Shown: in pieces, positions 1 to 53,002 of the stretch
Layout of the letters: each line of letters starts with the position of its first letter
How positions within the stretch are numbered: position 1 is the stretch's first letter
Virus record (IMG/VR): IMGVR_UViG_3300030451_003020
Coordinates: 1 to 53,002 of that record
DNA length: 53,002 nt
Direction: 5' to 3' (one strand)
DNA from: a virus
Program-made: the position numbers and the translations under genes
Notes under the pieces: model-generated
Database searches by the model: none
Told to the model about the DNA's origin: nothing
What the model saw: the letters and a program-made list of their open reading frames with translations, nothing else

Positions 1-1
1 G

Positions 2-475
2 AAACGTCACTGGGAGAATGAACCTTATATGGGAAATCGTCAGTTGCAAGGTGGTGTTACTTTCCTTCGGGATCGCAAGACCGGTAACACCTATAATGTT
101 CCTTATGGTTGGCATGGATTCTCTGATCTGATGCTGCAGAACCTTCGTGACAACTTCCCTTCTGTCAACTTTGTAGGTATCCGTGTTCTTGAGGGTCGTG
201 ATGCAAACGGATTTCTCAAGTTGTATCACGATCAGAACACTGATGATTACTGGAAACTTCATCGTGAGTGGAAGAAGCAACGTAGTTTTACCATCAAGAC
301 TTCTGGATATCATGCATACTTTGCGTTATCTGCAGCATCACTTTCCCAGGACTCTGATTTTGAAGTTGATGAAGGTGCAACTAAAGCAAAGATCAAGAGT
401 GCATTTATTAAGTCTCTTAAGACTAAGAAACTAAATAAGAAAGTTCTAGGCGAATTTATTTCTTTGGTGGCATGA
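2..475 (+). CDS. Conserved phage protein of unknown function, 5' end outside window
   Basis: The frame is open from base 2, so the methionine at 29 is probably internal and the gene starts upstream of the window. The visible part (about 157 residues) is a soluble mixed alpha/beta protein with an aromatic-rich centre and a lysine-rich C-terminal helix. I recognise no family. The next small gene starts inside its stop codon (ATGA junction), so the two are probably translated together. Confidence 0.7.
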   Translation, partial: KRHWENEPYMGNRQLQGGVTFLRDRKTGNTYNVPYGWHGFSDLMLQNLRDNFPSVNFVGIRVLEGRDANGFLKLYHDQNTDDYWKLHREWKKQRSFTIKTSGYHAYFALSAASLSQDSDFEVDEGATKAKIKSAFIKSLKTKKLNKKVLGEFISLVA

Positions 476-618
476 CAAAAGAAAACTGGAGAGAAATTGC
501 TAAAGCATCAGAAAAGGATCCTAAGGTGCTTGAAATCCTTGAGAATGGTCCTAGATCTCTCAGTCAGGCATATCTACTCGGAGCCATGCGATACAAGTAT
601 GGACGATCTGACAAGTGA
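472..618 (+). CDS. Small conserved hypothetical protein (48 aa)
   Basis: This short ORF starts with ATG overlapping the stop of the preceding gene (ATGA) and ends six bases before a strong terminator, which is the layout of the last gene of a transcript. The product begins MTKENWREIAK and is charged and helical, with no membrane segment. No function is recognised. It is accepted as a gene because of the coupled start and its position; length alone would not support it. Confidence 0.6.
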   Translation: MTKENWREIAKASEKDPKVLEILENGPRSLSQAYLLGAMRYKYGRSDK

Positions 619-623
619 CACAT

Positions 624-647
624 GGGGGGTTTGGGACCCCCCTTTTT
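624..647 (+). terminator. Rho-independent terminator
   Basis: A seven-base stem (GGGGGGT paired with ACCCCCC, 624-630 and 636-642) around a five-base loop is followed by TTTTT. It lies just after the small gene ending at 618 and before the cobS-like gene. Confidence 0.85.
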
Positions 648-657
648 CGTCTATAAT
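631..657 (+). promoter_or_regulatory. Probable sigma-70-type promoter for the cobS-like gene
   Basis: A perfect TATAAT at 652-657 lies 22 bases upstream of the chosen start at 680. The -35 is weak: TTGGGA at 631-636, 15 bases away, is the best match and lies in the terminator loop. The -10 is convincing and the -35 is not. Confidence 0.5.
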
Positions 658-679
658 AACTTTAGTTCAAACAAAGCAA

Positions 680-1756
680 ATGGGTCTGTCCAAAGAAAGC
701 ATCATCGAGTGTCTACGTGAATCTTATGGCGAGTCTGTGACTTCTGCCGAGATCAAGGCATATTGTCAGATGAATGACTTTAACTATCAGACTGTCACTA
801 ACAAACTGACTGACTATAAAGTTGGTCGTGGCAAATGGAACCTGGAAGTAACAAAGGAGACTGTGCAAGAACTGGAAGTATCCTATAGTGCTCCTGCTGC
901 TCTTCCAGCAATCGAACAAAACCTTATCCCTGTCAAAGATGATACCTTCGTCCAGTTTGGTAACTTCACTGATATTAAAAAAATTATTAAGTCCGGTCTT
1001 TTCTACCCTACGTTTATCACGGGTCTCTCGGGCAATGGCAAAACGTTTTCTATCGAACAAGCATGTGCCCAACTCGGAAGAGAACTCATCCGAGTCAACA
1101 TCACAGTAGAGACTGATGAAGACGATCTTATTGGTGGTTTCCGTCTTGTTAATGGCGAGACCGTCTGGCACAATGGCCCAGTCATTGAAGCATTGTACCG
1201 AGGTGCCGTGTTGCTACTTGACGAAATCGACCTTGCCTCAAACAAAATCCTTTGTCTCCAATCCGTCCTTGAAGGTAAAGGAGTTTTTCTTAAGAAGATT
1301 GGAAAGTTTGTTTCCCCTGCCGATGGTTTCCAAGTGTTTGCAACAGCAAACACTAAAGGTAAAGGATCCGAGGACGGGAGATTTATTGGAACTAACGTGC
1401 TTAACGAAGCATTCCTGGAACGATTCCCTGTGACCTTTGAGCAGGAGTACCCTACCCCTCAGACCGAACAGAGGATTCTGAATAAGATCTGTAAGGATGA
1501 AGAGTTCTGTAAGCGTCTTGCTGACTGGGCTGACATCATTCGCAAGACCTTCTATGATGGTGGTATTGAGGAGATCATTAGCACCCGTCGTCTAGTTCAC
1601 ATTGTGAAGGCATATAGTATCTTTAATGATAAGGCAAAGGCAATTCAGGTCTGCGTCAATCGTTTTGATGATGAAACCAAGCAAGCATTCTTGGAGCTGT
1701 ATGATAAAGTCGATGCTGACTTTGTAATGCCTGTTGACGAGCAAGTACAATCCTGA
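680..1756 (+). CDS. cobS: CobS-like AAA+ ATPase (MoxR/cobaltochelatase-subunit type)
   Basis: This AAA+ ATPase is of the type annotated as CobS in marine cyanophages. In bacteria CobS drives cobalt insertion into the corrin ring; the phage role is unproven. Walker A is GLSGNGKT near residues 115-122 and Walker B is LLLDEID near 174-180, followed by an NTKGKG sensor region and a LERFPV arginine-finger region. The first 90 residues form a separate helical domain. The frame extends upstream to 497, but ATG 680 lies just after the terminator and -10 box, giving 358 residues, normal for the group. A MoxR-type chaperone ATPase is the main alternative for its activity. Confidence 0.88.
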   Translation: MGLSKESIIECLRESYGESVTSAEIKAYCQMNDFNYQTVTNKLTDYKVGRGKWNLEVTKETVQELEVSYSAPAALPAIEQNLIPVKDDTFVQFGNFTDIKKIIKSGLFYPTFITGLSGNGKTFSIEQACAQLGRELIRVNITVETDEDDLIGGFRLVNGETVWHNGPVIEALYRGAVLLLDEIDLASNKILCLQSVLEGKGVFLKKIGKFVSPADGFQVFATANTKGKGSEDGRFIGTNVLNEAFLERFPVTFEQEYPTPQTEQRILNKICKDEEFCKRLADWADIIRKTFYDGGIEEIISTRRLVHIVKAYSIFNDKAKAIQVCVNRFDDETKQAFLELYDKVDADFVMPVDEQVQS

Positions 1757-1762
1757 TATAAT
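1734..1762 (+). promoter_or_regulatory. Strong sigma-70-type promoter inside the cobS-like gene end
   Basis: TTGACG at 1734-1739 and TATAAT at 1757-1762 are separated by exactly 17 bases. Transcription would start near 1769. This rules out the upstream TTG (1734) and ATG (1764) as starts of the next gene and supports ATG 1803. Confidence 0.75.
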
Positions 1763-1802
1763 TATGGTTAACTCATGGTCCCTACTATTTGATGAATTAA
1801 GT

Positions 1803-2294
1803 ATGACTAATCAAGACTATTGGGAAGACGATGGATTCAGTATCGTAGGTAGTCCTGGTACTGCATCTTCTGACACTATTATTTTTGGTAGCAGTTCTGC
1901 TGATATCATTAATTTTGGTGCTGCCCAAGACACACTGAGTCTCTATGGGGCATCTAGTTCAGATACTATTTCTTTTGATGTGAACATTCCTGAAACTAAA
2001 AACAACAGTAAATACAAATATACTGAGGATAAAATCCTCAAAGAATTGCAAGATTATATTGTTGGTACATATAATCAGCACTATTCTGCTGGTGATGACA
2101 AGATTCAAACTCTGGATCTGATTGAAGCTTGTGGTGATGGTGAAGCATTTTGCCGATCCAACATTCTCAAGTATGCCTCTCGTTATGATAAGAAAGGCAC
2201 TGCTCGTCGTGACATTATGAAGATCTTGCATTATGCTGTTCTTCTGATGCATTTCAACGACAAGAATGCAAAACGTGAAACTTACCCCCAGTGA
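1803..2294 (+). CDS. DUF3310-type (SaV-like) protein with a repetitive N-terminus
   Basis: The C-terminal part (about residues 95-160) carries the DUF3310 pattern: HYSAGDDKIQ, then SNILKYASRYDKKG, then a helix. This family is common in phages and is sometimes called a nucleotide-kinase-like domain, without firm biochemistry. Residues 15-60 are an acidic, Ser/Gly-rich stretch with repeated D-T/I-I-x-F-G units, unusual for the family. The start at 1803 lies downstream of the promoter at 1734-1762; the frame is open further upstream but that part is probably not translated. It lies directly before the sliding-clamp gene. Confidence 0.75.
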   Translation: MTNQDYWEDDGFSIVGSPGTASSDTIIFGSSSADIINFGAAQDTLSLYGASSSDTISFDVNIPETKNNSKYKYTEDKILKELQDYIVGTYNQHYSAGDDKIQTLDLIEACGDGEAFCRSNILKYASRYDKKGTARRDIMKILHYAVLLMHFNDKNAKRETYPQ

Positions 2295-2314
2295 AACTGA
2301 GACCTTCTAATACT

Positions 2315-2980
2315 ATGAAACTGTCTGATAAAACTATCTCTGTCCTGAAGAATTTTTCTTCTATCAATCAATCCATTCTGTTTAAAGAGGGTAGCAAACT
2401 TCGCACTATCAGTGTGATGAAGAATATTCTTGCAGAGGCAACTGTCACCGAAGAATTTATGAAAGACTTCGGTATTTACGATCTCAATCAGTTTCTCAAT
2501 GGACTGAGTTTGCATCAGAGTCCTGAACTTGATTTTAAGAATGATGGTTATGTTGTCATTCGTGAGGGTAAGTCTCGTTCAAAGTATTTCTTTGCAGACC
2601 CTAATGTAATTGTGACTCCCCCTGAGAAAGCAATTCAACTTCCTAGTGAAGATGTATCTTTTGAACTTAGCACTGATCAACTAGAGAAATTGTTGAAGGC
2701 ATCTGCTGTTTATCAACTTCCAGATCTTTCTGCTGTTGGTGAGAATGGTGTTGTCAAATTGGTTGTTCGTGATAAGAAGAACGATACATCGAATGATTAC
2801 GCTGTGGTTGTTGGTGAAACTGAAGCAGAGTTCTCTTTTAACTTTAAGGTAGAAAACATCAAAGTTCTTCCTGGAACTTATGAGGTGGTGGTATCTCAGA
2901 AACTTCTCTCTCGTTTCACTTCTAAGAACCATGACCTCACTTACTACATCGCACTCGAACCCGACTCCACCTTCGGATAA
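2315..2980 (+). CDS. 45: DNA polymerase sliding clamp, T4 gp45
   Basis: This is the trimeric clamp that tethers gp43 to DNA and, in T4, also activates late transcription. The start at 2315 gives MKLSDKTISVLKNF, close to the T4 gp45 N-terminus, and a 221-residue product (T4: 228). An in-frame ATG-less extension upstream to 2291 was not used for that reason. Two similar beta-rich halves are visible, ending in ALEPDSTFG. It sits upstream of gp44 with speD and two small genes between, the usual cyanophage order. Confidence 0.92.
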   Translation: MKLSDKTISVLKNFSSINQSILFKEGSKLRTISVMKNILAEATVTEEFMKDFGIYDLNQFLNGLSLHQSPELDFKNDGYVVIREGKSRSKYFFADPNVIVTPPEKAIQLPSEDVSFELSTDQLEKLLKASAVYQLPDLSAVGENGVVKLVVRDKKNDTSNDYAVVVGETEAEFSFNFKVENIKVLPGTYEVVVSQKLLSRFTSKNHDLTYYIALEPDSTFG

Positions 2981-3074
2981 GAAGGATTATCAAGGTCCTC
3001 TCTATGCTCCATGGTGGAAAGTTGAAGAGGGGAAACGTAAATTTCGTGAATGGTTGAAAAAACAACAAGAATGA
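2931..3074 (+). CDS. Small hypothetical protein (47 aa)
   Basis: The gene starts 50 bases inside the 3' end of gene 45 in another frame and overlaps the speD start by four bases (ATGA). The product is proline- and tryptophan-containing at its centre (PLYAPWWK) with a basic helical tail ending KKQQE. No family is recognised. The coupling to speD supports translation; the long overlap with gene 45 lowers confidence. Confidence 0.55.
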   Translation: MTSLTTSHSNPTPPSDKKDYQGPLYAPWWKVEEGKRKFREWLKKQQE

Positions 3075-3406
3075 AACACATCCTTTTTACCCTTAAGGGT
3101 TGTCCGTTTGAACTCCTTGATGATAGAGAGTTCATTCGGATGCTTTTGTATAGAGCAACAAAAGAATGCAAATCCACTCTACTCAACCTGGCAGCACATA
3201 AGTTTGATCCTCAGGGAGTAACTAGTATTGCCATGCTTGCGGAAAGTCATATTTCCATTCATACTTGGCCAGAGAAAGGTATGGCAGTTTGTGATATCTT
3301 TACTTGTGGTAAAGACGCTACACCTGAAGTTGGTGTAGAATACATGAAAGAACAATTGAAGGCAACTGACATTTCTTCTCATGAATTTGTCCGTCCTCTA
3401 GAGTGA
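3071..3406 (+). CDS. speD: S-adenosylmethionine decarboxylase proenzyme
   Basis: The enzyme decarboxylates S-adenosylmethionine to supply aminopropyl groups for spermidine synthesis and is a known cyanophage auxiliary gene. It self-cleaves to create a pyruvoyl group. The motif AESHISIHTWPE places the cleavage serine at residue 59, with His64 and Cys79 (FTCG); these have the same spacing as the catalytic residues of the Thermotoga-type short enzyme. The length of 111 residues also fits that class. The start at 3071 overlaps the upstream stop. Spermidine may help condense phage DNA (inference). Confidence 0.93.
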   Translation: MKHILFTLKGCPFELLDDREFIRMLLYRATKECKSTLLNLAAHKFDPQGVTSIAMLAESHISIHTWPEKGMAVCDIFTCGKDATPEVGVEYMKEQLKATDISSHEFVRPLE

Positions 3407-3407
3407 T

Positions 3408-3731
3408 ATGCAACCTGATCCTTACGTTCAGTTTTTAGAAAACTGGATACCTGGAATTGGTGAGAGCACTAAACTTCATGATCAATTGCATGTGCATTTT
3501 GATCTTGGATTTAGTGTTAATGATGAAGCAAGACTTCTTGGATTTCAGTTAGGTCACCATCCTGCTGGAAATTTCTTTCATGTTGTGGTATTCTGTGTGA
3601 TGAGTATTACGATTTATCCAAATGGATATCGTAACAGTTTGAAAGACCTGCAAGATTTTTATGAAGCATATTTGCTTGGAAAATATTGGCAGTCTGTTTC
3701 CTATTGGTTTATTCCCAAAACAATATTATGA
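3408..3731 (+). CDS. Conserved hypothetical protein (107 aa)
   Basis: The gene starts one base after the speD stop and ends in an ATGA junction with gene 44, so it is embedded in the replication operon. The product is rich in aromatic residues and His, with a moderately hydrophobic stretch near residues 55-75, but has no clear membrane anchor. No domain is recognised. Confidence 0.7.
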   Translation: MQPDPYVQFLENWIPGIGESTKLHDQLHVHFDLGFSVNDEARLLGFQLGHHPAGNFFHVVVFCVMSITIYPNGYRNSLKDLQDFYEAYLLGKYWQSVSYWFIPKTIL

Positions 3732-4672
3732 GAGATGAATTTTTGTGGGTTGAAAAATATCGACCCAAAACTATTGAAGAGTGTATTTTACCAACAAATA
3801 TTAAGAAGACTTTCCAAGACTTCCTAGATAAGGGAGAGGTTCCTAACCTACTCCTTGCAGGTCCTGCTGGGTGTGGTAAAACAACCGTAGCAAAAGCACT
3901 GTGTAACGAATTGGGGGTAGATGTATATGTCATCAATGGATCCGATGAGGGACGCTTTCTTGATACGGTCAGAAATACTGCAAAGAATTTCGCTTCGACC
4001 GTCTCACTTCAAGCAACTGGCAGACACAAAGTCATCATCATCGATGAGGCTGATAACACAACAAACGACGTACAACTCCTACTTAGGGCGTTTACAGAGG
4101 AGTTTTCTGGCAACTGCAGATTCATCTTTACTTGCAATTTCAAAAACAAAATTATCGAGCCCCTCCACTCCAGATGCGCCTGTATTGACTTTTCCACCAA
4201 TTCCAAAAGTAAACCCCAACTTGCAGCAGCCTTCTTCAAAAGAATCCAAGAAATCTTGGCTGCAGAAGCTATTGAATATGATAACAAGGTCCTGGTAGAA
4301 CTTATCAATAAACACTTTCCTGATTGGAGACGTGTTCTGAATGAGTGTCAACGTTACTCTGCTGGTGGTAAGATTGACTCTGGCATTCTTGCAACCTTTA
4401 GTGATGTAAAAGTAAATGACTTGGTTAAGAAACTTAAAGAGAAAGATTTTCCCGAAGTACGTAAATGGGTTGTCAATAACCTGGACAACGATACTAGTGT
4501 ACTTCTGCGTCGTATTTACGATGCTTGTTATGATTCCATGGTTCCGAATAGTATTCCTGCTGCTGTGCTTACTCTTGCTAAGTATCAGTATCAGATGGCA
4601 TTCGTGGCGGATCAGGAAATAAATATGCTTGCGTGTCTTACCGAAATTATGGTGGAGTGTGAATTCAAATGA
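3728..4672 (+). CDS. 44: Clamp loader large subunit, T4 gp44
   Basis: This AAA+ ATPase loads the gp45 clamp together with gp62. Visible motifs are WVEKYRPKT at the N-terminus, Walker A GPAGCGKT (residues 45-52), Walker B IIIDEADN and the SRC motif (HSRCACIDF). The length of 314 residues matches T4 gp44 (319). The longer frame from 3686 was rejected because the family begins just before EKYRPK and ATG 3728 forms an ATGA junction with the preceding stop. Its partner gp62 lies 1.4 kb downstream. Confidence 0.95.
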   Translation: MRDEFLWVEKYRPKTIEECILPTNIKKTFQDFLDKGEVPNLLLAGPAGCGKTTVAKALCNELGVDVYVINGSDEGRFLDTVRNTAKNFASTVSLQATGRHKVIIIDEADNTTNDVQLLLRAFTEEFSGNCRFIFTCNFKNKIIEPLHSRCACIDFSTNSKSKPQLAAAFFKRIQEILAAEAIEYDNKVLVELINKHFPDWRRVLNECQRYSAGGKIDSGILATFSDVKVNDLVKKLKEKDFPEVRKWVVNNLDNDTSVLLRRIYDACYDSMVPNSIPAAVLTLAKYQYQMAFVADQEINMLACLTEIMVECEFK

Positions 4673-4962
4673 TTGATGTAAAACTTATTCGTATTGTGAC
4701 TGGTGAAGAAATCATCGCAGAGGTTGTCTCTGAAGATGAAAATAATATCACCGTCAAAAATGGTCTGGTGGTCCTTCCCAATGCAACTGGTGTAGGATTT
4801 GCTCAGTGGGCAACTGTGATTGATCCTGATAATCCAGAAGTTACAATGAAACAACAACATATTGTATATGTTGTTGCTGTACAAGAAGATGTTGCCAAGA
4901 AATACAATGAAATGTTTGGTAGCAAATTAGTAACGCCGTCTAGTAAAAAACTAATTGTATGA
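4669..4962 (+). CDS. Small beta-rich protein, possibly Sm-like (97 aa)
   Basis: The gene is coupled to gene 44 (ATGA) and to the next gene (ATGA). The pattern of short beta strands starting LIRIVTGEEIIAEV and a closing helix resembles the proteins at 8607-8987 and 8926-9183, so the three look like diverged paralogues. The fold suggests an Sm/LSm-like barrel, but this is an impression from the strand pattern. Function is unknown. Confidence 0.7.
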   Translation: MIDVKLIRIVTGEEIIAEVVSEDENNITVKNGLVVLPNATGVGFAQWATVIDPDNPEVTMKQQHIVYVVAVQEDVAKKYNEMFGSKLVTPSSKKLIV

Positions 4963-5168
4963 AATCCGCAAAAGAAAAAATTAGAGCACAAGTCAAATCT
5001 AAGTGGTATTACATTTTCTGGGGTACTGCTACGGTATCTGTTGTTCTTGGACAACTTTATGTTGGCACAGGATACCGATACATGTATGATGGTATGCAAG
5101 AATTACTACAAAAGGTTGATGGAGTGCTTCTCCATGCTAACCCTGATAAAGGACCTAATTATCTCTGA
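4959..5168 (+). CDS. Small single-span membrane protein (69 aa)
   Basis: A basic N-terminus (about 15 residues) is followed by one hydrophobic segment at about residues 17-37 (WYYIFWGTATVSVVLG), then a soluble tail. Both ends overlap neighbouring genes by one to four bases. It would sit in the inner or thylakoid membrane with the N-terminus inside. No family is recognised. Confidence 0.7.
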   Translation: MKSAKEKIRAQVKSKWYYIFWGTATVSVVLGQLYVGTGYRYMYDGMQELLQKVDGVLLHANPDKGPNYL

Positions 5169-6043
5169 TGAAAGCACTGAAAACCCCTCTTCGTTATCCT
5201 GGTGGTAAATCCAAAGCCATCAAAACTCTGTCTGCTTGGTATCCCAAAGTAATTTCAGAGTATCGTGAACCCTTTATTGGTGGGGGTTCCATTGCTATCG
5301 ACGTAACAAAATCTAATCCAAGTATTCCCATTTGGATTAATGATCTGTATGTGCCACTTTATAACTTCTGGGTCCAACTACGGGATCGTGGTCAGGACCT
5401 TTCTGAGAGTGTCAGAGAGCAGAAAGAGAAGATGCTTGAGAGTGGCACTCAAGAGGAGAAAGACAAGTTTGCAAGGGCACTGTTTGATCAGTATGCTGCT
5501 GAGATTGATACTTATGATGACTTTCAGAAGGCAGTTGCTTTCTTTATCATGAATAAGTGTAGTTTCTCTGGTATGACTGAGAACAGCACTTTCTCTCGCA
5601 CTGCTGCTAATTCTAATTTTTCTTTGGCTGGTGCAGATAAACTATATTGGTTCTCCAATCTTATCAAAGATTGGAAAATTACTAACATTGATTACTCTAA
5701 AGTAATGAATGCTGATGGTCCTAAGAATACTTTTGTATTTCTTGATCCTCCTTATGATATCAAAGATTTTCTTTATGGAAAGGATCGTGAGATGCACAAA
5801 TCATTTGACCATGAAGTATTTGCTGAGAACGTTTACAAGTGTCCTCACAACTTTATGATCACTTACAATGTGAATGATCGTCTTCTTGAGTTGTATAAAG
5901 ATTATCACCTTGAGTATTGGAAACTACGTTACTCTATGGTTCATCGTGGTGATAAGAATACTCAGGACAATGTAAAGACCGAACTTCTGGTCACTAACTA
6001 TTCCCTTACTCCTAAGACACCTCTGGAGGAGCAATGGAACTGA
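5168..6043 (+). CDS. dam: N6-adenine DNA methyltransferase, D12 class (Dam-like)
   Basis: The enzyme transfers a methyl group from SAM to adenine N6 in DNA. The N-terminal SAM-binding motif is LRYPGGKSK, followed by EPFIGGGS, and the catalytic motif DPPY is near residues 193-196 (FVFLDPPYD). The length of 291 residues fits T4 Dam and host Dam enzymes. It lies between gene 44 and gene 62 and overlaps gene 62 by 10 bases. A likely role is masking phage DNA from host restriction or marking it; the recognition site cannot be read from sequence. Confidence 0.9.
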   Translation: MKALKTPLRYPGGKSKAIKTLSAWYPKVISEYREPFIGGGSIAIDVTKSNPSIPIWINDLYVPLYNFWVQLRDRGQDLSESVREQKEKMLESGTQEEKDKFARALFDQYAAEIDTYDDFQKAVAFFIMNKCSFSGMTENSTFSRTAANSNFSLAGADKLYWFSNLIKDWKITNIDYSKVMNADGPKNTFVFLDPPYDIKDFLYGKDREMHKSFDHEVFAENVYKCPHNFMITYNVNDRLLELYKDYHLEYWKLRYSMVHRGDKNTQDNVKTELLVTNYSLTPKTPLEEQWN

Positions 6044-6402
6044 AAGATTGGTTGAACTCTATTAACTTTAACAAGGAAGATCTAAGTGCGGACATTAGCT
6101 CTTACCCTCCATATATCATTAATCGTTGTCTGTCTGGGCACCTTGATTGTGTCATGTTTGCTAATGAAATGAACAAACATCATTTCTTAGATAAGGATAT
6201 GCAATATTCTTTTTATCTAAATACTTTGAGGAAAAAGAAGAGATTCTCTCCCTGGCTCCGAAAGGATAAAGTCACGGACCTAGAATGTATCAAAAAGTAT
6301 TATGGATACAGTAATGAAAAAGCATCTCAAGCTTTGAAAATCCTGACACAAGAACAAATCAACTTTATTAAACAACGACTTGACACTGGAGGAATGAAAT
6401 GA
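6034..6402 (+). CDS. 62: Clamp loader small subunit, T4 gp62
   Basis: This protein completes the gp44/gp62 clamp loader. At 122 residues it is shorter than T4 gp62 (187). The region KKRFSPWLRKDK, a leucine-rich helix and YYGYSNEKA match the conserved central part of gp62 in order. The position directly before regA is the T4 order 44-62-regA with dam inserted. It overlaps dam by 10 bases and regA by four. Confidence 0.82.
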   Translation: MELKDWLNSINFNKEDLSADISSYPPYIINRCLSGHLDCVMFANEMNKHHFLDKDMQYSFYLNTLRKKKRFSPWLRKDKVTDLECIKKYYGYSNEKASQALKILTQEQINFIKQRLDTGGMK

Positions 6403-6836
6403 GTACTACGGTAGAACCTACGGTACAGTGGTCTCAGGATCAAATGGTGGAAGTGCTTCTGAATGAACCAGATGATTTCCTAAAGGTTCGTGAGACTCTT
6501 ACACGCATCGGAGTTGCATCACGCAAAGAGAAGAAACTCTATCAATCATGCCATATTTTGCATAAGCAAGGAAGATACTTTATCGTTCATTTTAAGGAAC
6601 TGTTTGCCCTGGATGGCAAACATGCCAATCTGACTATCAATGATGTTCAGAGACGTAACCGTATTGCTAAACTGCTTGCAGATTGGGGTCTGATTACAAT
6701 CGTCAAACCAGACTCTGTAATGGATATCGCTCCTCTGAACCAGATCAAGGTGCTTGCATATAAGGATAAGTCGGACTGGATTCTAGAGCAGAAATATAAT
6801 ATCGGTAAGAAAGGCAAGACCCAGGAAACCGAATAA
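6399..6836 (+). CDS. regA: RegA translational repressor
   Basis: RegA binds start regions of early phage mRNAs and blocks their translation. Residues 18-120 align closely with T4 RegA: DDFLKVRETLTRIGVA, LYQSCHILHKQGRYFIVHFKE, LADWGLITIV and a KYNIG end. The protein is 145 residues against 122 in T4, the extra length being an N-terminal stretch and a lysine-rich tail. Several genes nearby have AT-rich start regions and may be its targets (inference). A hairpin/terminator follows about 50 bases downstream. Confidence 0.94.
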   Translation: MSTTVEPTVQWSQDQMVEVLLNEPDDFLKVRETLTRIGVASRKEKKLYQSCHILHKQGRYFIVHFKELFALDGKHANLTINDVQRRNRIAKLLADWGLITIVKPDSVMDIAPLNQIKVLAYKDKSDWILEQKYNIGKKGKTQETE

Positions 6837-6886
6837 ATAAACCTGCGATCTTTCGTGCGGTCGCTTCAAAAGTCGGAAACCCGAAT

Positions 6887-6917
6887 CCCAGGACGTGCTT
6901 GACACTCCTGGGGTTTT
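6887..6917 (+). terminator. Probable terminator after regA, enclosing a -35 box
   Basis: Seven-base arms CCCAGGA (6887-6893) and TCCTGGG (6906-6912) flank a 12-base loop and are followed by GTTTT. The loop contains TTGACA, the -35 of the next promoter. The T-run is short, so termination may be partial. Confidence 0.55.
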
Positions 6918-6927
6918 CCCTTATAAT
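6899..6927 (+). promoter_or_regulatory. Consensus sigma-70 promoter
   Basis: TTGACA at 6899-6904 and TATAAT at 6922-6927 are separated by 17 bases, a perfect match to the bacterial consensus. Transcription would start near 6934, so translation of the next gene must begin at ATG 6973, not at the in-frame codons upstream. The -35 lies in the loop of the hairpin at 6887-6912. Confidence 0.88.
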
Positions 6928-6972
6928 ATGTGGGTAAACAAGCCTGACGGCTTTACAACCCTCAAAACTAAA

Positions 6973-7953
6973 ATGTTTATCAAAATTCCCAAGAAAGGCG
7001 TGCCCGCCAACATTAGGAAACAAGTGGAAGCAGCACTTCCAGAACCTCTGGTTGTTGCTGGATGGAAATTTGTACGATATGTTTGGCGTCGTCTTGATCA
7101 GGTCAACACCAAGGATGCTGATGGAAACAGTGACAACACTGTTCGTATTGGTGGCACTGGTGCAAACGATGTTCTAAAAAACTCCCTTGCAAAAGGTATT
7201 AATACTTCTAAACTTACTCCCTCAATCTTTCCAGATGACAATCTGTTGAACGGATTTAACCGATTTAAGAACCTTGCTCTTAATGGATATGAAGAGTGGA
7301 TCTTTGCAGAATATGAAATTGACGAGTCCACTAAAACTGAGTTCCAAGTAACTAAGCAAGATTTCATTGATGATTTCCGTGCTGCTGCTAATGGTGGTGA
7401 CGGTGCAAAGGTTATTACCAAAGAAGAACTTATCGAACTTGGTCGCAAACGTTTTGAAAGCCGACCTGACCGCAGTAAGAAAGCAGTTGCTCGTTGGGTT
7501 CATAGTCTCGACTTGAATCTTTCTAATGAGCAAGTCAATGGCATTGCACAGACGGTCTCAAAAGATTTTGCTCGTCGTGGTATCATCAATTCTTTTACCC
7601 GTGAGGAAGCTGAGACTCATGTTGCAAAAAAAGGATTTGGTGCTGATGTCTTGAATACTAAAGACAGCACTCGTACTCTTCGTATGTTCCCTAAGATTAT
7701 GAAGAACTATGTAAACAATGGAACTATTTTTAGGTACGTTGATTATAATAGTGATGCTACAACTCACAAAGAGATTGATGATGGACGTTATGATTCTCAA
7801 AAAGAATTGATGACTATGCATAATTTGTGTTTAAAGTATGCAGCTACCGTTCAATTGAATGATGGTAAAATTTCTTGGGAACGTCTTGGTGGTTTGGCAC
7901 AAAAAATTGGTGCTGAAAAGGAAGGAACTGATGGTCTTGCGGTTGACTGCTGA
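6973..7953 (+). CDS. Unknown protein with weak ParB-nuclease-like region (326 aa)
   Basis: I do not recognise a firm family. Residues about 60-105 show a pattern like ParB/sulfiredoxin-type domains: a polar helix, then SKLTPSIF, DDNLLNGFNRFKNLALNG and a short strand (compare DGxxRxxAxxxxG). The remainder is helical and charged. The gene has its own perfect promoter at 6899-6927 and its own terminator at 7971-7995, so it is a single-gene unit likely to be strongly transcribed early. It does not look like the ssDNA-binding protein gp32, which sits near here in some relatives. Confidence 0.75.
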   Translation: MFIKIPKKGVPANIRKQVEAALPEPLVVAGWKFVRYVWRRLDQVNTKDADGNSDNTVRIGGTGANDVLKNSLAKGINTSKLTPSIFPDDNLLNGFNRFKNLALNGYEEWIFAEYEIDESTKTEFQVTKQDFIDDFRAAANGGDGAKVITKEELIELGRKRFESRPDRSKKAVARWVHSLDLNLSNEQVNGIAQTVSKDFARRGIINSFTREEAETHVAKKGFGADVLNTKDSTRTLRMFPKIMKNYVNNGTIFRYVDYNSDATTHKEIDDGRYDSQKELMTMHNLCLKYAATVQLNDGKISWERLGGLAQKIGAEKEGTDGLAVDC

Positions 7954-7970
7954 TAACCGAATAAAAAATT

Positions 7971-7995
7971 ACGGGGTTCACTACCCCGTTTTTTT
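7971..7995 (+). terminator. Rho-independent terminator
   Basis: Seven-base stem ACGGGGT/ACCCCGT (7971-7977, 7983-7989) with a five-base loop, followed by a run of seven T. It closes the single-gene unit ending at 7953. Confidence 0.92.
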
Positions 7996-8006
7996 ATGTT
8001 CTGTGC

Positions 8007-8014
8007 TATAAATA
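8007..8014 (+). promoter_or_regulatory. T4-type late promoter
   Basis: TATAAATA, the exact T4 late promoter element recognised by gp55-RNA polymerase, lies between the terminator and hsp20, preceded by C as in other cyanophage late promoters. It places hsp20 under late control. Confidence 0.8.
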
Positions 8015-8015
8015 T

Positions 8016-8040
8016 GTGTGGATGCCTTCGGGGTCCACAC
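8016..8040 (+). other. Hairpin with UUCG loop in the hsp20 leader
   Basis: Arms GTGTGGA (8016-8022) and TCCACAC (8034-8040) pair perfectly, and the interior contains CC-TTCG-GG, a very stable tetraloop. It would form at or near the 5' end of the late hsp20 transcript and could stabilise it. Confidence 0.6.
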
Positions 8041-8073
8041 AATCAAATCTCGCTTAGTAAAGGAGAAGTACAA

Positions 8074-8508
8074 ATGGGAAACCTGATGAAGTACAACGCT
8101 GCCGACATATCGCAGTTGCTAGATCGGATAAATAAGAATAGTATTGGTATGGATGAATATTTTGGTAAGTTGTTTGACCTTCACGAAACAACTTCCAATT
8201 ATCCGCCATATAACCTAGTGACAGTCAGCAACGTTGAATCTAGACTGGAACTAGCACTAGCAGGATTCAAAAAGAAGCAAGTCAATGTCTACACACAAGA
8301 CGGAAAACTCTTTGTCGAAGGACAACGAGAAGATGGAGAAACTGGAACAGAATACGTCCATAGAGGAGTGGCTCAAAGATCTTTCACTAGATCATGGACC
8401 CTCAGTGACGAGACGGAAGTTAGATCAGTTAGCTTTGAGGATGGGTTGTTGAGTATTACACTTGGTAGGATTGTTCCTACTCATCACCAGAGGAAAGACT
8501 GGTTCTAA
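8074..8508 (+). CDS. hsp20: Small heat-shock protein, Hsp20 family
   Basis: This is a chaperone with an alpha-crystallin domain, conserved in T4-like cyanophages. The domain runs from about residue 45 to 130: YPPYNLV, a strand-rich core (KQVNVYTQDGKLFVEG) and the closing GLLSITL. In host proteins it holds unfolding proteins in solution; in the phage a scaffold or membrane-protecting role is possible. The start at 8074 has a good ribosome site (AGGAGAA, about eight bases upstream). A late promoter and leader hairpin precede it and a strong terminator follows. Confidence 0.92.
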   Translation: MGNLMKYNAADISQLLDRINKNSIGMDEYFGKLFDLHETTSNYPPYNLVTVSNVESRLELALAGFKKKQVNVYTQDGKLFVEGQREDGETGTEYVHRGVAQRSFTRSWTLSDETEVRSVSFEDGLLSITLGRIVPTHHQRKDWF

Positions 8509-8531
8509 ATACTATTGAATATCGTCGCCGC

Positions 8532-8573
8532 AGAGGGGCAACTGGCACAATCCAGTTGACGCCCCTCTTTTTT
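8532..8573 (+). terminator. Long bipartite rho-independent terminator
   Basis: Outer stem AGAGGGGC/GCCCCTCT (8532-8539, 8561-8568) and inner stem AACTGG/CCAGTT (8540-8545, 8552-8557) are stacked, with a GAC bulge on the 3' side, followed by six T. It terminates the hsp20 unit. Confidence 0.92.
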
Positions 8574-8584
8574 ATTGCTAAAAT
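8556..8584 (+). promoter_or_regulatory. Sigma-70 promoter embedded in a terminator
   Basis: TTGACG at 8556-8561 lies on the 3' arm and bulge of the terminator. A 17-base spacer that includes the T-run leads to TAAAAT at 8579-8584. It is ideally placed, about 22 bases ahead of the next start (8607). Confidence 0.7.
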
Positions 8585-8606
8585 ACAGATGAGGAAATAC
8601 TGAGTT

Positions 8607-8987
8607 ATGACTATTAAACTTTTGCTTTTGAAGTCGGGTGAAGATATGATTGCCGACATTAGTGAAATGGCATATGGTGAAGATGATGATCGACGAGTTG
8701 TTGGTTATTATCTAAATAAACCTTGTGTAATTAAGATGCGGGATCCTAATACTCTTGATGATATGAGTGAGGGTCGTGGAAGAAAAGCAGGTTTTGAAGT
8801 ATCCCTGTTTCCCTGGATACCACTGTCTGCTGATGAAAATATCCCAATCCCAGCTGATTGGCTAGTAACAATGGTAGAACCCACTGCTAAATTAACCGAA
8901 ATGTATGTTGAGGACATCGTAAAGTATGGAAAAGATAATCAAGGCAATAGTTCTGACAAACAACAAAGTCCTAGTAAGTCAGATTGA
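8607..8987 (+). CDS. Conserved cyanophage beta-rich protein (126 aa)
   Basis: The N-terminal half starts LLLLKSGEDMIADI and the middle has GFEVSLFPWIPL, a strand pattern shared with the proteins at 4669-4962 and 8926-9183. The tail is polar and Ser/Gln/Lys-rich, probably disordered. The last 62 bases overlap the next gene in another frame. Possibly Sm-like; function unknown. It is the first gene of the transcript that includes DNA polymerase. Confidence 0.75.
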   Translation: MTIKLLLLKSGEDMIADISEMAYGEDDDRRVVGYYLNKPCVIKMRDPNTLDDMSEGRGRKAGFEVSLFPWIPLSADENIPIPADWLVTMVEPTAKLTEMYVEDIVKYGKDNQGNSSDKQQSPSKSD

Positions 8988-9183
8988 TGAAGTTGGTGCT
9001 GATGTTGGTGAACCAGATTGTAAACTGACCAATCCTTACATGTTGAAGGATGATGGTACAATGGAACCCTGGTTACTCAGTGTCTCTCGTCAAGACATTT
9101 TTATGATCAGTTCTGATAAGATCCTAACTCTTACAGAACCAATGCCCACCCTAGTTGAAAAGTACGAAGAGTTAACTAAGTAA
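8926..9183 (+). CDS. Conserved cyanophage beta-rich protein (85 aa)
   Basis: This is a probable paralogue of the preceding protein and of the one at 4669: IKAIVLTNNKVLVSQI, a central NPYMLKD, EPWLLS, and a closing TEPMPTLVEKYEEL helix. It starts inside the previous gene and its stop overlaps the polymerase start by one base (TAATG), so it is translationally coupled to gene 43. No catalytic residues are apparent. Confidence 0.75.
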   Translation: MEKIIKAIVLTNNKVLVSQIDEVGADVGEPDCKLTNPYMLKDDGTMEPWLLSVSRQDIFMISSDKILTLTEPMPTLVEKYEELTK

Positions 9184-11678
9184 TGCGTTTCTACACTAAT
9201 GTTCAGTTGATTGGTAATCAGTTCCTTGTTCGGGGAGTTGAGAATGGTAGGAGATATGAGCACAGAGATGAGTTCTTTCCTACCCTGTATGTTAAATCTA
9301 AAAGAGACTCAAAGTATAGAACATTAAGTGGAGAACCTGTAGAGGAAGTGCATCCTGGCACAGTTCGAGATTGTCGTGAATTCTATAAGAAGTATGATGA
9401 GGTTGATGGATTTGCTATCTATGGGAATGATCGTTACATCTATCAATACATTTCAGAGAAGTATCCTGAGGATGAAATCAAGTTCGATATCAGTCAAATC
9501 AAACTGGTAACTCTTGATATTGAGACCACCGCTGAACATGGATTTCCTGATGTAGAGTCTGCATCTGAAGAGATTCTTGCCATTACAATTCAGGATTATA
9601 CAACCAAGGATATTATTACGTGGGGAGTCAAACCCTTCATTAATAAGCAGAAGAATGTTACATATCATTATTGTCCTTCGGAGCAAGAACTTCTAAATCA
9701 CTTCATTAATCATTGGATGCAAGATGTTCCTGATGTGGTGACTGGATGGAATGTTCAACTGTTCGATATTCCATACATCTGCAAACGACTTAATCGTGTG
9801 TTGGGTGAGAAGTTAATGAAACGTTTTTCTCCATGGGGTCTTGTAACTGAGAATGAAATTTATGTGAAGGGTAGAAAGCAGGTTAGTTTTGATGTTGGTG
9901 GACTCACGCAACTCGATTATCTTGACTTGTATAAAAAGTTCACCTATAAAGCACAAGAGTCATATCGTCTTGACTACATAGCTGAGGTGGAGTTGGGTCA
10001 GAAGAAATTAGACCACTCTGAGTTTGACACTTTTAAAGATTTCTATTCTAAAGGGTGGCAAAAATTTATCGAATATAATATAATTGACGTTGAACTTGTT
10101 GACCGTTTGGAAGACAAGATGAAACTGATTGAACTTGCCTTGACAATGGCCTATGATGCTAAGGTCAACTATAATGATGTGTTCTATCAGGTCCGCATGT
10201 GGGACAACATTATTTACAATTATCTAAAGAAACGTGACATCGTTATTCCTCCAAAGATTCGTTCAGATAAAAACGAAAAGTACGCAGGAGCATACGTTAA
10301 GGAACCGATCCCTGGAAAGTATGATTGGGTTGTTAGCTTTGACCTTAATAGTTTGTATCCCCATCTTATTATGCAATATAATATTTCCCCTGAGACACTC
10401 TTGGAAGAGAAACATCCCACAGCAACAGTTGATAGAATACTTAAGGAAGAAATAAACTTTGAGTTGTATAAGGATAATGCGGTATGTGCAAACGGTGCCA
10501 TGTATCGTAAAGATGTTCGTGGGTTCCTACCAGAACTGATGGATAAGATGTATGGTGATAGGGTAATCTTTAAGAAACGAATGCTTCAGGCAAAACAGCA
10601 ATATGAAAAGACTCCTACTAAGGCACTGGAGAAAGAGATCGCCCGTTGTAACAATATCCAAATGGCTAAGAAGATTTCACTCAACTCTGCTTATGGTGCT
10701 ATCGGTAATCAGTATTTTAGGTACTATAAACTGGCCAATGCGGAGGCGATTACGCTTTCTGGTCAAGTCTCTATCCGTTGGATTGAGCAGAAGATGAATG
10801 ACTATCTAAATAAACTGTTGTCTACAACCGAAGAGGATTACGTTATTGCATCTGACACAGATTCAATTTATCTTAATCTCGGACCTATTGTTGATAAATT
10901 TCTTGGTCATAAGTCTGGTGATAAAACTGCAGTTGTGGAATTACTTGACAAGATCTGCCAAGACAAACTGGAACCGTACATCGATACATGTTATCAGAAC
11001 TTGGCGACGTATGTTTCGGCATACGATCAAAAAATGCAAATGAAACGTGAGAATATTGCTGATCGTGGTATTTGGACTGCAAAGAAAAGATATATCTTAA
11101 ATGTGTGGAACAGTGAGGGTGTTGCATATGCAGAACCCAAACTTAAAGTCATGGGTATTGAGTCCGTAAAATCATCAACTCCAGCACCCTGCCGCAAGAT
11201 GCTCAAGGATGCATTTCAGATTCTCATGACTGGAACTGAAGATGACATGATTGCATTTATTGATAAGAGTCGTGAGGAGTTTAAGAAACTTCCACCAGAG
11301 CAGGTGTCATTCCCTCGTTCTGCTTCTGATGTTGTAAAGTACAAATCCTCTTCTGACATTTACATTAAAGGAACTCCTATTCACATTCGTGGAGCACTGT
11401 TATTTAATCATTACATTAAAGAGAAAAAACTTACTAATAAGTATTCCTTGATTCAAAATGGTGAAAAGATTAAATTTTGTTATTTGAAAAAACCAAATAT
11501 TATTCATGAGAATATTATCTCTTTTATCCAGGACTTTCCACGGGAACTCAATCTTGACAAGTATGTTGACTATGACCTACAATTTGAAAAGTCCTTTGTC
11601 GAACCACTAAAGGCAATCCTCGATGCTATCGGTTGGAATGTCGAAAAAACTGTAAACCTAGAACTATTTTTCTCCTAA
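9183..11678 (+). CDS. 43: DNA polymerase, family B, T4 gp43
   Basis: This is the replicative polymerase with proofreading exonuclease, 831 residues (T4: 898) and uninterrupted. Exo I is DIETTAEHG near residue 112. Polymerase motif A is FDLNSLYPHL near 386, motif B KKISLNSAYG near 496, motif C SDTDS near 557-561 and KKRY in the thumb-side region. A C-terminal helix ends LELFFS, as expected for clamp binding. Unlike some T4 relatives the gene is neither split nor interrupted by an intron. It is followed without a gap by a small gene and uvsX. Confidence 0.97.
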   Translation: MRFYTNVQLIGNQFLVRGVENGRRYEHRDEFFPTLYVKSKRDSKYRTLSGEPVEEVHPGTVRDCREFYKKYDEVDGFAIYGNDRYIYQYISEKYPEDEIKFDISQIKLVTLDIETTAEHGFPDVESASEEILAITIQDYTTKDIITWGVKPFINKQKNVTYHYCPSEQELLNHFINHWMQDVPDVVTGWNVQLFDIPYICKRLNRVLGEKLMKRFSPWGLVTENEIYVKGRKQVSFDVGGLTQLDYLDLYKKFTYKAQESYRLDYIAEVELGQKKLDHSEFDTFKDFYSKGWQKFIEYNIIDVELVDRLEDKMKLIELALTMAYDAKVNYNDVFYQVRMWDNIIYNYLKKRDIVIPPKIRSDKNEKYAGAYVKEPIPGKYDWVVSFDLNSLYPHLIMQYNISPETLLEEKHPTATVDRILKEEINFELYKDNAVCANGAMYRKDVRGFLPELMDKMYGDRVIFKKRMLQAKQQYEKTPTKALEKEIARCNNIQMAKKISLNSAYGAIGNQYFRYYKLANAEAITLSGQVSIRWIEQKMNDYLNKLLSTTEEDYVIASDTDSIYLNLGPIVDKFLGHKSGDKTAVVELLDKICQDKLEPYIDTCYQNLATYVSAYDQKMQMKRENIADRGIWTAKKRYILNVWNSEGVAYAEPKLKVMGIESVKSSTPAPCRKMLKDAFQILMTGTEDDMIAFIDKSREEFKKLPPEQVSFPRSASDVVKYKSSSDIYIKGTPIHIRGALLFNHYIKEKKLTNKYSLIQNGEKIKFCYLKKPNIIHENIISFIQDFPRELNLDKYVDYDLQFEKSFVEPLKAILDAIGWNVEKTVNLELFFS

Positions 11679-11848
11679 TGGACCTCCCTATTAACGATAA
11701 AGAACTTGCTACTATTGTCAGTGCATTACGATTGGGTGGTGATGCAGCACTTTATCAGAAACTGAATAAGATCAAAGAGATTCGTGACGCCAATCCTGGT
11801 GGTCCATACAAGAAAACTGCCCGTGAAGAATTTGGATTTGTAATTTAA
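11678..11848 (+). CDS. Small conserved hypothetical protein (56 aa)
   Basis: The ATG shares one base with the gene 43 stop (TAATG) and the stop shares one base with the uvsX start, so the three genes are chained. The product is helical and charged, ending TAREEFGFVI. No function is recognised. An upstream in-frame TTG at 11633 lies inside gene 43 and was not used. Confidence 0.72.
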   Translation: MDLPINDKELATIVSALRLGGDAALYQKLNKIKEIRDANPGGPYKKTAREEFGFVI

Positions 11849-12852
11849 TGGATTTTTTAAAAGAAATTGTAAAAGAGATTGGAGATGACTTCACAAAAGT
11901 CGCAAGAGACATTGACGAAACTGAAAACTTTGTTGACACAGGTTCGTACATTTTTAACGGACTTGTTTCAGGGTCTATATTTGGTGGTGTATCTGGGAAT
12001 AAGATTACTGCCATTGCTGGTGAGTCTAGCACTGGAAAAACTTTTTTCTCTCTTGCTGTCGTCAAGAACTTCCTTGATGCTAACCCTGATGGGTATTGTT
12101 TATATTTTGACACTGAAGCCGCTGTTAACAAGTCTCTTATCGCAAGTCGTGGGATCGACCTAGATCGTCTGGTTGTTGTAAACGTTGTTACAATTGAAGA
12201 GTTTAGGACCAAAGCCTTGAAGGCAGTAGATATATACCTTAAGAAACCAGAAGACGAACGCAGACCTTGCATGTTTGTGTTAGACTCTCTGGGTATGCTA
12301 TCCACAGAGAAGGAGATCACTGACGCACTGAATGACAAACAAGTTCGTGATATGACCAAATCCCAACTGGTCAAAGGTGCATTCAGAATGTTGACTCTGA
12401 AACTGGGACAAGCAAACATTCCTATGATCGTTACGAATCACACCTACGATGTCATTGGCGCTTATGTACCTACAAAGGAAATGGGAGGAGGCAGTGGCCT
12501 CAAGTATGCAGCAAGTTCAATCATCTATCTCAGCAAAAAGAAAGAGAAGGATGGAACAGAAATCGTCGGAAATCTTATCAAGGCTAAGACTGCTAAGTCG
12601 CGTCTAAGTAAGGAGAACAAAGATGTTACGGTGCGTCTTTATTACGACGAGCGTGGTCTTGATCGATATTATGGTCTTCTTGAGTTGGGAGAGATTGGTG
12701 GTCTCTGGAAAAATGTGGCAGGTCGTTATGAGATAGACGGCAAGAAAGTCTATGCCAAAGCAATCTACAAAGATCCAGAAGCATATTTTACCCCTGAGGT
12801 AATGGAAAAACTGGACGAGATTGCTAAGGAAGAGTTTAGTTACGGTTCATGA
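11848..12852 (+). CDS. uvsX: RecA-like recombinase UvsX
   Basis: UvsX forms filaments on ssDNA and drives strand exchange for recombination-dependent replication. Walker A is GESSTGKT (about residues 58-65), Walker B lies around MFVLDSLGML, and the KEMGGGSGLKYAAS stretch matches the RecA L2/DNA-binding region. The length of 334 residues fits (T4: 391). It is coupled to the oxygenase-like gene downstream by a four-base overlap. Confidence 0.94.
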   Translation: MDFLKEIVKEIGDDFTKVARDIDETENFVDTGSYIFNGLVSGSIFGGVSGNKITAIAGESSTGKTFFSLAVVKNFLDANPDGYCLYFDTEAAVNKSLIASRGIDLDRLVVVNVVTIEEFRTKALKAVDIYLKKPEDERRPCMFVLDSLGMLSTEKEITDALNDKQVRDMTKSQLVKGAFRMLTLKLGQANIPMIVTNHTYDVIGAYVPTKEMGGGSGLKYAASSIIYLSKKKEKDGTEIVGNLIKAKTAKSRLSKENKDVTVRLYYDERGLDRYYGLLELGEIGGLWKNVAGRYEIDGKKVYAKAIYKDPEAYFTPEVMEKLDEIAKEEFSYGS

Positions 12853-13391
12853 TTAAGGTTCTCAAGACTGGGATCAACGTTGACAAAGTAGTACAACAAC
12901 TAAAGAAATATCCACAGGATTGGGATCACCAGAAAACTCTGGAAGGGTCTCAATCCTTAGTTGATAGAGGATTTGATGACTTGCCAGTCAGTGCTCTTCA
13001 GCTTATAATAGGTGGGGTCAAACACAAAGAAGACTTTGTGGGAGACTCTGAGATCAACATCAAAACTCCTGCCTATGCTCATCATAGTGAGATCCGAAAG
13101 ATCATACGTAAGCAATTTAAGAATGCAGACATTCACAGATGCGGTTTTCTTTCACTCCCTGTAGATGAGATTGTAGGAGCACATATTGACGAGGGAACTT
13201 ATTACCTGAGCAGAAACAGGTATCACCTTTCTATACTTGGAAGGTATCAGTATTTCTGCGGCAAAGAAACTGTCATTGTTGAACCAGGAACTCTTCTCTG
13301 GTTCAATAACAAACTACCTCATGGCACCGTTAATATCGGTGACGAGACACGCATAACATTTGTATTTGATATCCCTCATGGACAAAGTTGA
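12849..13391 (+). CDS. 2-oxoglutarate/Fe(II) oxygenase, aspartyl/asparaginyl hydroxylase-like
   Basis: The C-terminal half has the double-stranded beta-helix iron site: HID at about residues 115-117 (GAHIDEGTYYL), a second His in NNKLPHGTVN and an Arg in TRITFVFDI for 2-oxoglutarate. It matches the Asp/Asn beta-hydroxylase-like family, whose substrates are usually protein side chains or small molecules. The substrate here is unknown. It sits between uvsX and the gene 41 helicase, overlapping both, a common cyanophage arrangement. A second, different oxygenase lies at 29850. Confidence 0.75.
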   Translation: MIKVLKTGINVDKVVQQLKKYPQDWDHQKTLEGSQSLVDRGFDDLPVSALQLIIGGVKHKEDFVGDSEINIKTPAYAHHSEIRKIIRKQFKNADIHRCGFLSLPVDEIVGAHIDEGTYYLSRNRYHLSILGRYQYFCGKETVIVEPGTLLWFNNKLPHGTVNIGDETRITFVFDIPHGQS

Positions 13392-14754
13392 AATTTTAAT
13401 CCTAAGAAATCTACTATACAATGAGGAGTATCTTCGTAAGGTTATTCCTTTTATCAAAGCAGATTATTATGAGGATTCAAACCAGAGGATTGTGTTTGAA
13501 GAGATTGAGAAGTTTGTTCATGAATACAATCAACCAGCAACCAAAGAAGTACTCTGCATTGAAGTAGAAAAACGACAAGACATTAATGACACTACCTTTC
13601 AAGAAATCACTAAGTTGATTAGTTATCTTGAGGATGTTCCTACTGACTATGATTGGTTATGTGATACCACTGAGAAGTGGTGTAGAGATCGTGCTATCTA
13701 CCTGGCACTCATGGAATCCATTGCCCTTGCAGATGGAGAAAGTAAAGAAAAAGATAGGGGTGCTATTCCTAGCATTCTGTCAAATGCTTTAGCAGTTTCA
13801 TTTGACACACATATCGGTCACGACTACCTGATTGATTATGAAGAAAGATACGAAGCATATCACAAAAAAGAAGACCTCATCCCGTTCGACCTTGAGTACT
13901 TCAACAAGATTACGAAGGGTGGTCTTCCGAACAAGACACTTAACATTGCTCTTGCTGGCACTGGTGTCGGTAAAAGTTTGTTTATGTGCCATGTGGCATC
14001 TTCCGCACTCTTGGGAGGGAAAAACGTATTATATATCACGCTTGAAATGGCTGAGGAGAAAATTGCAGAGCGAATCGATGCTAATCTTCTCAATGTGCCT
14101 ATCCAGGAGATAACAGAACTACCCAAGGTAATGTTTGAGGATAAGGTGACAAAACTTGCAAACAGAACTCAAGGATCCCTAATTATTAAAGAATATCCAA
14201 CGGCATCTGCACATGCAGGACACTTTAGGTCACTTCTTAATGAACTTGCACTTAAGAAATCATTTAGACCTGATATTATTTTCGTTGATTACCTTAATAT
14301 ATGTGCTTCCGAAAGGTATCGCGCAGGCAGTAATGTCAATTCATATACAGTTGTCAAAGCAATTGCTGAAGAACTTCGAGGACTCGCTTGCGAAGCAAAC
14401 GTACCAATCGTCTCTGCTACTCAAACCACTCGTTCTGGTTATGGGAGCTCTGATGTTGAGCTTACTGATACTTCTGAGTCCTTTGGTCTCCCTGCTACTG
14501 CTGATCTTATGTTTGCCCTTATTTCAACTGAAGACCTTGAGGGGCTTGGACAAATTATGGTGAAGCAGTTGAAGAATCGATATAATGATCCAACCATTTC
14601 TAAGAGGTTTGTGGTTGGTATTGATCGTGCTAAGATGCGTCTGTATGATTGTGAGCAGTCAGCACAAGATGATATCATTGACAGTGGTAAGGAGGAAGAG
14701 TATAATTACGAGGAAGCAAAACCAAAGAAATCATTTGAGGGATTTAAGTTTTGA
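13378..14754 (+). CDS. 41: Replicative DNA helicase, T4 gp41
   Basis: This is a DnaB-family hexameric helicase that works with primase gp61 (23990-24958). Walker A is GTGVGKS near residues 196-202. Further motifs are TLEMAEEKI, FVDYLNIC (Walker B) and SATQTTRSG. The length is 458 residues (T4: 475). The start at 13378 (MDKVEILILR) overlaps the previous gene by 14 bases; the slightly longer frame from 13360 is a non-ATG extension. The C-terminus is acidic and disordered. Confidence 0.94.
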   Translation: MDKVEILILRNLLYNEEYLRKVIPFIKADYYEDSNQRIVFEEIEKFVHEYNQPATKEVLCIEVEKRQDINDTTFQEITKLISYLEDVPTDYDWLCDTTEKWCRDRAIYLALMESIALADGESKEKDRGAIPSILSNALAVSFDTHIGHDYLIDYEERYEAYHKKEDLIPFDLEYFNKITKGGLPNKTLNIALAGTGVGKSLFMCHVASSALLGGKNVLYITLEMAEEKIAERIDANLLNVPIQEITELPKVMFEDKVTKLANRTQGSLIIKEYPTASAHAGHFRSLLNELALKKSFRPDIIFVDYLNICASERYRAGSNVNSYTVVKAIAEELRGLACEANVPIVSATQTTRSGYGSSDVELTDTSESFGLPATADLMFALISTEDLEGLGQIMVKQLKNRYNDPTISKRFVVGIDRAKMRLYDCEQSAQDDIIDSGKEEEYNYEEAKPKKSFEGFKF

Positions 14755-15068
14755 ACGGATACTACTCTGTCTTCGATCCAGACGGTAAAAAGATTGCTGA
14801 CTGCGGTATCGAAAGAGATGCAGTCAATCTCATGAGTACAAGAAACAAATACTGGGATGGACACTATTTTATGTTCAATCCTTTGCCCGGTGACATCATT
14901 GATGTTTCTAATAGCAGGCAACTTCCCACCCGTGACATAGTAGTCAATATGGACGGTGGTGTTGGTGGTAGCTGGAAAGAAGTAGAGTATATTGAAGTTG
15001 GTGGTGTGAAACTACCAACTCAACAAAACCTTCCCCAATCTAATTCTAAACCTATTGATTTAAAATGA
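14751..15068 (+). CDS. Conserved hypothetical protein (105 aa), TTG start
   Basis: Translation probably starts at TTG 14751, overlapping the gene 41 stop (TTGA) with GAGGGA eight bases upstream. The only downstream ATG would remove 27 residues, including the well-structured N-terminus (NGYYSVFDPDGKKIADCG). The product has short strands, a central GGVGGSWKEVEYIE and a polar tail. No family is recognised. It overlaps mazG by four bases. Confidence 0.65.
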   Translation: MNGYYSVFDPDGKKIADCGIERDAVNLMSTRNKYWDGHYFMFNPLPGDIIDVSNSRQLPTRDIVVNMDGGVGGSWKEVEYIEVGGVKLPTQQNLPQSNSKPIDLK

Positions 15069-15469
15069 CTGTAGACACCGAAAAGTATGTTGAATTTGTA
15101 AAAGGAGTTACCAGTGAACCTAGTCTTGACTATGGTGCCATGGGATCTCGTCTTGCAGAACTTGAAGTAACTGGAACTAATACATCTCAGTTGCTCACTG
15201 CTGCTCTTGGTCTTACCGCAGAGTCTGGTGAGTTTACTGAAGTTGTGAAAAAAATTCTCTTCCAAGGTAAACCATATAATGAAGATAATGTTTTTCATAT
15301 GAAACGTGAACTGGGTGACATCTGCTGGTATCTGGCACAGGCATGTATGGCACTTGACACATCCTTTGATGAGGTGCTAGAAATGAATGTGGACAAACTC
15401 AAAGCACGTTATCCTGGTGGTGAGTTTGATGTTCATAAATCTGAAAATCGTAAGGAGGGAGATTTGTGA
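15065..15469 (+). CDS. mazG: MazG nucleotide pyrophosphohydrolase
   Basis: MazG hydrolyses nucleoside triphosphates. Cyanophage versions are known to prefer dNTPs, particularly dGTP and dCTP, and may help recycle high-GC host DNA. The all-alpha metal-binding pattern is present: ESGEF (ExxE) and, after a helix, KRELGDICWYL (ExxD). The length of 134 residues fits the single-domain phage form. It overlaps both neighbours by four bases. Confidence 0.9.
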   Translation: MTVDTEKYVEFVKGVTSEPSLDYGAMGSRLAELEVTGTNTSQLLTAALGLTAESGEFTEVVKKILFQGKPYNEDNVFHMKRELGDICWYLAQACMALDTSFDEVLEMNVDKLKARYPGGEFDVHKSENRKEGDL

Positions 15470-15651
15470 TCAATCTAGAGATGAGTATGAATAACGCAGT
15501 TCTTCTACGTCATACTCTTTTTATGTACACAAAAGATCACCCTGATTTCTTCTCTGATAGTGCTATTCTAAAAATCAGAGAAATATCTAACCAGTTAGAT
15601 AAAGAAATTGAAAGAGAGTTTGACATTAAACAAAAGGAGGAGAACCTGTGA
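15466..15651 (+). CDS. Small helical protein (61 aa), paralogue of the next gene
   Basis: A GTG start overlaps the mazG stop (GTGA), with GGAGG upstream. The pattern NNAVLLRHTLFMYT, then IREISNQLDKEIE, repeats in the following gene, indicating tandem duplication. The product is fully helical and charged, with no recognised function. Confidence 0.7.
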   Translation: MINLEMSMNNAVLLRHTLFMYTKDHPDFFSDSAILKIREISNQLDKEIEREFDIKQKEENL

Positions 15652-15839
15652 GTTGCGACATTAACATTGATTTGAAACTGAATATTCACGATGCAGCATT
15701 GATTCGTTCTGCTTTGTTTCAATATACCAGACAAGATAGTTATGAATTTCCATCACAAAGAGCATCAACTATCCGTGAGTTCATCCGACAACTGGATGAA
15801 CAGATTGAAGCAAATCTTCCTGAAGATCACGATCACTGA
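15648..15839 (+). CDS. Small helical protein (63 aa), paralogue of the previous gene
   Basis: A GTG start overlaps the upstream stop (GTGA), with a strong AAGGAGGAG ribosome site. HDAALIRSALFQYT and IREFIRQLDEQIE match the previous protein position for position. It ends 15 bases before tRNA-Ala, with a small ACCC-TTCG-GGGT hairpin (15839-15850) between. Confidence 0.7.
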   Translation: MSCDINIDLKLNIHDAALIRSALFQYTRQDSYEFPSQRASTIREFIRQLDEQIEANLPEDHDH

Positions 15840-15854
15840 CCCTTCGGGGTTCAC

Positions 15855-15927
15855 GGGGTTATAGCTCAACTGGTAGAGCGCCTGCTTTGCACGCAGGAGG
15901 TTTGGGGTTCGAGTCCCCATAACTCCA
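15855..15927 (+). tRNA. tRNA-Ala (anticodon TGC)
   Basis: A full cloverleaf is readable: acceptor GGGGTTA/TAACTCC (one G-U), anticodon stem CCTGC/GCAGG with loop TTTGCAC, T-arm GGGG-TTCGAGT-CCCC and discriminator A. CCA is not encoded. The tRNA separates the replication block from the AT-rich block. Confidence 0.95.
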
Positions 15928-15932
15928 TAATA

Positions 15933-15951
15933 AATACTTTTAAAAAGTATT
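15933..15951. promoter_or_regulatory. Perfect inverted repeat directly before a start codon
   Basis: AATACTTTT and AAAAGTATT flank a single A and end at the base before ATG 15952. AATAAATA, one change from the T4 late element, overlaps the left side. No ribosome site is visible, so the repeat could be an operator or mask the start. Confidence 0.45.
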
Positions 15952-17382
15952 ATGGCACCAAAAATTAAAGCAAATATATCAAATCTTGAGGATTTTTTAT
16001 ATGAAATTGGTCCTGTAAATACTAAAGAACAGGTGTCATATAATAAAACGTTGTTTGAAGTTTATAAAAGTAGAGGAGGTTTAGAAATATACGTCGAAAA
16101 TCCTCCTGGTAAAAAAAGTGAATTGAATAAATTTAGAAACGGAATAGTAAATGAAATAAAGGGTAAGTTTACGGGCATTAATATTTTTAAAAATGATGGT
16201 GTGCCATATGTTAAAGTGGGTCCGCAAACTATCACTTTTGATATAGAAGAGGATGTAGATATTGGAGGTGGTGGAGTCATACCTACAAAAATTCAAGAAG
16301 AGGGAACCACAGTTGTTTTAAATCAAGTATTGCATAATAATAAAAAATTTGATAAAAAAGAAGACATACTGGATGACTTGGAGACTGCCAAAGAATTGAA
16401 AAAATTATTTGGTAAAAAGTATGAAGGCAGGTTAAAAGAGTGGACGCATAGTTACTTTGAGCAACAAAGAGAATTCTTAAAAAAATTTCAAAGTGCGAAG
16501 TGGGATGTCTTTGTATATGGAAAGGATGATTTTGTTACTTTCTTTTCTAAACAAATAAAAAATGTTGCCAGATCACTTGATCCAATAAAACCAGTAGGAA
16601 ACTACACGACTTGGAATCCATCTGATATTTGGGCTGTCTATGAGGGAGATAAAGTTAAAAAAGAAATAGAAAAAAATATTAATCCAAAGACTCAAAATTT
16701 AGTTGAATTAAATAATCTACTCATAAATTTATTTAAAGAGAAAAAACTAATTGGATTGTCTCTTAAAAAAATTGCATCTAATAAATCTGCTAAATTAAAA
16801 TTTGTTAATATCGACACATCTACCATGAAAATAGGTGAAATTGAAACTTTCGATATGAAAGATATATCATTTGATATTGATAATATTTTTATCGGAGATA
16901 AAGTAACAACATATGTAAAACTGGGAAGGCAAGGTGAATATTCAATTAATATCACAAGAGCAGGACAAAACTTAAGTTTCAATACTGCAATTAAAGCAAC
17001 ACCTGCAGCTCAAGGTGGTCAAGCACCTGTTAAGATGATTCAAGATATTTTGAAAAAATCTGGACCAACTTCATTCATCAATGATCATAACAAATATCCA
17101 CAATCTATTGTAGAATATCAAAAAGAGGCAAAAAAATATTCAGAAATGTATAAATTTTTAGGGAAATATTTTAAAAAATCTGTTCCTTACTCAGAATTTG
17201 AGAGTAATCTTTATGCTGTGTATAGTAAGGATAAACGAAATGCAATTGTTAAACTGATGACACTTAACTTTTTTCACGACTCTTTAAAAAATAATTCTAA
17301 AGATAAAGAGTTCTGGACTGATATGTTATATCTTGGTATGAAAGTAGGGAAAAGATTCTCACCTCACGCAAAGATATCATAA
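15952..17382 (+). CDS. Unknown AT-rich-coded protein (476 aa), weak PD-(D/E)XK signature
   Basis: I do not recognise the family with confidence. The protein is basic, lysine- and asparagine-rich. Around residues 220-280 it reads NPSDIWAV, then LNNLLINLF, then LIGLSLKK, a spacing resembling PD-(D/E)XK nucleases (PxD followed by SxKK). Residues 105-106 mark a Gly-rich linker (DIGGGGV). Codon use is visibly richer in TTA, ATA and AAA than in the replication genes. It has no ribosome site and starts right after an inverted repeat. Together with the next gene it may be a recently acquired pair. Confidence 0.7.
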   Translation: MAPKIKANISNLEDFLYEIGPVNTKEQVSYNKTLFEVYKSRGGLEIYVENPPGKKSELNKFRNGIVNEIKGKFTGINIFKNDGVPYVKVGPQTITFDIEEDVDIGGGGVIPTKIQEEGTTVVLNQVLHNNKKFDKKEDILDDLETAKELKKLFGKKYEGRLKEWTHSYFEQQREFLKKFQSAKWDVFVYGKDDFVTFFSKQIKNVARSLDPIKPVGNYTTWNPSDIWAVYEGDKVKKEIEKNINPKTQNLVELNNLLINLFKEKKLIGLSLKKIASNKSAKLKFVNIDTSTMKIGEIETFDMKDISFDIDNIFIGDKVTTYVKLGRQGEYSINITRAGQNLSFNTAIKATPAAQGGQAPVKMIQDILKKSGPTSFINDHNKYPQSIVEYQKEAKKYSEMYKFLGKYFKKSVPYSEFESNLYAVYSKDKRNAIVKLMTLNFFHDSLKNNSKDKEFWTDMLYLGMKVGKRFSPHAKIS

Positions 17383-17397
17383 TAAATAAAGATAAAA

Positions 17398-18219
17398 ATG
17401 GCAAACAAGGGTCTACAATTTGAACATGCAGTAATGTATGTTGCAACATCTAGAATCCTACAAAGAAATGCTGAGCAAGAATCAAACTTTGCTGATGCTG
17501 CTAATAGATGGTCTCTGATACCAGCAGATATAAAGAAAAAGGCTGAAGATATAGTTTTAGAATTAGCTCCTAATGGTGAAAGAAATCGTCAAGACTATTT
17601 TGGATCATTTAAAAAAATGAGTGGTGGTGGTGAGGAACCTAAAACTGATATACTTTTTAAGGTAGGTAATAAAAAATATAAGTGCTCAATGAAGTGGGGA
17701 AAGTCTTATCAATTAACTAGTGCTGGAGTTGATAAATCCATTCAAGTTTTCACCAAGGTCTTAAAAAAAGTTGCACAAGATCTTGGTACTAATAATATGA
17801 GTATCGATTCTCTTGGAAATTTGCAATTGATATTTGAAAATATATCAAATAAATTTGAAAATAGAATGGGAACCATGGATCAATCCACAGCAAAGAGATT
17901 GATGGGTGATGTTAAAAAATCTGGTGGAATTAATGAACAACTTCAAGAGGTTTTAGGATCAAAGAAAGCACCAACAGGGGATGTTGCATATGAAACTTTC
18001 AAGTTTGAATTAACAAAAGAATGTATGACAGGTGATATGCTTTTTAATGGAGACGATAGAGCAGCTGATCATTTATTTACTGAAGATGGTGTTAAACCAA
18101 TCACAGACAAAGTTGTCAGAGACGTTATGAAAATTGCTGGAGTTAGACTCTCACTTAAGGGTCGTGGTAAAAAGAATGGAGTTAGGCAAAATGCAATCTC
18201 TATTAGATATGAAGTCTAA
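17398..18219 (+). CDS. Unknown protein (273 aa), weak PD-(D/E)XK signature
   Basis: The gene follows the previous one after 15 bases and shares its AT-rich codon use. Residues 80-110 read EPKTDILFKVGNKKYKCSMKWGKSYQLTSAG in segments: PKTD, then CSMKWG, then QLTS. This is reminiscent of a PD-(D/E)XK core with S replacing the acidic residue. The rest is helical, with a basic C-terminus (LKGRGKKNGVR). Nuclease or DNA-binding function is only a suggestion. A T4-like late element variant (CTAAATA) follows at its 3' end. Confidence 0.7.
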   Translation: MANKGLQFEHAVMYVATSRILQRNAEQESNFADAANRWSLIPADIKKKAEDIVLELAPNGERNRQDYFGSFKKMSGGGEEPKTDILFKVGNKKYKCSMKWGKSYQLTSAGVDKSIQVFTKVLKKVAQDLGTNNMSIDSLGNLQLIFENISNKFENRMGTMDQSTAKRLMGDVKKSGGINEQLQEVLGSKKAPTGDVAYETFKFELTKECMTGDMLFNGDDRAADHLFTEDGVKPITDKVVRDVMKIAGVRLSLKGRGKKNGVRQNAISIRYEV

Positions 18220-18245
18220 ATAATGTATAAGGATTATCAATATAG

Positions 18246-19466
18246 ATGAAAAGTTTCTTTCAGTTTCTGAATGAGGCGCAGTCGCAAGCATCAATGCAGG
18301 CGAAAAAACTGAACCTCAAGAGTGATGGTCACGGTGGTTGGTTAGACTCCCGTGGAAAATTTGTTGCGACTACTGAAGATGGTAAACTGAAGTTTGTTGA
18401 TAAAAAGAAAAAGAAAGTAGAAGATGAACCAACTGCAAGACCCAGAGCAGCAAAACCAGAACCTAAGGAAGAACCCAAGAAGACTGCACTTAAAAAGACT
18501 AGTGCGGTGACAGCAAAAGCAGGTGAGGGAGAGACTGATGCAAAGACTTCAGAGGTTCTGACTGTTGCATTTGGACGTTTTAATCCTCCAACTGTAGGTC
18601 ACGGTAAACTTCTATCTGCTGCAAAGAAAGCATCAGAGGGTGGAGACTTAAAAATATATCCCTCACGATCGCAGGATGCTAAGAAAAATCCGTTGGATCC
18701 TGATATGAAGATTTCTTTTATGAAAAAGATGTTCCCTGATTATTCAGAGAACATTGTTAATGATGATGAGATGAGATCTATTTTTAATGTTCTTACCACA
18801 GCATCCGAGGGTGGATATAAAGATGTAAATATTATTGTAGGATCGGATCGTCAAGCAGAGTTCGAGAACCTTGCAAACAAGTACAATGGTGATCTTTATG
18901 ACTTTGAAAACATTCGTGTTATCTCTGCAGGTGTAAGAGATGCAGATGCTGAAGGTGTTGAGGGAATGTCAGCATCCAAGATGAGAAAGGCAGTTGTTGA
19001 TGGAGATTTTGATGCTTTCCGTCGTGGGACTCCAAAAGATCTAAATGACGGTGATACTCGGGCGTTGTTTGATGCAGTCCGATCTGGTATGGGAGTTAAA
19101 GCAAAGAAAGAAGTTAAAGAAATGTGGGAGATTGCTCCTAAGTGTGATCCTAAAGGTTTAAGAGATAATTATGTCTCAGGAAACATTTTTAATATTGGTG
19201 ATATAGTAGAAAGTCTTCATACTGGTTTGATTGGTAAGATTGTTCGTCGTGGAACAAATCATCTTATCTGCGTTACCAAAGAAGATTATATGTTTAAATC
19301 CTGGATTCGTGATGTGATGGAGGCAGTACAAAACTATCCAGGTCCATCTGGTGTTCCCTCTGATCAAAGACTTGTAGGAACTGATGCTCATCGTGAATAT
19401 GTAATGAGACTAACGGGAACTGCTGGTATAAAGAATTTAATAAATAAGTATAAGAAAAAGAAGTAG
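18246..19466 (+). CDS. Nucleotidyltransferase-fold protein with capsid-targeting-like N-terminus
   Basis: Residues 1-11 (MKSFFQFLNEA) resemble the T4 capsid-targeting sequence of internal proteins (MKTYQEFIAEA), including a gp21-type cleavage site after Glu (FLNE/A). After a Lys/Pro-rich linker (about 20-95) comes a cytidylyltransferase-like domain: FGRFNPPTVGHGKLL near residue 110 (HxGH-type motif), an IIVGSDRQ strand and GMSASKMRKA near 240. The C-terminal part (290-406) is a separate domain with a beta-barrel-like section. I infer an enzyme packaged in the head; the substrate is unknown. Basic structural genes follow directly. Confidence 0.82.
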   Translation: MKSFFQFLNEAQSQASMQAKKLNLKSDGHGGWLDSRGKFVATTEDGKLKFVDKKKKKVEDEPTARPRAAKPEPKEEPKKTALKKTSAVTAKAGEGETDAKTSEVLTVAFGRFNPPTVGHGKLLSAAKKASEGGDLKIYPSRSQDAKKNPLDPDMKISFMKKMFPDYSENIVNDDEMRSIFNVLTTASEGGYKDVNIIVGSDRQAEFENLANKYNGDLYDFENIRVISAGVRDADAEGVEGMSASKMRKAVVDGDFDAFRRGTPKDLNDGDTRALFDAVRSGMGVKAKKEVKEMWEIAPKCDPKGLRDNYVSGNIFNIGDIVESLHTGLIGKIVRRGTNHLICVTKEDYMFKSWIRDVMEAVQNYPGPSGVPSDQRLVGTDAHREYVMRLTGTAGIKNLINKYKKKK

Positions 19467-19476
19467 TTGTATCACC

Positions 19477-21294
19477 ATGTCTGGAATTCATTTGAAAGAT
19501 CTCTCTAAGGTCTATAAAGAACAGATTGCAGAGAAGAAAGACGATTCATATCTTGAAACTGATATGAAAAAACGTCAGAAAAATAATGAAAAGGCACGTA
19601 AAGATATGAAGAAGATGGGTTCTATGAGCAACCCACACTTTGGAAGTGGTCCAACAGGCAGTATGTCTTCTGAGGAAGTTGAGGTTACCGAGGCAGATTC
19701 TTTAGCAGCAATGCAAGCAAGAAGAGAGAAACGTCTTGCCGCACAAAGAAAGAAAATGGGCACCTCCTCAACTGGTCAAGACTTTGGTCATGACTATGGT
19801 ATTTCTTCTGCTGAGCGTAAGAAGAGGCAGCAAGCAGAATTTGATAAGTTTGTTGGTAAGAAAACTCAGAAGGAAGGACTTGATCCTGTAGGTAAGGAAG
19901 ATGGTGATGTCAACAATGACGGTAAAAAAGATAGCACCGACTCATACTTGATGAAGCGTCGTAAGGCAATCGGTAAGGCAATCAAGAGTAAGATGTCCGA
20001 AGGTGTTCGTGACATGGATCCTGAGAAAGGAACTGCTGAAAGAAAGGCACGTCTTGAAAAGAAACGTGGTATGAAGATGGATGATCATCCTGAGTATAAG
20101 AAAGAGGAATACATCCCTGAAGTCATGACAGACAGTATGGACGAAAAACCCATCAAGGAAAAGAAAGTAAAGAATATTGTAAAGATTAATCCTAAAATGG
20201 GTGAATCTGTAGAAGAGATTGGTGGTGAACTAATTGAAGCAGTTGAAATCTTTGATATCCTTGAAGAGATCACTGATGAAGAACTGAGATTCATCTCTGA
20301 TAAAATGATTAATGAAGTTGTAGAGGAGTTCTTTGCTGAAGCAGTGGAGAAAGATGAGGATCTTGAGGTTCTTCAGCAAAATCTTTGCGAATCAATTGAT
20401 TTATCAATCAGTATTCTTCTGGAGCAAGATGCTGGTGCAGAAGCACGTAAGCGATTAATGAGTCGTCCTTCTAGAGCATCTGTCATGGACAGAGTAAAGT
20501 CTGCTGTTAAGAAAACAGGTAAGGCAGTAGCAAGAGGTGCTGGATATGCTGCTGGTGCTGCAGTAAGAGGAGCAAAAGCAGCAGGTAGAGAGTTCTCTAA
20601 AGGATATGAGAGAGGAAGTACAGGTTCTTCTGGATCCTCTGATTCTTCATCCTCGAATTCTGATTCATCATCATCTTCTGCTCCTAAGAAGAAAGGACCA
20701 GGAATGCTTAGCAGAATTGGTGCTAAACTCAAGAGAGGTATTGGTAAAGCAGCAAGAGCAGTATCTAGAGGTGCTAGAAACGTAGCACGTAAGATGGATG
20801 AGGCAGTTTATGGTGGAACTCCTGCTAAGAAGGAAGCACCAAAGGACAATCGTATGGTAGTCACTGCTGCTGACAAGAAAGGAAATACTCCTGCATATCA
20901 GAGATATAAAGCAGGTGACAAGCGTTATAAGGCTGCTGACCATATGGGTGAGGAAATGTCTCCTCAAGAAATACAAATGCAGAAAAAGAAGGCAACTCTT
21001 GATAAGATGATTGCTATGAAGAGAAAGCAGCAACTTGATAAGACAAAAGCAGAACCTGTCAAGGCAATGGGTGAAGAAGCATCGGATGCGATGAAAGATC
21101 GTCGTATGGAACGTGGTGGGGTTGCTGGTAATCAACGTTATGATCGTCCTGCCAAGGGTGTAAAAACCGGTCCCATGTCTGATGCTGAAAAGAAAAAGTC
21201 AAGAGAAGCATCATCCAGAGCAATGGACTTTGTAAGAGCATCCATCACATCTAAGTATGGTAAGGGTGCCATTATCGATACCAAGAAGAAGTAA
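19477..21294 (+). CDS. Large basic virion-type structural protein (605 aa)
   Basis: This is a low-complexity, highly charged protein (Lys/Arg/Ala/Ser-rich), typical of T4-like cyanophage internal head or core proteins. The N-terminus reads LSKVYKEQIAEKK, again with a possible gp21 cleavage site (IAE). Residues 142-156 contain a calcium-loop-like DGDVNNDGKKDSTD. Two Ala/Lys/Arg-rich helical segments (about 345-375 and 410-445) flank a poly-Ser linker. The neighbours suggest it is packaged with the nucleotidyltransferase. No enzymatic domain is visible. Confidence 0.75.
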   Translation: MSGIHLKDLSKVYKEQIAEKKDDSYLETDMKKRQKNNEKARKDMKKMGSMSNPHFGSGPTGSMSSEEVEVTEADSLAAMQARREKRLAAQRKKMGTSSTGQDFGHDYGISSAERKKRQQAEFDKFVGKKTQKEGLDPVGKEDGDVNNDGKKDSTDSYLMKRRKAIGKAIKSKMSEGVRDMDPEKGTAERKARLEKKRGMKMDDHPEYKKEEYIPEVMTDSMDEKPIKEKKVKNIVKINPKMGESVEEIGGELIEAVEIFDILEEITDEELRFISDKMINEVVEEFFAEAVEKDEDLEVLQQNLCESIDLSISILLEQDAGAEARKRLMSRPSRASVMDRVKSAVKKTGKAVARGAGYAAGAAVRGAKAAGREFSKGYERGSTGSSGSSDSSSSNSDSSSSSAPKKKGPGMLSRIGAKLKRGIGKAARAVSRGARNVARKMDEAVYGGTPAKKEAPKDNRMVVTAADKKGNTPAYQRYKAGDKRYKAADHMGEEMSPQEIQMQKKKATLDKMIAMKRKQQLDKTKAEPVKAMGEEASDAMKDRRMERGGVAGNQRYDRPAKGVKTGPMSDAEKKKSREASSRAMDFVRASITSKYGKGAIIDTKKK

Positions 21295-22154
21295 TGCCTG
21301 CGGTATCTAAAAAGCAGCAACGGTTCTTCGGAATAGTTCGTGCCATTCAAAAAGGTGAGATGGCACCTACTACTCCTGAGACTGCGAAGGCAGCTGCTGA
21401 CATGAAAAAGAGTGATGTAAAAGATTTTGCATCTACCAAGCATAAGAAACTCCCTGAGAAGAAAGTTGCAAAAGAAGCAGCAGATTTTTCTGAAAGAGAT
21501 AAGATTATGAAGAGAGCAAAACCTCTTCATAAGCATCTCTATAGTAGACTACACAAGAAAGATGCGTCTGGTGATGTAAACGAGGAATCAAATCCTCGTA
21601 TTCCTAGAAAGAAAGGACAACCCGCAAACTCTAAGAAGCATTCTGATCTTTACACTGACGAGAATCCCAAGGGAACTATTCATGGTTTAGGATTCAAGGA
21701 TGTTGCAACTGCCAAAGCATCTGTAACGAAGATTCGCAATTCATCTAGATCTCATGCTCATAAAATCCAGGCAGCAGTTGCCATGGAACAGAGAGCAAGA
21801 GAAATGGGAAAGACTTCAGAAGCAGCAGTTTATAGAAAATATATCAACTCAATGAAAAAGAAGACCAAGAAAATGAATGAGGGTTGGTCTGACAAATATA
21901 AGAAATCTATCGACTGTAATAATCCAAAAGGATTTTCTCAGAGAGCACACTGTCAAGGTAGAAAGAAGAAAGTTTCTGAAGAAACTAAGTATGATAGGTA
22001 TGACAAGGAGAAGAAACAGTTTGCTAAAGCAGACCGTAAGATGAAGTTTGGTAAGTTTTATGATAAAGCAAAGGAAGCAAAGAATCGTCTTCGTCCTGGT
22101 GAAGTCAAACGTTACGACAAAAAGTTAGGTAGATACGTTTCTAATAAAGATTGA
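21294..22154 (+). CDS. Basic protein with DUF3008-like N-terminus (286 aa)
   Basis: The start shares a base with the previous stop (TAATG). The N-terminus MPAVSKKQQRFFGIV matches DUF3008, a family starting MPAxSKAQQRFF. The middle (about 100-190) is a basic helical domain with HGLGFKD and SRSHAHKIQAA. The end carries WSDKYKKSIDCNNPKGFSQRAHC, a cysteine-containing module seen in several phage proteins. The high positive charge suggests DNA contact inside the head (inference). Confidence 0.75.
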   Translation: MPAVSKKQQRFFGIVRAIQKGEMAPTTPETAKAAADMKKSDVKDFASTKHKKLPEKKVAKEAADFSERDKIMKRAKPLHKHLYSRLHKKDASGDVNEESNPRIPRKKGQPANSKKHSDLYTDENPKGTIHGLGFKDVATAKASVTKIRNSSRSHAHKIQAAVAMEQRAREMGKTSEAAVYRKYINSMKKKTKKMNEGWSDKYKKSIDCNNPKGFSQRAHCQGRKKKVSEETKYDRYDKEKKQFAKADRKMKFGKFYDKAKEAKNRLRPGEVKRYDKKLGRYVSNKD

Positions 22155-22185
22155 CGATATATAGAATATACTACCGAGGTTCATC

Positions 22186-22395
22186 ATGCTTGCATTTTTA
22201 CTCCCAATAGCATCAAAGGTAATTTCTGATGCGGTCAAAAAGATTCCAGAGAATGAAGAATTGGGTGAGAAACTCATTGAGATTTGTCTTGTTATTCTTG
22301 CTAAGGCAGTTAAGTTGACTAAGACAGATATGGATGATCAACTTCTAGAAGTTGTTTCTAAAGCAATTAAAACACGCGAAGAAGCAGCAGAATGA
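22186..22395 (+). CDS. Small helical protein (69 aa)
   Basis: The start at 22186 has CGAGG about eight bases upstream. The protein has a moderately hydrophobic N-terminal helix (MLAFLLPIASKVISDAV), a second hydrophobic helix (LIEICLVILAKAV) and a charged tail. It could be membrane-associated, but neither helix is a clear full span. No family is recognised. A terminator follows directly. Confidence 0.65.
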   Translation: MLAFLLPIASKVISDAVKKIPENEELGEKLIEICLVILAKAVKLTKTDMDDQLLEVVSKAIKTREEAAE

Positions 22396-22400
22396 TTCAA

Positions 22401-22430
22401 AGGAGACCAAATTACAAGGTCTCCTTTTTT
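22401..22430 (+). terminator. Rho-independent terminator
   Basis: Eight-base stem AGGAGACC/GGTCTCCT (22401-22408, 22418-22425) with a nine-base loop and six T. It closes the block of head-type genes. Confidence 0.93.
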
Positions 22431-22437
22431 ATAAATA
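22430..22437 (+). promoter_or_regulatory. T4-type late promoter
   Basis: TATAAATA begins on the last T of the terminator run and lies 33 bases ahead of the structural gene at 22470, the normal late-promoter distance. Confidence 0.82.
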
Positions 22438-22469
22438 TCTTATAGCAAATAAATTTTCGGAAGAGAAAC

Positions 22470-23027
22470 ATGGCACTCTGGGGCAATAATGATAACCTGA
22501 ACTCTAATGGCACTGTGACCCTTGACTACAGCACTAACGTAGTAACTGGCACAGGAACCACTTTTGGTGCAGCAGGTGCTGGACATACTGAAGCACAAGT
22601 TGGTGATATCATCAGATTTGGAATTAGAGACGCTGATACATCTAATGGGTTTACTACTTATTTTGGTGATGCTGTAATTGTTGGTATCGCAAGTACAACT
22701 CAATTAACGATTGGATCGACTGCGAACTTAACTGGTGGTGCAATTGGACCAATTGGCACATCATTTACTATTTCTCAGTGTCCTAAGAGCACTATTGTTG
22801 ATTCAAATTATAGTCAACTTAATGGTGACAAGGACACCTTTGTTTATGGTATTTCTACCACTGGTGCTCAGAATGCGAATGCCACTGCATATGAAACTGG
22901 TGTAGGTTGGGTTGGTATTACTACTTACACTGACCAGCACGGAACTCTGAGAGTTAAGAAAGAAGTCTTGGTTGCAATGTCTGGAATCACGACTGGCAAC
23001 GTACCTGCTTTCCCTGATGCTAAGTAA
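22470..23027 (+). CDS. Probable virion structural protein (185 aa)
   Basis: The protein is Gly/Thr/Ala/Asn-rich and beta-rich with few charges, beginning MALWGNNDNLNSNGTV. Proteins of this type are found in cyanophage particles. The dedicated late promoter at 22430 and an AGAG-type ribosome site support high late expression. The exact position in the virion cannot be read; tail, neck or head decoration are possible. Confidence 0.75.
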   Translation: MALWGNNDNLNSNGTVTLDYSTNVVTGTGTTFGAAGAGHTEAQVGDIIRFGIRDADTSNGFTTYFGDAVIVGIASTTQLTIGSTANLTGGAIGPIGTSFTISQCPKSTIVDSNYSQLNGDKDTFVYGISTTGAQNANATAYETGVGWVGITTYTDQHGTLRVKKEVLVAMSGITTGNVPAFPDAK

Positions 23028-23044
23028 TTGATACGTAATGATAT

Positions 23045-23437
23045 ATGATTTTTAATGAGTTGAATGAGGATAACTTCCTTTTGTTTGCCATTAAACATTA
23101 TGAAAATCCTCAAGCGGTCACAAAGGAAGATTTTGATAGGGATTTAAATCATTTCAAATACATCAAAAGACTATTGAAACGATATAAGAATACAGGTCAA
23201 CTTAAGACCCATCTTCTTTTAAATCACTTTATTATTCTTTATAACATCTTTGGTGAAGCAACAACTCCGATGTTATTTTTCAAAATCGAAAGAGAATTAT
23301 GGTCTGCCATGAAAAGCTTTATTGTTTTTCTTGGCAGATTTCCTGAATATCCACATTCTGATATTCATGATATTCAAGTAGATATGTTATGTTTGACTGA
23401 ACTTTACAAAATCTACAATGCAAAACAAAGCAATTGA
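23045..23437 (+). CDS. Conserved T4-like phage hypothetical protein (130 aa)
   Basis: An all-helical protein with charged and aromatic residues (MIFNELNEDNFLLFAIKHYENP, in part, then a series of amphipathic helices). It belongs to a small protein type I associate with T4-like phages, but no biochemical role is known to me. It overlaps the following small gene by 20 bases and lies shortly before primase. Confidence 0.75.
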   Translation: MIFNELNEDNFLLFAIKHYENPQAVTKEDFDRDLNHFKYIKRLLKRYKNTGQLKTHLLLNHFIILYNIFGEATTPMLFFKIERELWSAMKSFIVFLGRFPEYPHSDIHDIQVDMLCLTELYKIYNAKQSN

Positions 23438-23618
23438 TAAAGTATTAGACATTATTCGTTCTAACTTGTATGAGCAACCAACTAATAATGTTGGTGGTGG
23501 AAAGATTGCTGGCACTGTTGAGGCAGGGGACGACCCTCCTGTCAAAAAGAAAAAAAGATATATCTATCAAAAGGGTCTAAGAAAAATGTGGAAACCCGAC
23601 GATGGAAGAAGAAGTTAA
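23418..23618 (+). CDS. Small basic hypothetical protein (66 aa)
   Basis: The gene overlaps both neighbours (20 and 17 bases) in different frames. An N-terminal helix (DKVLDIIRSNLY) is followed by a Gly-rich linker and a KKKKRYIYQKGLRKMWK basic segment that could bind nucleic acid. The family is unknown; accepted on the chained gene layout. Confidence 0.6.
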   Translation: MQNKAIDKVLDIIRSNLYEQPTNNVGGGKIAGTVEAGDDPPVKKKKRYIYQKGLRKMWKPDDGRRS

Positions 23619-24003
23619 GGTTGCAATTCTAGAAACAAGATTAGAAAACTTTGAGACACTAGTCACAAGGTTAGACTCTGCCATAGAAAAAATTGCAGAG
23701 GTAAATAATAATGTGTCTAGGATGTTAGCCGTCCATGAGCAGAGAATTACGAAGCAGGAAGAGATCGACGAAATATTGTTTGATAAGATCGACAAACTCC
23801 GTGATAAAATGGACAGCGATCATGACAACGTTACTCAACGATTATCATTACTGGAACGGAAACTTTGGATTGGCATCGGAGCACTGGGAGCAGTACTGAT
23901 AATTACTAATCCGCAATCCATCAAGATGATCAAACCATTGCTTTCGTCAGCAGAAAGTGCTATAGTGCGACCAGTGGTAGCGTCTGTGAATGAATCACGT
24001 TGA
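23602..24003 (+). CDS. Coiled-coil protein with C-terminal membrane span (133 aa)
   Basis: Residues 1-90 are a long heptad-patterned helix (LETRLENFETLVTRLDSAIEKI and further), followed by one hydrophobic segment at about 92-108 (LWIGIGALGAVLIIT) and a short tail. The layout resembles spanin- or holin-accessory-like or tethering proteins, but no lysis gene lies nearby. It overlaps primase by 14 bases. Confidence 0.72.
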   Translation: MEEEVKVAILETRLENFETLVTRLDSAIEKIAEVNNNVSRMLAVHEQRITKQEEIDEILFDKIDKLRDKMDSDHDNVTQRLSLLERKLWIGIGALGAVLIITNPQSIKMIKPLLSSAESAIVRPVVASVNESR

Positions 24004-24958
24004 TTCAAAGTTTATTAATCTTCTTTCCGCAAAACTACAAAGGTTTAAAAGAGTAAAACCAAACCTATACAACTTTCGGTGTCCAATTTGTGGAGACTCG
24101 CATAAGAATAAGTCAAAGACAAGAGGTTACCTTTACTCAGTAAAAGCAGATGTTAACTATAAGTGTCACAACTGTGGTGCTTCGATGACGTTTAGTAGTT
24201 TCTTAAAAAAACAAGATCCTATTCTTCATAAACAATATGTGTTTGAAAGATTTAAAGAGGGTAAAACTGGTCGAACAACAGTAGTAGAAGAACCTAATTT
24301 TAAGTTTGAGGCACCTAAGTTTAAGAAGAAACTGAAGTTGCCTAAAGCATCTGAAAATCCTAAATCTTCTGGATATCTAACTGCAAGACAACTTGATCCT
24401 GATAAGTTTTATTATGCACAGAACTTTAAAGAGTTTGTAAACAGTCTCAAACCTACTTTTGATGACACAAAGCATGATGAAGAGAGAATAATCATTCCAC
24501 TTTATTATGAAAAGAACTTAATTGGACTTCAGGGGAGATCTATAAATCCTAGCCCTGTTAAATACATTACCGTGATGCTTGATGATGACGCACCAAAAAT
24601 CTACGGATTGGATAACATCAGAAGAGATGCTCCAGTCTATATTACAGAAGGACCATTCGACAGCACGTTCATTCGCAACTCGATTGCTATGTGCGGAGCT
24701 GATGCTGATATCAGTCGTTGGGGGATTAGCAATCCTGTGTGGATTTATGATAACGAACCCCGCAACAGAGAAATTACAAACCGAATATCTAGGACCATCG
24801 ATTCTGGTCAGTCGGTAGTCATCTGGCCAGAGAGCATAGATGATAAAGACATAAATGATATGGTAATGAATGGACTGGATGTGCAGTCTGTGATAGAATC
24901 AAACACATACTCTGGACTAGAAGCAAAACTTAAATTTACCACCTGGAAGAAGATATGA
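23990..24958 (+). CDS. 61: DNA primase, T4 gp61
   Basis: This primase makes RNA primers for lagging-strand synthesis with helicase gp41. The N-terminal zinc finger is visible as CPIC (residues 31-34) and CHNC about 25 residues later. A TOPRIM-like stretch reads YITEGPFDSTF, followed by WIYDNEPRN and DKDINDM. The length of 322 residues fits (T4: 342). It overlaps nrdA by four bases, tying priming to nucleotide supply. Confidence 0.93.
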   Translation: MNHVDSKFINLLSAKLQRFKRVKPNLYNFRCPICGDSHKNKSKTRGYLYSVKADVNYKCHNCGASMTFSSFLKKQDPILHKQYVFERFKEGKTGRTTVVEEPNFKFEAPKFKKKLKLPKASENPKSSGYLTARQLDPDKFYYAQNFKEFVNSLKPTFDDTKHDEERIIIPLYYEKNLIGLQGRSINPSPVKYITVMLDDDAPKIYGLDNIRRDAPVYITEGPFDSTFIRNSIAMCGADADISRWGISNPVWIYDNEPRNREITNRISRTIDSGQSVVIWPESIDDKDINDMVMNGLDVQSVIESNTYSGLEAKLKFTTWKKI

Positions 24959-27252
24959 CGAATGGCACCAAGGTTAAAAAGAGAGACGGAAGAATTGAAC
25001 CTCTTGACCTAGAAAAGATGCATTTGATGGTTGAAGAGGCAACAAAGGGTCTTGCAGGGGTCTCTGCAAGTCAAGTTGAGATCCAGTCCGGTATTCAATT
25101 TTATGACGGAATTACCACTGCAGAAATCCAAGAAATTTTGATTCGTTCTGCCTCTGATCTGATTGATTTAGAGCATCCTAACTATCAGTTCGTAGCAGCA
25201 CGTCTTCTTTTGTTTAGTCTTCGCAAGAGTCTATATGGCAAGATAAGAGAACTTCCTCATTTAGAGGATCACATCATGGACTGCACCACTAAAGAAGTTT
25301 ATGATAAGGATATTTTTCTCAAGTATTCAAAGGAGGAAATTGATAAGGCAAATTCCATGATTGATCATGGTCGAGATTTTGACTTCACCTATGCTGGCTT
25401 ACGTCAAGTTGTAGATAAATATCTAGTACAGGACAGAAGTTGTGGAGGAGTCTATGAGACTCCACAATTCATGTATATTATGATTGCCCTCACAATCTTT
25501 GCTGAGTACCCAAAAGATACTCGCATGTCATACGTAAAGAGGTACTATGACGCAATCTCCAGACACCGACTCAACATTCCCACACCTATCATGGCGGGAG
25601 TGCGAACTCCACTTCGACAATTTGCTAGCTGTGTTCTTGTTGATGTTGATGACACCCTCGATAGTATCTTTAGCTCTGATATGGCAATTGGCAAATATGT
25701 TGCACAAAGAGCGGGAATCGGTATTAACGCGGGTAGAATCCGTGGTATCAACAGCAAGATCCGAGGCGGAGAGGTTCAACACACAGGTGTGGTCCCCTTC
25801 CTCAAAAAGTTTGAATCAACTGTGCGATGCTGCACACAAAACGGTATCCGAGGTGGGTCAGCGACTGTCCACTTTCCAATCTGGCATCAAGAAATAGAGG
25901 ACATTATCGTTCTTAAGAATAACAAAGGCACAGAAGACAATAGGGTTCGCAAACTTGACTATTCAATCCAGATTTCAAAACTTTTCTACGAACGTTTCAT
26001 TGCGGATGGAGAAATTAGCTTATTCTCACCGCATGACGTACCAGGTTTGTATGATGCTTTTGGTACTGATTCATTTGACGATCTCTATGTGGGTTATGAA
26101 TCAGATGAGTCTATTCCAAGAAAGACTATCGGAGCACAGAAACTCATTCTGGACCTCCTAAAAGAACGTGCAGAGACTGGTCGTGTCTATATCATGAATA
26201 TCGATCATTGTAATTCTCACTCTTCATTTAAGGATAAAGTAAACATGAGTAATCTCTGCCAGGAGATCACTCTTCCCACGGATCCTATCAATCATATTGA
26301 TGATGAGTATGGTGAGATTGCACTGTGTATCCTTTCTGCTATCAACGTTGGAAAAGTTCAATCTGATAAAGAACTAGAAAACCTCTGTGATCTATCGGTT
26401 CGTGGACTGGAAGAATTGATTGACTATCAAGAGTATCCTGTAAGGGCAGCAGAACGTGCTACAAAGGCACGGAGATCCCTTGGAATCGGTTTTATTGGTC
26501 TGGCACACTATCTTGCTAAACTTGGGTTTAATTATGATTCACAAGAGGCATGGGATGCAGTTCATGGACTCTCTGAATCTTTCCAGTATTACCTTCTGAA
26601 GTCTTCAAACGCATTGGCTAAAGAGAAAGGTTGGTGTGCAGACTTTGGTCGCACTAAGTATGCTGATGGAATCCTTCCCATCGATACATACAAGAAGGAT
26701 GTAGACGAAATTTCTCCACAGGAGTTAGAACATGATTGGGAGTCTCTTAGAGCATCTATCTCCGAATACGGTTTACGGCACTCAACACTGTCCGCACAGA
26801 TGCCATCGGAGAGCAGTTCCGTTGTGTCTAACGCAACAAATGGAATCGAACCACCTAGAGACTACCTGTCCGTTAAGAAGTCAAAAAAGGGGCCTCTTAA
26901 ACAGATTGTCCCTCAATATGGATCTCTTAAAAACAGTTATACGCTCCTTTGGGATATGGAGTCCAATCGTGGTTATATTAATGTTGTTGCTGTGATGCAG
27001 AAATTCTTTGACCAGGCAATTTCTGGTAACTGGAGTTACAATCCTGAGAGGTATCCTGATAATGAGGTTCCAGTGTCCACCATGGCACAAGACTTTTTGA
27101 CTACATATAAGTACGGTTGGAAAACCTCCTACTATCAAAATACTCATGATATGAAGAATGATGAGGTAGTAGAAGAAAAACCAAATTTAGATAACCTGTT
27201 AAACGAATTAGAACAAGCCGAGGAGGGAGAGTGTGAATCCTGTGCAGTTTAA
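24955..27252 (+). CDS. nrdA: Class Ia ribonucleotide reductase, large subunit
   Basis: NrdA reduces ribonucleotides to deoxyribonucleotides with NrdB. The N-terminal ATP-cone-like region (VKKRDGRIEPLDLEKM) is followed by the barrel with conserved FASCVLVDVDDTLDSIF, the active-site NLCQEITLP and ALCILSAIN. The C-terminus GECESCAV supplies the CxxC pair that passes electrons in. The length of 765 residues is complete, and no intein or split is present. nrdB starts 25 bases downstream of its stop. Confidence 0.96.
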   Translation: MTNGTKVKKRDGRIEPLDLEKMHLMVEEATKGLAGVSASQVEIQSGIQFYDGITTAEIQEILIRSASDLIDLEHPNYQFVAARLLLFSLRKSLYGKIRELPHLEDHIMDCTTKEVYDKDIFLKYSKEEIDKANSMIDHGRDFDFTYAGLRQVVDKYLVQDRSCGGVYETPQFMYIMIALTIFAEYPKDTRMSYVKRYYDAISRHRLNIPTPIMAGVRTPLRQFASCVLVDVDDTLDSIFSSDMAIGKYVAQRAGIGINAGRIRGINSKIRGGEVQHTGVVPFLKKFESTVRCCTQNGIRGGSATVHFPIWHQEIEDIIVLKNNKGTEDNRVRKLDYSIQISKLFYERFIADGEISLFSPHDVPGLYDAFGTDSFDDLYVGYESDESIPRKTIGAQKLILDLLKERAETGRVYIMNIDHCNSHSSFKDKVNMSNLCQEITLPTDPINHIDDEYGEIALCILSAINVGKVQSDKELENLCDLSVRGLEELIDYQEYPVRAAERATKARRSLGIGFIGLAHYLAKLGFNYDSQEAWDAVHGLSESFQYYLLKSSNALAKEKGWCADFGRTKYADGILPIDTYKKDVDEISPQELEHDWESLRASISEYGLRHSTLSAQMPSESSSVVSNATNGIEPPRDYLSVKKSKKGPLKQIVPQYGSLKNSYTLLWDMESNRGYINVVAVMQKFFDQAISGNWSYNPERYPDNEVPVSTMAQDFLTTYKYGWKTSYYQNTHDMKNDEVVEEKPNLDNLLNELEQAEEGECESCAV

Positions 27253-27277
27253 GATTTCATCCGTAGAGGATAACAAT

Positions 27278-28426
27278 ATGACTAAAGTTAAGGGCATGAC
27301 GGTCTTTAACACTGAACAAGTAAATACTAAAAAGCAACCAATGTTTTTTGGTCAACCTCTGGGAGTACAGAGGTATGATTCTTACAAATATCCAGTCTTC
27401 GATAAACTCACTACACAACAGTTGGGTTATTTCTGGAGACCAGAAGAAGTTTCACTGCAGAAGGACCGTGGGGATTATCAAACACTTCGTCCAGAACAAA
27501 AGCATATCTATACCTCTAACCTCAAGTACCAGATTATGCTTGACTCCATTCAAGGGCGTGGTCCTGGGATGGCTTTTATTCCTTACTGCAGCCTACCTGA
27601 ACTAGAGGCATGTATGGAGGTCTGGGGATTCATGGAAATGATCCATAGTCGTTCCTATACCTACATTATTAAGAATGTCTACAGTGACCCCTCAGAGGTC
27701 TTTGACAAGATCGTAACTGATGATCGCATTTTGGAACGTGCAAGCAGTGTTACAGCAGCATACGATGACTTTATTGGTAGTGCTCATCAGTATGACAATA
27801 GCACCATGTGGCAACTTGCTAATGAGGGTCATATTGCAGGTAAATTCGACCGTTATGAACTGAAACGTAAACTTTATAGAGCAGTTGCAAATGTCAACAT
27901 ACTGGAAGGAATCCGTTTTTATGTCTCTTTTGCTTGTAGTTTTGCTTTTGGTGAACTTAAACTCATGGAAGGTTCTGCCAAAATCATCTCCCTTATTGCA
28001 CGGGATGAGAACCAACACCTCGCCATCACTCAAAACATTTTGAACAAGTGGGCACAGGGTGATGATCCTGAAATGAAGAGGATTATGAAGGAAGAGGAGG
28101 AGTGGACTTATAAGGCATTTGACAATGCTGTCAACGAAGAGAAACGTTGGGCAGACTATCTGTTCAAAGATGGATCGATGATTGGTCTAAATGACAAACT
28201 CCTACAGCAATATGTTGAGTGGATTGCCAATCGTCGATTGGTAGCAATCGGATTGAAGAGACAGTATGATGTTCCTGCTAAGAACAACCCACTGCCCTGG
28301 ACACAGCACTGGATCTCTTCTAAGGGTCTTCAGGTAGCACCGCAAGAGACAGAAGTTGAGTCTTATGTGGTTGGTGGTATTAAGCAAGATGTGAAAAAAG
28401 ACACATTCAGTGGTTTTCAACTCTGA
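27278..28426 (+). CDS. nrdB: Class Ia ribonucleotide reductase, small subunit
   Basis: NrdB carries the diiron-tyrosyl radical. Conserved segments include ACMEVWGFMEMIHSRSY, EGIRFYVSFACSFAF and IARDENQHLAIT, containing metal-binding Glu and His residues. ATG 27278, with TAGAGGA about eight bases upstream, gives 382 residues; the longer GTG frame from 27233 overlaps nrdA and lacks family support. A hairpin and a small gene follow. Confidence 0.94.
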   Translation: MTKVKGMTVFNTEQVNTKKQPMFFGQPLGVQRYDSYKYPVFDKLTTQQLGYFWRPEEVSLQKDRGDYQTLRPEQKHIYTSNLKYQIMLDSIQGRGPGMAFIPYCSLPELEACMEVWGFMEMIHSRSYTYIIKNVYSDPSEVFDKIVTDDRILERASSVTAAYDDFIGSAHQYDNSTMWQLANEGHIAGKFDRYELKRKLYRAVANVNILEGIRFYVSFACSFAFGELKLMEGSAKIISLIARDENQHLAITQNILNKWAQGDDPEMKRIMKEEEEWTYKAFDNAVNEEKRWADYLFKDGSMIGLNDKLLQQYVEWIANRRLVAIGLKRQYDVPAKNNPLPWTQHWISSKGLQVAPQETEVESYVVGGIKQDVKKDTFSGFQL

Positions 28427-28438
28427 TTTTTGCTTAAA

Positions 28439-28460
28439 TAGGGGGAGACGCATCCCCCTA
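28439..28460 (+). other. Hairpin abutting the next start codon
   Basis: Perfect eight-base arms TAGGGGGA and TCCCCCTA with a six-base loop end exactly before ATG 28461. No T-run follows, so this is not a classical terminator. It hides the only ribosome-site-like sequence (GGGGGAG) and could limit initiation. Confidence 0.65.
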
Positions 28461-28622
28461 ATGCCAAGAAATCAAATTTCTGCAATTGAATTTAAGACAA
28501 GAGTTCTAAAGATAAAGAATGAACTCTTTTGGGAGGAACACCAATACAGTGAAGAATCTAGAAACCTAGCACATAAATATCTCAATATGGTGCTGGACGC
28601 AATTGATGAGTATCGATTATGA
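28461..28622 (+). CDS. Small hypothetical protein (53 aa)
   Basis: The start codon directly follows a hairpin, and the end overlaps the endonuclease-like gene by 17 bases. The product MPRNQISAIEFKTRV and onwards is one charged helical unit. No family is recognised. Confidence 0.65.
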   Translation: MPRNQISAIEFKTRVLKIKNELFWEEHQYSEESRNLAHKYLNMVLDAIDEYRL

Positions 28623-29040
28623 AAATCCATGGAGATATGGTGAGAGACCTTTTACTAGTGACGATATTCACGACTTTTATGGTTTTGTGTATAACATTAC
28701 CAATCTCACCAACCAACGACAATACATTGGGCGAAAGTATTTTTGGAGTCATCGAAAACCTCCGGGGAAGAAACGCCGAGTAAAAAAAGAATCTGATTGG
28801 AAAAAGTATTATGGGTCTTGTCCAGAACTTAGGGAAGATATTGAAAGAATCGGCAAACATAATTTTAGTAGGACTATCCTCAGCCTTCATAAAACAGCTG
28901 GCAAAACAAACTTTGAAGAGACGAGACAACTCTTCATCCACGGAGTCCTCACCGAATCCCTTGACACAGGAGGACCTGCATACTACAATAGTAACATCCT
29001 CAGCAGGTACTTCCGAAAAGACTACTATGATGGAGACTGA
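28606..29040 (+). CDS. GIY-YIG-like endonuclease (SegE-type)
   Basis: The N-terminal pattern YGFVYNITNLTNQRQYIGRKYF corresponds, in pieces, to the GIY...YIG motif (here GFVY and YIG) with the catalytic Arg in GRKY and the acidic residue in NFEETR. Between them ESDWKKYYGSC is typical of the phage Seg-like subgroup. Such enzymes are often mobile, but this one is not inside an intron or another gene. The length is 144 residues. Start ATG 28606 was chosen over the TTG three bases upstream. Confidence 0.8.
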   Translation: MSIDYENPWRYGERPFTSDDIHDFYGFVYNITNLTNQRQYIGRKYFWSHRKPPGKKRRVKKESDWKKYYGSCPELREDIERIGKHNFSRTILSLHKTAGKTNFEETRQLFIHGVLTESLDTGGPAYYNSNILSRYFRKDYYDGD

Positions 29041-29257
29041 AGAAATCGTTGCCGACGTTCGACAGTGGGCAATCAATAAAGTTCAAGAGTACAATGGTAA
29101 AGGTATAGAAAGAATTTATGATCAATTTGCAATCATGGCAGAGTTTGATGAATGGTTTGATCCCAAAGAAGATTTAGAGGTTGTATCACTTGACGAAATC
29201 TCAAGAGAGCAGTATGATGACTTTGTTGATTATTCAGACGGTATCGAAAGAGCATAA
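29027..29257 (+). CDS. Small acidic hypothetical protein (76 aa)
   Basis: The gene starts at the end of the endonuclease-like gene (ATGA with two adjacent Met codons, 29027 or 29030). The protein is acidic and helical (VADVRQWAINKVQEY and ISREQYDDFVDY). No function is recognised. It ends 56 bases before the tRNA group. Confidence 0.68.
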   Translation: MMETEEIVADVRQWAINKVQEYNGKGIERIYDQFAIMAEFDEWFDPKEDLEVVSLDEISREQYDDFVDYSDGIERA

Positions 29258-29275
29258 TCAACTGCGGTAATCCCC

Positions 29276-29312
29276 TTAGTGGTTCAGGATTAGCGGCGAT
29301 AGGAACCACTAA
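29276..29312 (+). other. Hairpin directly before tRNA-Arg
   Basis: Perfect ten-base arms TTAGTGGTTC and GAACCACTAA around a 17-base loop end one base before tRNA-Arg. It could guide tRNA processing or shield the 5' end; no T-run follows. Confidence 0.55.
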
Positions 29313-29313
29313 T

Positions 29314-29387
29314 GACTCAGTAGCTCAGCTGGATAGAGCAACTGCCTTCTAAGCAGTCGGTCATAGGTTCAAATCCTATCTGAGTCG
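29314..29387 (+). tRNA. tRNA-Arg (anticodon TCT)
   Basis: Acceptor GACTCAG/CTGAGTC is perfectly paired, the anticodon stem ACTGC/GCAGT has loop CTTCTAA, and the T-arm is ATAGG-TTCAAAT-CCTAT. Discriminator G, no encoded CCA. It reads AGA codons, which are frequent in the phage. Confidence 0.94.
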
Positions 29388-29440
29388 CTGGGCATTGGGA
29401 GAGACCACCACCACCTCCTCTCTCATGTAAGACCCGACCC

Positions 29441-29512
29441 GCGGAGTTAGTTCAGCGGTAGAACGCTATCCTTCCAAGTTAGATGTCGTCGGTTCGATTC
29501 CGATACTCCGCT
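29441..29512 (+). tRNA. tRNA-Gly (anticodon TCC)
   Basis: Acceptor GCGGAGT/ACTCCGC is perfect and the T-arm is TCGG-TTCGATT-CCGA. The anticodon stem CTATC/GTTAG has one U-U mismatch; loop CTTCCAA. Discriminator T, no encoded CCA. Confidence 0.9.
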
Positions 29513-29528
29513 TTCCTTCTTTAGGAAC

Positions 29529-29696
29529 ATGAAACCAGTTGAAATTCTTCTGCTTATCTCAGAGCTAGAAGGTTCTTATCAACACACAAAGAAACTTGGT
29601 TTTGATCAAGACTGCGCTATTCTCCGTGCTATGTGTGATAAGTATTACAAACTGTATTTCAAACTAAAGAAGGAACAACCAGATAATCCTCAATAG
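29529..29696 (+). CDS. Small hypothetical protein (55 aa) overlapping tRNA-Asn
   Basis: ATG 29529 has TTTAGGA upstream. The product MKPVEILLLISELEGSY and onwards is helical and charged, with a Cys and a run of Tyr/Lys near the end. The stop TAG (29694-29696) lies at positions 8-10 of the tRNA-Asn gene, so the CDS covers the tRNA 5' acceptor strand. No family is recognised. Confidence 0.68.
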   Translation: MKPVEILLLISELEGSYQHTKKLGFDQDCAILRAMCDKYYKLYFKLKKEQPDNPQ

Positions 29697-29759
29697 CTCA
29701 GTTGGCAGAGCGTCTGACTGTTAATCAGAATGTCCCTGGTTCAAGCCCAGGTTGAGGAG
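29687..29759 (+). tRNA. tRNA-Asn (anticodon GTT)
   Basis: Acceptor TCCTCAA/TTGAGGA, anticodon stem CTGA/TCAG with loop CTGTTAA, T-arm CCTGG-TTCAAGC-CCAGG, discriminator G. Its first ten bases also encode the end of the preceding small gene. Confidence 0.93.
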
Positions 29760-29762
29760 TCT

Positions 29763-29834
29763 GCTTGAATAGCTCAGCGGTAGAGCATCTCCTTTACACG
29801 GAGGCGGTCGGGGGTTCGATCCCCTCTTCAAGCA
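29763..29834 (+). tRNA. tRNA-Val (anticodon TAC)
   Basis: Acceptor GCTTGAA/TTCAAGC, anticodon stem CTCC/GGAG with loop TTTACAC, T-arm GGGGG-TTCGATC-CCCTC (one mismatch at the base), discriminator A. It lies three bases after tRNA-Asn, so the two probably share a transcript. Confidence 0.93.
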
Positions 29835-29849
29835 TATAATTTTTTGATT

Positions 29850-30410
29850 ATGGAATATATTTTTCAGTCAAACTTTTTGATTAAGTTTAAGCACCCAGAT
29901 GCTGATAAGTTTATTTCGGAACTTGAAAGAGTTACTCTTGACACTGTGGATGATTATACGTGGTCTTGGGGTGATTATTGTAAAGTTGATAGAGTAGTTT
30001 TAAGTGGTATGGATTTGGGAAAATATTTTCGTCCCATCATGAATCGTATTGGAAAAGAATTAAATTATTCTGGTGGAATGGGAATGGACATTCCTTGGCT
30101 AAACTTTTATAAAAAGCATGGATTTCAAGAGGTTCATGATCATTACCCTGCTGATCTTGCAATGGTATTCTTTGTAAATGAAGGAAAAGATTTTTCAGGA
30201 TTTTATGTCAAAGATAGAAACAATACAAATGTAAGTATGAATCTTACAAAAGTGCTTAATCAATTCAATGGTTATGATAATTCATCTTTTCTGAATGTAT
30301 CTGCTGGAGATGTTTTAATATTTCCTGGTAATATGCTTCATGGAGTATCAGCACATGGTTCTGATATCATGAGAAAGACACTTTCAACTAATATTTACTT
30401 TAATAAATAA
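29850..30410 (+). CDS. 2-oxoglutarate/Fe(II) oxygenase-like protein (186 aa)
   Basis: The iron-site pattern is HDH ([15 protein letters not shown]) in the middle and MLHGVSAH near the end, with a distal Arg in MRKTLSTN and a final YFN. This fits the 2OG-FeII_Oxy_5-like proteins common in cyanophages. The substrate is unknown; the family often acts on proteins or small metabolites. ATG 29850 is preferred to the TTG at 29844. A TATAAT box (29835-29840) overlaps the end of tRNA-Val and is too close to serve this start well. Confidence 0.75.
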
Positions 30411-30429
30411 ATCACTTAAATCCTGTATC

Positions 30430-30678
30430 ATGATTACCGTAAGATGCAAAGAATGCGGAACAGAACTAACAAGCACTAGTAAAGTTCAGTTCTGTGGTTG
30501 TTCCAACCAAATGAGAGTTGTGGACAATAAAGTTGGTGCTGTTGACTTAGATAAAGTCGTAATGGTATCAAATAAAATAGAGAATAAGATTGATAGTCAT
30601 TTCTCTAGATCGGAACTTCTCTATCAAGAGGAGAGACGTAGACGCAAGGTTCGTAGACTGGACTTTGAAGTCAAATAG
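30430..30678 (+). CDS. Small zinc-ribbon-like protein (82 aa)
   Basis: The N-terminal CKECGTELTSTSKVQFCGC supplies four cysteines (CxxC and CxC) that could bind zinc. The C-terminal half is a charged helix rich in Arg (EERRRRKVRRLDF). It resembles small cyanophage proteins of unknown role, perhaps nucleic-acid binding. The last base of its stop is the first base of tRNA-Ser. Confidence 0.75.
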   Translation: MITVRCKECGTELTSTSKVQFCGCSNQMRVVDNKVGAVDLDKVVMVSNKIENKIDSHFSRSELLYQEERRRRKVRRLDFEVK

Positions 30679-30764
30679 GAAGAGTGGTCGAGTGGTTTAT
30701 GGCACTGGTCTTGAAAACCAGCGAGGGTGCAAGTCCTCCGTGGGTTCAAATCCCACCTCTTCCG
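30678..30764 (+). tRNA. tRNA-Ser (anticodon TGA)
   Basis: A class II tRNA with a long variable arm: acceptor GGAAGAG/CTCTTCC, anticodon stem CTGGT/ACCAG with loop CTTGAAA, T-arm GTGGG-TTCAAAT-CCCAC, discriminator G. Confidence 0.94.
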
Positions 30765-30833
30765 TTAAGAAACACAAACATTTAGAAACAGTTAAATCTG
30801 TAAATAGTATCATACTGTTACACACTAAGAAAA

Positions 30834-31088
30834 ATGCCATCTAATGACCAACAATCTTTGTCATTGGAAACAAGAACGTGTCCAAAATGTCAAGCAACAT
30901 GGATAAACGGACAGCATTATTGGTACACCGGTAAGACTGGAAATGAAATGGATCTTGCTGGATTAGTCTGTAATAATCATGGTGATGAAACCTGCATAAA
31001 TCCTTGCAAAGGTGAAGAAGGTGGAGTAACATGGGAAGACAGAATGAAAATCTTGGTGAAGTTAGAAAATGAGTCACAGGATGGATGA
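30834..31088 (+). CDS. Small cysteine-rich protein (84 aa)
   Basis: CPKC near residue 16 is followed by LVCNNHGDETC and NPCKG, giving up to five Cys and two His that could bind zinc or iron. The centre is aromatic (HYWYTGKTG). No known family. It overlaps the next gene by 20 bases and starts a run of small genes leading to PTOX. Confidence 0.7.
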   Translation: MPSNDQQSLSLETRTCPKCQATWINGQHYWYTGKTGNEMDLAGLVCNNHGDETCINPCKGEEGGVTWEDRMKILVKLENESQDG

Positions 31089-31287
31089 AATCAAACCTGC
31101 TCATTACATCACAAAAGAAGAGTGTCAGATGATGATTGATGATGCTATACGAAAACACAATCGTAATGCTTCAATTATTAGTTTCTGTGTTGGTTGGGTT
31201 GTTCTTGCACTTTTCTCTGAAGGTCTTCTTAGACTTATTGGAGTAATACCACCACTTTTCCCATGGCTACACATCACATTGAAGTAA
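31069..31287 (+). CDS. Small membrane protein (72 aa)
   Basis: A soluble N-terminal part with a helical KEECQMMIDDAI stretch is followed by a hydrophobic region from about residue 34 to 68 (SIISFCVGWVVLALF, LIGVIPPLF), one or two membrane spans. A second ATG at 31081 is a possible start. It overlaps the next membrane-protein gene by 25 bases. No family is recognised. Confidence 0.65.
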   Translation: MSHRMDEIKPAHYITKEECQMMIDDAIRKHNRNASIISFCVGWVVLALFSEGLLRLIGVIPPLFPWLHITLK

Positions 31288-31445
31288 TCGGAATAGTTTT
31301 ACTTTTAGTATTTGCTGCCACGATGTTTTATCAGGGAACCATGATATTACATCAAAAACAAGGTTATTCACAAAAATATATAAAGAGAGACCTTGAGAGA
31401 ATGCGTCTAAGGGTCGAAGAGGTGATAAAAAATGCAAAAAATTAA
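31263..31445 (+). CDS. Small single-span membrane protein (60 aa)
   Basis: One membrane span at about residues 7-28 (VIGIVLLLVFAATMFYQG) is followed by a basic helical tail (SQKYIKRDLERMRLRVEEV). The tail would face the cytoplasm by the positive-inside rule. It overlaps the PTOX start by 14 bases. Its role is unknown; position suggests a link to PTOX. Confidence 0.68.
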   Translation: MATHHIEVIGIVLLLVFAATMFYQGTMILHQKQGYSQKYIKRDLERMRLRVEEVIKNAKN

Positions 31446-31935
31446 CTCACTGTTTTTAAATTTCACAGTTTCAATTATCGATTATCTTTACAGAGGGAGG
31501 GACTTTCAACGTTTTTGGGTGCTTGAAGAGATTGCAAGAGCACCTTATTTTGCATTTTTGAGTGTGTTACATTTACGTGAATCTTTAGGTTTACGAGGTG
31601 CCTGGCATTTATACTTAATGAAGGAACACTTCGGGCAGACAGTTAATGAGACAGAGCATTTGGAGTATATGGAAAGTCGGGGTGGTAATCGTTATTGGAT
31701 TGATCGTTTTGTTGCCAGACACCTCGTACTCCTCTACTATTGGGTCAACGTGGTTTATTATTGGGTGGCTCCTCGCTCTGCATACCATCTGTCATATGAA
31801 ATAGAACTTCATGCCGCAGAAACTTATGAAAAGTATCTTAATATACACCCAAATGATGATGATATTGTTAGAATTATGAATGATGAAATATTGCACTCTC
31901 AAGAACTACATAATGCAATAGAGATAATCAAATGA
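31432..31935 (+). CDS. ptox: Plastoquinol terminal oxidase (PTOX, alternative-oxidase family)
   Basis: PTOX transfers electrons from plastoquinol to oxygen at the thylakoid membrane, relieving over-reduction and saving photosystem II; cyanophage copies are known. The diiron ligands are visible in order: LEEIARAPYF, MKEHF and NETEHLEYM, then SYEIELHAAETY and NDEILHSQELHNA. The length of 167 residues is short against plant enzymes but contains all four helices. Hydrophobic membrane-docking patches (ARHLVLLYYWVNVVYYW) are present. It lies upstream of gnd and zwf. Confidence 0.9.
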   Translation: MQKINSLFLNFTVSIIDYLYRGRDFQRFWVLEEIARAPYFAFLSVLHLRESLGLRGAWHLYLMKEHFGQTVNETEHLEYMESRGGNRYWIDRFVARHLVLLYYWVNVVYYWVAPRSAYHLSYEIELHAAETYEKYLNIHPNDDDIVRIMNDEILHSQELHNAIEIIK

Positions 31936-32015
31936 CAGTTTTGTATGCATTTGCACTTATTACATTGCTAACTATTGGGATGCAATTAACATGGCCAGGG
32001 AGATACCGAGGTTAA
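31932..32015 (+). CDS. Tiny single-span membrane peptide (27 aa)
   Basis: ATG overlaps the PTOX stop (ATGA) and the stop is one base from the next start. The peptide is essentially one hydrophobic span (YAFALITLLTIGMQL) with a short WPGRYRG tail, like small subunits of photosynthetic complexes. Identity cannot be assigned from 27 residues. The tight fit between two genes is the main evidence. Confidence 0.55.
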   Translation: MTVLYAFALITLLTIGMQLTWPGRYRG

Positions 32016-32016
32016 C

Positions 32017-32253
32017 ATGTCAAAGAAAACCGAGGAAGAAAGAAAAAAAGTAGTAGAGAAGATCTCTAAACACATTCATCCACATGATGATGAACCTGAT
32101 CCTACTGCACACATGGGGAACTATAATTTTCCTCAAATGCTTTTTGCTTTCTGCCTTGGTTTTTGCACTATGTTTGTTTTATCAGTCGATACAATAAACG
32201 ATTTTAAAGGATGCCCATTACCAGAGTATTTTCAAAAAGAGGTTCAAGGATGA
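32017..32253 (+). CDS. Small single-span membrane protein (78 aa)
   Basis: A charged N-terminal half (EEERKKVVEKISKHI, His- and Asp-rich) precedes one span at about residues 39-59 (MLFAFCLGFCTMFVLSV). The next gene starts in its stop (ATGA). No family is recognised. Confidence 0.68.
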   Translation: MSKKTEEERKKVVEKISKHIHPHDDEPDPTAHMGNYNFPQMLFAFCLGFCTMFVLSVDTINDFKGCPLPEYFQKEVQG

Positions 32254-32462
32254 AGTATCAACTAACACTTGTACTTTGTTTTGCACCTCTTGCGATTATC
32301 TACATAGTGTTAAAACTAGCAGTATGGATGTCCGCTGTAAATTCCGAATCGGATTATGTTAAACAAGAACCTTTTCGTAAACGAGGACCCTATGTGGCAG
32401 ACGCATATGCAGACGTTGATGAGGAGGAAGAGGAATATGGAGATCGCACAGATTTTAAATGA
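32250..32462 (+). CDS. Small single-span membrane protein with acidic tail (70 aa)
   Basis: An N-terminal span (LTLVLCFAPLAIIYIVLKLAVWM, residues 5-27, in part) is followed by a strongly acidic tail (DVDEEEEEYGD). The start at 32250 forms an ATGA junction; the upstream frame from 32211 has no ATG. Function is unknown. Confidence 0.68.
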   Translation: MKYQLTLVLCFAPLAIIYIVLKLAVWMSAVNSESDYVKQEPFRKRGPYVADAYADVDEEEEEYGDRTDFK

Positions 32463-32583
32463 TGCCATATGTGAGTATTATTCTGATGAAGATCTTCCAG
32501 TTCCAGATTGGAAATTAAAAAAAGATCCACAATGGTGGATTGATTATCTAAAAGAATTAAACATTGACCCTAGAAACCCATGA
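32437..32583 (+). CDS. Small hypothetical protein (48 aa)
   Basis: ATG 32437 has GAGGAAGAGG directly upstream. The product contains EYYSDEDLPVPDW and a PQWWIDYLKELNI helix, an aromatic acidic peptide. It overlaps the previous gene by 26 bases and gnd by four (ATGA), so it is probably translated just before gnd. Confidence 0.62.
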   Translation: MEIAQILNDAICEYYSDEDLPVPDWKLKKDPQWWIDYLKELNIDPRNP

Positions 32584-33617
32584 AAGTAGGATTAATCGGA
32601 TTAGGAAGGATGGGAGAAGGGATGTCCCGTCGAATGCTAAAAGCAGGAATTGAAGTTTATGGATACAGAAGAAACATTACTAAGGCACAAGAAGCAGCAG
32701 ATAACGGGTATATTACTGCAGCTGCAGATTCTTTGGAAAGCCTTGTTCAAGTAGTACACGAACAGGAAGGTATGGTTGGTAAATCACCAGGTATCTTTCA
32801 ACTTGTTATTCCCGCAGAACTAGTAGAGGACACCATCAATGAGTTACTACCATTACTTGGCGACGGGGATATTATTATTGACCATGGCAATAGCAACTTT
32901 AAAGATTCTAGACGCAGGGCAGAACGGCTTGAAAAATTGGGCATCCAATATATTGACTGCGGTACTAGTGGTGGTGTTTACGGTTTGGACCGTGGATACT
33001 GTCTTATGGTTGGTGGTGCAAATACTGCAGTATCCGTCTGCTCTCCTATCTTTAGGGCACTCGCACCAGGTATCGGATCTGCCCCTCGTACAGATCCAAC
33101 CAGTCGTGCAACATCTGCAGAGTACGGTTGGTTACACTGCGGACCACCAGGTGCAGGACACTTTGTCAAAATGGTTCATAATGGTGTAGAGTATGGAATC
33201 ATGCAAGCATACGCAGAAGGATTTAATATCCTGCATGAAGCTGATGCTGGGGCAGCTTACGTTAAAGAGGGCGATGCTGAGGTTGCTCCGATGGAAAACC
33301 CGAAAGATTACTGCTACGATATTGACGTTGCTGAAGTGGCTGAGTTATGGCGTCGTGGCAGTGTGGTTGGTTCTTGGTTGCTTGACCTTACCGCTGATGT
33401 ACTACGCAGCGATAGAGAGCTTAGCAAGTTCGGTGGGGGAGTTAGCGATAGTGGTGAGGGTCGTTGGACTGTTCACGCTGCTGTGGACCTTGGTGTGCCT
33501 GCCCCTGTTATCTCTACTGCCTTATTTGAACGATTCGGATCAAGACGACTCGGAGAGTTTGCAAACAAAGTCTTGAATGGTATGCGTTTCATGTTTGGAG
33601 GACACAATGTTCGGTAA
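32580..33617 (+). CDS. gnd: 6-phosphogluconate dehydrogenase (decarboxylating)
   Basis: Gnd oxidises 6-phosphogluconate to ribulose-5-phosphate with release of CO2 and NADPH. The NADP-binding start is MKVGLIGLGRMGEGM; DHGNSNFKDSRRR and IDCGTSGG follow, then GHFVKMVHNGVEYG with the catalytic Lys and His/Asn. At 345 residues it belongs to the shorter GndA-like class, lacking the long C-terminal domain of the 470-residue enzyme. It is followed by zwf, so the whole oxidative pentose pathway except lactonase is encoded. Confidence 0.95.
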   Translation: MKVGLIGLGRMGEGMSRRMLKAGIEVYGYRRNITKAQEAADNGYITAAADSLESLVQVVHEQEGMVGKSPGIFQLVIPAELVEDTINELLPLLGDGDIIIDHGNSNFKDSRRRAERLEKLGIQYIDCGTSGGVYGLDRGYCLMVGGANTAVSVCSPIFRALAPGIGSAPRTDPTSRATSAEYGWLHCGPPGAGHFVKMVHNGVEYGIMQAYAEGFNILHEADAGAAYVKEGDAEVAPMENPKDYCYDIDVAEVAELWRRGSVVGSWLLDLTADVLRSDRELSKFGGGVSDSGEGRWTVHAAVDLGVPAPVISTALFERFGSRRLGEFANKVLNGMRFMFGGHNVR

Positions 33618-33735
33618 TGCCCTTGCGATCTTATGCATACCCTTTGTACTATCCACAATATATTTCGGGTTACGAAAGGGTGAAAATAATTACTACGACT
33701 CAGACAAATATGACGGAAACGGAACCGCTCACTAG
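33607..33735 (+). CDS. Tiny single-span membrane protein (42 aa)
   Basis: The ORF bridges gnd and zwf, overlapping gnd by 11 bases and zwf by 26. It reads MFGNALAILCIPFVLSTIYF, then a polar tail (RKGENNYYDSDKY). This hydrophobic-then-acidic layout is like small thylakoid complex subunits; NDH-1 subunits such as NdhP are known in some cyanophages, but I cannot confirm a match. The upstream GGAGGACAC is a good ribosome site. Confidence 0.58.
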   Translation: MFGNALAILCIPFVLSTIYFGLRKGENNYYDSDKYDGNGTAH

Positions 33736-35053
33736 ACGCATAGTTATCTTCGGTGCTACTGGAGATCTATGTAAGAAAAAATTGATTCCAGCACTCTTTG
33801 AATTGTGGAAAAAAGAACTTCTTCCACAAAATATTTTGATTGTTGGTGCATCCCGTAGGGATCTTCCCAAAGAAACTTGGTTGGAAACCCTTGGTGATTA
33901 CCCACTAGAGTTTACACATTGGTTAGATTTTGTATCAGCTGATCTTGACTGTCAAGAAAGTTTGAAAAAACTTCATGATAAGAGTGCAGATACAACATAT
34001 TTCCTGTCTGTTCCACCAGAGAGATACGAAAATGCAATCATCAACCTCAAAGAAACAGGATTCCTCGAAGACCCAGACCGCTCCCGTGTTGTTATTGAGA
34101 AACCCTTTGGGTACGATCTTGAATCTGCTAATCATCTACAGTCTGTGGTGGGGAGATATTTACGCGAGAAGCAAGTCTATCGCATTGATCATTATCTCGG
34201 TAAAGATACTGTTAACAATATTCTTGCTACGAGATTTGGTAATGTTCTTCTGGAACCACTTTGGAATCGGGAGTACATAAGTGAAGTTCAAATCTTTGCA
34301 ACTGAAACTTTAGGATGTGAGGGTCGTTCTCAATACTATGAGGGTGCGGGTGTGGTTCGTGATATGTTGCAAAACCATATGCTTCAGATTCTTTCTTTAA
34401 TTGCAATGGAAGCACCCTGTAGGATGAATGCTGTTGAAATTCGTAGAGAGAAGACTAAAGTTCTTTCTGCAACAAGACTTGGTAGAAAACTTGTTACTGG
34501 ACAGTATGAAGGTTATCGTAATGAACAAGGTGTTGGACCAGATTCCAGCACTCAAACTTTTGCTGCAGGTGACATTTACATTGACAACTGGAGGTGGCAA
34601 GGTGTTCCTTTTTACTTTTTGACCGGTAAGAAGATGCCATATCAATGTGTAGAGGTTGTTGTCAAACTTAAGGCGCCACCTGTCGGATTGTTTGAGGGTG
34701 AAACACCTGGACGTATTGTTATGCGTTTACAACCTCACGCACACCTTGATATTCAGATTGATGTAAAATCTCCTGGCATGAGTGAGCAAGTTGAACTTGC
34801 AACCCTCACTCATCGATACCCTGATTGGTTGGGTGTTGATGGTTATGAAAAACTTTTATATGATGCGTTAAATGCAGATCAATCGCACTTTGTTCACTCT
34901 GAGGAAGTGCTTGAGTCTTGGCGTATTGTTGACGATCTTCTTTGTACTGGTGAAAAATGTCCGGTAAGAACTACACCTTATATCTACAATACTGGTACTT
35001 GGGGTCCTTGGCATAAAGTACAACAAATTACCGACTGGGATTATCCAGCATAA
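33710..35053 (+). CDS. zwf: Glucose-6-phosphate 1-dehydrogenase
   Basis: Zwf makes 6-phosphogluconolactone and NADPH from glucose-6-phosphate. The coenzyme motif is IFGATGDLCKKKL near the N-terminus, followed by EKPFGYDL and the active-site RIDHYLGK. The length of 447 residues is somewhat shorter than host enzymes (about 500). ATG 33710 was chosen because the family starts just before the coenzyme motif; the frame is open to 33617. With gnd it would supply NADPH for NrdA and ribose for nucleotides. Confidence 0.95.
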   Translation: MTETEPLTRRIVIFGATGDLCKKKLIPALFELWKKELLPQNILIVGASRRDLPKETWLETLGDYPLEFTHWLDFVSADLDCQESLKKLHDKSADTTYFLSVPPERYENAIINLKETGFLEDPDRSRVVIEKPFGYDLESANHLQSVVGRYLREKQVYRIDHYLGKDTVNNILATRFGNVLLEPLWNREYISEVQIFATETLGCEGRSQYYEGAGVVRDMLQNHMLQILSLIAMEAPCRMNAVEIRREKTKVLSATRLGRKLVTGQYEGYRNEQGVGPDSSTQTFAAGDIYIDNWRWQGVPFYFLTGKKMPYQCVEVVVKLKAPPVGLFEGETPGRIVMRLQPHAHLDIQIDVKSPGMSEQVELATLTHRYPDWLGVDGYEKLLYDALNADQSHFVHSEEVLESWRIVDDLLCTGEKCPVRTTPYIYNTGTWGPWHKVQQITDWDYPA

Positions 35054-35056
35054 CCT

Positions 35057-35179
35057 ATGGACAAAGACGAAAAGAGGGAGTTCTACAAGGGACTCAGAGA
35101 AAGGATTAAACAACTTAGGATGGAACATCTTTTTGAAGAACCTTGCCCACTTTACGAACCAGAAGAAGATGATTCATAA
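35057..35179 (+). CDS. Tiny charged protein (40 aa)
   Basis: The gene starts three bases after the zwf stop and overlaps the next gene by 11 bases. The peptide is helical and basic in the first half (KREFYKGLRERIKQLRM) and acidic at the end (EPEEDDS). No function is known. Confidence 0.6.
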   Translation: MDKDEKREFYKGLRERIKQLRMEHLFEEPCPLYEPEEDDS

Positions 35180-35330
35180 ACTTTCACACTTTGCTGCTTA
35201 TGTTCTCAACAATCCTTACACATTAGGATCATTGTGTGTGGCATTAGTGTTCGTTCCCATTCTTGGAATGTGGGCAGTTCACAAATATGGATGGGAACAC
35301 TGGGCACCATTTGACAGAGGACATAAGTAG
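35169..35330 (+). CDS. Small single-span membrane protein (53 aa)
   Basis: One membrane span at about residues 18-36 (LGSLCVALVFVPILGMWAV) lies between a His-containing N-terminus and an aromatic tail (YGWEHWAPFD). The upstream frame to 35133 was not used because ATG 35169 overlaps the previous gene in the common style. A promoter overlaps its end. Confidence 0.65.
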   Translation: MIHKLSHFAAYVLNNPYTLGSLCVALVFVPILGMWAVHKYGWEHWAPFDRGHK

Positions 35331-35339
35331 GGTTATAAT
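35311..35339 (+). promoter_or_regulatory. Consensus sigma-70 promoter
   Basis: TTGACA at 35311-35316 and TATAAT at 35334-35339, 17 bases apart, overlap the end of the preceding gene. Transcription would start near 35346 and run through a mini-ORF into the tRNA-Pro group. Confidence 0.85.
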
Positions 35340-35358
35340 AAACACATAAGGGACTGGA

Positions 35359-35415
35359 ATGCATCCTGGCTCACATCTCCGAGAGAAAAAAGAATCGGAA
35401 CAACAACCCATGTGA
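35359..35415 (+). CDS. Possible leader peptide (18 aa)
   Basis: ATG 35359 lies about 13 bases after the predicted transcript start, with AGGGA five bases upstream. It encodes MHPGSHLREKKESEQQPM. An inverted repeat (CTCACAT at 35370, ATGTGAG at 35410) spans most of the ORF. It may be a leader peptide or chance; the promoter and ribosome site favour translation. Confidence 0.4.
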   Translation: MHPGSHLREKKESEQQPM

Positions 35416-35441
35416 GAGAGAAGTGGGATCCTTCTTGAGCC

Positions 35442-35473
35442 CGTCAGTGTTATTCTGCAGGATATCACTGACG
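35442..35473 (+). other. Hairpin upstream of tRNA-Pro
   Basis: Eight-base arms CGTCAGTG and CACTGACG pair perfectly around a 16-base loop; no T-run follows. It lies ten bases before tRNA-Pro and could act in tRNA maturation or as a weak attenuator. Confidence 0.5.
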
Positions 35474-35482
35474 TATTATTTA

Positions 35483-35556
35483 CGGGGTGTAGCTCAGTTT
35501 GGTAGAGCACCCGCTTTGGGAGCGGGCGGCCGTAGGTTCAAATCCTGTCACCCCGA
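35483..35556 (+). tRNA. tRNA-Pro (anticodon TGG)
   Basis: Acceptor CGGGGTG/CACCCCG, anticodon stem CCCGC/GCGGG with loop TTTGGGA, T-arm GTAGG-TTCAAAT-CCTGT, discriminator A. No encoded CCA. Confidence 0.94.
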
Positions 35557-35576
35557 TTCGCATACATATTACAACT

Positions 35577-35750
35577 ATGCACTTCTATTCTGTGGAATAC
35601 TGGCAAAAGAATTGGGAAACTCTTATGGACAGAGTGGAGAAGGGAGAGACAATAGGTATAGAAAATGATAAAGGAGATAAAGCAGTAATGACACCAGCGG
35701 ATGATGAAATCATACGCATCTATAGAGACCTCAATAATGAGGCATCTTGA
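35577..35750 (+). CDS. Phd/YefM antitoxin-like protein (57 aa)
   Basis: The arrangement WQKNWETLMDRVEKGETIGI then KGDKAVMTPADDE, read in parts, resembles Phd/YefM antitoxins, where a short helix is followed by GExxxI and a strand. No toxin gene is adjacent: its neighbours are tRNA-Pro and tRNA-Ile, the latter beginning at the next base. It may be a solitary DNA-binding regulator or anti-toxin against a host system (inference). The start at 35577 was chosen because the upstream frame crosses tRNA-Pro. Confidence 0.68.
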   Translation: MHFYSVEYWQKNWETLMDRVEKGETIGIENDKGDKAVMTPADDEIIRIYRDLNNEAS

Positions 35751-35822
35751 GGGACTGTCGCCTAACGGTCAAGGCCCACTGCTTATAACGGTGTGACCTG
35801 GGTTCAACTCCCAGCAGTCCTA
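35751..35822 (+). tRNA. tRNA-Ile (anticodon TAT)
   Basis: Acceptor GGGACTG/CAGTCCT (end pair G-U), anticodon stem CACTG/CGGTG with loop CTTATAA, T-arm CTGGG-TTCAACT-CCCAG, discriminator A. It reads AUA. It begins at the base after the preceding stop codon. Confidence 0.85.
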
Positions 35823-35826
35823 CCTT

Positions 35827-35899
35827 GGAGGATTAGCAATCTGGTGAATGCAGCAAACTCATAATTTGCCTAAGGCGAGTTCGATCCTCGCATCCTCTA
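35827..35899 (+). tRNA. tRNA with CAT anticodon (Met or lysidine-modified Ile)
   Basis: Acceptor GGAGGAT/ATCCTCT (end pair G-U), anticodon stem GCAAA/TTTGC with loop CTCATAA, T-arm GCGAG-TTCGATC-CTCGC, discriminator A. Elongator Met and Ile2 cannot be told apart from the anticodon alone. Confidence 0.88.
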
Positions 35900-35928
35900 T
35901 TGACGGATCTCCGTCAAACCCTTATAAT
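35900..35928 (+). promoter_or_regulatory. Sigma-70 promoter with palindrome over the -35
   Basis: TTGACG (35900-35905) and TATAAT (35923-35928) are 17 bases apart. The -35 is the left arm of the inverted repeat TTGACGG-ATCT-CCGTCAA (35900-35917). It starts on the base after the CAT tRNA and drives the two small genes downstream. Confidence 0.8.
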
Positions 35929-35950
35929 ACTAAGGTCAACACGCAAGACA

Positions 35951-36166
35951 ATGACACTGACTAGTAAGTTTAAGAAAGACATTCAAACCCTTCGTGGTGC
36001 TGTCAATGGTGACTTTTTTCTGGATGTGAAGAATCCGAAACTTCTCAAAAAGATCCGTCGTTATTATGAGAACAATGGAGTCGTTTTTTCTGGTGACCCT
36101 CTTGATGATTATGATATTCTGATGGAGCAAGTTGCTGTTGATCTTGAATCTGTGGAGGTAGTGTGA
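35951..36166 (+). CDS. Small conserved hypothetical protein (71 aa)
   Basis: ATG 35951 lies just downstream of the promoter; the frame to 35900 would cross it. The protein is basic in the first half and acidic at the end (DDYDILMEQVAVDLE), mostly helical. It overlaps the next gene by four bases (GTGA). Confidence 0.7.
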   Translation: MTLTSKFKKDIQTLRGAVNGDFFLDVKNPKLLKKIRRYYENNGVVFSGDPLDDYDILMEQVAVDLESVEVV

Positions 36167-36396
36167 AAGTTCTTCTAGAACGTTTTCCGTATCGTTATGT
36201 CGAGTCTGGCACACTTGAAAATGGTATGCCAGACTATCGCATTCAAAAAGCACATCACTACACTAAACGGTATAGTGACATGTATCTTCTTGATAATCAG
36301 ATGCAACTTCTGACTGCGATTGATGACTTTGAATACACAAAATGGTTAGATCCAGAACGTGTTCCTTGTTATATCAAAGACTCGGTAAGTCGTTAA
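36163..36396 (+). CDS. Small conserved hypothetical protein (77 aa)
   Basis: GTG start overlapping the previous stop, with TGGAGG upstream. The product MKVLLERFPYRYVESG and onwards is rich in Tyr and charged residues; no membrane segment or known motif is seen. It is the last gene before a non-coding stretch. Confidence 0.68.
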   Translation: MKVLLERFPYRYVESGTLENGMPDYRIQKAHHYTKRYSDMYLLDNQMQLLTAIDDFEYTKWLDPERVPCYIKDSVSR

Positions 36397-36505
36397 ACTA
36401 GCCCTGGTCGGGATACCCCCTAGTCACGGATGGACTATAACAGCACTGGTGGAGTCATTAGACCCTCTAAAAACTAAATACTTTGAGAGTTAATTTTTTG
36501 ATGCA
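36397..36505 (+). other. Structured leader-like intergenic stretch
   Basis: No ORF is supported. It contains ACTAG...CTAGT arms enclosing GGG-ATA-CCC, a TATAAC element and an ACTAAATA sequence (late-promoter-like) about 25 bases before the next gene. Best read as the promoter and leader of the small alanine-rich gene. Confidence 0.4.
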
Positions 36506-36718
36506 ATGGCAACTAAAGGAACAGCAGCAAAGTCTGCAAGTGGGGCAGCAATGTCCAAGTATGATGTGGAAGTCGAAGCAAGACTGAAAGCATTAGAAGC
36601 AAAGGCAGCAGCACCTGCTCCAGCAGCAGGTGGAGATACATCTGAGTTAGAAGCAAAACTCGATAGAGTTATTGGTCTACTCAAATCCAAATTTCCTGCA
36701 GTCTTCAAAGAACTTTGA
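36506..36718 (+). CDS. Small alanine-rich coiled-coil protein (70 aa)
   Basis: Two helices (VEVEARLKALEAKAA and LEAKLDRVIGLLKS) are joined by a Pro/Ala/Gly linker. This compact layout suggests an oligomeric coiled coil. It stands alone between a leader region and a structured intergenic region, with its own signals on both sides. Function is unknown. Confidence 0.72.
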   Translation: MATKGTAAKSASGAAMSKYDVEVEARLKALEAKAAAPAPAAGGDTSELEAKLDRVIGLLKSKFPAVFKEL

Positions 36719-36720
36719 GG

Positions 36721-36804
36721 TTTCTTGCTTTTCCTAAGAGCAAGTGGTGCGGATGGAGGTAACACTCCCGCCCTGTTTCTTGCTTCAGGTTAAAGAGCAA
36801 GTGG
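36721..36804 (+). ncRNA. Candidate structured RNA with duplicated hairpin
   Basis: Two copies of TTTCTTGCTT...AGAGCAAGTGG (36721-36747 and 36776-36804) each fold as CTTGCT/AGCAAG hairpins. A third hairpin lies between them (GGAG/CTCC extended by GCG/CGC, 36749-36771). No ORF is present. It lies in the 3' part of the transcript of the alanine-rich gene and could be a small RNA or 3' stabiliser. Confidence 0.45.
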
Positions 36805-36824
36805 CGTGCATGTAAGACCTTATA

Positions 36825-36853
36825 AAGACCCTTGACACCAAGGGTCTTTTTTT
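36825..36853 (+). terminator. Strong rho-independent terminator
   Basis: Ten-base stem AAGACCCTTG/CAAGGGTCTT (36825-36834, 36839-36848) with loop ACAC and a run of seven T. It ends the transcript of the alanine-rich gene and candidate RNA. Confidence 0.95.
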
Positions 36854-36860
36854 GTATGAT
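36832..36860 (+). promoter_or_regulatory. Sigma-70 promoter overlapping a terminator
   Basis: TTGACA (36832-36837) crosses the terminator stem end and loop; 17 bases later TATGAT (36855-36860) follows. Transcription would start near 36867, just before the glycan cluster (36885). Confidence 0.72.
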
Positions 36861-36884
36861 ATATAGAAAGAAACTTTTTTATTA

Positions 36885-38006
36885 ATGTCTGAATATAGTA
36901 AGACAGCACTAGTGCTTGGTGCTGGTGGCTTTATCGGAAGTCATATGGTTAAACGACTACGTTCCGAGGGATACTGGGTGCGTGGTGTGGACCTTAAGTA
37001 TCCAGAGTATTCTGAAACAGAAGCAAATGAGTTTGTGCAGGGTGATCTGCGTGACGTGGATTTTGTTCGTCGGGTCATTCAATACAAAGGTGAGCAAGGT
37101 AACTTCTTTAATGAAATTCCCTATCGTTTGATCCGTCCCTTTGATGAGATCTATCAGTTTGCTGCTGATATGGGTGGTGCAGGGTTTGTTTTCAGTGGTG
37201 AGAACGATGCAGACATCATGCACAACTCTGTCACCATTAACCTGAATGTACTTGAGGAAGTTCGTAAACTTAATGAGACATTCAATGGTGATGTAAAGCA
37301 GTGGACAGAATGTAATCGTCCTGAGTTAGAACAACCCACCAAGATTTTCTACTCTGGATCTGCTTGCATGTATCCAGAACATAATCAACTTGATCCTGAT
37401 AACCCCGATTGTCGTGAAGAATCTGCGTACCCTGCTAACCCTGATTCGGAGTACGGTTGGGAAAAACTCTTCTCAGAAAGACTTTACTTTGCTTATAACC
37501 GTAATCACGGTATCCCTGTTAGGGTTGCTCGTTATCACAACATCTTCGGACCAGAAGGAACCTGGGAAGGTGGAAGAGAGAAAGCACCGGCTGCAATCTG
37601 CCGTAAGGTCGCCTATCTTCCTGAGGAAGGTGGAGCAATCGAGGTGTGGGGAGATGGCTTACAAACTCGTTCCTTCTTGTTCATTGATGAATGCATTGAA
37701 GCAACTAGGAGATTGATGGATTCTGACTTCATGGGTCCTGTAAATATTGGATCTGAGGAAATGGTCACTATCAATGAATTGGTAGAAACTGCTGCTCATG
37801 TTGCTAATAAAAAAGTACAGAAGATTCATAAATTAGACGCACCTCTTGGTGTGCGTGGTCGTAACTCTAACAATGATCTCATTAGAGAAAATCTTGATTG
37901 GGATTATTCACAAACACTTGAAGAAGGTATTCGTACTACCTACGATTGGATTCAATCTCAGATTAAAAGTTCTGAACCATACGTTCCATTCTACCACCCC
38001 GTTTGA
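36885..38006 (+). CDS. gme: GDP-mannose 3,5-epimerase-like NAD-dependent epimerase
   Basis: The enzyme converts GDP-D-mannose to GDP-L-galactose or GDP-L-gulose. The NAD motif is VLGAGGFIGSH near residues 10-20. Family landmarks are AADMGGAGF, SGSACMYPE, YGWEKL (catalytic Tyr-Lys), GREKAPAAICRK, DGLQTRSFLFIDE and GVRGRNSNND. These match plant and bacterial GME closely. The length of 373 residues is complete. As first gene after the promoter at 36832-36860 it probably supplies the activated sugar for the downstream glycosyltransferases. Confidence 0.92.
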   Translation: MSEYSKTALVLGAGGFIGSHMVKRLRSEGYWVRGVDLKYPEYSETEANEFVQGDLRDVDFVRRVIQYKGEQGNFFNEIPYRLIRPFDEIYQFAADMGGAGFVFSGENDADIMHNSVTINLNVLEEVRKLNETFNGDVKQWTECNRPELEQPTKIFYSGSACMYPEHNQLDPDNPDCREESAYPANPDSEYGWEKLFSERLYFAYNRNHGIPVRVARYHNIFGPEGTWEGGREKAPAAICRKVAYLPEEGGAIEVWGDGLQTRSFLFIDECIEATRRLMDSDFMGPVNIGSEEMVTINELVETAAHVANKKVQKIHKLDAPLGVRGRNSNNDLIRENLDWDYSQTLEEGIRTTYDWIQSQIKSSEPYVPFYHPV

Positions 38007-38007
38007 T

Positions 38008-38742
38008 ATGAGTAAATTAGGACCATATGCCTCCTACGATAAAGAAACTGGATATGCTACATGGGATCACCCAACCGCAGAATATACTGGTATTTTTGAA
38101 AGATTAAACATAGATGTAAAGGGAATCATCCATGTTGGATTGTATGACTTTCCTGAGCATGATTGTTATACAAAACTTGTTGGAACTAGAGTTGTTGGTG
38201 TAGAGGCCAACAAGTTTGTCTATGATACAATGGCAAAACCAGTTGCTGATGAGTGTGGATATCTTTGTTTTAATGAATGTCTTTATAGTGAGGATGGACT
38301 AAAGAAACAATTTTTTCTTGCAAATGATTGTTCGACACTGAACCCAGTTGCATACTCTGCTCATCTGTCAGCAAAACTCTCTAGAGGTAGTTATGTTGAT
38401 GTCACAACAAAGAAGTTATCCACATTGATCAAAGAAAACAATATTGATATGAATCAATATGATTTTTTGAATATTGATGTTGAAGGTGCTGAACTTGAAA
38501 TCTTGAAAGGTTTTGAAGATAATCTTAAATATATCAATACTATTTTTCTAGAAACTTCACTTGACGATAGAAATAATACTGGTGCATCTCATGATGTTAT
38601 TGTAGAGTGGTTAGATAAAAGAAACTTTAGTCTTAAGGAGATGTCAGATTCTTATAGTTATGAGCAGTGGGGTGATTCTGTTTTTGTGAGAAACGATAGA
38701 GAACTAGATCCATTCAATAGGGAAAAGTATTTACTGAAATGA
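38008..38742 (+). CDS. FkbM-family methyltransferase
   Basis: A SAM-dependent O-methyltransferase of the FkbM type, commonly acting on glycans. The Rossmann start is IIHVGLYDF, with VVGVEANKFVYD next, and the family signature FLNIDVEGAELEILKGF near residues 153-168. It is 244 residues and complete. The longer frame from 37846 lies within the previous gene. The probable role is capping a sugar hydroxyl in the surface glycan. Confidence 0.85.
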   Translation: MSKLGPYASYDKETGYATWDHPTAEYTGIFERLNIDVKGIIHVGLYDFPEHDCYTKLVGTRVVGVEANKFVYDTMAKPVADECGYLCFNECLYSEDGLKKQFFLANDCSTLNPVAYSAHLSAKLSRGSYVDVTTKKLSTLIKENNIDMNQYDFLNIDVEGAELEILKGFEDNLKYINTIFLETSLDDRNNTGASHDVIVEWLDKRNFSLKEMSDSYSYEQWGDSVFVRNDRELDPFNREKYLLK

Positions 38743-39584
38743 AAAATTTTAAACTGCTAAACGATACCTTCATTCACCTTTCTAATGGGAATAAAGGATA
38801 TTCAACTCATGGGAAAGAATCTAAGTATATAAAGTGGATTCATGAGGGTGAAGGTAAGCAGCAACTCACGTTCAATAATCTAACTCCTGGCGATGAAACA
38901 TTTTATGTTGATAGGTATATCCCTGCAGGACTACAGGATAACGTGAGTAAGAAGAAGTATGCTATTCTTCTTGAGTGCTGCTGGATTCTCAATCCACTCT
39001 TTGAAGAAATTAAGAATAATCTTGATACGTATGTAAATGCATATGAGAAGATCTTTACTTGGAATGAAGAACTGTGTGAACTACATGAGAAGTTCTGCTG
39101 GATTCCTGGTAATGGATCTTGGATCCGTGAACCACAGATCTATCCTAAGAACAAACTAGTTTCTATCATTGCATCTAATAAGTCTCATCTTCCTGGTCAC
39201 CAGCAGAGGATGCACATGCTGGAACAACTGAAGGACTATGCTCCTTTGTTTGGACGTGGATTTAATGAAGTAGAATATAAAGAGGAAGCACTAGCAGATT
39301 ATATGTTCTCAGTTGCTATTGAGAATGCTGATGATTGGTTTACAGAAAAGATCCTTGATTGTTTCTTGACTGGAACTGTTCCTATCTACTACGGAACTCC
39401 TAGTATTACAAAGTGGTTTAACCCAGATGGTATTGTGTTTCTTGAAGATGGATTTGATATTGAAGAACTAGATGAGGATCTTTATAAGTCTATGGAATCT
39501 GCGATCAAAGATAACTTTGAACGTGCAATGAAGATGGAAATGTTAGAAGATTTTATTTGGGAGACGTATTTTGAAATTGGGTAA
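38739..39584 (+). CDS. Glycosyltransferase family 10-like (fucosyltransferase type)
   Basis: The C-terminal donor-binding region is clear: FSVAIENADDWFTEKILD, then GTVPIYYGTPSI, then FNPDGIVFLED, matching alpha-1,3-fucosyltransferases that use GDP-fucose. The protein is 281 residues without a membrane anchor. The donor may be a GDP-6-deoxy sugar or GDP-L-galactose from the upstream epimerase (inference). It overlaps both neighbours slightly. Confidence 0.85.
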   Translation: MKNFKLLNDTFIHLSNGNKGYSTHGKESKYIKWIHEGEGKQQLTFNNLTPGDETFYVDRYIPAGLQDNVSKKKYAILLECCWILNPLFEEIKNNLDTYVNAYEKIFTWNEELCELHEKFCWIPGNGSWIREPQIYPKNKLVSIIASNKSHLPGHQQRMHMLEQLKDYAPLFGRGFNEVEYKEEALADYMFSVAIENADDWFTEKILDCFLTGTVPIYYGTPSITKWFNPDGIVFLEDGFDIEELDEDLYKSMESAIKDNFERAMKMEMLEDFIWETYFEIG

Positions 39585-40284
39585 AATCTGTCTTATACAT
39601 CATTGGGCTGGTATTGGAGATATCTTTTATCTCCAGTCAGTTGCAAAGAAATACATCTCTATGGGGTATCAAATTATCTGGCCTCTTAGGGATGATATTT
39701 TATGGTTGGGTGATTACATCAAAGGTATTACTTTCTGTTCTAGAAGTGATAACTTCCCTGGCAAAGAATACTACGGACAGGACTCCGTTATTATCACTCC
39801 TAACTTTGTATACCTTGGCATCATGAGACCTCACCTGTGGGGTATTGGTGATGATAAGATTATGTCTTCTAAGTATAGTATCCTTAACATGGATCATACT
39901 GACTGGAAGAGTGGGTTTACTTTTGATAGAAAGTTTGATAAGGAGAATGATCTGTACTATAATGTTCTTGGTCTCAAGGATGATTCTGAGTTTGTGTTCA
40001 TTAACAATCTCTACAATGAAAATAGAAATTGTCAACTGATGCGTCCAGAAAACTATGACTTGCCAGTTGTAGAACTTCAATATATTGATGGATTTACACT
40101 GCTTGATTGGTGTAAAGTCTTTGAGAAAGCAAAGAGTGTGTTTACAATCAACACTTCTTTGAATTATATTATTGACACTCTAGACACTTCATATGAGAGA
40201 TATGTGGTTGTTGCACATAATGAACAGAATGAAAAAGAGATTGACTACCTTTTCAGTACACCACATGAAATGATATGCAAGTAG
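39571..40284 (+). CDS. Possible glycosyltransferase, unknown family (237 aa)
   Basis: A TTG start at 39571 overlaps the previous gene by 14 bases. The N-terminus CLIHHWAGIGDIFYLQSV resembles the GDxL...a nucleotide-sugar entry of GT9/heptosyltransferase-like folds, and the end (FTLLDWCKVFEKAKSVFTINTSLN) looks like a GT-B C-terminal lobe. The match is weak, so the assignment is tentative. Position among glycan genes supports it. Confidence 0.65.
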   Translation: MKLGKICLIHHWAGIGDIFYLQSVAKKYISMGYQIIWPLRDDILWLGDYIKGITFCSRSDNFPGKEYYGQDSVIITPNFVYLGIMRPHLWGIGDDKIMSSKYSILNMDHTDWKSGFTFDRKFDKENDLYYNVLGLKDDSEFVFINNLYNENRNCQLMRPENYDLPVVELQYIDGFTLLDWCKVFEKAKSVFTINTSLNYIIDTLDTSYERYVVVAHNEQNEKEIDYLFSTPHEMICK

Positions 40285-40763
40285 TAGATTATAAAGGGGA
40301 CACATATCCACACTTTCAAACTATTGGTAATGCATCGCAGTTTGCCATCCCATTTGCTATGCATGTTTGTAATGGATATGGATATGATGTAGGATGTATG
40401 AAGCAAGAATGGGCTTTCCCTAATTCTGTTCCTATCGATCTGTCATTCAATAATGGATGGGAAGCAGATAAATTACCACCTATTGATCCTGATTATATTT
40501 TTTCAAGTCATTGTTTAGAGCATGTTCCCGACTGGGTTGCTACAATGGACTATTGGTATTCAAGACTTAAAGTAGGTGGTACATTATTTCTTTATCTTCC
40601 TGATTACAGTCAAAAGTATTGGAGACCTTGGAATAACAGGAGACATAAGCACTGTTTGAAACCAGAGTTTATCCGTGATTACATGATTGATAAAGGATAT
40701 GATAATGTCTTCGTATCAGGTGTTGATCTAAATAACGCATTCATGGCTATGGGGGAAAAATGA
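40275..40763 (+). CDS. Class I SAM-dependent methyltransferase
   Basis: Motif I is reduced (YGYDVGC), followed by the acidic VPIDLSF, then IFSSHCLEHVPDW and LKVGGTLFLYLPD, typical of Methyltransf_11-like enzymes. At 162 residues it is short and may be a compact form. A sugar methylase is likely from context. It overlaps the next gene by four bases. Confidence 0.8.
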   Translation: MQVVDYKGDTYPHFQTIGNASQFAIPFAMHVCNGYGYDVGCMKQEWAFPNSVPIDLSFNNGWEADKLPPIDPDYIFSSHCLEHVPDWVATMDYWYSRLKVGGTLFLYLPDYSQKYWRPWNNRRHKHCLKPEFIRDYMIDKGYDNVFVSGVDLNNAFMAMGEK

Positions 40764-41617
40764 AAAAGATTTTAGTTTCTACTTGGTGTACTGATGATTA
40801 CTCAGAACTTTTGGGTGTGGAAAAACTAGCTAACTCAATTAAGTATTTTCATCCAGAGGTAGATCATGTTATTTTTGACACAAAGATGACTGAACAAATA
40901 CACTCTGAAATGCCATGGATGAAACCTATCTGGATGATGGCAGCCACCTGTCTTCCTTTTGTCGAGGAATATGATATGGTTGTTCATTTGGATGCTGATG
41001 CTGTTGTCACTGGACCAATGACTGAGTTCTTTGAGAGTGAAGAAGATATTATTGGTGTCCGAAATAATAATTCTTTAGATAAAGCATCTGGACATGACTT
41101 TGGTATAACGATTACACATCTTCCACCTTTTGGAAATGGTCAGCAGATTCCAATTCAAAACTTTATCAATGCTGGCATGATTGGTGCTAATAGTAAACAG
41201 TTTTGGTATGATTGGCATAATCTGAATATTGAAGCTGCTAGAATTAAAACAGAAGTCAATCCTTATGCACATGGAATTGGTGATGAGCAGGATACTTTGA
41301 ATCAAATTTTTAACTCAGACATGTACAATACAAAGATAGTTGATGCCATGGGATCAAATGTTTCCTATGGTATCTCCAATCATTGGGGCAAGAACGATAA
41401 TCATTGGGAAAGTTGGTCGCAAATTTACGTAAAAGATGATAGACTGTACCTTGATGATCCTAAAACAGAGGAACCAATGTGTATCAAAGTCATGCACCAA
41501 GCTGGAGGACATGCTGCTGCACAATTAAATAGAGCAGCAGGTGGATTTAGAAATTGGTTGTCCTCTGTTGTATCTAATGAAGTTAATGATTACTTGAATG
41601 AGGTTCAAAATGGTTGA
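40760..41617 (+). CDS. Glycosyltransferase, GT-A fold with DAD motif
   Basis: MKKILVSTWCTDDYSELLG starts a GT-A Rossmann-like domain. The metal-binding DxD appears as VVHLDADAVV near residue 78. A later FINAGMIGAN and DEQDTLNQIF stretch is typical of GT8-like and related enzymes. The length of 285 residues is complete. It adds one sugar of the glycan; donor unknown. Confidence 0.8.
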   Translation: MKKILVSTWCTDDYSELLGVEKLANSIKYFHPEVDHVIFDTKMTEQIHSEMPWMKPIWMMAATCLPFVEEYDMVVHLDADAVVTGPMTEFFESEEDIIGVRNNNSLDKASGHDFGITITHLPPFGNGQQIPIQNFINAGMIGANSKQFWYDWHNLNIEAARIKTEVNPYAHGIGDEQDTLNQIFNSDMYNTKIVDAMGSNVSYGISNHWGKNDNHWESWSQIYVKDDRLYLDDPKTEEPMCIKVMHQAGGHAAAQLNRAAGGFRNWLSSVVSNEVNDYLNEVQNG

Positions 41618-42881
41618 TATTGAAGCACTTCTTAAAGACGTAAATCCTCCTTATTTTGCAAATAGTAAATGGGAACCAGGCAATCCTGTATATTATTCTG
41701 GTCCTTACTGGGATAATCAAGAGTTGGGAGCAGCTGTCAACGGACTTCTAAATGGTAAGTGGTTGGCATCTGGTGAGAAGGTGTATGAGTTTGAGAAGAA
41801 GTTCTCTAAACAATTCAATAAGGGTTACTCTTTGATGGTGAACTCTGGTAGTTCTGCTAACCTTGTCATGATCGCTGCACTGAAGAAAAGATTTGGTTGG
41901 CAAGATGGTGATGAGATCATTGTGTCATGCGTTGGTTTCCCTACCACCATTGCTCCTATCGTTCAGAATGGTCTGAAACCAGTCTTTGTTGATATTGATT
42001 TTTCTGATTTGAACTGGAGTATTGATGAGATAGAGGATAAGGTTTCTACTAAAACCCGTGCTTTGTTCTCTTCTCCTGTTCTTGGTAATCCATATAACTT
42101 AGATGATATTTTGGATATCTGTGATCGTAATAAGATCATGTTGATCTCAGACAATTGTGACAGTCTGGGTAGCAAGTGGAATGGTCGTTTCCTTACTGAC
42201 CATTCTATTGCAGCATCTTGCTCTTTCTATCCTGCTCACCACATCTGCACTGGTGAGGGTGGTATGATTTCCTCTGATGATGAGGAATTGATCAACATTG
42301 CCCGTAGTTTGGCATGGTGGGGTCGTGATTGCTATTGTGTTGGTCAGCAAAATCTACTTGCTTGTGGAACTTGTGGCAAACGATTTGACAAGTGGATTGA
42401 GCACTACGATGGTATCATTGATCATAAGTATGTGTATTCTCAGATGGGTTACAACTTGAAGCCCATGGACTTTCAAGGTGCTATCGGAACCGTTCAACTG
42501 ACTAAGCAGGATGAGATTCATCGTCTGCGTCGTAAGAACAAAGTTCTGATGCAAGAAATCTTTGATCGTATTCCTGGTGTTCGCAGTGTGAATGAACTAC
42601 CTGAAGCAGAGACCAGTTGGTTTGGTGTTCCTATTATTTGTGATAGTGTAGATACTAAGACTAAACTCACCAAGCACTTGGAAGATAATAAAGTTCAAAC
42701 TCGTAACTATTTTGCTGGCAATATCTTGATGCATCCTGGGTATCGTCATCTTGATTATTATCGGAACTATCCGAATGCTTGTAAGGTACTTGATCTGGTC
42801 TTCTTTGTTGGTTGTTCTCCAACAATCACTGAAGAGATGATTGAATATGTTGGCACTGTTGTTGATTCGTTTGAAAAATGA
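41610..42881 (+). CDS. rfbH: RfbH-type PLP sugar 3-dehydratase
   Basis: This belongs to the DegT/DnrJ fold, but the usual PLP lysine is replaced by His: SFYPAHHICTGEGG near residue 210. This is the mark of 3-dehydratases (RfbH/E1 and ColD). The Cys-rich section GRDCYC...ACGTCGKRF and DHKYTYSxxGYNLK-like YSQMGYNLK match E1, which holds a [2Fe-2S] cluster. Such enzymes remove the 3-OH of a 4-keto-6-deoxy sugar. GAGG upstream of ATG 41610 favours this start over 41598. No ferredoxin-type E3 reductase is seen. Confidence 0.87.
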   Translation: MVDIEALLKDVNPPYFANSKWEPGNPVYYSGPYWDNQELGAAVNGLLNGKWLASGEKVYEFEKKFSKQFNKGYSLMVNSGSSANLVMIAALKKRFGWQDGDEIIVSCVGFPTTIAPIVQNGLKPVFVDIDFSDLNWSIDEIEDKVSTKTRALFSSPVLGNPYNLDDILDICDRNKIMLISDNCDSLGSKWNGRFLTDHSIAASCSFYPAHHICTGEGGMISSDDEELINIARSLAWWGRDCYCVGQQNLLACGTCGKRFDKWIEHYDGIIDHKYVYSQMGYNLKPMDFQGAIGTVQLTKQDEIHRLRRKNKVLMQEIFDRIPGVRSVNELPEAETSWFGVPIICDSVDTKTKLTKHLEDNKVQTRNYFAGNILMHPGYRHLDYYRNYPNACKVLDLVFFVGCSPTITEEMIEYVGTVVDSFEK

Positions 42882-44563
42882 GAGTATCGGATTATGTCGT
42901 AGACCAGATTTACAAGGCTGGATGTGATCACATCTTTCTTGTAACTGGTGGTGGTGCGATGTTCTTGAATGATGCTGTAGCAGCACATCCAAAGATCAAA
43001 CCAATTTGTAATCACCATGAACAAGCATCAGCAATGGGTGCTGTAGCATATGCTAAGTACAATAATAGTCTAGCAGCAGTCAATGTAACCACCGGATGTG
43101 GAGGTACTAATGCCATCACAGGACTGCTAGACGCATGGCAGGACAGTGTTCCTGTTATTTTCGTGTCTGGTAATGTTAACCGACTTCATATGGCACCAGA
43201 GGGTGTTAGAAATCTTGGTGTGCAGGAAGCAAACATCATCGATATTGTGAAACCAATCACAAAGTATGCTGTAGTGGTTAATGATCCTGAGGATATTGAG
43301 GAGGTTATGAAGGATGCGATTCGGATTGCTACTCATGGTCGTCCTGGTCCTGTATGGATTGACATTCCTATGGACGTACAAGGTGCTCAGTGTTTTGACA
43401 TTGAATCTGAATTGAGAAAATCAAAGAGACCCCTTATCTTGGCAGGTAATGGTATCAACTGTGCTCAAGCCCGTGATGAGTTTATTGATTTTGTTCAAAG
43501 TACAAATATCCCTGTAGTTACTTCATATAATGCAGTTGATCTGTTTCCATCTGTCTATTCAAACTTTGTAGGTAGAGTTGGTGTAAAAGGAACCCGTGCC
43601 GGTAACTTTGCAATGCAGAACTGTGATCTGCTTCTGGTGATTGGTTGTCGTCTATCTGTTCCTGTAACTGGATATAACTATAAAACCTTTGCAAGAGACG
43701 CAAAAGTAATTGTTGTCGATATTGATAAGGATGAACATGCCAAAGAAACTGTAAAGATTGATCGGTTTATTCACCGTGACGCTAAGGATTTTCTTACACT
43801 CAATAAGTTTGATCGCAATAAGACTGATTGGAATGAGATTTGTCGTCTATGGAAGAAGAAGTGGCCTGTCTGTCCTGTCGAGAACCCGTCAGAAAAAGTA
43901 GACCTTTACTACTTTATGAAGGTTCTAAACGATCGTAAACGTATTGATGACGTAGTTATCTCTGATGCTGGTTCTGCTTTCTATGTTTGCGCTCAAGCAA
44001 CAGAGATTCAGGGAGCACAAAGGTTCATCACCTCTAGTTCTCAGGCAGAGATGGGATTCACCATTCCTGCTTGTATTGGTGCAGCATTTGCTAAGGATGG
44101 TGAGGTGATTGGAGTGACTGGTGATGGTTCGTTTATGATGAACTTACAAGAACTTCAGACTATTGCTCATTACAATCTTCCTGTTAAACTATTTGTGTGG
44201 AACAATGAAGGTTATCTTTCTATCCGCACCACACAAAAGAAGTTCTTCGAGGGAAGAGAGATTGGAACCGATGCTGAGAGTGGTGTATCCATTCCAAATA
44301 TCCGTGAAGTAGTGAAGAGTTTTGGCATTGAGCATGTGTATGCTGATGCAAAAGAACTGGATCATGCAGTCCGAACTACACTTGACCATGATGGTCCTAT
44401 CGTATGTGAGGTTCTTTGTGAAAAATGGCAAGAAGTTGTTCCAACAATGCAAGGTAGAAAAAATGCAGATGGTACGATTAGCGCACCACCTTTAGAAGAC
44501 ATGTATCCTTTCTTGTCGAGAGAGGAATTTCATGATAATATGATCATTAAGCCCTTAGACTAA
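42878..44563 (+). CDS. Thiamine-diphosphate enzyme, acetolactate-synthase-like
   Basis: A complete 561-residue ThDP enzyme. The catalytic Glu is in NHHEQASAMGA (near residue 48), the ThDP-binding site is GVTGDGSFMMNLQELQT with NNEGYLSI about 27 residues later, and the central domain carries PLILAGNGI. It resembles IlvB and YerE, the latter adding a two-carbon branch to a deoxysugar. The place directly after the RfbH-type gene suggests branched-sugar synthesis rather than valine synthesis. No IlvN-like regulatory subunit is present. Confidence 0.85.
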   Translation: MRVSDYVVDQIYKAGCDHIFLVTGGGAMFLNDAVAAHPKIKPICNHHEQASAMGAVAYAKYNNSLAAVNVTTGCGGTNAITGLLDAWQDSVPVIFVSGNVNRLHMAPEGVRNLGVQEANIIDIVKPITKYAVVVNDPEDIEEVMKDAIRIATHGRPGPVWIDIPMDVQGAQCFDIESELRKSKRPLILAGNGINCAQARDEFIDFVQSTNIPVVTSYNAVDLFPSVYSNFVGRVGVKGTRAGNFAMQNCDLLLVIGCRLSVPVTGYNYKTFARDAKVIVVDIDKDEHAKETVKIDRFIHRDAKDFLTLNKFDRNKTDWNEICRLWKKKWPVCPVENPSEKVDLYYFMKVLNDRKRIDDVVISDAGSAFYVCAQATEIQGAQRFITSSSQAEMGFTIPACIGAAFAKDGEVIGVTGDGSFMMNLQELQTIAHYNLPVKLFVWNNEGYLSIRTTQKKFFEGREIGTDAESGVSIPNIREVVKSFGIEHVYADAKELDHAVRTTLDHDGPIVCEVLCEKWQEVVPTMQGRKNADGTISAPPLEDMYPFLSREEFHDNMIIKPLD

Positions 44564-44564
44564 T

Positions 44565-45431
44565 ATGCCTGCTGATAATAAAGATAAGGTAACTATTCTA
44601 AAGTTACGCAAACAAAAACAAAACAATGTGAAAACAGTTGGTGTCACTGCTTATGACTATCCACAGGCACTTATGGCAGACAATGCTGGTGTGGATTGGA
44701 TTTTAGTTGGTGACTCACTTGGTATGACCACCTTGGGGTACAAGAGCACCATCCCAGTCACTATGGACGATATGCTGCGATCTGCCAGAGCAGTTGCTAG
44801 GGGGTCAAGTCGTGCATTCACCGTGGGTGACTTGCCTTACATGTCATATCAAGTTTCTAATGAAGAGGCAGTAAGGAATGCCGGTGACTTCATCCAAGCA
44901 GGCATGGATGCCGTTAAGGTTGAGGGGTGTATGGTAGAAAGGGTCAGGGCGATCTGTGATGCAGGTATTATGGTCATGAGTCACCTTGGTTTAACTCCTC
45001 ATACCCGTGCCAAATTAGGTGGATATCGTGTTCAGGGTAAGACTGCTGATCAGGCAAAGGTCATTCTTGATCAGGCACTGCGTTTACAAGATGCTGGATG
45101 TACTTTCCTACTTCTTGAGGGTATGCCTAGAGAGTCTGCTGAGATGATTGCAACTAACCTTCATATTCCTGTATATGGAATTGGTGCTGGTGATAGGGTT
45201 GATGGACAGTTGGTTATCATGCATGACTTAGTTGGACTCTTTTGGGAGTTTAAGTCTAAGTTTGTGAAAAGATATTGTGAAGCTGGACAAATGATTCAGT
45301 CTGCCCTGACTGAATATGTCAATGAGGTTCGTGATGTCAAGTTTCCTTCACAGGAAAACTTCTATGAAATTAAAGATGAAGAACTAGAAAAACTTTTAGG
45401 ACAAGGAGCAGGTTGGAAACATGACAAATAA
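44565..45431 (+). CDS. panB: 3-methyl-2-oxobutanoate hydroxymethyltransferase (PanB)
   Basis: PanB adds a hydroxymethyl group from 5,10-methylene-tetrahydrofolate to ketoisovalerate, the first step to pantothenate. The active-site residues are intact: GDSLGM (Asp50), GDLPYM (Asp89), VKVEG (Lys118, Glu120) and a later LLLEGMP (catalytic Glu). GHLGLTPQ-like SHLGLTPH and IGIGAG-like YGIGAGDRVDGQ are conserved. The length of 288 residues is normal. It starts one base after the ThDP gene. Being inside a glycan cluster is unusual; the substrate could be a keto sugar (inference). Confidence 0.93.
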   Translation: MPADNKDKVTILKLRKQKQNNVKTVGVTAYDYPQALMADNAGVDWILVGDSLGMTTLGYKSTIPVTMDDMLRSARAVARGSSRAFTVGDLPYMSYQVSNEEAVRNAGDFIQAGMDAVKVEGCMVERVRAICDAGIMVMSHLGLTPHTRAKLGGYRVQGKTADQAKVILDQALRLQDAGCTFLLLEGMPRESAEMIATNLHIPVYGIGAGDRVDGQLVIMHDLVGLFWEFKSKFVKRYCEAGQMIQSALTEYVNEVRDVKFPSQENFYEIKDEELEKLLGQGAGWKHDK

Positions 45432-46266
45432 AAAGATTCTTTTCACTGGTGGCAATGGTTTCATTGGTCGTCAGGTTATTCCTTTTATTCAGAAGGCAGG
45501 ATATGAGGTAGTTAGACCCAGGTCAACTCAAGTTCGTCTAGAAGTTGATAGAGAGGTTGCGACTCTATTTGATGATGGTCAGCACTATGATGCTATTATT
45601 CATGCTGCTATTGTTGGTGGTCGAAGAGATGCTGACGATGATTATAGAGTTTTGTATACTAATCTCAATATGTTTGAGACTCTGTATAAGTATGTTGATC
45701 AAACTGATATGTTCATTAATCTTGATAGTGGTGCATCATACAGTCGTCCTGCTCCAGTTGAGGAACCATCTCCAGAAGATTTTGGTAAATTGATTCCAGA
45801 AGATCCATACGGATTTTCAAAATATATTATTGCTAAGCGTGTATTAGATAGTTCAAAGGGTTTGAATCTTCGTATCTTTGGATGCTTTGGTGAACATGAA
45901 GAAAATACTAGATTTTTTAATACCAATATCAATAGGTACATTAATAAAGAACCAATTCAATTGATCAAGGATCGGAAGATGGATTTCATCTATGCTGATG
46001 ATCTCTACAAGATTATTCAGTATTATCTTGATGGTAATGATGGACCGAGAGATGTGAATTGCGTTTATGAACGTAAGTATATGCTCAGTGATATTGCTGA
46101 GATTATTAATAACTTAGGACCTCATAAGGTTGACATTCAATCCGAGGGACAGTATCCTATATACCCATATATTGGAAAGGCAAACGATCTGCCTATTGAA
46201 TATGATGGTTTAACAAACGGAATTCGTAAAGTTTATGAAGCATATCTTTGTCAACGGAACGTTTGA
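45421..46266 (+). CDS. NAD-dependent sugar epimerase/reductase (extended SDR)
   Basis: The NAD motif is FTGGNGFIGRQV at residues 7-18 and the catalytic pair is YGFSK near residue 136 with upstream Ser in NLDSGASYSR. The rest keeps DFIYADDL and YMLSDIAEII. The closest look is GDP-fucose synthase or dTDP-sugar reductase. It probably finishes a nucleotide-sugar made by neighbouring enzymes. It overlaps panB by 11 bases and the next gene by 32. Confidence 0.83.
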   Translation: MTNKKILFTGGNGFIGRQVIPFIQKAGYEVVRPRSTQVRLEVDREVATLFDDGQHYDAIIHAAIVGGRRDADDDYRVLYTNLNMFETLYKYVDQTDMFINLDSGASYSRPAPVEEPSPEDFGKLIPEDPYGFSKYIIAKRVLDSSKGLNLRIFGCFGEHEENTRFFNTNINRYINKEPIQLIKDRKMDFIYADDLYKIIQYYLDGNDGPRDVNCVYERKYMLSDIAEIINNLGPHKVDIQSEGQYPIYPYIGKANDLPIEYDGLTNGIRKVYEAYLCQRNV

Positions 46267-46636
46267 TGTTCTACATCCAGGGCACGTACAGCTCCTCAAC
46301 TATGCTAAGTCTTTTGGAGACACTCTTACGGTTGGCATAGATAGTGATAGAAGGGTCACAGAAAAGAAAGGACCCTCTAGACCAATCTACAATATAAAAG
46401 ACAGATCGTTTATGCTTCAAAACTTAAAATCTGTTGATCATGTCGTTGTGTTTGATAGTGATGAGGAGTTAGAACATTGCTTAAAAACCATTAGACCTGA
46501 TATAATGGTTGTAGGATCCGACTGGAAAGGAAAGTCAGTGATTGGATCAATGTATTCTGCTGAATTGAAATTCTTTGATAGAATAGAAGAGTATGCAACA
46601 ACAAAAACAATTCAAAGTATTATTGATCGGGGATAG
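46235..46636 (+). CDS. Heptose-1-phosphate nucleotidyltransferase-like (HldE C-terminal domain)
   Basis: A cytidylyltransferase-fold enzyme: NGTFDVLHPGHVQLL with the HxGH-type motif, then VGIDSDRRV and KKGPSRPI, and a TTKTIQSII end (the ISxxT...I signature of this group). The match to the RfaE/HldE C-terminal domain is strong; glycerol-3-phosphate cytidylyltransferase is the alternative. It overlaps the previous gene by 32 bases and the kinase by 44. Confidence 0.83.
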   Translation: MKHIFVNGTFDVLHPGHVQLLNYAKSFGDTLTVGIDSDRRVTEKKGPSRPIYNIKDRSFMLQNLKSVDHVVVFDSDEELEHCLKTIRPDIMVVGSDWKGKSVIGSMYSAELKFFDRIEEYATTKTIQSIIDRG

Positions 46637-47351
46637 TTGCTCTGATGAATATGTCTATGGAATCTGCGAAAGATTAAATCCAGAAGCTCCGGTCCCTGTT
46701 CTTAGAGAGACTGAAGTAAAAACTCAAAAAGGAATGGCATGGAACGTGAGAGAAAATCTCATGTCATTTGGAATCAAAGTTTATATCCTTACTCAAGAGG
46801 AGAGAATTATTAAACGTAGATTTATTGATCAGAGATACAATCAACAACTCCTCAGAGTTGATGTTGAGGATACAGTCAAACCTCTTGGGTATGATTTGCC
46901 TAAGGAAAATTTTGATGCTCTTGTCATATCAGATTATGACAAGGGTTTTCTAACAATAGAAAGAATCTATGAATTGGTTGAGTGGTTTGATGGACCTATC
47001 TTCATTGATAGTAAGAAGACAAATTTACCAGTTGATAAGGCATATATCAAAATCAATGATGATGAGTATTCTAAACTTGATGATGAATTAAAGGACTCTC
47101 CTAATCTGATCGTTACTAAGGGGTCACAGGGTGTTGACTATCGAGGCAAGAATTATCCAGCAATAGGGGTTAGTGTCTTTGATGTTTGTGGTGCAGGAGA
47201 CACTTTCCTTTCTGCTTTAGTTTACTTATACCTTTTGTATGGTAAAATAGAGACAGCAATACCTTATGCAAATAAAGCAGCAGCAATTGCTGTAACACAC
47301 TTTGGAACTTATGTATTATCTGAGAGGGATGTAAATGAGGTATGTAGTTGA
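46593..47351 (+). CDS. PfkB-family kinase, HldE/RfaE N-terminal domain-like
   Basis: The start LLIGDSCSDEYVYG and LNPEAPVPVL match heptose-7-phosphate kinase (RfaE). GGAANV is replaced by KGMAWNVRENL, and the C-terminal CGAGDTFLSALVYLY keeps the catalytic Asp. At 252 residues it lacks about 35 residues in the lid region against HldE (RfaE kinase about 318). The kinase follows the transferase, the reverse of the usual fusion order. The two would give ADP-heptose or a related activated sugar. Confidence 0.83.
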   Translation: MQQQKQFKVLLIGDSCSDEYVYGICERLNPEAPVPVLRETEVKTQKGMAWNVRENLMSFGIKVYILTQEERIIKRRFIDQRYNQQLLRVDVEDTVKPLGYDLPKENFDALVISDYDKGFLTIERIYELVEWFDGPIFIDSKKTNLPVDKAYIKINDDEYSKLDDELKDSPNLIVTKGSQGVDYRGKNYPAIGVSVFDVCGAGDTFLSALVYLYLLYGKIETAIPYANKAAAIAVTHFGTYVLSERDVNEVCS

Positions 47352-47664
47352 TATTGATGGAACTATCTGCACTCCAGGTCCTACAGAGGAGATGAGATAT
47401 GAACAAGCGATGCCAATTCAGGATAGAATTGATAAAATAAATAAACTATACGACGAGGGTCATACCATCGTATATCTCACTGCCAGAGGAATGGGTCGGT
47501 ATAAGAATAATGCAGATCTGGCAAAACAAGAATTCTATGAATTTACAGAGATACAATTAAGTTTGTGGGGATGTAAGTATCATCAATTGTTCCTTGGTAA
47601 ACCTTCAGCAGACTACTACATAGATGATAAAGGAATCCACTCTGATGACTTCTTCGGAAATTAA
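47335..47664 (+). CDS. Small HAD-family phosphatase (109 aa)
   Basis: A minimal HAD fold: motif I DIDGTIC (residues 6-12), motif II YLTARG, motif III LGKPSADYYID with the acidic pair in IDDKG. No cap domain, so small exposed phosphates are likely substrates. It has a paralogue at 51314. Downstream of the kinase it could remove the phosphate of a heptose bisphosphate intermediate, a GmhB-like role (inference). Confidence 0.82.
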   Translation: MRYVVDIDGTICTPGPTEEMRYEQAMPIQDRIDKINKLYDEGHTIVYLTARGMGRYKNNADLAKQEFYEFTEIQLSLWGCKYHQLFLGKPSADYYIDDKGIHSDDFFGN

Positions 47665-48001
47665 ACATGTTCCCAAGGGATGGGGATATGAAAAATGGAT
47701 CGTCAATAATGAAGAGTATTGTGGTAAACTTCTTTTTCTGAATGAGGGAAAGAGATGCTCTTGGCACTATCACAAATTAAAAGACGAAACTTTCTATCTA
47801 CAATCAGGAAAAATTCTTCTTTACTATGGAGACTCTGATAGTCTTGATGAAGCGAGTGATATTATTTTGGAACCAGGAGATAAATTTCATATCTATCGTG
47901 GACTAAGACATCAGATGATTGCTATTGACGACTCAGAATTATTTGAATTTTCTACACAACATTTCGACGACGACAGTATTAGAGTAAAGAAAGGAGATTA
48001 A
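47645..48001 (+). CDS. Cupin-fold sugar isomerase/epimerase-like protein (118 aa)
   Basis: The single-domain cupin contains GWGYEKWIV, SWHYHKLKDETFYL (metal-binding His pair and Glu) and a second motif EPGDKFHIYRGLRHQM. It resembles the C-terminal domain of type II mannose-6-phosphate isomerase and small sugar isomerases. The start at 47645 gives the natural N-terminus. Function in sugar interconversion is inferred. Confidence 0.78.
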   Translation: MTSSEIKHVPKGWGYEKWIVNNEEYCGKLLFLNEGKRCSWHYHKLKDETFYLQSGKILLYYGDSDSLDEASDIILEPGDKFHIYRGLRHQMIAIDDSELFEFSTQHFDDDSIRVKKGD

Positions 48002-48002
48002 T

Positions 48003-49580
48003 ATGAAAGTTGTTATCCCCATGTCTGGTATGAGCCGCAGGTTCATGGATGCTGGTTATACTTTACCAAAGTATTTGTTAAAAATAGATGGCAAGACTGT
48101 AATCGAACATATTATTGATCTCTATCCTAAGGATACTGAATTCGTCTGTATTCTGAATAGGAAGAATCATGATGAAACAGTCATTGCAGGTCTCTTGCTT
48201 CGTAAACTTCCTGAGGGATCTTCAATCAAAGTTATTGATCCTCATAAATTAGGTCCAGTTCATAGTGTTCTCCAAGCACTGAATGATATTGATGACGAGG
48301 AGCAGGTCATTGTTAACTACTGCGACTTCTCAATGAAGTGGGACTATGACGACTTTGTTTCTCATGTGACTGACACTGACTGTGATGGTTGTGTAATTTC
48401 CTACACTGGATTTCATCCTCATATGTTGGGTAGTGATAATTATGCATTTTGTAGATTGAGAGAGGGATCATATCAGATTGAAGAAATTAGAGAAAAGCAA
48501 CCGTTTACAGACAATAAGATGTCTGAATATGCTTCTACTGGCACCTATTACTTTAAGAAAGGTAAGTATGTTAAGCACTATTTTCAACAGTTGATTGACG
48601 AAGATGTCAATATCAACGGAGAATATTATGTCAGTTTGGTTCATAATCTGATGATCAGGGATGGATTATACAACACTGTATATGAGGTTCCAAACATGCT
48701 TCAGTGGGGAACACCACTAGATGTGAAGATGTATCAGCAATGGTCTGATTACTATCGTGCAGTAGTTGATATCAAGAGTAAGTTAAAACTTAAGGGATGT
48801 GTAACCGCACTTCCCATGGCTGGTGCTGGTAGTAGATTTTCAAAGGAAGGGTATGGTGTACCGAAACCATTCCTTATGGTTAATGGTGAGTACATGGTTG
48901 ACCAGGCAGTTAAATGTCTGCCAGAGACAGATAAAACAATCTTTGGTGCTCTTGAATCTCATATGAGTATGATGCCGTTAGAAGAGTATCCAGAGGTTGT
49001 ATGGTTAAAAGAAACTCCTGCAGAGGGTCAGTCCATTACAACATCAAAGATTGTAGAAAAGATCGACGATGATACTTCAATCTTACTTTCCGCATGTGAT
49101 AATGGAGCATTGTACGACTCTGATAAGTTTGCTGATCTGATTGAGGATCAGAATAACGATATTGTCGTATGGAGTTACAGAAATAATTATACAGCACATC
49201 ATAATCCCAACATGTATTCCTGGTTGGAGGTTGATGCGAATGATACTATCAAGAAAGTAAATGTCAAGAAGTTTACCGGAGAGAATCCTGTAGATGAGTA
49301 TGCTATAGTGGGAACAATGTTCTTCAGAGATAAGAAAGTTTACAATAAATCTCTTGTGAGATTATTTGAGATGAACGAAAAAGTAAACGGAGAATTCTAT
49401 GTTGATAGTTTGCTTAACGCTGCTATTGATTTAGGTTATACAGTGAAGAACTTTGAGATCGATCACTATATTTGTTGGGGAACTCCCAATGATCTCAAGA
49501 CGTATAGATACTGGCAAGAGTTTTTTCATAAAGTGGATTGGCATCCTTATGACTATGGCAAAGATTACCTTACCAATTAG
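48003..49580 (+). CDS. Tandem sugar nucleotidyltransferase (two homologous halves)
   Basis: Two GT-A-fold nucleotidyltransferase domains are fused. Residues 1-260 have MSGMSRRFMDAGYTLPKYLL and residues 265-525 have MAGAGSRFSKEGYGVPKPFL, each with the GxGxRF...PK motif and a closing LQWGTPLD or ICWGTPND. The halves share many positions, so an internal duplication is likely. The first half has lost the second Gly of the motif (GMSRRF). The sugar and nucleotide are unknown; it may activate the sugar used by the cluster. Confidence 0.85.
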   Translation: MKVVIPMSGMSRRFMDAGYTLPKYLLKIDGKTVIEHIIDLYPKDTEFVCILNRKNHDETVIAGLLLRKLPEGSSIKVIDPHKLGPVHSVLQALNDIDDEEQVIVNYCDFSMKWDYDDFVSHVTDTDCDGCVISYTGFHPHMLGSDNYAFCRLREGSYQIEEIREKQPFTDNKMSEYASTGTYYFKKGKYVKHYFQQLIDEDVNINGEYYVSLVHNLMIRDGLYNTVYEVPNMLQWGTPLDVKMYQQWSDYYRAVVDIKSKLKLKGCVTALPMAGAGSRFSKEGYGVPKPFLMVNGEYMVDQAVKCLPETDKTIFGALESHMSMMPLEEYPEVVWLKETPAEGQSITTSKIVEKIDDDTSILLSACDNGALYDSDKFADLIEDQNNDIVVWSYRNNYTAHHNPNMYSWLEVDANDTIKKVNVKKFTGENPVDEYAIVGTMFFRDKKVYNKSLVRLFEMNEKVNGEFYVDSLLNAAIDLGYTVKNFEIDHYICWGTPNDLKTYRYWQEFFHKVDWHPYDYGKDYLTN

Positions 49581-50661
49581 ATATTGGGATCAAGGTCCGA
49601 CAAGAAGAATAACTGCTACTGATAAAAATAGCAGAACAATAGAAGCAGCATATTTTAACTTTGTAAAATTTACTGGACTATCAAAACATTATCCACTGCC
49701 ACTTTTATATTCATATCAAACAAAGAAACTCTATCTCCCTCTTAGGGAAAAGTTCATGTCCTTAAACAGAGGAACTGTGTATGAAGATGGGGACATGTCG
49801 TATGAGATAGAGCATCTTCCTCTTGGGAAAACATGCGATATTCCAATGTTTTTCTTTGTATATAATATGGCAAACTATTATCATTTTCTATATGATACTT
49901 TGCCATATCTTTATGCATACTTTAACGAAAAGAAGATTCATCCCGACATGAAGTTACTTGTCAGCCCTCCTGAAGGGAAAGATGATCTCTACCCTTTCGT
50001 ATGGGACAGCCTGGAGTTGTTGGGTATTACTAGAAAGGATGTTGTGTTTCTTAACACGGATGTGATGTATAATCGTGTCTGTGTCTCATCATCATTGACA
50101 CATAATGGTTTATCCAACTGTCCTCCACATAAAGGTGTATTTGAAATTCTTAATCAGATGAAGAGTGATTATGTTGGACCTGAAAAGATATACATCTCTC
50201 GTCGTACCTGGTTGAATAGTGATACTTCAAACATTGGAACGAACTACACAGAACGTCGTAAGTGTATTAATGAGGATGAAGTTGCACAGATGTTTATTGA
50301 TCAGGGTTTCAAAGAAATTTTCTGTGAGAACTTGACAATGGAGGAAAAGATTGGTATGTTTAGGTCTGCAAAGTATGTTGCAGGACCAATCGGTGGAGGT
50401 ATGTGTAATGTCATATTCTCTCCACCAGAAACTAAAGTTCTATCTATCAACAGTCCAACTTTCTTCGATGTGAACTTTAGATTTGGATATTCTATGGAGC
50501 ATACAGACCTTACTCATTTTGAGTACACTGAATTTACTGACAAGAAAGAAGAGTCTGTTGAGAGTGATGGATCATTATCTATTTCTGGAGGACTAAATTC
50601 ACCTTGGAAAGTAGATCTAAATAAACTATCCAAAATTTTAACTGCATGGATAACCTCTTAG
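49555..50661 (+). CDS. Glycosyltransferase family 61-like (368 aa)
   Basis: The C-terminal half has the GT61 pattern: KIYISRRTW, RRKCINEDEVAQMFIDQGF, NLTMEEKIGMFRSAKYVAGPIGGGM and NVIFSPP. GT61 includes xylosyl- and GlcNAc-transferases. The N-terminal part has FFVYNMANYYHFLYDTLPY, also typical. ATG 49555 overlaps the previous gene by 26 bases; the frame upstream to 49453 lies inside it. It is soluble. Confidence 0.85.
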   Translation: MAKITLPIRYWDQGPTRRITATDKNSRTIEAAYFNFVKFTGLSKHYPLPLLYSYQTKKLYLPLREKFMSLNRGTVYEDGDMSYEIEHLPLGKTCDIPMFFFVYNMANYYHFLYDTLPYLYAYFNEKKIHPDMKLLVSPPEGKDDLYPFVWDSLELLGITRKDVVFLNTDVMYNRVCVSSSLTHNGLSNCPPHKGVFEILNQMKSDYVGPEKIYISRRTWLNSDTSNIGTNYTERRKCINEDEVAQMFIDQGFKEIFCENLTMEEKIGMFRSAKYVAGPIGGGMCNVIFSPPETKVLSINSPTFFDVNFRFGYSMEHTDLTHFEYTEFTDKKEESVESDGSLSISGGLNSPWKVDLNKLSKILTAWITS

Positions 50662-51317
50662 AACTAGCACACTTGCTGGGATCCTATGCCATTTGTGGTG
50701 AAGGTAATGTCTCTATGAAGGATGTGAAGTCTGATGATTGTTTTTGGGTGAAAGCAAGTGGGACTTCGCTTGATACTCTCAGCAAGACAGATCTTGTTGC
50801 ATGTAAGATGAGTGGTGTGCCTTTTGATTCTCTAGGTCTTAAACCAAGTATTGAAACAGGGTTTCATGCATGGTTCCAGAGAGAGTTTGATGGAATTAAA
50901 TTTGTTGCACATACTCATCCGCCAAAGACCATGGAGGTTGTGTGCTCCGAGCAAATATGGTCTTTTGCTGAGCACAGACTATTTCCCGATCAGATTGTAA
51001 GAAATGGTGCAAAGTCTTGTGTTGTCCCCTATGCTATGCCAGGTAAACCATTGCTTGAAGAAATTAAAAAGAGTGTTCTTGCATTTATAGAAGAAGAGGG
51101 ATATTTTCCCAAATTGATTCTACTTCAGAATCATGGTATAATTGTAGCGTCTACCTCACATAAAGAATGTATTGCATCTACTCTAATGTGTGAGAAGTCT
51201 GCAGAAATTTTCATTGGTGCTAAGGTTCTGGGTCAAACTAGATTCTTATCTGAAGATGAAGTGAAAGAAATTGACAAGTGCCCCAGTGAAGAACGAAGGA
51301 GAATGATGTATCGATGA
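50646..51317 (+). CDS. Class II aldolase (FucA/AraD-like)
   Basis: The class II aldolase/adducin fold binds zinc through HTHP (near residue 92) and a later NHGIIV, with Glu in the loop. Opening GEGNVSMK and VKASGTSLD are typical of L-fuculose-phosphate aldolase and sugar epimerases. The length of 223 residues is normal. It may supply a short sugar precursor or cut one; the substrate cannot be told. It overlaps neighbours by 4-16 bases. Confidence 0.85.
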   Translation: MDNLLELAHLLGSYAICGEGNVSMKDVKSDDCFWVKASGTSLDTLSKTDLVACKMSGVPFDSLGLKPSIETGFHAWFQREFDGIKFVAHTHPPKTMEVVCSEQIWSFAEHRLFPDQIVRNGAKSCVVPYAMPGKPLLEEIKKSVLAFIEEEGYFPKLILLQNHGIIVASTSHKECIASTLMCEKSAEIFIGAKVLGQTRFLSEDEVKEIDKCPSEERRRMMYR

Positions 51318-51625
51318 AAGTAATCTATGTTGACATTGATGAAACGATTTGTAATCGTGAGTCATCAACTGATTTTGGTGTAGTGCATGACTATACAAAA
51401 GCAGAACCGATTCAAGAGAACATTGACAAGATCAACAAACTCTATGATGAAGGGAACACTATTGTTTATTGGACTGCAAGAGGCAGTCGTAAACAAATTG
51501 ATTGGACTAATTTGACTCAGCAACAATTATCAGACTGGGGTTGTAAGTATCACGAACTCCGTGCTGACAAACCTTTCTATGACCTCTTCATTGAGGACAA
51601 ATCATTACGTATTGAGGAAGTATGA
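51314..51625 (+). CDS. Small HAD-family phosphatase, paralogue of 47335-47664 (103 aa)
   Basis: Motif I is DIDETIC, motif II WTARG, motif III ADKPFYDLF with the acidic end IEDK. The section EPIQENIDKINKLYDEG repeats almost exactly in the 47335 gene, so the two share a recent origin. The short capless form indicates a broad or small substrate. Overlaps on both sides are four bases. Confidence 0.82.
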   Translation: MKVIYVDIDETICNRESSTDFGVVHDYTKAEPIQENIDKINKLYDEGNTIVYWTARGSRKQIDWTNLTQQQLSDWGCKYHELRADKPFYDLFIEDKSLRIEEV

Positions 51626-52068
51626 GAATCATATCTCACAGAGGCAACATTCGTGGACGTGTTCCTGGAAGGGAGAATGCTCCCAGTTACATTGATTGTG
51701 CTCTTGGCAATGGTTATGATGTAGAGATTGATGTATGGTCAATTGATGGTGATTTTTGGTTGGGACATGATAGACCAGAGTATAAGGTAACTTGGAACTG
51801 GTTCTCTAAGAGACAGGATAATCTTTGGTTACATTGTAAGAATGCACAAGCAGCAAAAGATTGTGCAGTGTTTCAATCTTTCTGTCATACTGGTGATCCA
51901 TATTCTTATACATCAAATGGAAAGATTTGGTTACATGATACGGAGCAAACTTTTGATTATAAAACTATCATCCCCTTACTAGAATGGGATCTCGTTGATA
52001 GTTTCAAACATAATATTGATGAAGTGCCTTATGGCATCTGTACAGATTACCCCTACATGTTACCATGA
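51622..52068 (+). CDS. Short glycerophosphodiester-phosphodiesterase-like protein (148 aa)
   Basis: The N-terminal half has the family core: ISHRGN, ENAPSYIDCALGNGYDVEIDVW and FWLGHD, giving His, Glu, Glu/Asp and His for catalysis. The TIM barrel is usually about 240 residues; here the C-terminal half is missing or reduced. It may be a reduced enzyme acting on a phosphodiester in the glycan or lipid (inference). Overlaps are four bases. Confidence 0.75.
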   Translation: MRIISHRGNIRGRVPGRENAPSYIDCALGNGYDVEIDVWSIDGDFWLGHDRPEYKVTWNWFSKRQDNLWLHCKNAQAAKDCAVFQSFCHTGDPYSYTSNGKIWLHDTEQTFDYKTIIPLLEWDLVDSFKHNIDEVPYGICTDYPYMLP

Positions 52069-52811
52069 CAAGAATTGCATTATGTTACTCTGGAAGACCT
52101 AGAAGTTATCAAGAGTGTCATGAAAATCATAAACAACATTTTCGTCTAGGTCAGAACGATGTAGACGTTTTTGCACACATGTGGTTTGATGAAGATCTTG
52201 TAGGCACTCAATTCAGAACTGACGTTGGTCAGGGCACTTGGCCAGACTCTGGTGTCAAGGAATGGATTGACGAGAACTGGAAACCAAAAAAGATTAAGTA
52301 TGAGAAACCTAGATACTTTGCCGATATGTTCAATGATACATGGCAAACTAAATGGGTAGCAAGTCATCCAAAGGACAATCAGATTTCTATGTTCTATGGT
52401 ATTGAGCAAGCAATTAAACTAAAGAAAGAGTATGAGGAAGAGAATAATTTTAAGTATGACTATGTGATTCGTATGAGATCTGATCTCGTATTCTTAAAAT
52501 CTCCTGGTCAGTTTGAAGATTATGATCCGAATAAACTACATGTATTTGATATGCAAGCAGGATTAGATTGGATACAAACTGGAGTAAAGGATTACGGTAT
52601 TCTTGATATCATTGCATGGGGTGGGTCCGAGGTAATGAATAAATATGGTACAATCTATTCTAACTTGCAAAGGATCACCGAAGAAGGGTGTCCAATGTTT
52701 ACTCCTGATTCTTCTCTTGGATATAACGCTAAGGTTATCAATAATCTAGAGTATGAAAAACACAATTGGAACTTTAAAGTTTTTGTAGCAAACCACAGTT
52801 ACGGTAATTGA
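52065..52811 (+). CDS. Probable glycosyltransferase of unknown family (248 aa)
   Basis: MTRIALCYSGRPRSYQEC begins a Rossmann-like start; YDYVIRMRSDLVFLKSP carries an RxDLVF with a possible metal site, as in several uncharacterised phage and bacterial glycan proteins. The end has WGGSEVMNKY and TPDSSLGYN. The identity as a glycosyltransferase rests on this pattern and on context. Confidence 0.7.
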   Translation: MTRIALCYSGRPRSYQECHENHKQHFRLGQNDVDVFAHMWFDEDLVGTQFRTDVGQGTWPDSGVKEWIDENWKPKKIKYEKPRYFADMFNDTWQTKWVASHPKDNQISMFYGIEQAIKLKKEYEEENNFKYDYVIRMRSDLVFLKSPGQFEDYDPNKLHVFDMQAGLDWIQTGVKDYGILDIIAWGGSEVMNKYGTIYSNLQRITEEGCPMFTPDSSLGYNAKVINNLEYEKHNWNFKVFVANHSYGN

Positions 52812-52820
52812 TTTTATTAC

Positions 52821-53002
52821 ATGAAAGTTTTAAATCTTGGATCGAGTGGGCAGATCGGCGCCTACCTTACAGAATACCTTCGTAAGAAAGGTCATGAGGT
52901 TATCGAGTATGATAAGAACCTTGGAGCACAATATAACCTCACAGCAATCCCCAGCACCTGGTTGGAGTCTTGTATCAAGCAAGCAGACTTTGTGTTCTTC
53001 CT
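52821..53002 (+). CDS. NAD-dependent epimerase/dehydratase, cut by window edge
   Basis: Only the first 60 residues are present: MKVLNLGSSGQIGAYLTEYLRKKGHEV, in part, is a classic NAD-binding start with GxxGxIG. The frame runs to the last base. It is the next gene of the glycan cluster. Confidence 0.8.
   Translation, partial: MKVLNLGSSGQIGAYLTEYLRKKGHEVIEYDKNLGAQYNLTAIPSTWLESCIKQADFVFF

Follow-up and report, generated by a model that had tools for sequence, protein, structure and literature searches.

A putative NAD-type adenylyltransferase of T4-like cyanophages carries a T4-type capsid targeting sequence

The window, that is, the whole stretch of 53,002 nucleotides analysed here, belongs to a virus record of 67,848 bases from a T4-like cyanophage of marine cyanobacteria. 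The gene of interest encodes a protein of 406 amino acids that belongs to a core gene family of T4-like cyanophages (T4-GC190, phrog_395) and matches 531 phage records; its nearest annotated relatives are those of S-SM2, Bellamy, SynMITS9220M01 and S-SCSM1, with identities of up to 81% (S-SM2). The preliminary description of this DNA had reported the N-terminus MKSFFQFLNEA on this reading frame, and we found it there, with an ATG start. The features of the gene and its surroundings are as follows.

15952-17382, + strand: neighbouring gene, 476 amino acids; weakly similar (23%, E 7e-4) to virion protein 90 of S-SCSM1; residues 12-18 read LEDFLYE, which is tag-like
18246-19466, + strand: coding sequence of the 406-residue protein, T4-GC190 / phrog_395; ATG start; begins MKSFFQFLNEAQSQ
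18246-18275, + strand: capsid targeting sequence (CTS, the tag) MKSFFQFLNE; predicted gp21-type cleavage after Glu10 (FLNE-A)
18285-18401, + strand: 38-residue module, residues 14-52 (QASMQAKKLNLKSDGHGGWLDSRGKFVATTEDGKLKFVD), also present in the kinase and Cas9-like virion proteins of S-CREM2
18402-18557, + strand: linker of low complexity (Lys/Glu/Ala), residues 53-104; conservation is poor (mean identity 23%)
18558-19100, + strand: adenylyltransferase domain, residues 105-285
18573-18602, + strand: catalytic motif GRFNPPTVGH, residues 110-119
18963-18986, + strand: motif GMSASKMR, residues 240-247, with G240, S242, S244 and R247 invariant (alignment A2)
19146-19319, + strand: C-terminal beta domain, residues 301-358 (about); phrog_4808, a module present elsewhere in cyanophages
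19477-21294, + strand: neighbouring gene, parts of which match virion proteins 89 and 92 of S-SCSM1
21294-22154, + strand: neighbouring gene, whose N-terminus shares 72% identity with virion protein 93 of S-SCSM1
22470-23027, + strand: neighbouring gene, 60% identical to S-SCSM1_95, a flagged virion protein

The protein thus has a five-part layout: tag, module, linker, adenylyltransferase and C-terminal domain. The earlier layout of tag, linker and enzyme was right in all three parts but overlooked the two folded domains at residues 14-52 and about 301-358, and the linker, although present, is rich in Lys, Glu and Ala with some Pro (13 K, 8 E, 8 A, 6 T and 5 P) rather than in Lys and Pro. In the AlphaFold model, for which only window and viral-contig sequences served as input, pLDDT is 93-95 in the module core, exceeds 90 across most of residues 105-285 and drops below 50 in much of the linker; the protein as a whole is basic (pI 9.2). 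A Foldseek search with the 53-residue N-terminus (tag and module) gave no match (best E 3.4). Upstream of the gene, the search for a late promoter yielded just a CTAAATA-like string, which carries no evidential weight. In S-SCSM1, the neighbours 89, 90, 92, 93, 95 and 97 are likewise flagged as virion proteins (PMC9602691), and several of these have counterparts adjoining the window gene. A Pfam match of the 15952 reading frame to Cas9_WED (E 0.019) is below the cut-off and was set aside.

The nucleotidyltransferase domain named in the preliminary description is real: the protein matches phrog_395 with an E-value of 7e-105 and its relatives match the Pfam family CTP_transf_like (49 of 60 homologues; E 0.0072, below the cut-off, for the window protein alone). 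The core of the (H/T)xGH nucleotidyltransferase fold is conserved as GRFNPPTVGH, and the catalytic motifs GR-NPP--GH, G-D-R and S-S--R are invariant in all 52 homologues aligned. The structure search of the domain that had been proposed was run with Foldseek and placed adenylyltransferases on top, namely NadD/NMNAT (NaMN adenylyltransferases) and PPAT, at E-values of about 1e-5 and target-normalised TM scores mostly of 0.5-0.7 (E 7e-6 for the NaMN adenylyltransferase 8aih). Among the NCBIfam profiles, NadD (45 of 60 homologues) and the NadR NMN-transferase (34) are the most frequent specific ones, followed by CoaD (13); with the window protein itself, all of them fall far short of the equivalog cut-off (for NMNAT, TIGR00482, 13.6 bits against 112). 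Searching the PDB sequences with a profile of the family returned nothing significant. In four tagged relatives (L094, L127, L137 and L196), an AAA_33/zeta-type P-loop kinase follows the NMNAT-like domain. In NadR, the NMNAT domain is followed by a ribosylnicotinamide kinase, so the fused relatives appear to show a NadR-like domain order. Because of the motifs, the Foldseek matches, the NadD and NadR profiles and these kinase fusions, we favour NAD synthesis and annotate the domain as a putative NMN/NaMN-type adenylyltransferase. Compared with bacterial NadD, NadR and NadM, it has a similar fold and motifs, whereas its scores fall below the curated cut-offs.

A substrate other than NMN, with a PPAT-like reaction or with transfer of AMP or CMP to another metabolite, is possible, if rather less probable. 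The TxGH motif is as in PPAT, and Foldseek ranks PPAT entries near those of NadD; the GSD and S-S--R motifs, by contrast, resemble NadD/NMNAT, and both the profile counts and the NadR-like fusions speak against such a substrate. The family is also annotated as a cytidyltransferase in hundreds of records, and glycerol-3-phosphate has been suggested as the acceptor (PMC9146016). A role in NAD metabolism was put forward in print, as speculation, in 2022-2023.

Among the 52 homologues, positions K2, F4, F7, E10 and A11 of the tag are 96-98% identical and L8 is 88% identical (L in 46 and F in 5 homologues, with E10 and A11 in 51 each); positions 3, 5, 6 and 9 vary, with identities of 31-56%. The aromatic/hydrophobic pair of T4-type targeting sequences, F4 and F7, is present in 50 of the 52, and a gp21 motif, L/I-x-E ending at residue 10 and followed by a small residue, occurs in the window protein as LNE-A. 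In T4 IPIII, ten residues are enough, positions 4 and 7 directing targeting and positions 8 and 10 processing (reviewed, from the work of L. Black, in PMC9026906), and gp21 cleaves after L/I-x-E (PMC9026906). The residue-by-residue match to the IPIII mutants is, in our judgement, the strongest sequence evidence that the N-terminus serves as a tag. The window protein contains only two L/I-x-E sites, after residue 10 and after residue 322; the mature part of the proteins shows no depletion of such sites (194 observed against 153 expected).

As a degenerate DNA pattern at an ATG, the tag has a single match in the record of 67,848 bases, at the window gene (reversed-pattern control, 0), and is found at three places in the complete T4 genome, which served as a positive control: these are gp61.1 and the genes ipII and ipIII, which encode known internal head proteins. 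Nine cyanophage records (S-SCSM1, S-CREM2, S-SM2, P-SSM2, S-CRM01, S-H34, ACG-2014f, S-SM1 and the 177-kb contig of L159) contain 1-3 matches each, the window-gene family always being among them; the reversed pattern gave none in any of the nine and one match in one other contig. When start codons in viral contigs were scanned for the tag, at least 75 usable reading frames were obtained; at least 54 of these cluster with the window-gene family, the remainder being diverse proteins.

The tag keeps its place while the parts downstream of it change: it is followed by module, linker and enzyme, by linker and enzyme (S-CREM2, L099), or directly by the enzyme (L094, L127 and L137). In the four kinase-fused relatives, there is almost nothing between it and the enzyme's first strand. 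The S-SZBM1 tag is one residue shorter (MRFRQFIIEA), and distant members depart from the canonical form, L109 having none and L182 beginning with MITYKELLEA; the relatives in jumbo phages possess the enzyme without the tag (Muenster, and PA5oct, which begins with MSILTSILNN). The same L-x-E-A pattern is found in the major capsid proteins of S-SCSM1 (FLAE-APT) and S-CREM2 (LLTE-APT), in what we take to be the region of the T4 gp23 cleavage site. No prohead protease was found in the window's own record, which is an incomplete fragment.

Virions have been known to contain this enzyme family since 2010. Mass spectrometry of purified particles detected orthologues in S-SM1 (T4-GC190; PMC3037559), in S-SZBM1 (protein 140, 2 peptides; PMC9146016), in S-SCSM1 (ORF91; PMC9602691) and in S-CREM2 (ORF154, 3 peptides; PMC10665884). 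ORF91 is 68% identical to the window protein, and all four orthologues have the tag at the N-terminus. The claim that the protein is packed in the capsid, made in the preliminary description, gains strong support from the conservation of the tag, which matches the T4 mutational map, from the T4 control (ipII and ipIII) and from the four orthologue proteomes; virion presence itself is established for the orthologues, through this published mass spectrometry.

The tag is not confined to the adenylyltransferase. In the complete genome of S-CREM2, the amino-acid pattern occurs at five annotated gene starts, those of gp6, gp13, gp14 (a kinase), gp154 (the window-gene family) and gp175, and the first four of these are in the virion proteome, which lists 52 of 219 genes (hypergeometric P 0.012). 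The gp6 protein (L089:3837-5081), tagged and virion-detected, matches the Pfam SAM lyase family PF23780 (E 2e-19). An HMM of the module, built from the window-gene family alone, detects two copies in gp14 (E 5e-20) and one in gp12 (E 7e-13), the next-best match in S-CREM2 having an E-value of 0.15; both of these carriers are likewise found in virions.

L089:10579-12846: S-CREM2 kinase (gp14), two module copies
L089:7704-10313: S-CREM2 Cas9/HNH-like protein (gp12), one module copy

The 38-residue DGHG-W module behind the tag is thus common to the adenylyltransferase, the kinase and the Cas9-like proteins. Close to their starts, gp12 and its relatives contain the tag-like stretches RFASFMAEA, GFSSFLKEA or LLSFLSEA; a Pfam search of gp12 gave no match, the name Cas9-like being that of the authors who described it (PMC10665884). 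Given the tags of gp6, gp14 and gp154 and the tag-like start of gp12, all virion enzymes of S-CREM2 that are neither structural nor lysozyme (SAM hydrolase, kinase, cytidylyltransferase and Cas9-like protein) carry a tag or a tag-like stretch. In P-SSM2, the product of gene 114 (L220:1264-1773) is homologous to SAM lyase (E 9e-8) and has a start that resembles the tag (MRTFQEFLQLCEG); its gene adjoins that of a tagged small protein. A SAM lyase with a capsid tag is a candidate for an injected anti-restriction enzyme. SSCSM1_30 and its homologue SSZBM1_191 are also tagged, and SSCSM1_30 has no virion-detected flag; either the tag alone is an imperfect predictor or this small protein escaped detection.

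These observations bear on two explanations that dispense with a delivered enzyme. It is unlikely that the protein is packaged as a structural or core component that builds or condenses the head, its basic linker binding DNA and its catalysis being secondary or lost: the high pI, the status of a cyanophage core gene and the extra domains on both sides of the enzyme would suit such a role, but the catalytic motifs are invariant, S-CREM2-type members lack the module and some members are fused to a kinase. That an abundant late enzyme merely sticks to purified particles, its N-terminal helix having no targeting role, is still less likely, for although carry-over was raised by the authors themselves (PMC9602691, PMC10665884), who note that CsCl-purified virions may bring along abundant soluble enzyme, and although the peptides in S-CREM2 and S-SZBM1 are few, there are four independent proteomes, the conservation is confined to the positions that matter in T4, a like tag is found on other virion-detected enzymes and the jumbo-phage relatives have the enzyme without it.

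Packaging through a T4-like CTS is, in our assessment, strongly supported, and we consider it probable that the protein is an NAD-type adenylyltransferase carried as head cargo. During prohead assembly, the first ten residues, predicted to form a short helix with F4 and F7 that ends in L8-N9-E10, would bind the scaffold core in the way of T4 internal proteins; the gp21-type prohead protease of the phage would then cut after Glu10, leaving the free enzyme in the head with the DNA, and the enzyme would enter the cell along with the genome. In the host, it would act as an adenylyltransferase, most likely converting NMN or NaMN and ATP to NAD, and the proposed benefit is that NAD would be sustained from the very start of infection.

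Among known systems, the N-terminus resembles those of T4 IPII and IPIII in the pattern M-K-x-[FY]-x-x-F-[LI]-x-E-A, conserved at the targeting and processing positions, whereas IPI, IPII and IPIII are small proteins with no known catalytic domain and the cargo considered here is an enzyme with a folded module and a long linker. T4 Alt is likewise a head-carried enzyme whose N-terminal propeptide is cut by gp21 and which is injected (PMC9026906); however, Alt, an ADP-ribosyltransferase, consumes NAD and has a 7-residue propeptide of another kind, and the window enzyme probably makes NAD. The closest counterparts are the virion-detected T4-GC190 proteins of S-SM1, S-SCSM1 and S-CREM2 ("cytitidyltransferase"/NMNAT), which belong to the same family.

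Both the virion presence and the NAD proposal were already in print. What appears to be new, as far as our search extended, is that a cyanophage core gene has a T4-type CTS and that this CTS agrees residue by residue with the T4 mutants; also apparently new are the sharing of the tag by the SAM lyase, kinase and HNH/Cas9-like virion proteins of S-CREM2 and that of the 38-residue module by the adenylyltransferase, kinase and Cas9-like proteins. We found no publication that names a T4-type CTS, or its sharing, on these cyanophage virion proteins, subscription papers lying outside the search.

We are evenly divided on a broader reading, in which marine T4-like phages would use one address system, the CTS, often with the 38-residue DGHG-W module, to bring a set of interchangeable enzymes into the head (NMNAT-like enzyme, SAM lyase, protein kinase, HNH/Cas9-like nuclease and perhaps an acetyltransferase) for anti-defence or metabolic action before phage genes are read. 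If so, the tag could predict injected effectors from sequence. T4 IPI acts on a restriction enzyme, and the SAM lyase, if delivered likewise, would weaken SAM-dependent restriction by the host at an early stage, which fits with the action of IPI. Non-structural enzymes have turned up repeatedly in reports on cyanophage virions, puzzling the authors, who could not distinguish them from contamination; a shared targeting sequence would offer both a mechanism and a sequence rule for the proteins that are loaded and delivered, and the early action of abundant ocean phages on NAD, SAM and host proteins would become directly testable.

A GNAT acetyltransferase of S-CRM01 (L221:1546-1941) has the N-terminal tag MKTFDEFLTEG. 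Near the structural genes of S-SCSM1 and S-SZBM1 lies a gene for a conserved tagged small protein, MK[ST]FK[QS]F[ML]SESVNISGDFNGNLY (L084:44215-44535 and L231), with no virion flag in S-SCSM1. In T4 gp61.1 (L219:667-831), the capsid tag is followed by a stretch which, we assume, resembles the N-arm of gp23. The S-CREM2 protein gp160 and S-SCSM1_97 contain GFTG..GP.AGYDPLM, resembling the arm of the cyanophage major capsid protein past its cleavage site; gp61.1, gp160 and SCSM1_97 are possible mimics of the N-arm of the major capsid protein.

Follow-up and report, generated by a model that had tools for sequence, protein, structure and literature searches.

Between positions 31069 and 35330 of the window, a 53,002-nucleotide stretch of viral DNA (IMG/VR record IMGVR_UViG_3300030451_003020), the redox genes PTOX, gnd and zwf are interleaved with genes for seven very small proteins, and the question raised by this locus is what such proteins might contribute to it. 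The original prediction described them as single-span proteins overlapping the redox genes and one another, and suggested that they may anchor PTOX or alter NDH-1, cytochrome b6f or photosystem complexes. All seven ORFs were found where they had been placed, each with an ATG start and each with one hydrophobic stretch (19-residue Kyte-Doolittle mean of 1.85 to 2.58), a mean which stays below 1.6 in the products of PTOX, gnd and zwf and in two small soluble proteins, s48 and s40. The overlaps are likewise borne out by the coordinates, all on the plus strand. The ORF termed m1 (72 aa; 31069 to 31287; phage-only family phrog_1096) overlaps its usual downstream partner, m2 (60 aa; 31263 to 31445; phrog_1953), by 25 nt, and m2 overlaps PTOX (167 aa; 31432 to 31935; phrog_4235, E value of 2e-93; Pfam AOX) by 14 nt. 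PTOX in turn shares 4 nt with m3 (27 aa; 31932 to 32015), which has a conserved W21 and a TWPxRYR end and is spaced by one base from m4 (78 aa; 32017 to 32253; phrog_16669; conserved HPHDDEPDPT and FKGCP). A further 4 nt are common to m4 and m5 (70 aa; 32250 to 32462; phrog_2832), the latter having an acidic tail and being followed by s48. Downstream lie gnd (6-phosphogluconate dehydrogenase, 345 aa; 32580 to 33617; phrog_1319), which overlaps m6 (42 aa; 33607 to 33735; phrog_2173) by 11 nt, then zwf (glucose-6-phosphate dehydrogenase), overlapped by m6 by 26 nt, and m7 (53 aa; 35169 to 35330; phrog_1184, labeled T4-GC922 in S-SM2), with a conserved HKYGWEHWEPF. The soluble s48 (32437 to 32583; phrog_2075) and s40 (35057 to 35179; phrog_2505) belong to the same run and had gone unlisted in the prediction.

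The seven ORFs are conserved in related cyanophages and are under purifying selection. Six of them match PHROG families, all of unknown function, with E values of 3.8e-23 to 3.7e-49, the 27-aa m3 being the sole member without such a match; m3 was nevertheless found again in 35 of the 84 sequences searched (83 loci and the window). Across the seven families, pN/pS among relatives is 0.27 to 0.39, and it lies below 1 in 1,562 of 1,564 usable pairs. Out-of-frame hydrophobic ORFs do exist in the region, for example within gnd, and might suggest that chance hydrophobic frames explain the ORFs; family conservation, the pN/pS values and the PHROG matches speak against such an explanation, which we regard as having next to no likelihood, and conservation and pN/pS rule it out for all seven as far as conserved coding sequence is concerned. 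Seven of the nine small genes in the region encode one-span proteins; in S-SM2, of the 106 small CDSs annotated beyond the island, 12 do so (Fisher P = 3e-5, a post hoc value, the region having been chosen for its one-span proteins). Kinship among the seven families was considered and rejected, the best hhalign probability being only 7.3.

For one of these proteins, a cellular counterpart is apparent. On sequence grounds, m6, whose start is preceded by GGAGG and whose C terminus reads YYDSDKYDGNGTAH, is a viral homologue of NdhP, a subunit of NDH-1L. As a single sequence, it retrieved the NdhP chains of the PDB with an E value of 4.4e-5, and the profile built from phage copies, A6, matched the solved chains 6khi_P (1.7e-7) and 6hum_P (4.4e-6); the third match, to PnsB4 of chloroplast NDH, was not significant (0.66). 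The best 80 cyanobacterial loci resembling m6 share 46 to 70% identity with it, and NdhP was detected in all 14 cyanobacterial genomes tested (E values of 5e-9 to 3e-17). Like the cyanobacterial chains 6khi_P and 6hum_P, viral NdhP has approximately 40 to 45 residues, one span and an FG...YY(D/E)(S/T)xxYxGNGxAH C terminus; in m6, the span lies near the N terminus (Kyte-Doolittle mean of 1.91 over residues 4 to 22), and the Tyr/Gly-rich motif ending in AH, common to host copies, is present. Residues Y29, Y30, Y35, G37, N38, G39, A41 and H42 are invariant in all 24 aligned phage copies, and pN/pS for NdhP is 0.36. It differs from the cyanobacterial gene in lying between gnd and zwf and overlapping both. 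A tree of 96 NdhP proteins, built to count acquisitions, is poorly resolved, contains three label changes and is compatible with one origin; P-SSM2 NdhP groups with Prochlorococcus (support of 88/79). S-RIM2, ACG-2014d and S-SKS1 at first seemed to carry NdhP joined to another domain, a fusion that was discarded once translation placed the "domain" in a different frame.

The position of ndhP is highly regular where its neighbors occur. Among 196 representative viral loci, retained from 305 after grouping by shared sequence, the gene following ndhP is zwf in 93 of 94 cases in which a profiled gene starts within 150 nt, and the gene following gnd is ndhP in 92 of 104, fractions skewed toward close relatives because the 80-locus sets hold best matches only. 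Separate searches, which were not intersected and whose counts contain duplicates (GenBank and RefSeq entries and many S-RIM2 and ACG-2014 clones), identified NdhP in 392 phage records, m7 in 296, m1 in 267, gnd in 246 (233 by cyanophage name), PTOX in 99 and zwf in 92 (78 cyanophage); for comparison, gp43 is present in 461 cyanophage-named records. An obligate partnership of NdhP with zwf was dropped in view of the 392 NdhP records against 78 cyanophage zwf records, and seven zwf-less or unusual phages carry no annotated PTOX near the NdhP region. NdhP is present in numerous phages that lack PTOX or zwf, and the full circuit is, therefore, not its sole setting. The name ndhP was given in just one of 60 sampled phage records.

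The overlap with ndhP also bears on the annotation of zwf. In the window, the true start of zwf is probably at 33710 (447 aa; 33710 to 35053) and not at 33617; the phrog_4941 profile spans residues 1 to 447 of the product from 33710, and the residues translated from 33617 represent ndhP read out of frame. Phages Syn1, Syn33 and S-ShM2 are listed as having a degraded zwf (PMC3037559). Each of these CDSs (T4-GC1021) overlaps an intact ndhP in another frame, and those of Syn1 and S-ShM2 show significant Zwf similarity (2e-5 and 3e-5) only to the part of mis-started Zwf that derives from ndhP DNA. Compared with true zwf, the T4-GC1021 CDSs gave BLASTP E values of at least 0.6 and negative Zwf profile scores, with no in-frame Zwf similarity, and their reading as Zwf remnants was rejected. 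It is probable that zwf starts are wrong in several records, and one reported case of gene decay is removed.

The remaining six proteins, m1 to m5 and m7, are, as far as sequence comparison can tell, genuine virus-only proteins. Nothing credible was retrieved for them from Pfam, NCBIfam or the 14 cyanobacterial genomes that yielded NdhP, nor from solved chains including NDH-1 structures, where the lowest E value was 0.036 (m7 to an olfactory receptor) and a very distant relative could escape. No match in solved chains or Pfam identified any of them as an NdhQ, NdhL, PetL/M/N or PsbX/Y-type subunit, and an NCBIfam match between m2 and subunit 3 of NAD(P)H-quinone oxidoreductase (E value of 0.048) was judged to be due to chance at 14.3 bits against a cutoff of 145. 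The idea that the small proteins alter NDH-1 accordingly holds in respect of NdhP homology for m6 but finds no credible NDH-1 match for the other six, and membership in cytochrome b6f or photosystem complexes is unsupported. Their one link to NDH-1 is neighborhood, which points to it weakly, the neighborhoods being shuffled. There is a substantial chance, somewhat short of even, that these six are plasma membrane lysis, superinfection exclusion or host takeover factors that merely share a variable region with redox genes, as would suit their lack of credible relatives in the 14 cyanobacterial genomes, the shuffled positions of the families and the occurrence of small one-span genes elsewhere in S-SM2 (the 12 of 106 above). 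Against this, m7 and m1 often lie within 3 kb of ndhP (49 and 44 of 56 loci, respectively), and no named phage lysis family was matched, the PHROG labels, which m3 lacks, indicating neither lysis nor exclusion.

Anchoring of PTOX by the small proteins, or their assembly into a single PTOX-bound complex, fits the distribution poorly and appears very improbable. The overlap of m3 with the PTOX stop in the window would favor it, as would the finding that m3 (24/86) or m1 (20/86) follows PTOX among scored neighbors; yet gnd does so in 35 of 86, no one small gene is a constant PTOX partner, and phage records contain each of NdhP, m7 and m1 roughly three- to fourfold more often than PTOX. A different rival concerns viral NdhP itself. 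The linker between FG and YY comprises four residues in 79 of the best 80 cyanobacterial NdhP copies, compared with seven in all 32 distinct PTOX-linked phage copies and in 114 of 129 copies of a wider phage set, the three-residue insertion of the cassette-type viral protein falling directly after the span. By this trait, noted here and not a published criterion, m6 departs from the host type (seven versus four) with the motif itself retained, and the function of viral NdhP may, therefore, differ from that of the host subunit. Viral NdhP might thus be a decoy that displaces host NdhP, its insertion at the membrane-cytoplasm boundary loosening NDH-1L and stopping cyclic flow or host respiration; loss of NDH-1L upon deletion of NdhP in Thermosynechococcus elongatus (PMC4131877) would be in keeping with this. 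Such a role seems unlikely given the retained C-terminal motif (15 invariant positions in A6), the lack of the insertion in some phage copies (P-SSM2 and S-SCSM2R) and a cassette whose PTOX and NADPH makers suit support better than blockade.

We consider it reasonably probable that the run constitutes a mobile cyanomyovirus redox cassette, in which the gnd-ndhP-zwf triplet places viral NdhP between two NADPH-making enzymes and viral NdhP joins the NDH-1L of the host. In Thermosynechococcus, NdhP is located in the distal NdhD1/NdhF1 unit of NDH-1L with its C terminus in the cytoplasm, and NDH-1L carries electrons from ferredoxin to plastoquinone (PMC4131877, PMC6992706). By joining NDH-1L during infection, viral NdhP would keep or retune the complex as host gene expression drops, such that cyclic and respiratory electrons would reach plastoquinone and protons would be pumped; PTOX, where present, would hand the surplus to oxygen, and Zwf and Gnd would meanwhile produce NADPH. 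The steering of electrons to PTOX and NADPH, originally ascribed to the small proteins, is plausible at the level of the entire cassette. Some of m1 to m5 and m7, with m7 foremost, might conceivably act at NDH-1L. A more far-reaching and rather doubtful version is that modified NdhP and phage-only one-span subunits (m7 first, perhaps also m1/m2, m3/m4 and m5) convert NDH-1L to a form peculiar to the virus that delivers electrons to plastoquinone and PTOX, Gnd and Zwf being supplied from the same overlapping run.

Parts of this picture have precedents. The cyanophage carbon metabolism cassette (petE, PTOX, gnd and zwf), hypothesized to be mobile and described near tRNAs, contains the same genes (PMC3037559), the main text of that paper being without the term "ndh." An infection model with NDH cyclic flow and PTOX as a sink was proposed earlier without viral NdhP (PMC5082946). 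The same gene name has been applied to viral sequence, metagenomes having prompted the suggestion of ndhP and ndhI in cyanophages, as PMC3877843 and PMC10452541 cite; the consulted portion of the 2023 review (PMC10452541) gives no ndhP count among 153 genomes, compared with the 392 phage records reported here. No earlier account of the cassette position, the frequency or the zwf correction was found in the literature consulted. Viral ndhP emerges as common in sequenced cyanomyoviruses and as fixed between two NADPH-making genes where those occur, and six conserved phage-only membrane proteins are named as candidates beside it. NDH-1 is a proposed, unproven electron route in infected picocyanobacteria, and a viral NDH-1 subunit would give that model a concrete, testable part.

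The window is part of a full IMG/VR virus record of 67,848 bases; its genes match those of T4-like cyanophages, and its DNA polymerase shares 89.5% identity with the enzyme from Synechococcus phage S-SM2. A tight gene run, bordered on the left by tRNA-Ser (30678-30764) and on the right by tRNA-Pro (35483-35556), encodes m1, m2, PTOX, m3, m4, m5, s48, gnd, m6, zwf, s40 and m7, in that order, where s48 (32437-32583) and s40 (35057-35179) are small soluble proteins. All seven of the tiny membrane proteins of the original prediction, m1 to m7 (at 31069, 31263, 31932, 32017, 32250, 33607 and 35169), were found, with one hydrophobic span apiece. A perfect match to a sigma-70-type promoter (TTGACA, 17, TATAAT; 35311-35339, + strand) lies right where m7 ends and is oriented toward tRNA-Pro. 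The motif NATAAATA, which we take to be T4-late-like, occurs 13 times on the + strand of the window and 0 times on the - strand, with none between 30402 and 47436.

PHROG families, all labelled as being of unknown function, were matched by six of the seven small proteins; the 27-residue m3 matched none, but relatives carry it as well, with its tail conserved. Across 84 sequences (80 IMG/VR contigs around PTOX, three phage regions and the window), the counts for m1 to m7 were 41, 22, 35, 30, 20, 39 and 26, respectively, many of the contigs being so short that absence means little. The seven families, which we regard as real genes, displayed pN/pS values of 0.27-0.39 (pairs with pN <0.3 and pS >0.05; overlaps with neighboring genes included). 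The density of one-span proteins is unusually high, at 7/9 small genes here versus 12/106 in S-SM2 outside the island, albeit in a region which was chosen for this feature.

The product of m6 (33607-33735, + strand; 42 aa) is identified from sequence as NdhP; in the window, its gene shares 11 nt with gnd and 26 nt with zwf. Queried alone against the PDB, m6 matched only two sequences, both NdhP (4.4e-5 and 4.2e-4), while a profile built from 24 relatives retrieved NdhP at 1.7e-7 and 4.4e-6, the next match, chloroplast PnsB4, being nonsignificant (0.66). The same profile matched 80 loci in cyanobacterial genomes and, in whole-genome searches, gave one match per genome in 14/14 genomes, which were picked from those loci and thus constitute a positive control rather than a frequency. 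The suggestion that the small proteins may alter NDH-1 is supported for m6 by the profile searches; m1 to m5 and m7 had no credible match in the same 14 genomes, searched whole. One contig, labelled as a Bifidobacterium breve MAG and probably mis-binned, bears a cyanobacterial ndhP.

Among 196 representative viral loci (profiled genes starting within 150 nt), zwf directly follows ndhP in 93 of 94 cases, and ndhP directly follows gnd in 92 of 104. In annotated phage records, tblastn located NdhP in 392, m7 in 296, m1 in 267, gnd in 246, m5 in 153, PTOX in 99, zwf in 92 (78 with cyanophage names) and m4 in 38; 461 records possess both a cyanophage name and a phage DNA polymerase. That NdhP is tied to zwf is ruled out by these counts. 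In zwf-less phages, ndhP has gnd (sometimes of only half length), petE and m7 as neighbors, or in some cases occupies other sites. The half-length Gnd (about 157-158 aa) adjoining ndhP in ACG-2014a (3326-3802 of its locus) and S-SKS1 (3501-3971) may represent a stable short form, because a PHROG of that length (phrog_3646) exists. The P-SSM2 "predicted protein" PCMG_00257 (3983-4117 of its locus) is an NdhP without the insertion typical of phage copies; its terminal GDGCAHDVKR resembles the end of Prochlorococcus copies, a hint that it was acquired separately.

The corresponding interval of S-SM2, from tRNA-Ser to tRNA-Pro, has only an m1-like gene; the redox genes of that phage are next to petE and petF, at a distance of 30 kb. 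In SynMITS9220M01, gnd, ndhP and zwf lie among the tRNA genes, as they do in the window, with no annotated PTOX there. The block, whole or in part, thus changes site, in line with the mobility already proposed for the cassette in PMC3037559. Viral ndhP from metagenomes is mentioned in PMC3877843 and PMC10452541; in the accessible text of literature on ndhP with cyanophage or auxiliary metabolic genes, no placement in the gnd-zwf cassette was found, and primary metagenome reports may say more.

Of 60 records sampled at regular intervals along the list ranked by NdhP match, just 1 (S-SCSM2R) names NdhP under the match. The zwf of S-SM2 is called from a start that translates ndhP DNA in another frame, a reading which the window shows also, and in S-RIM2, ACG-2014d and S-SKS1 ndhP is covered by an out-of-frame ORF of 98-101 residues. 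The zwf genes of 276 bp (Syn33), 303 bp (Syn1) and 306 bp (S-ShM2) described as degraded (PMC3037559) bear the label T4-GC1021 and overlap ndhP out of frame (Syn33 locus, 14321-14596; Syn1, 1738-2040, - strand; S-ShM2, 3197-3502), ndhP itself being intact in all three genomes (E 3e-25 to 6e-24). T4-GC1021 resembles only mis-started zwf, where the latter is translated from ndhP DNA (Syn1, 3e-5; S-ShM2, 2e-5; Syn33, 0.39, not significant); nothing below 0.6 was obtained against true zwf for any of the three, and a Zwf profile scored negatively. Its downstream part looks like a separate family of small soluble proteins.

Regarding the other six one-span proteins, m7 is the best candidate partner of NdhP because, of the 56 loci whose flanks are long enough, 49 have it no more than 3 kb from ndhP (zwf, 41; PTOX, 35). 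Recurrent pairs in viral loci were m1 and m2 (70 cases), m5 and s48 (61) and m3 and m4 (29). Photosynthetic and other membrane roles both fit the evidence for the six.

In the parts consulted of the cited sources, NdhP of T. elongatus is confined to NDH-1L, for which it is needed; it shares the distal unit with NdhD1 and NdhF1 and has a cytoplasmic C-terminus (PMC4131877), and structures place it in contact with NdhD and NdhF, ferredoxin being the donor (PMC6992706). The linker between FG and YY comprises seven residues in 114/129 phage NdhP sequences (wider set) versus four in 79/80 host copies, the three-residue insertion being situated just after the span. Since this insertion could tune or spoil the subunit, a decoy function for viral NdhP is a credible alternative. 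A published model of infected Prochlorococcus routes cyclic electrons via NDH, with PTOX as a sink, and its authors report a rise in the NADPH/NADP+ ratio (PMC5082946, in part). We propose that, in this cyclic flow, NdhP of viral origin would either provide or alter the NDH-1L step.
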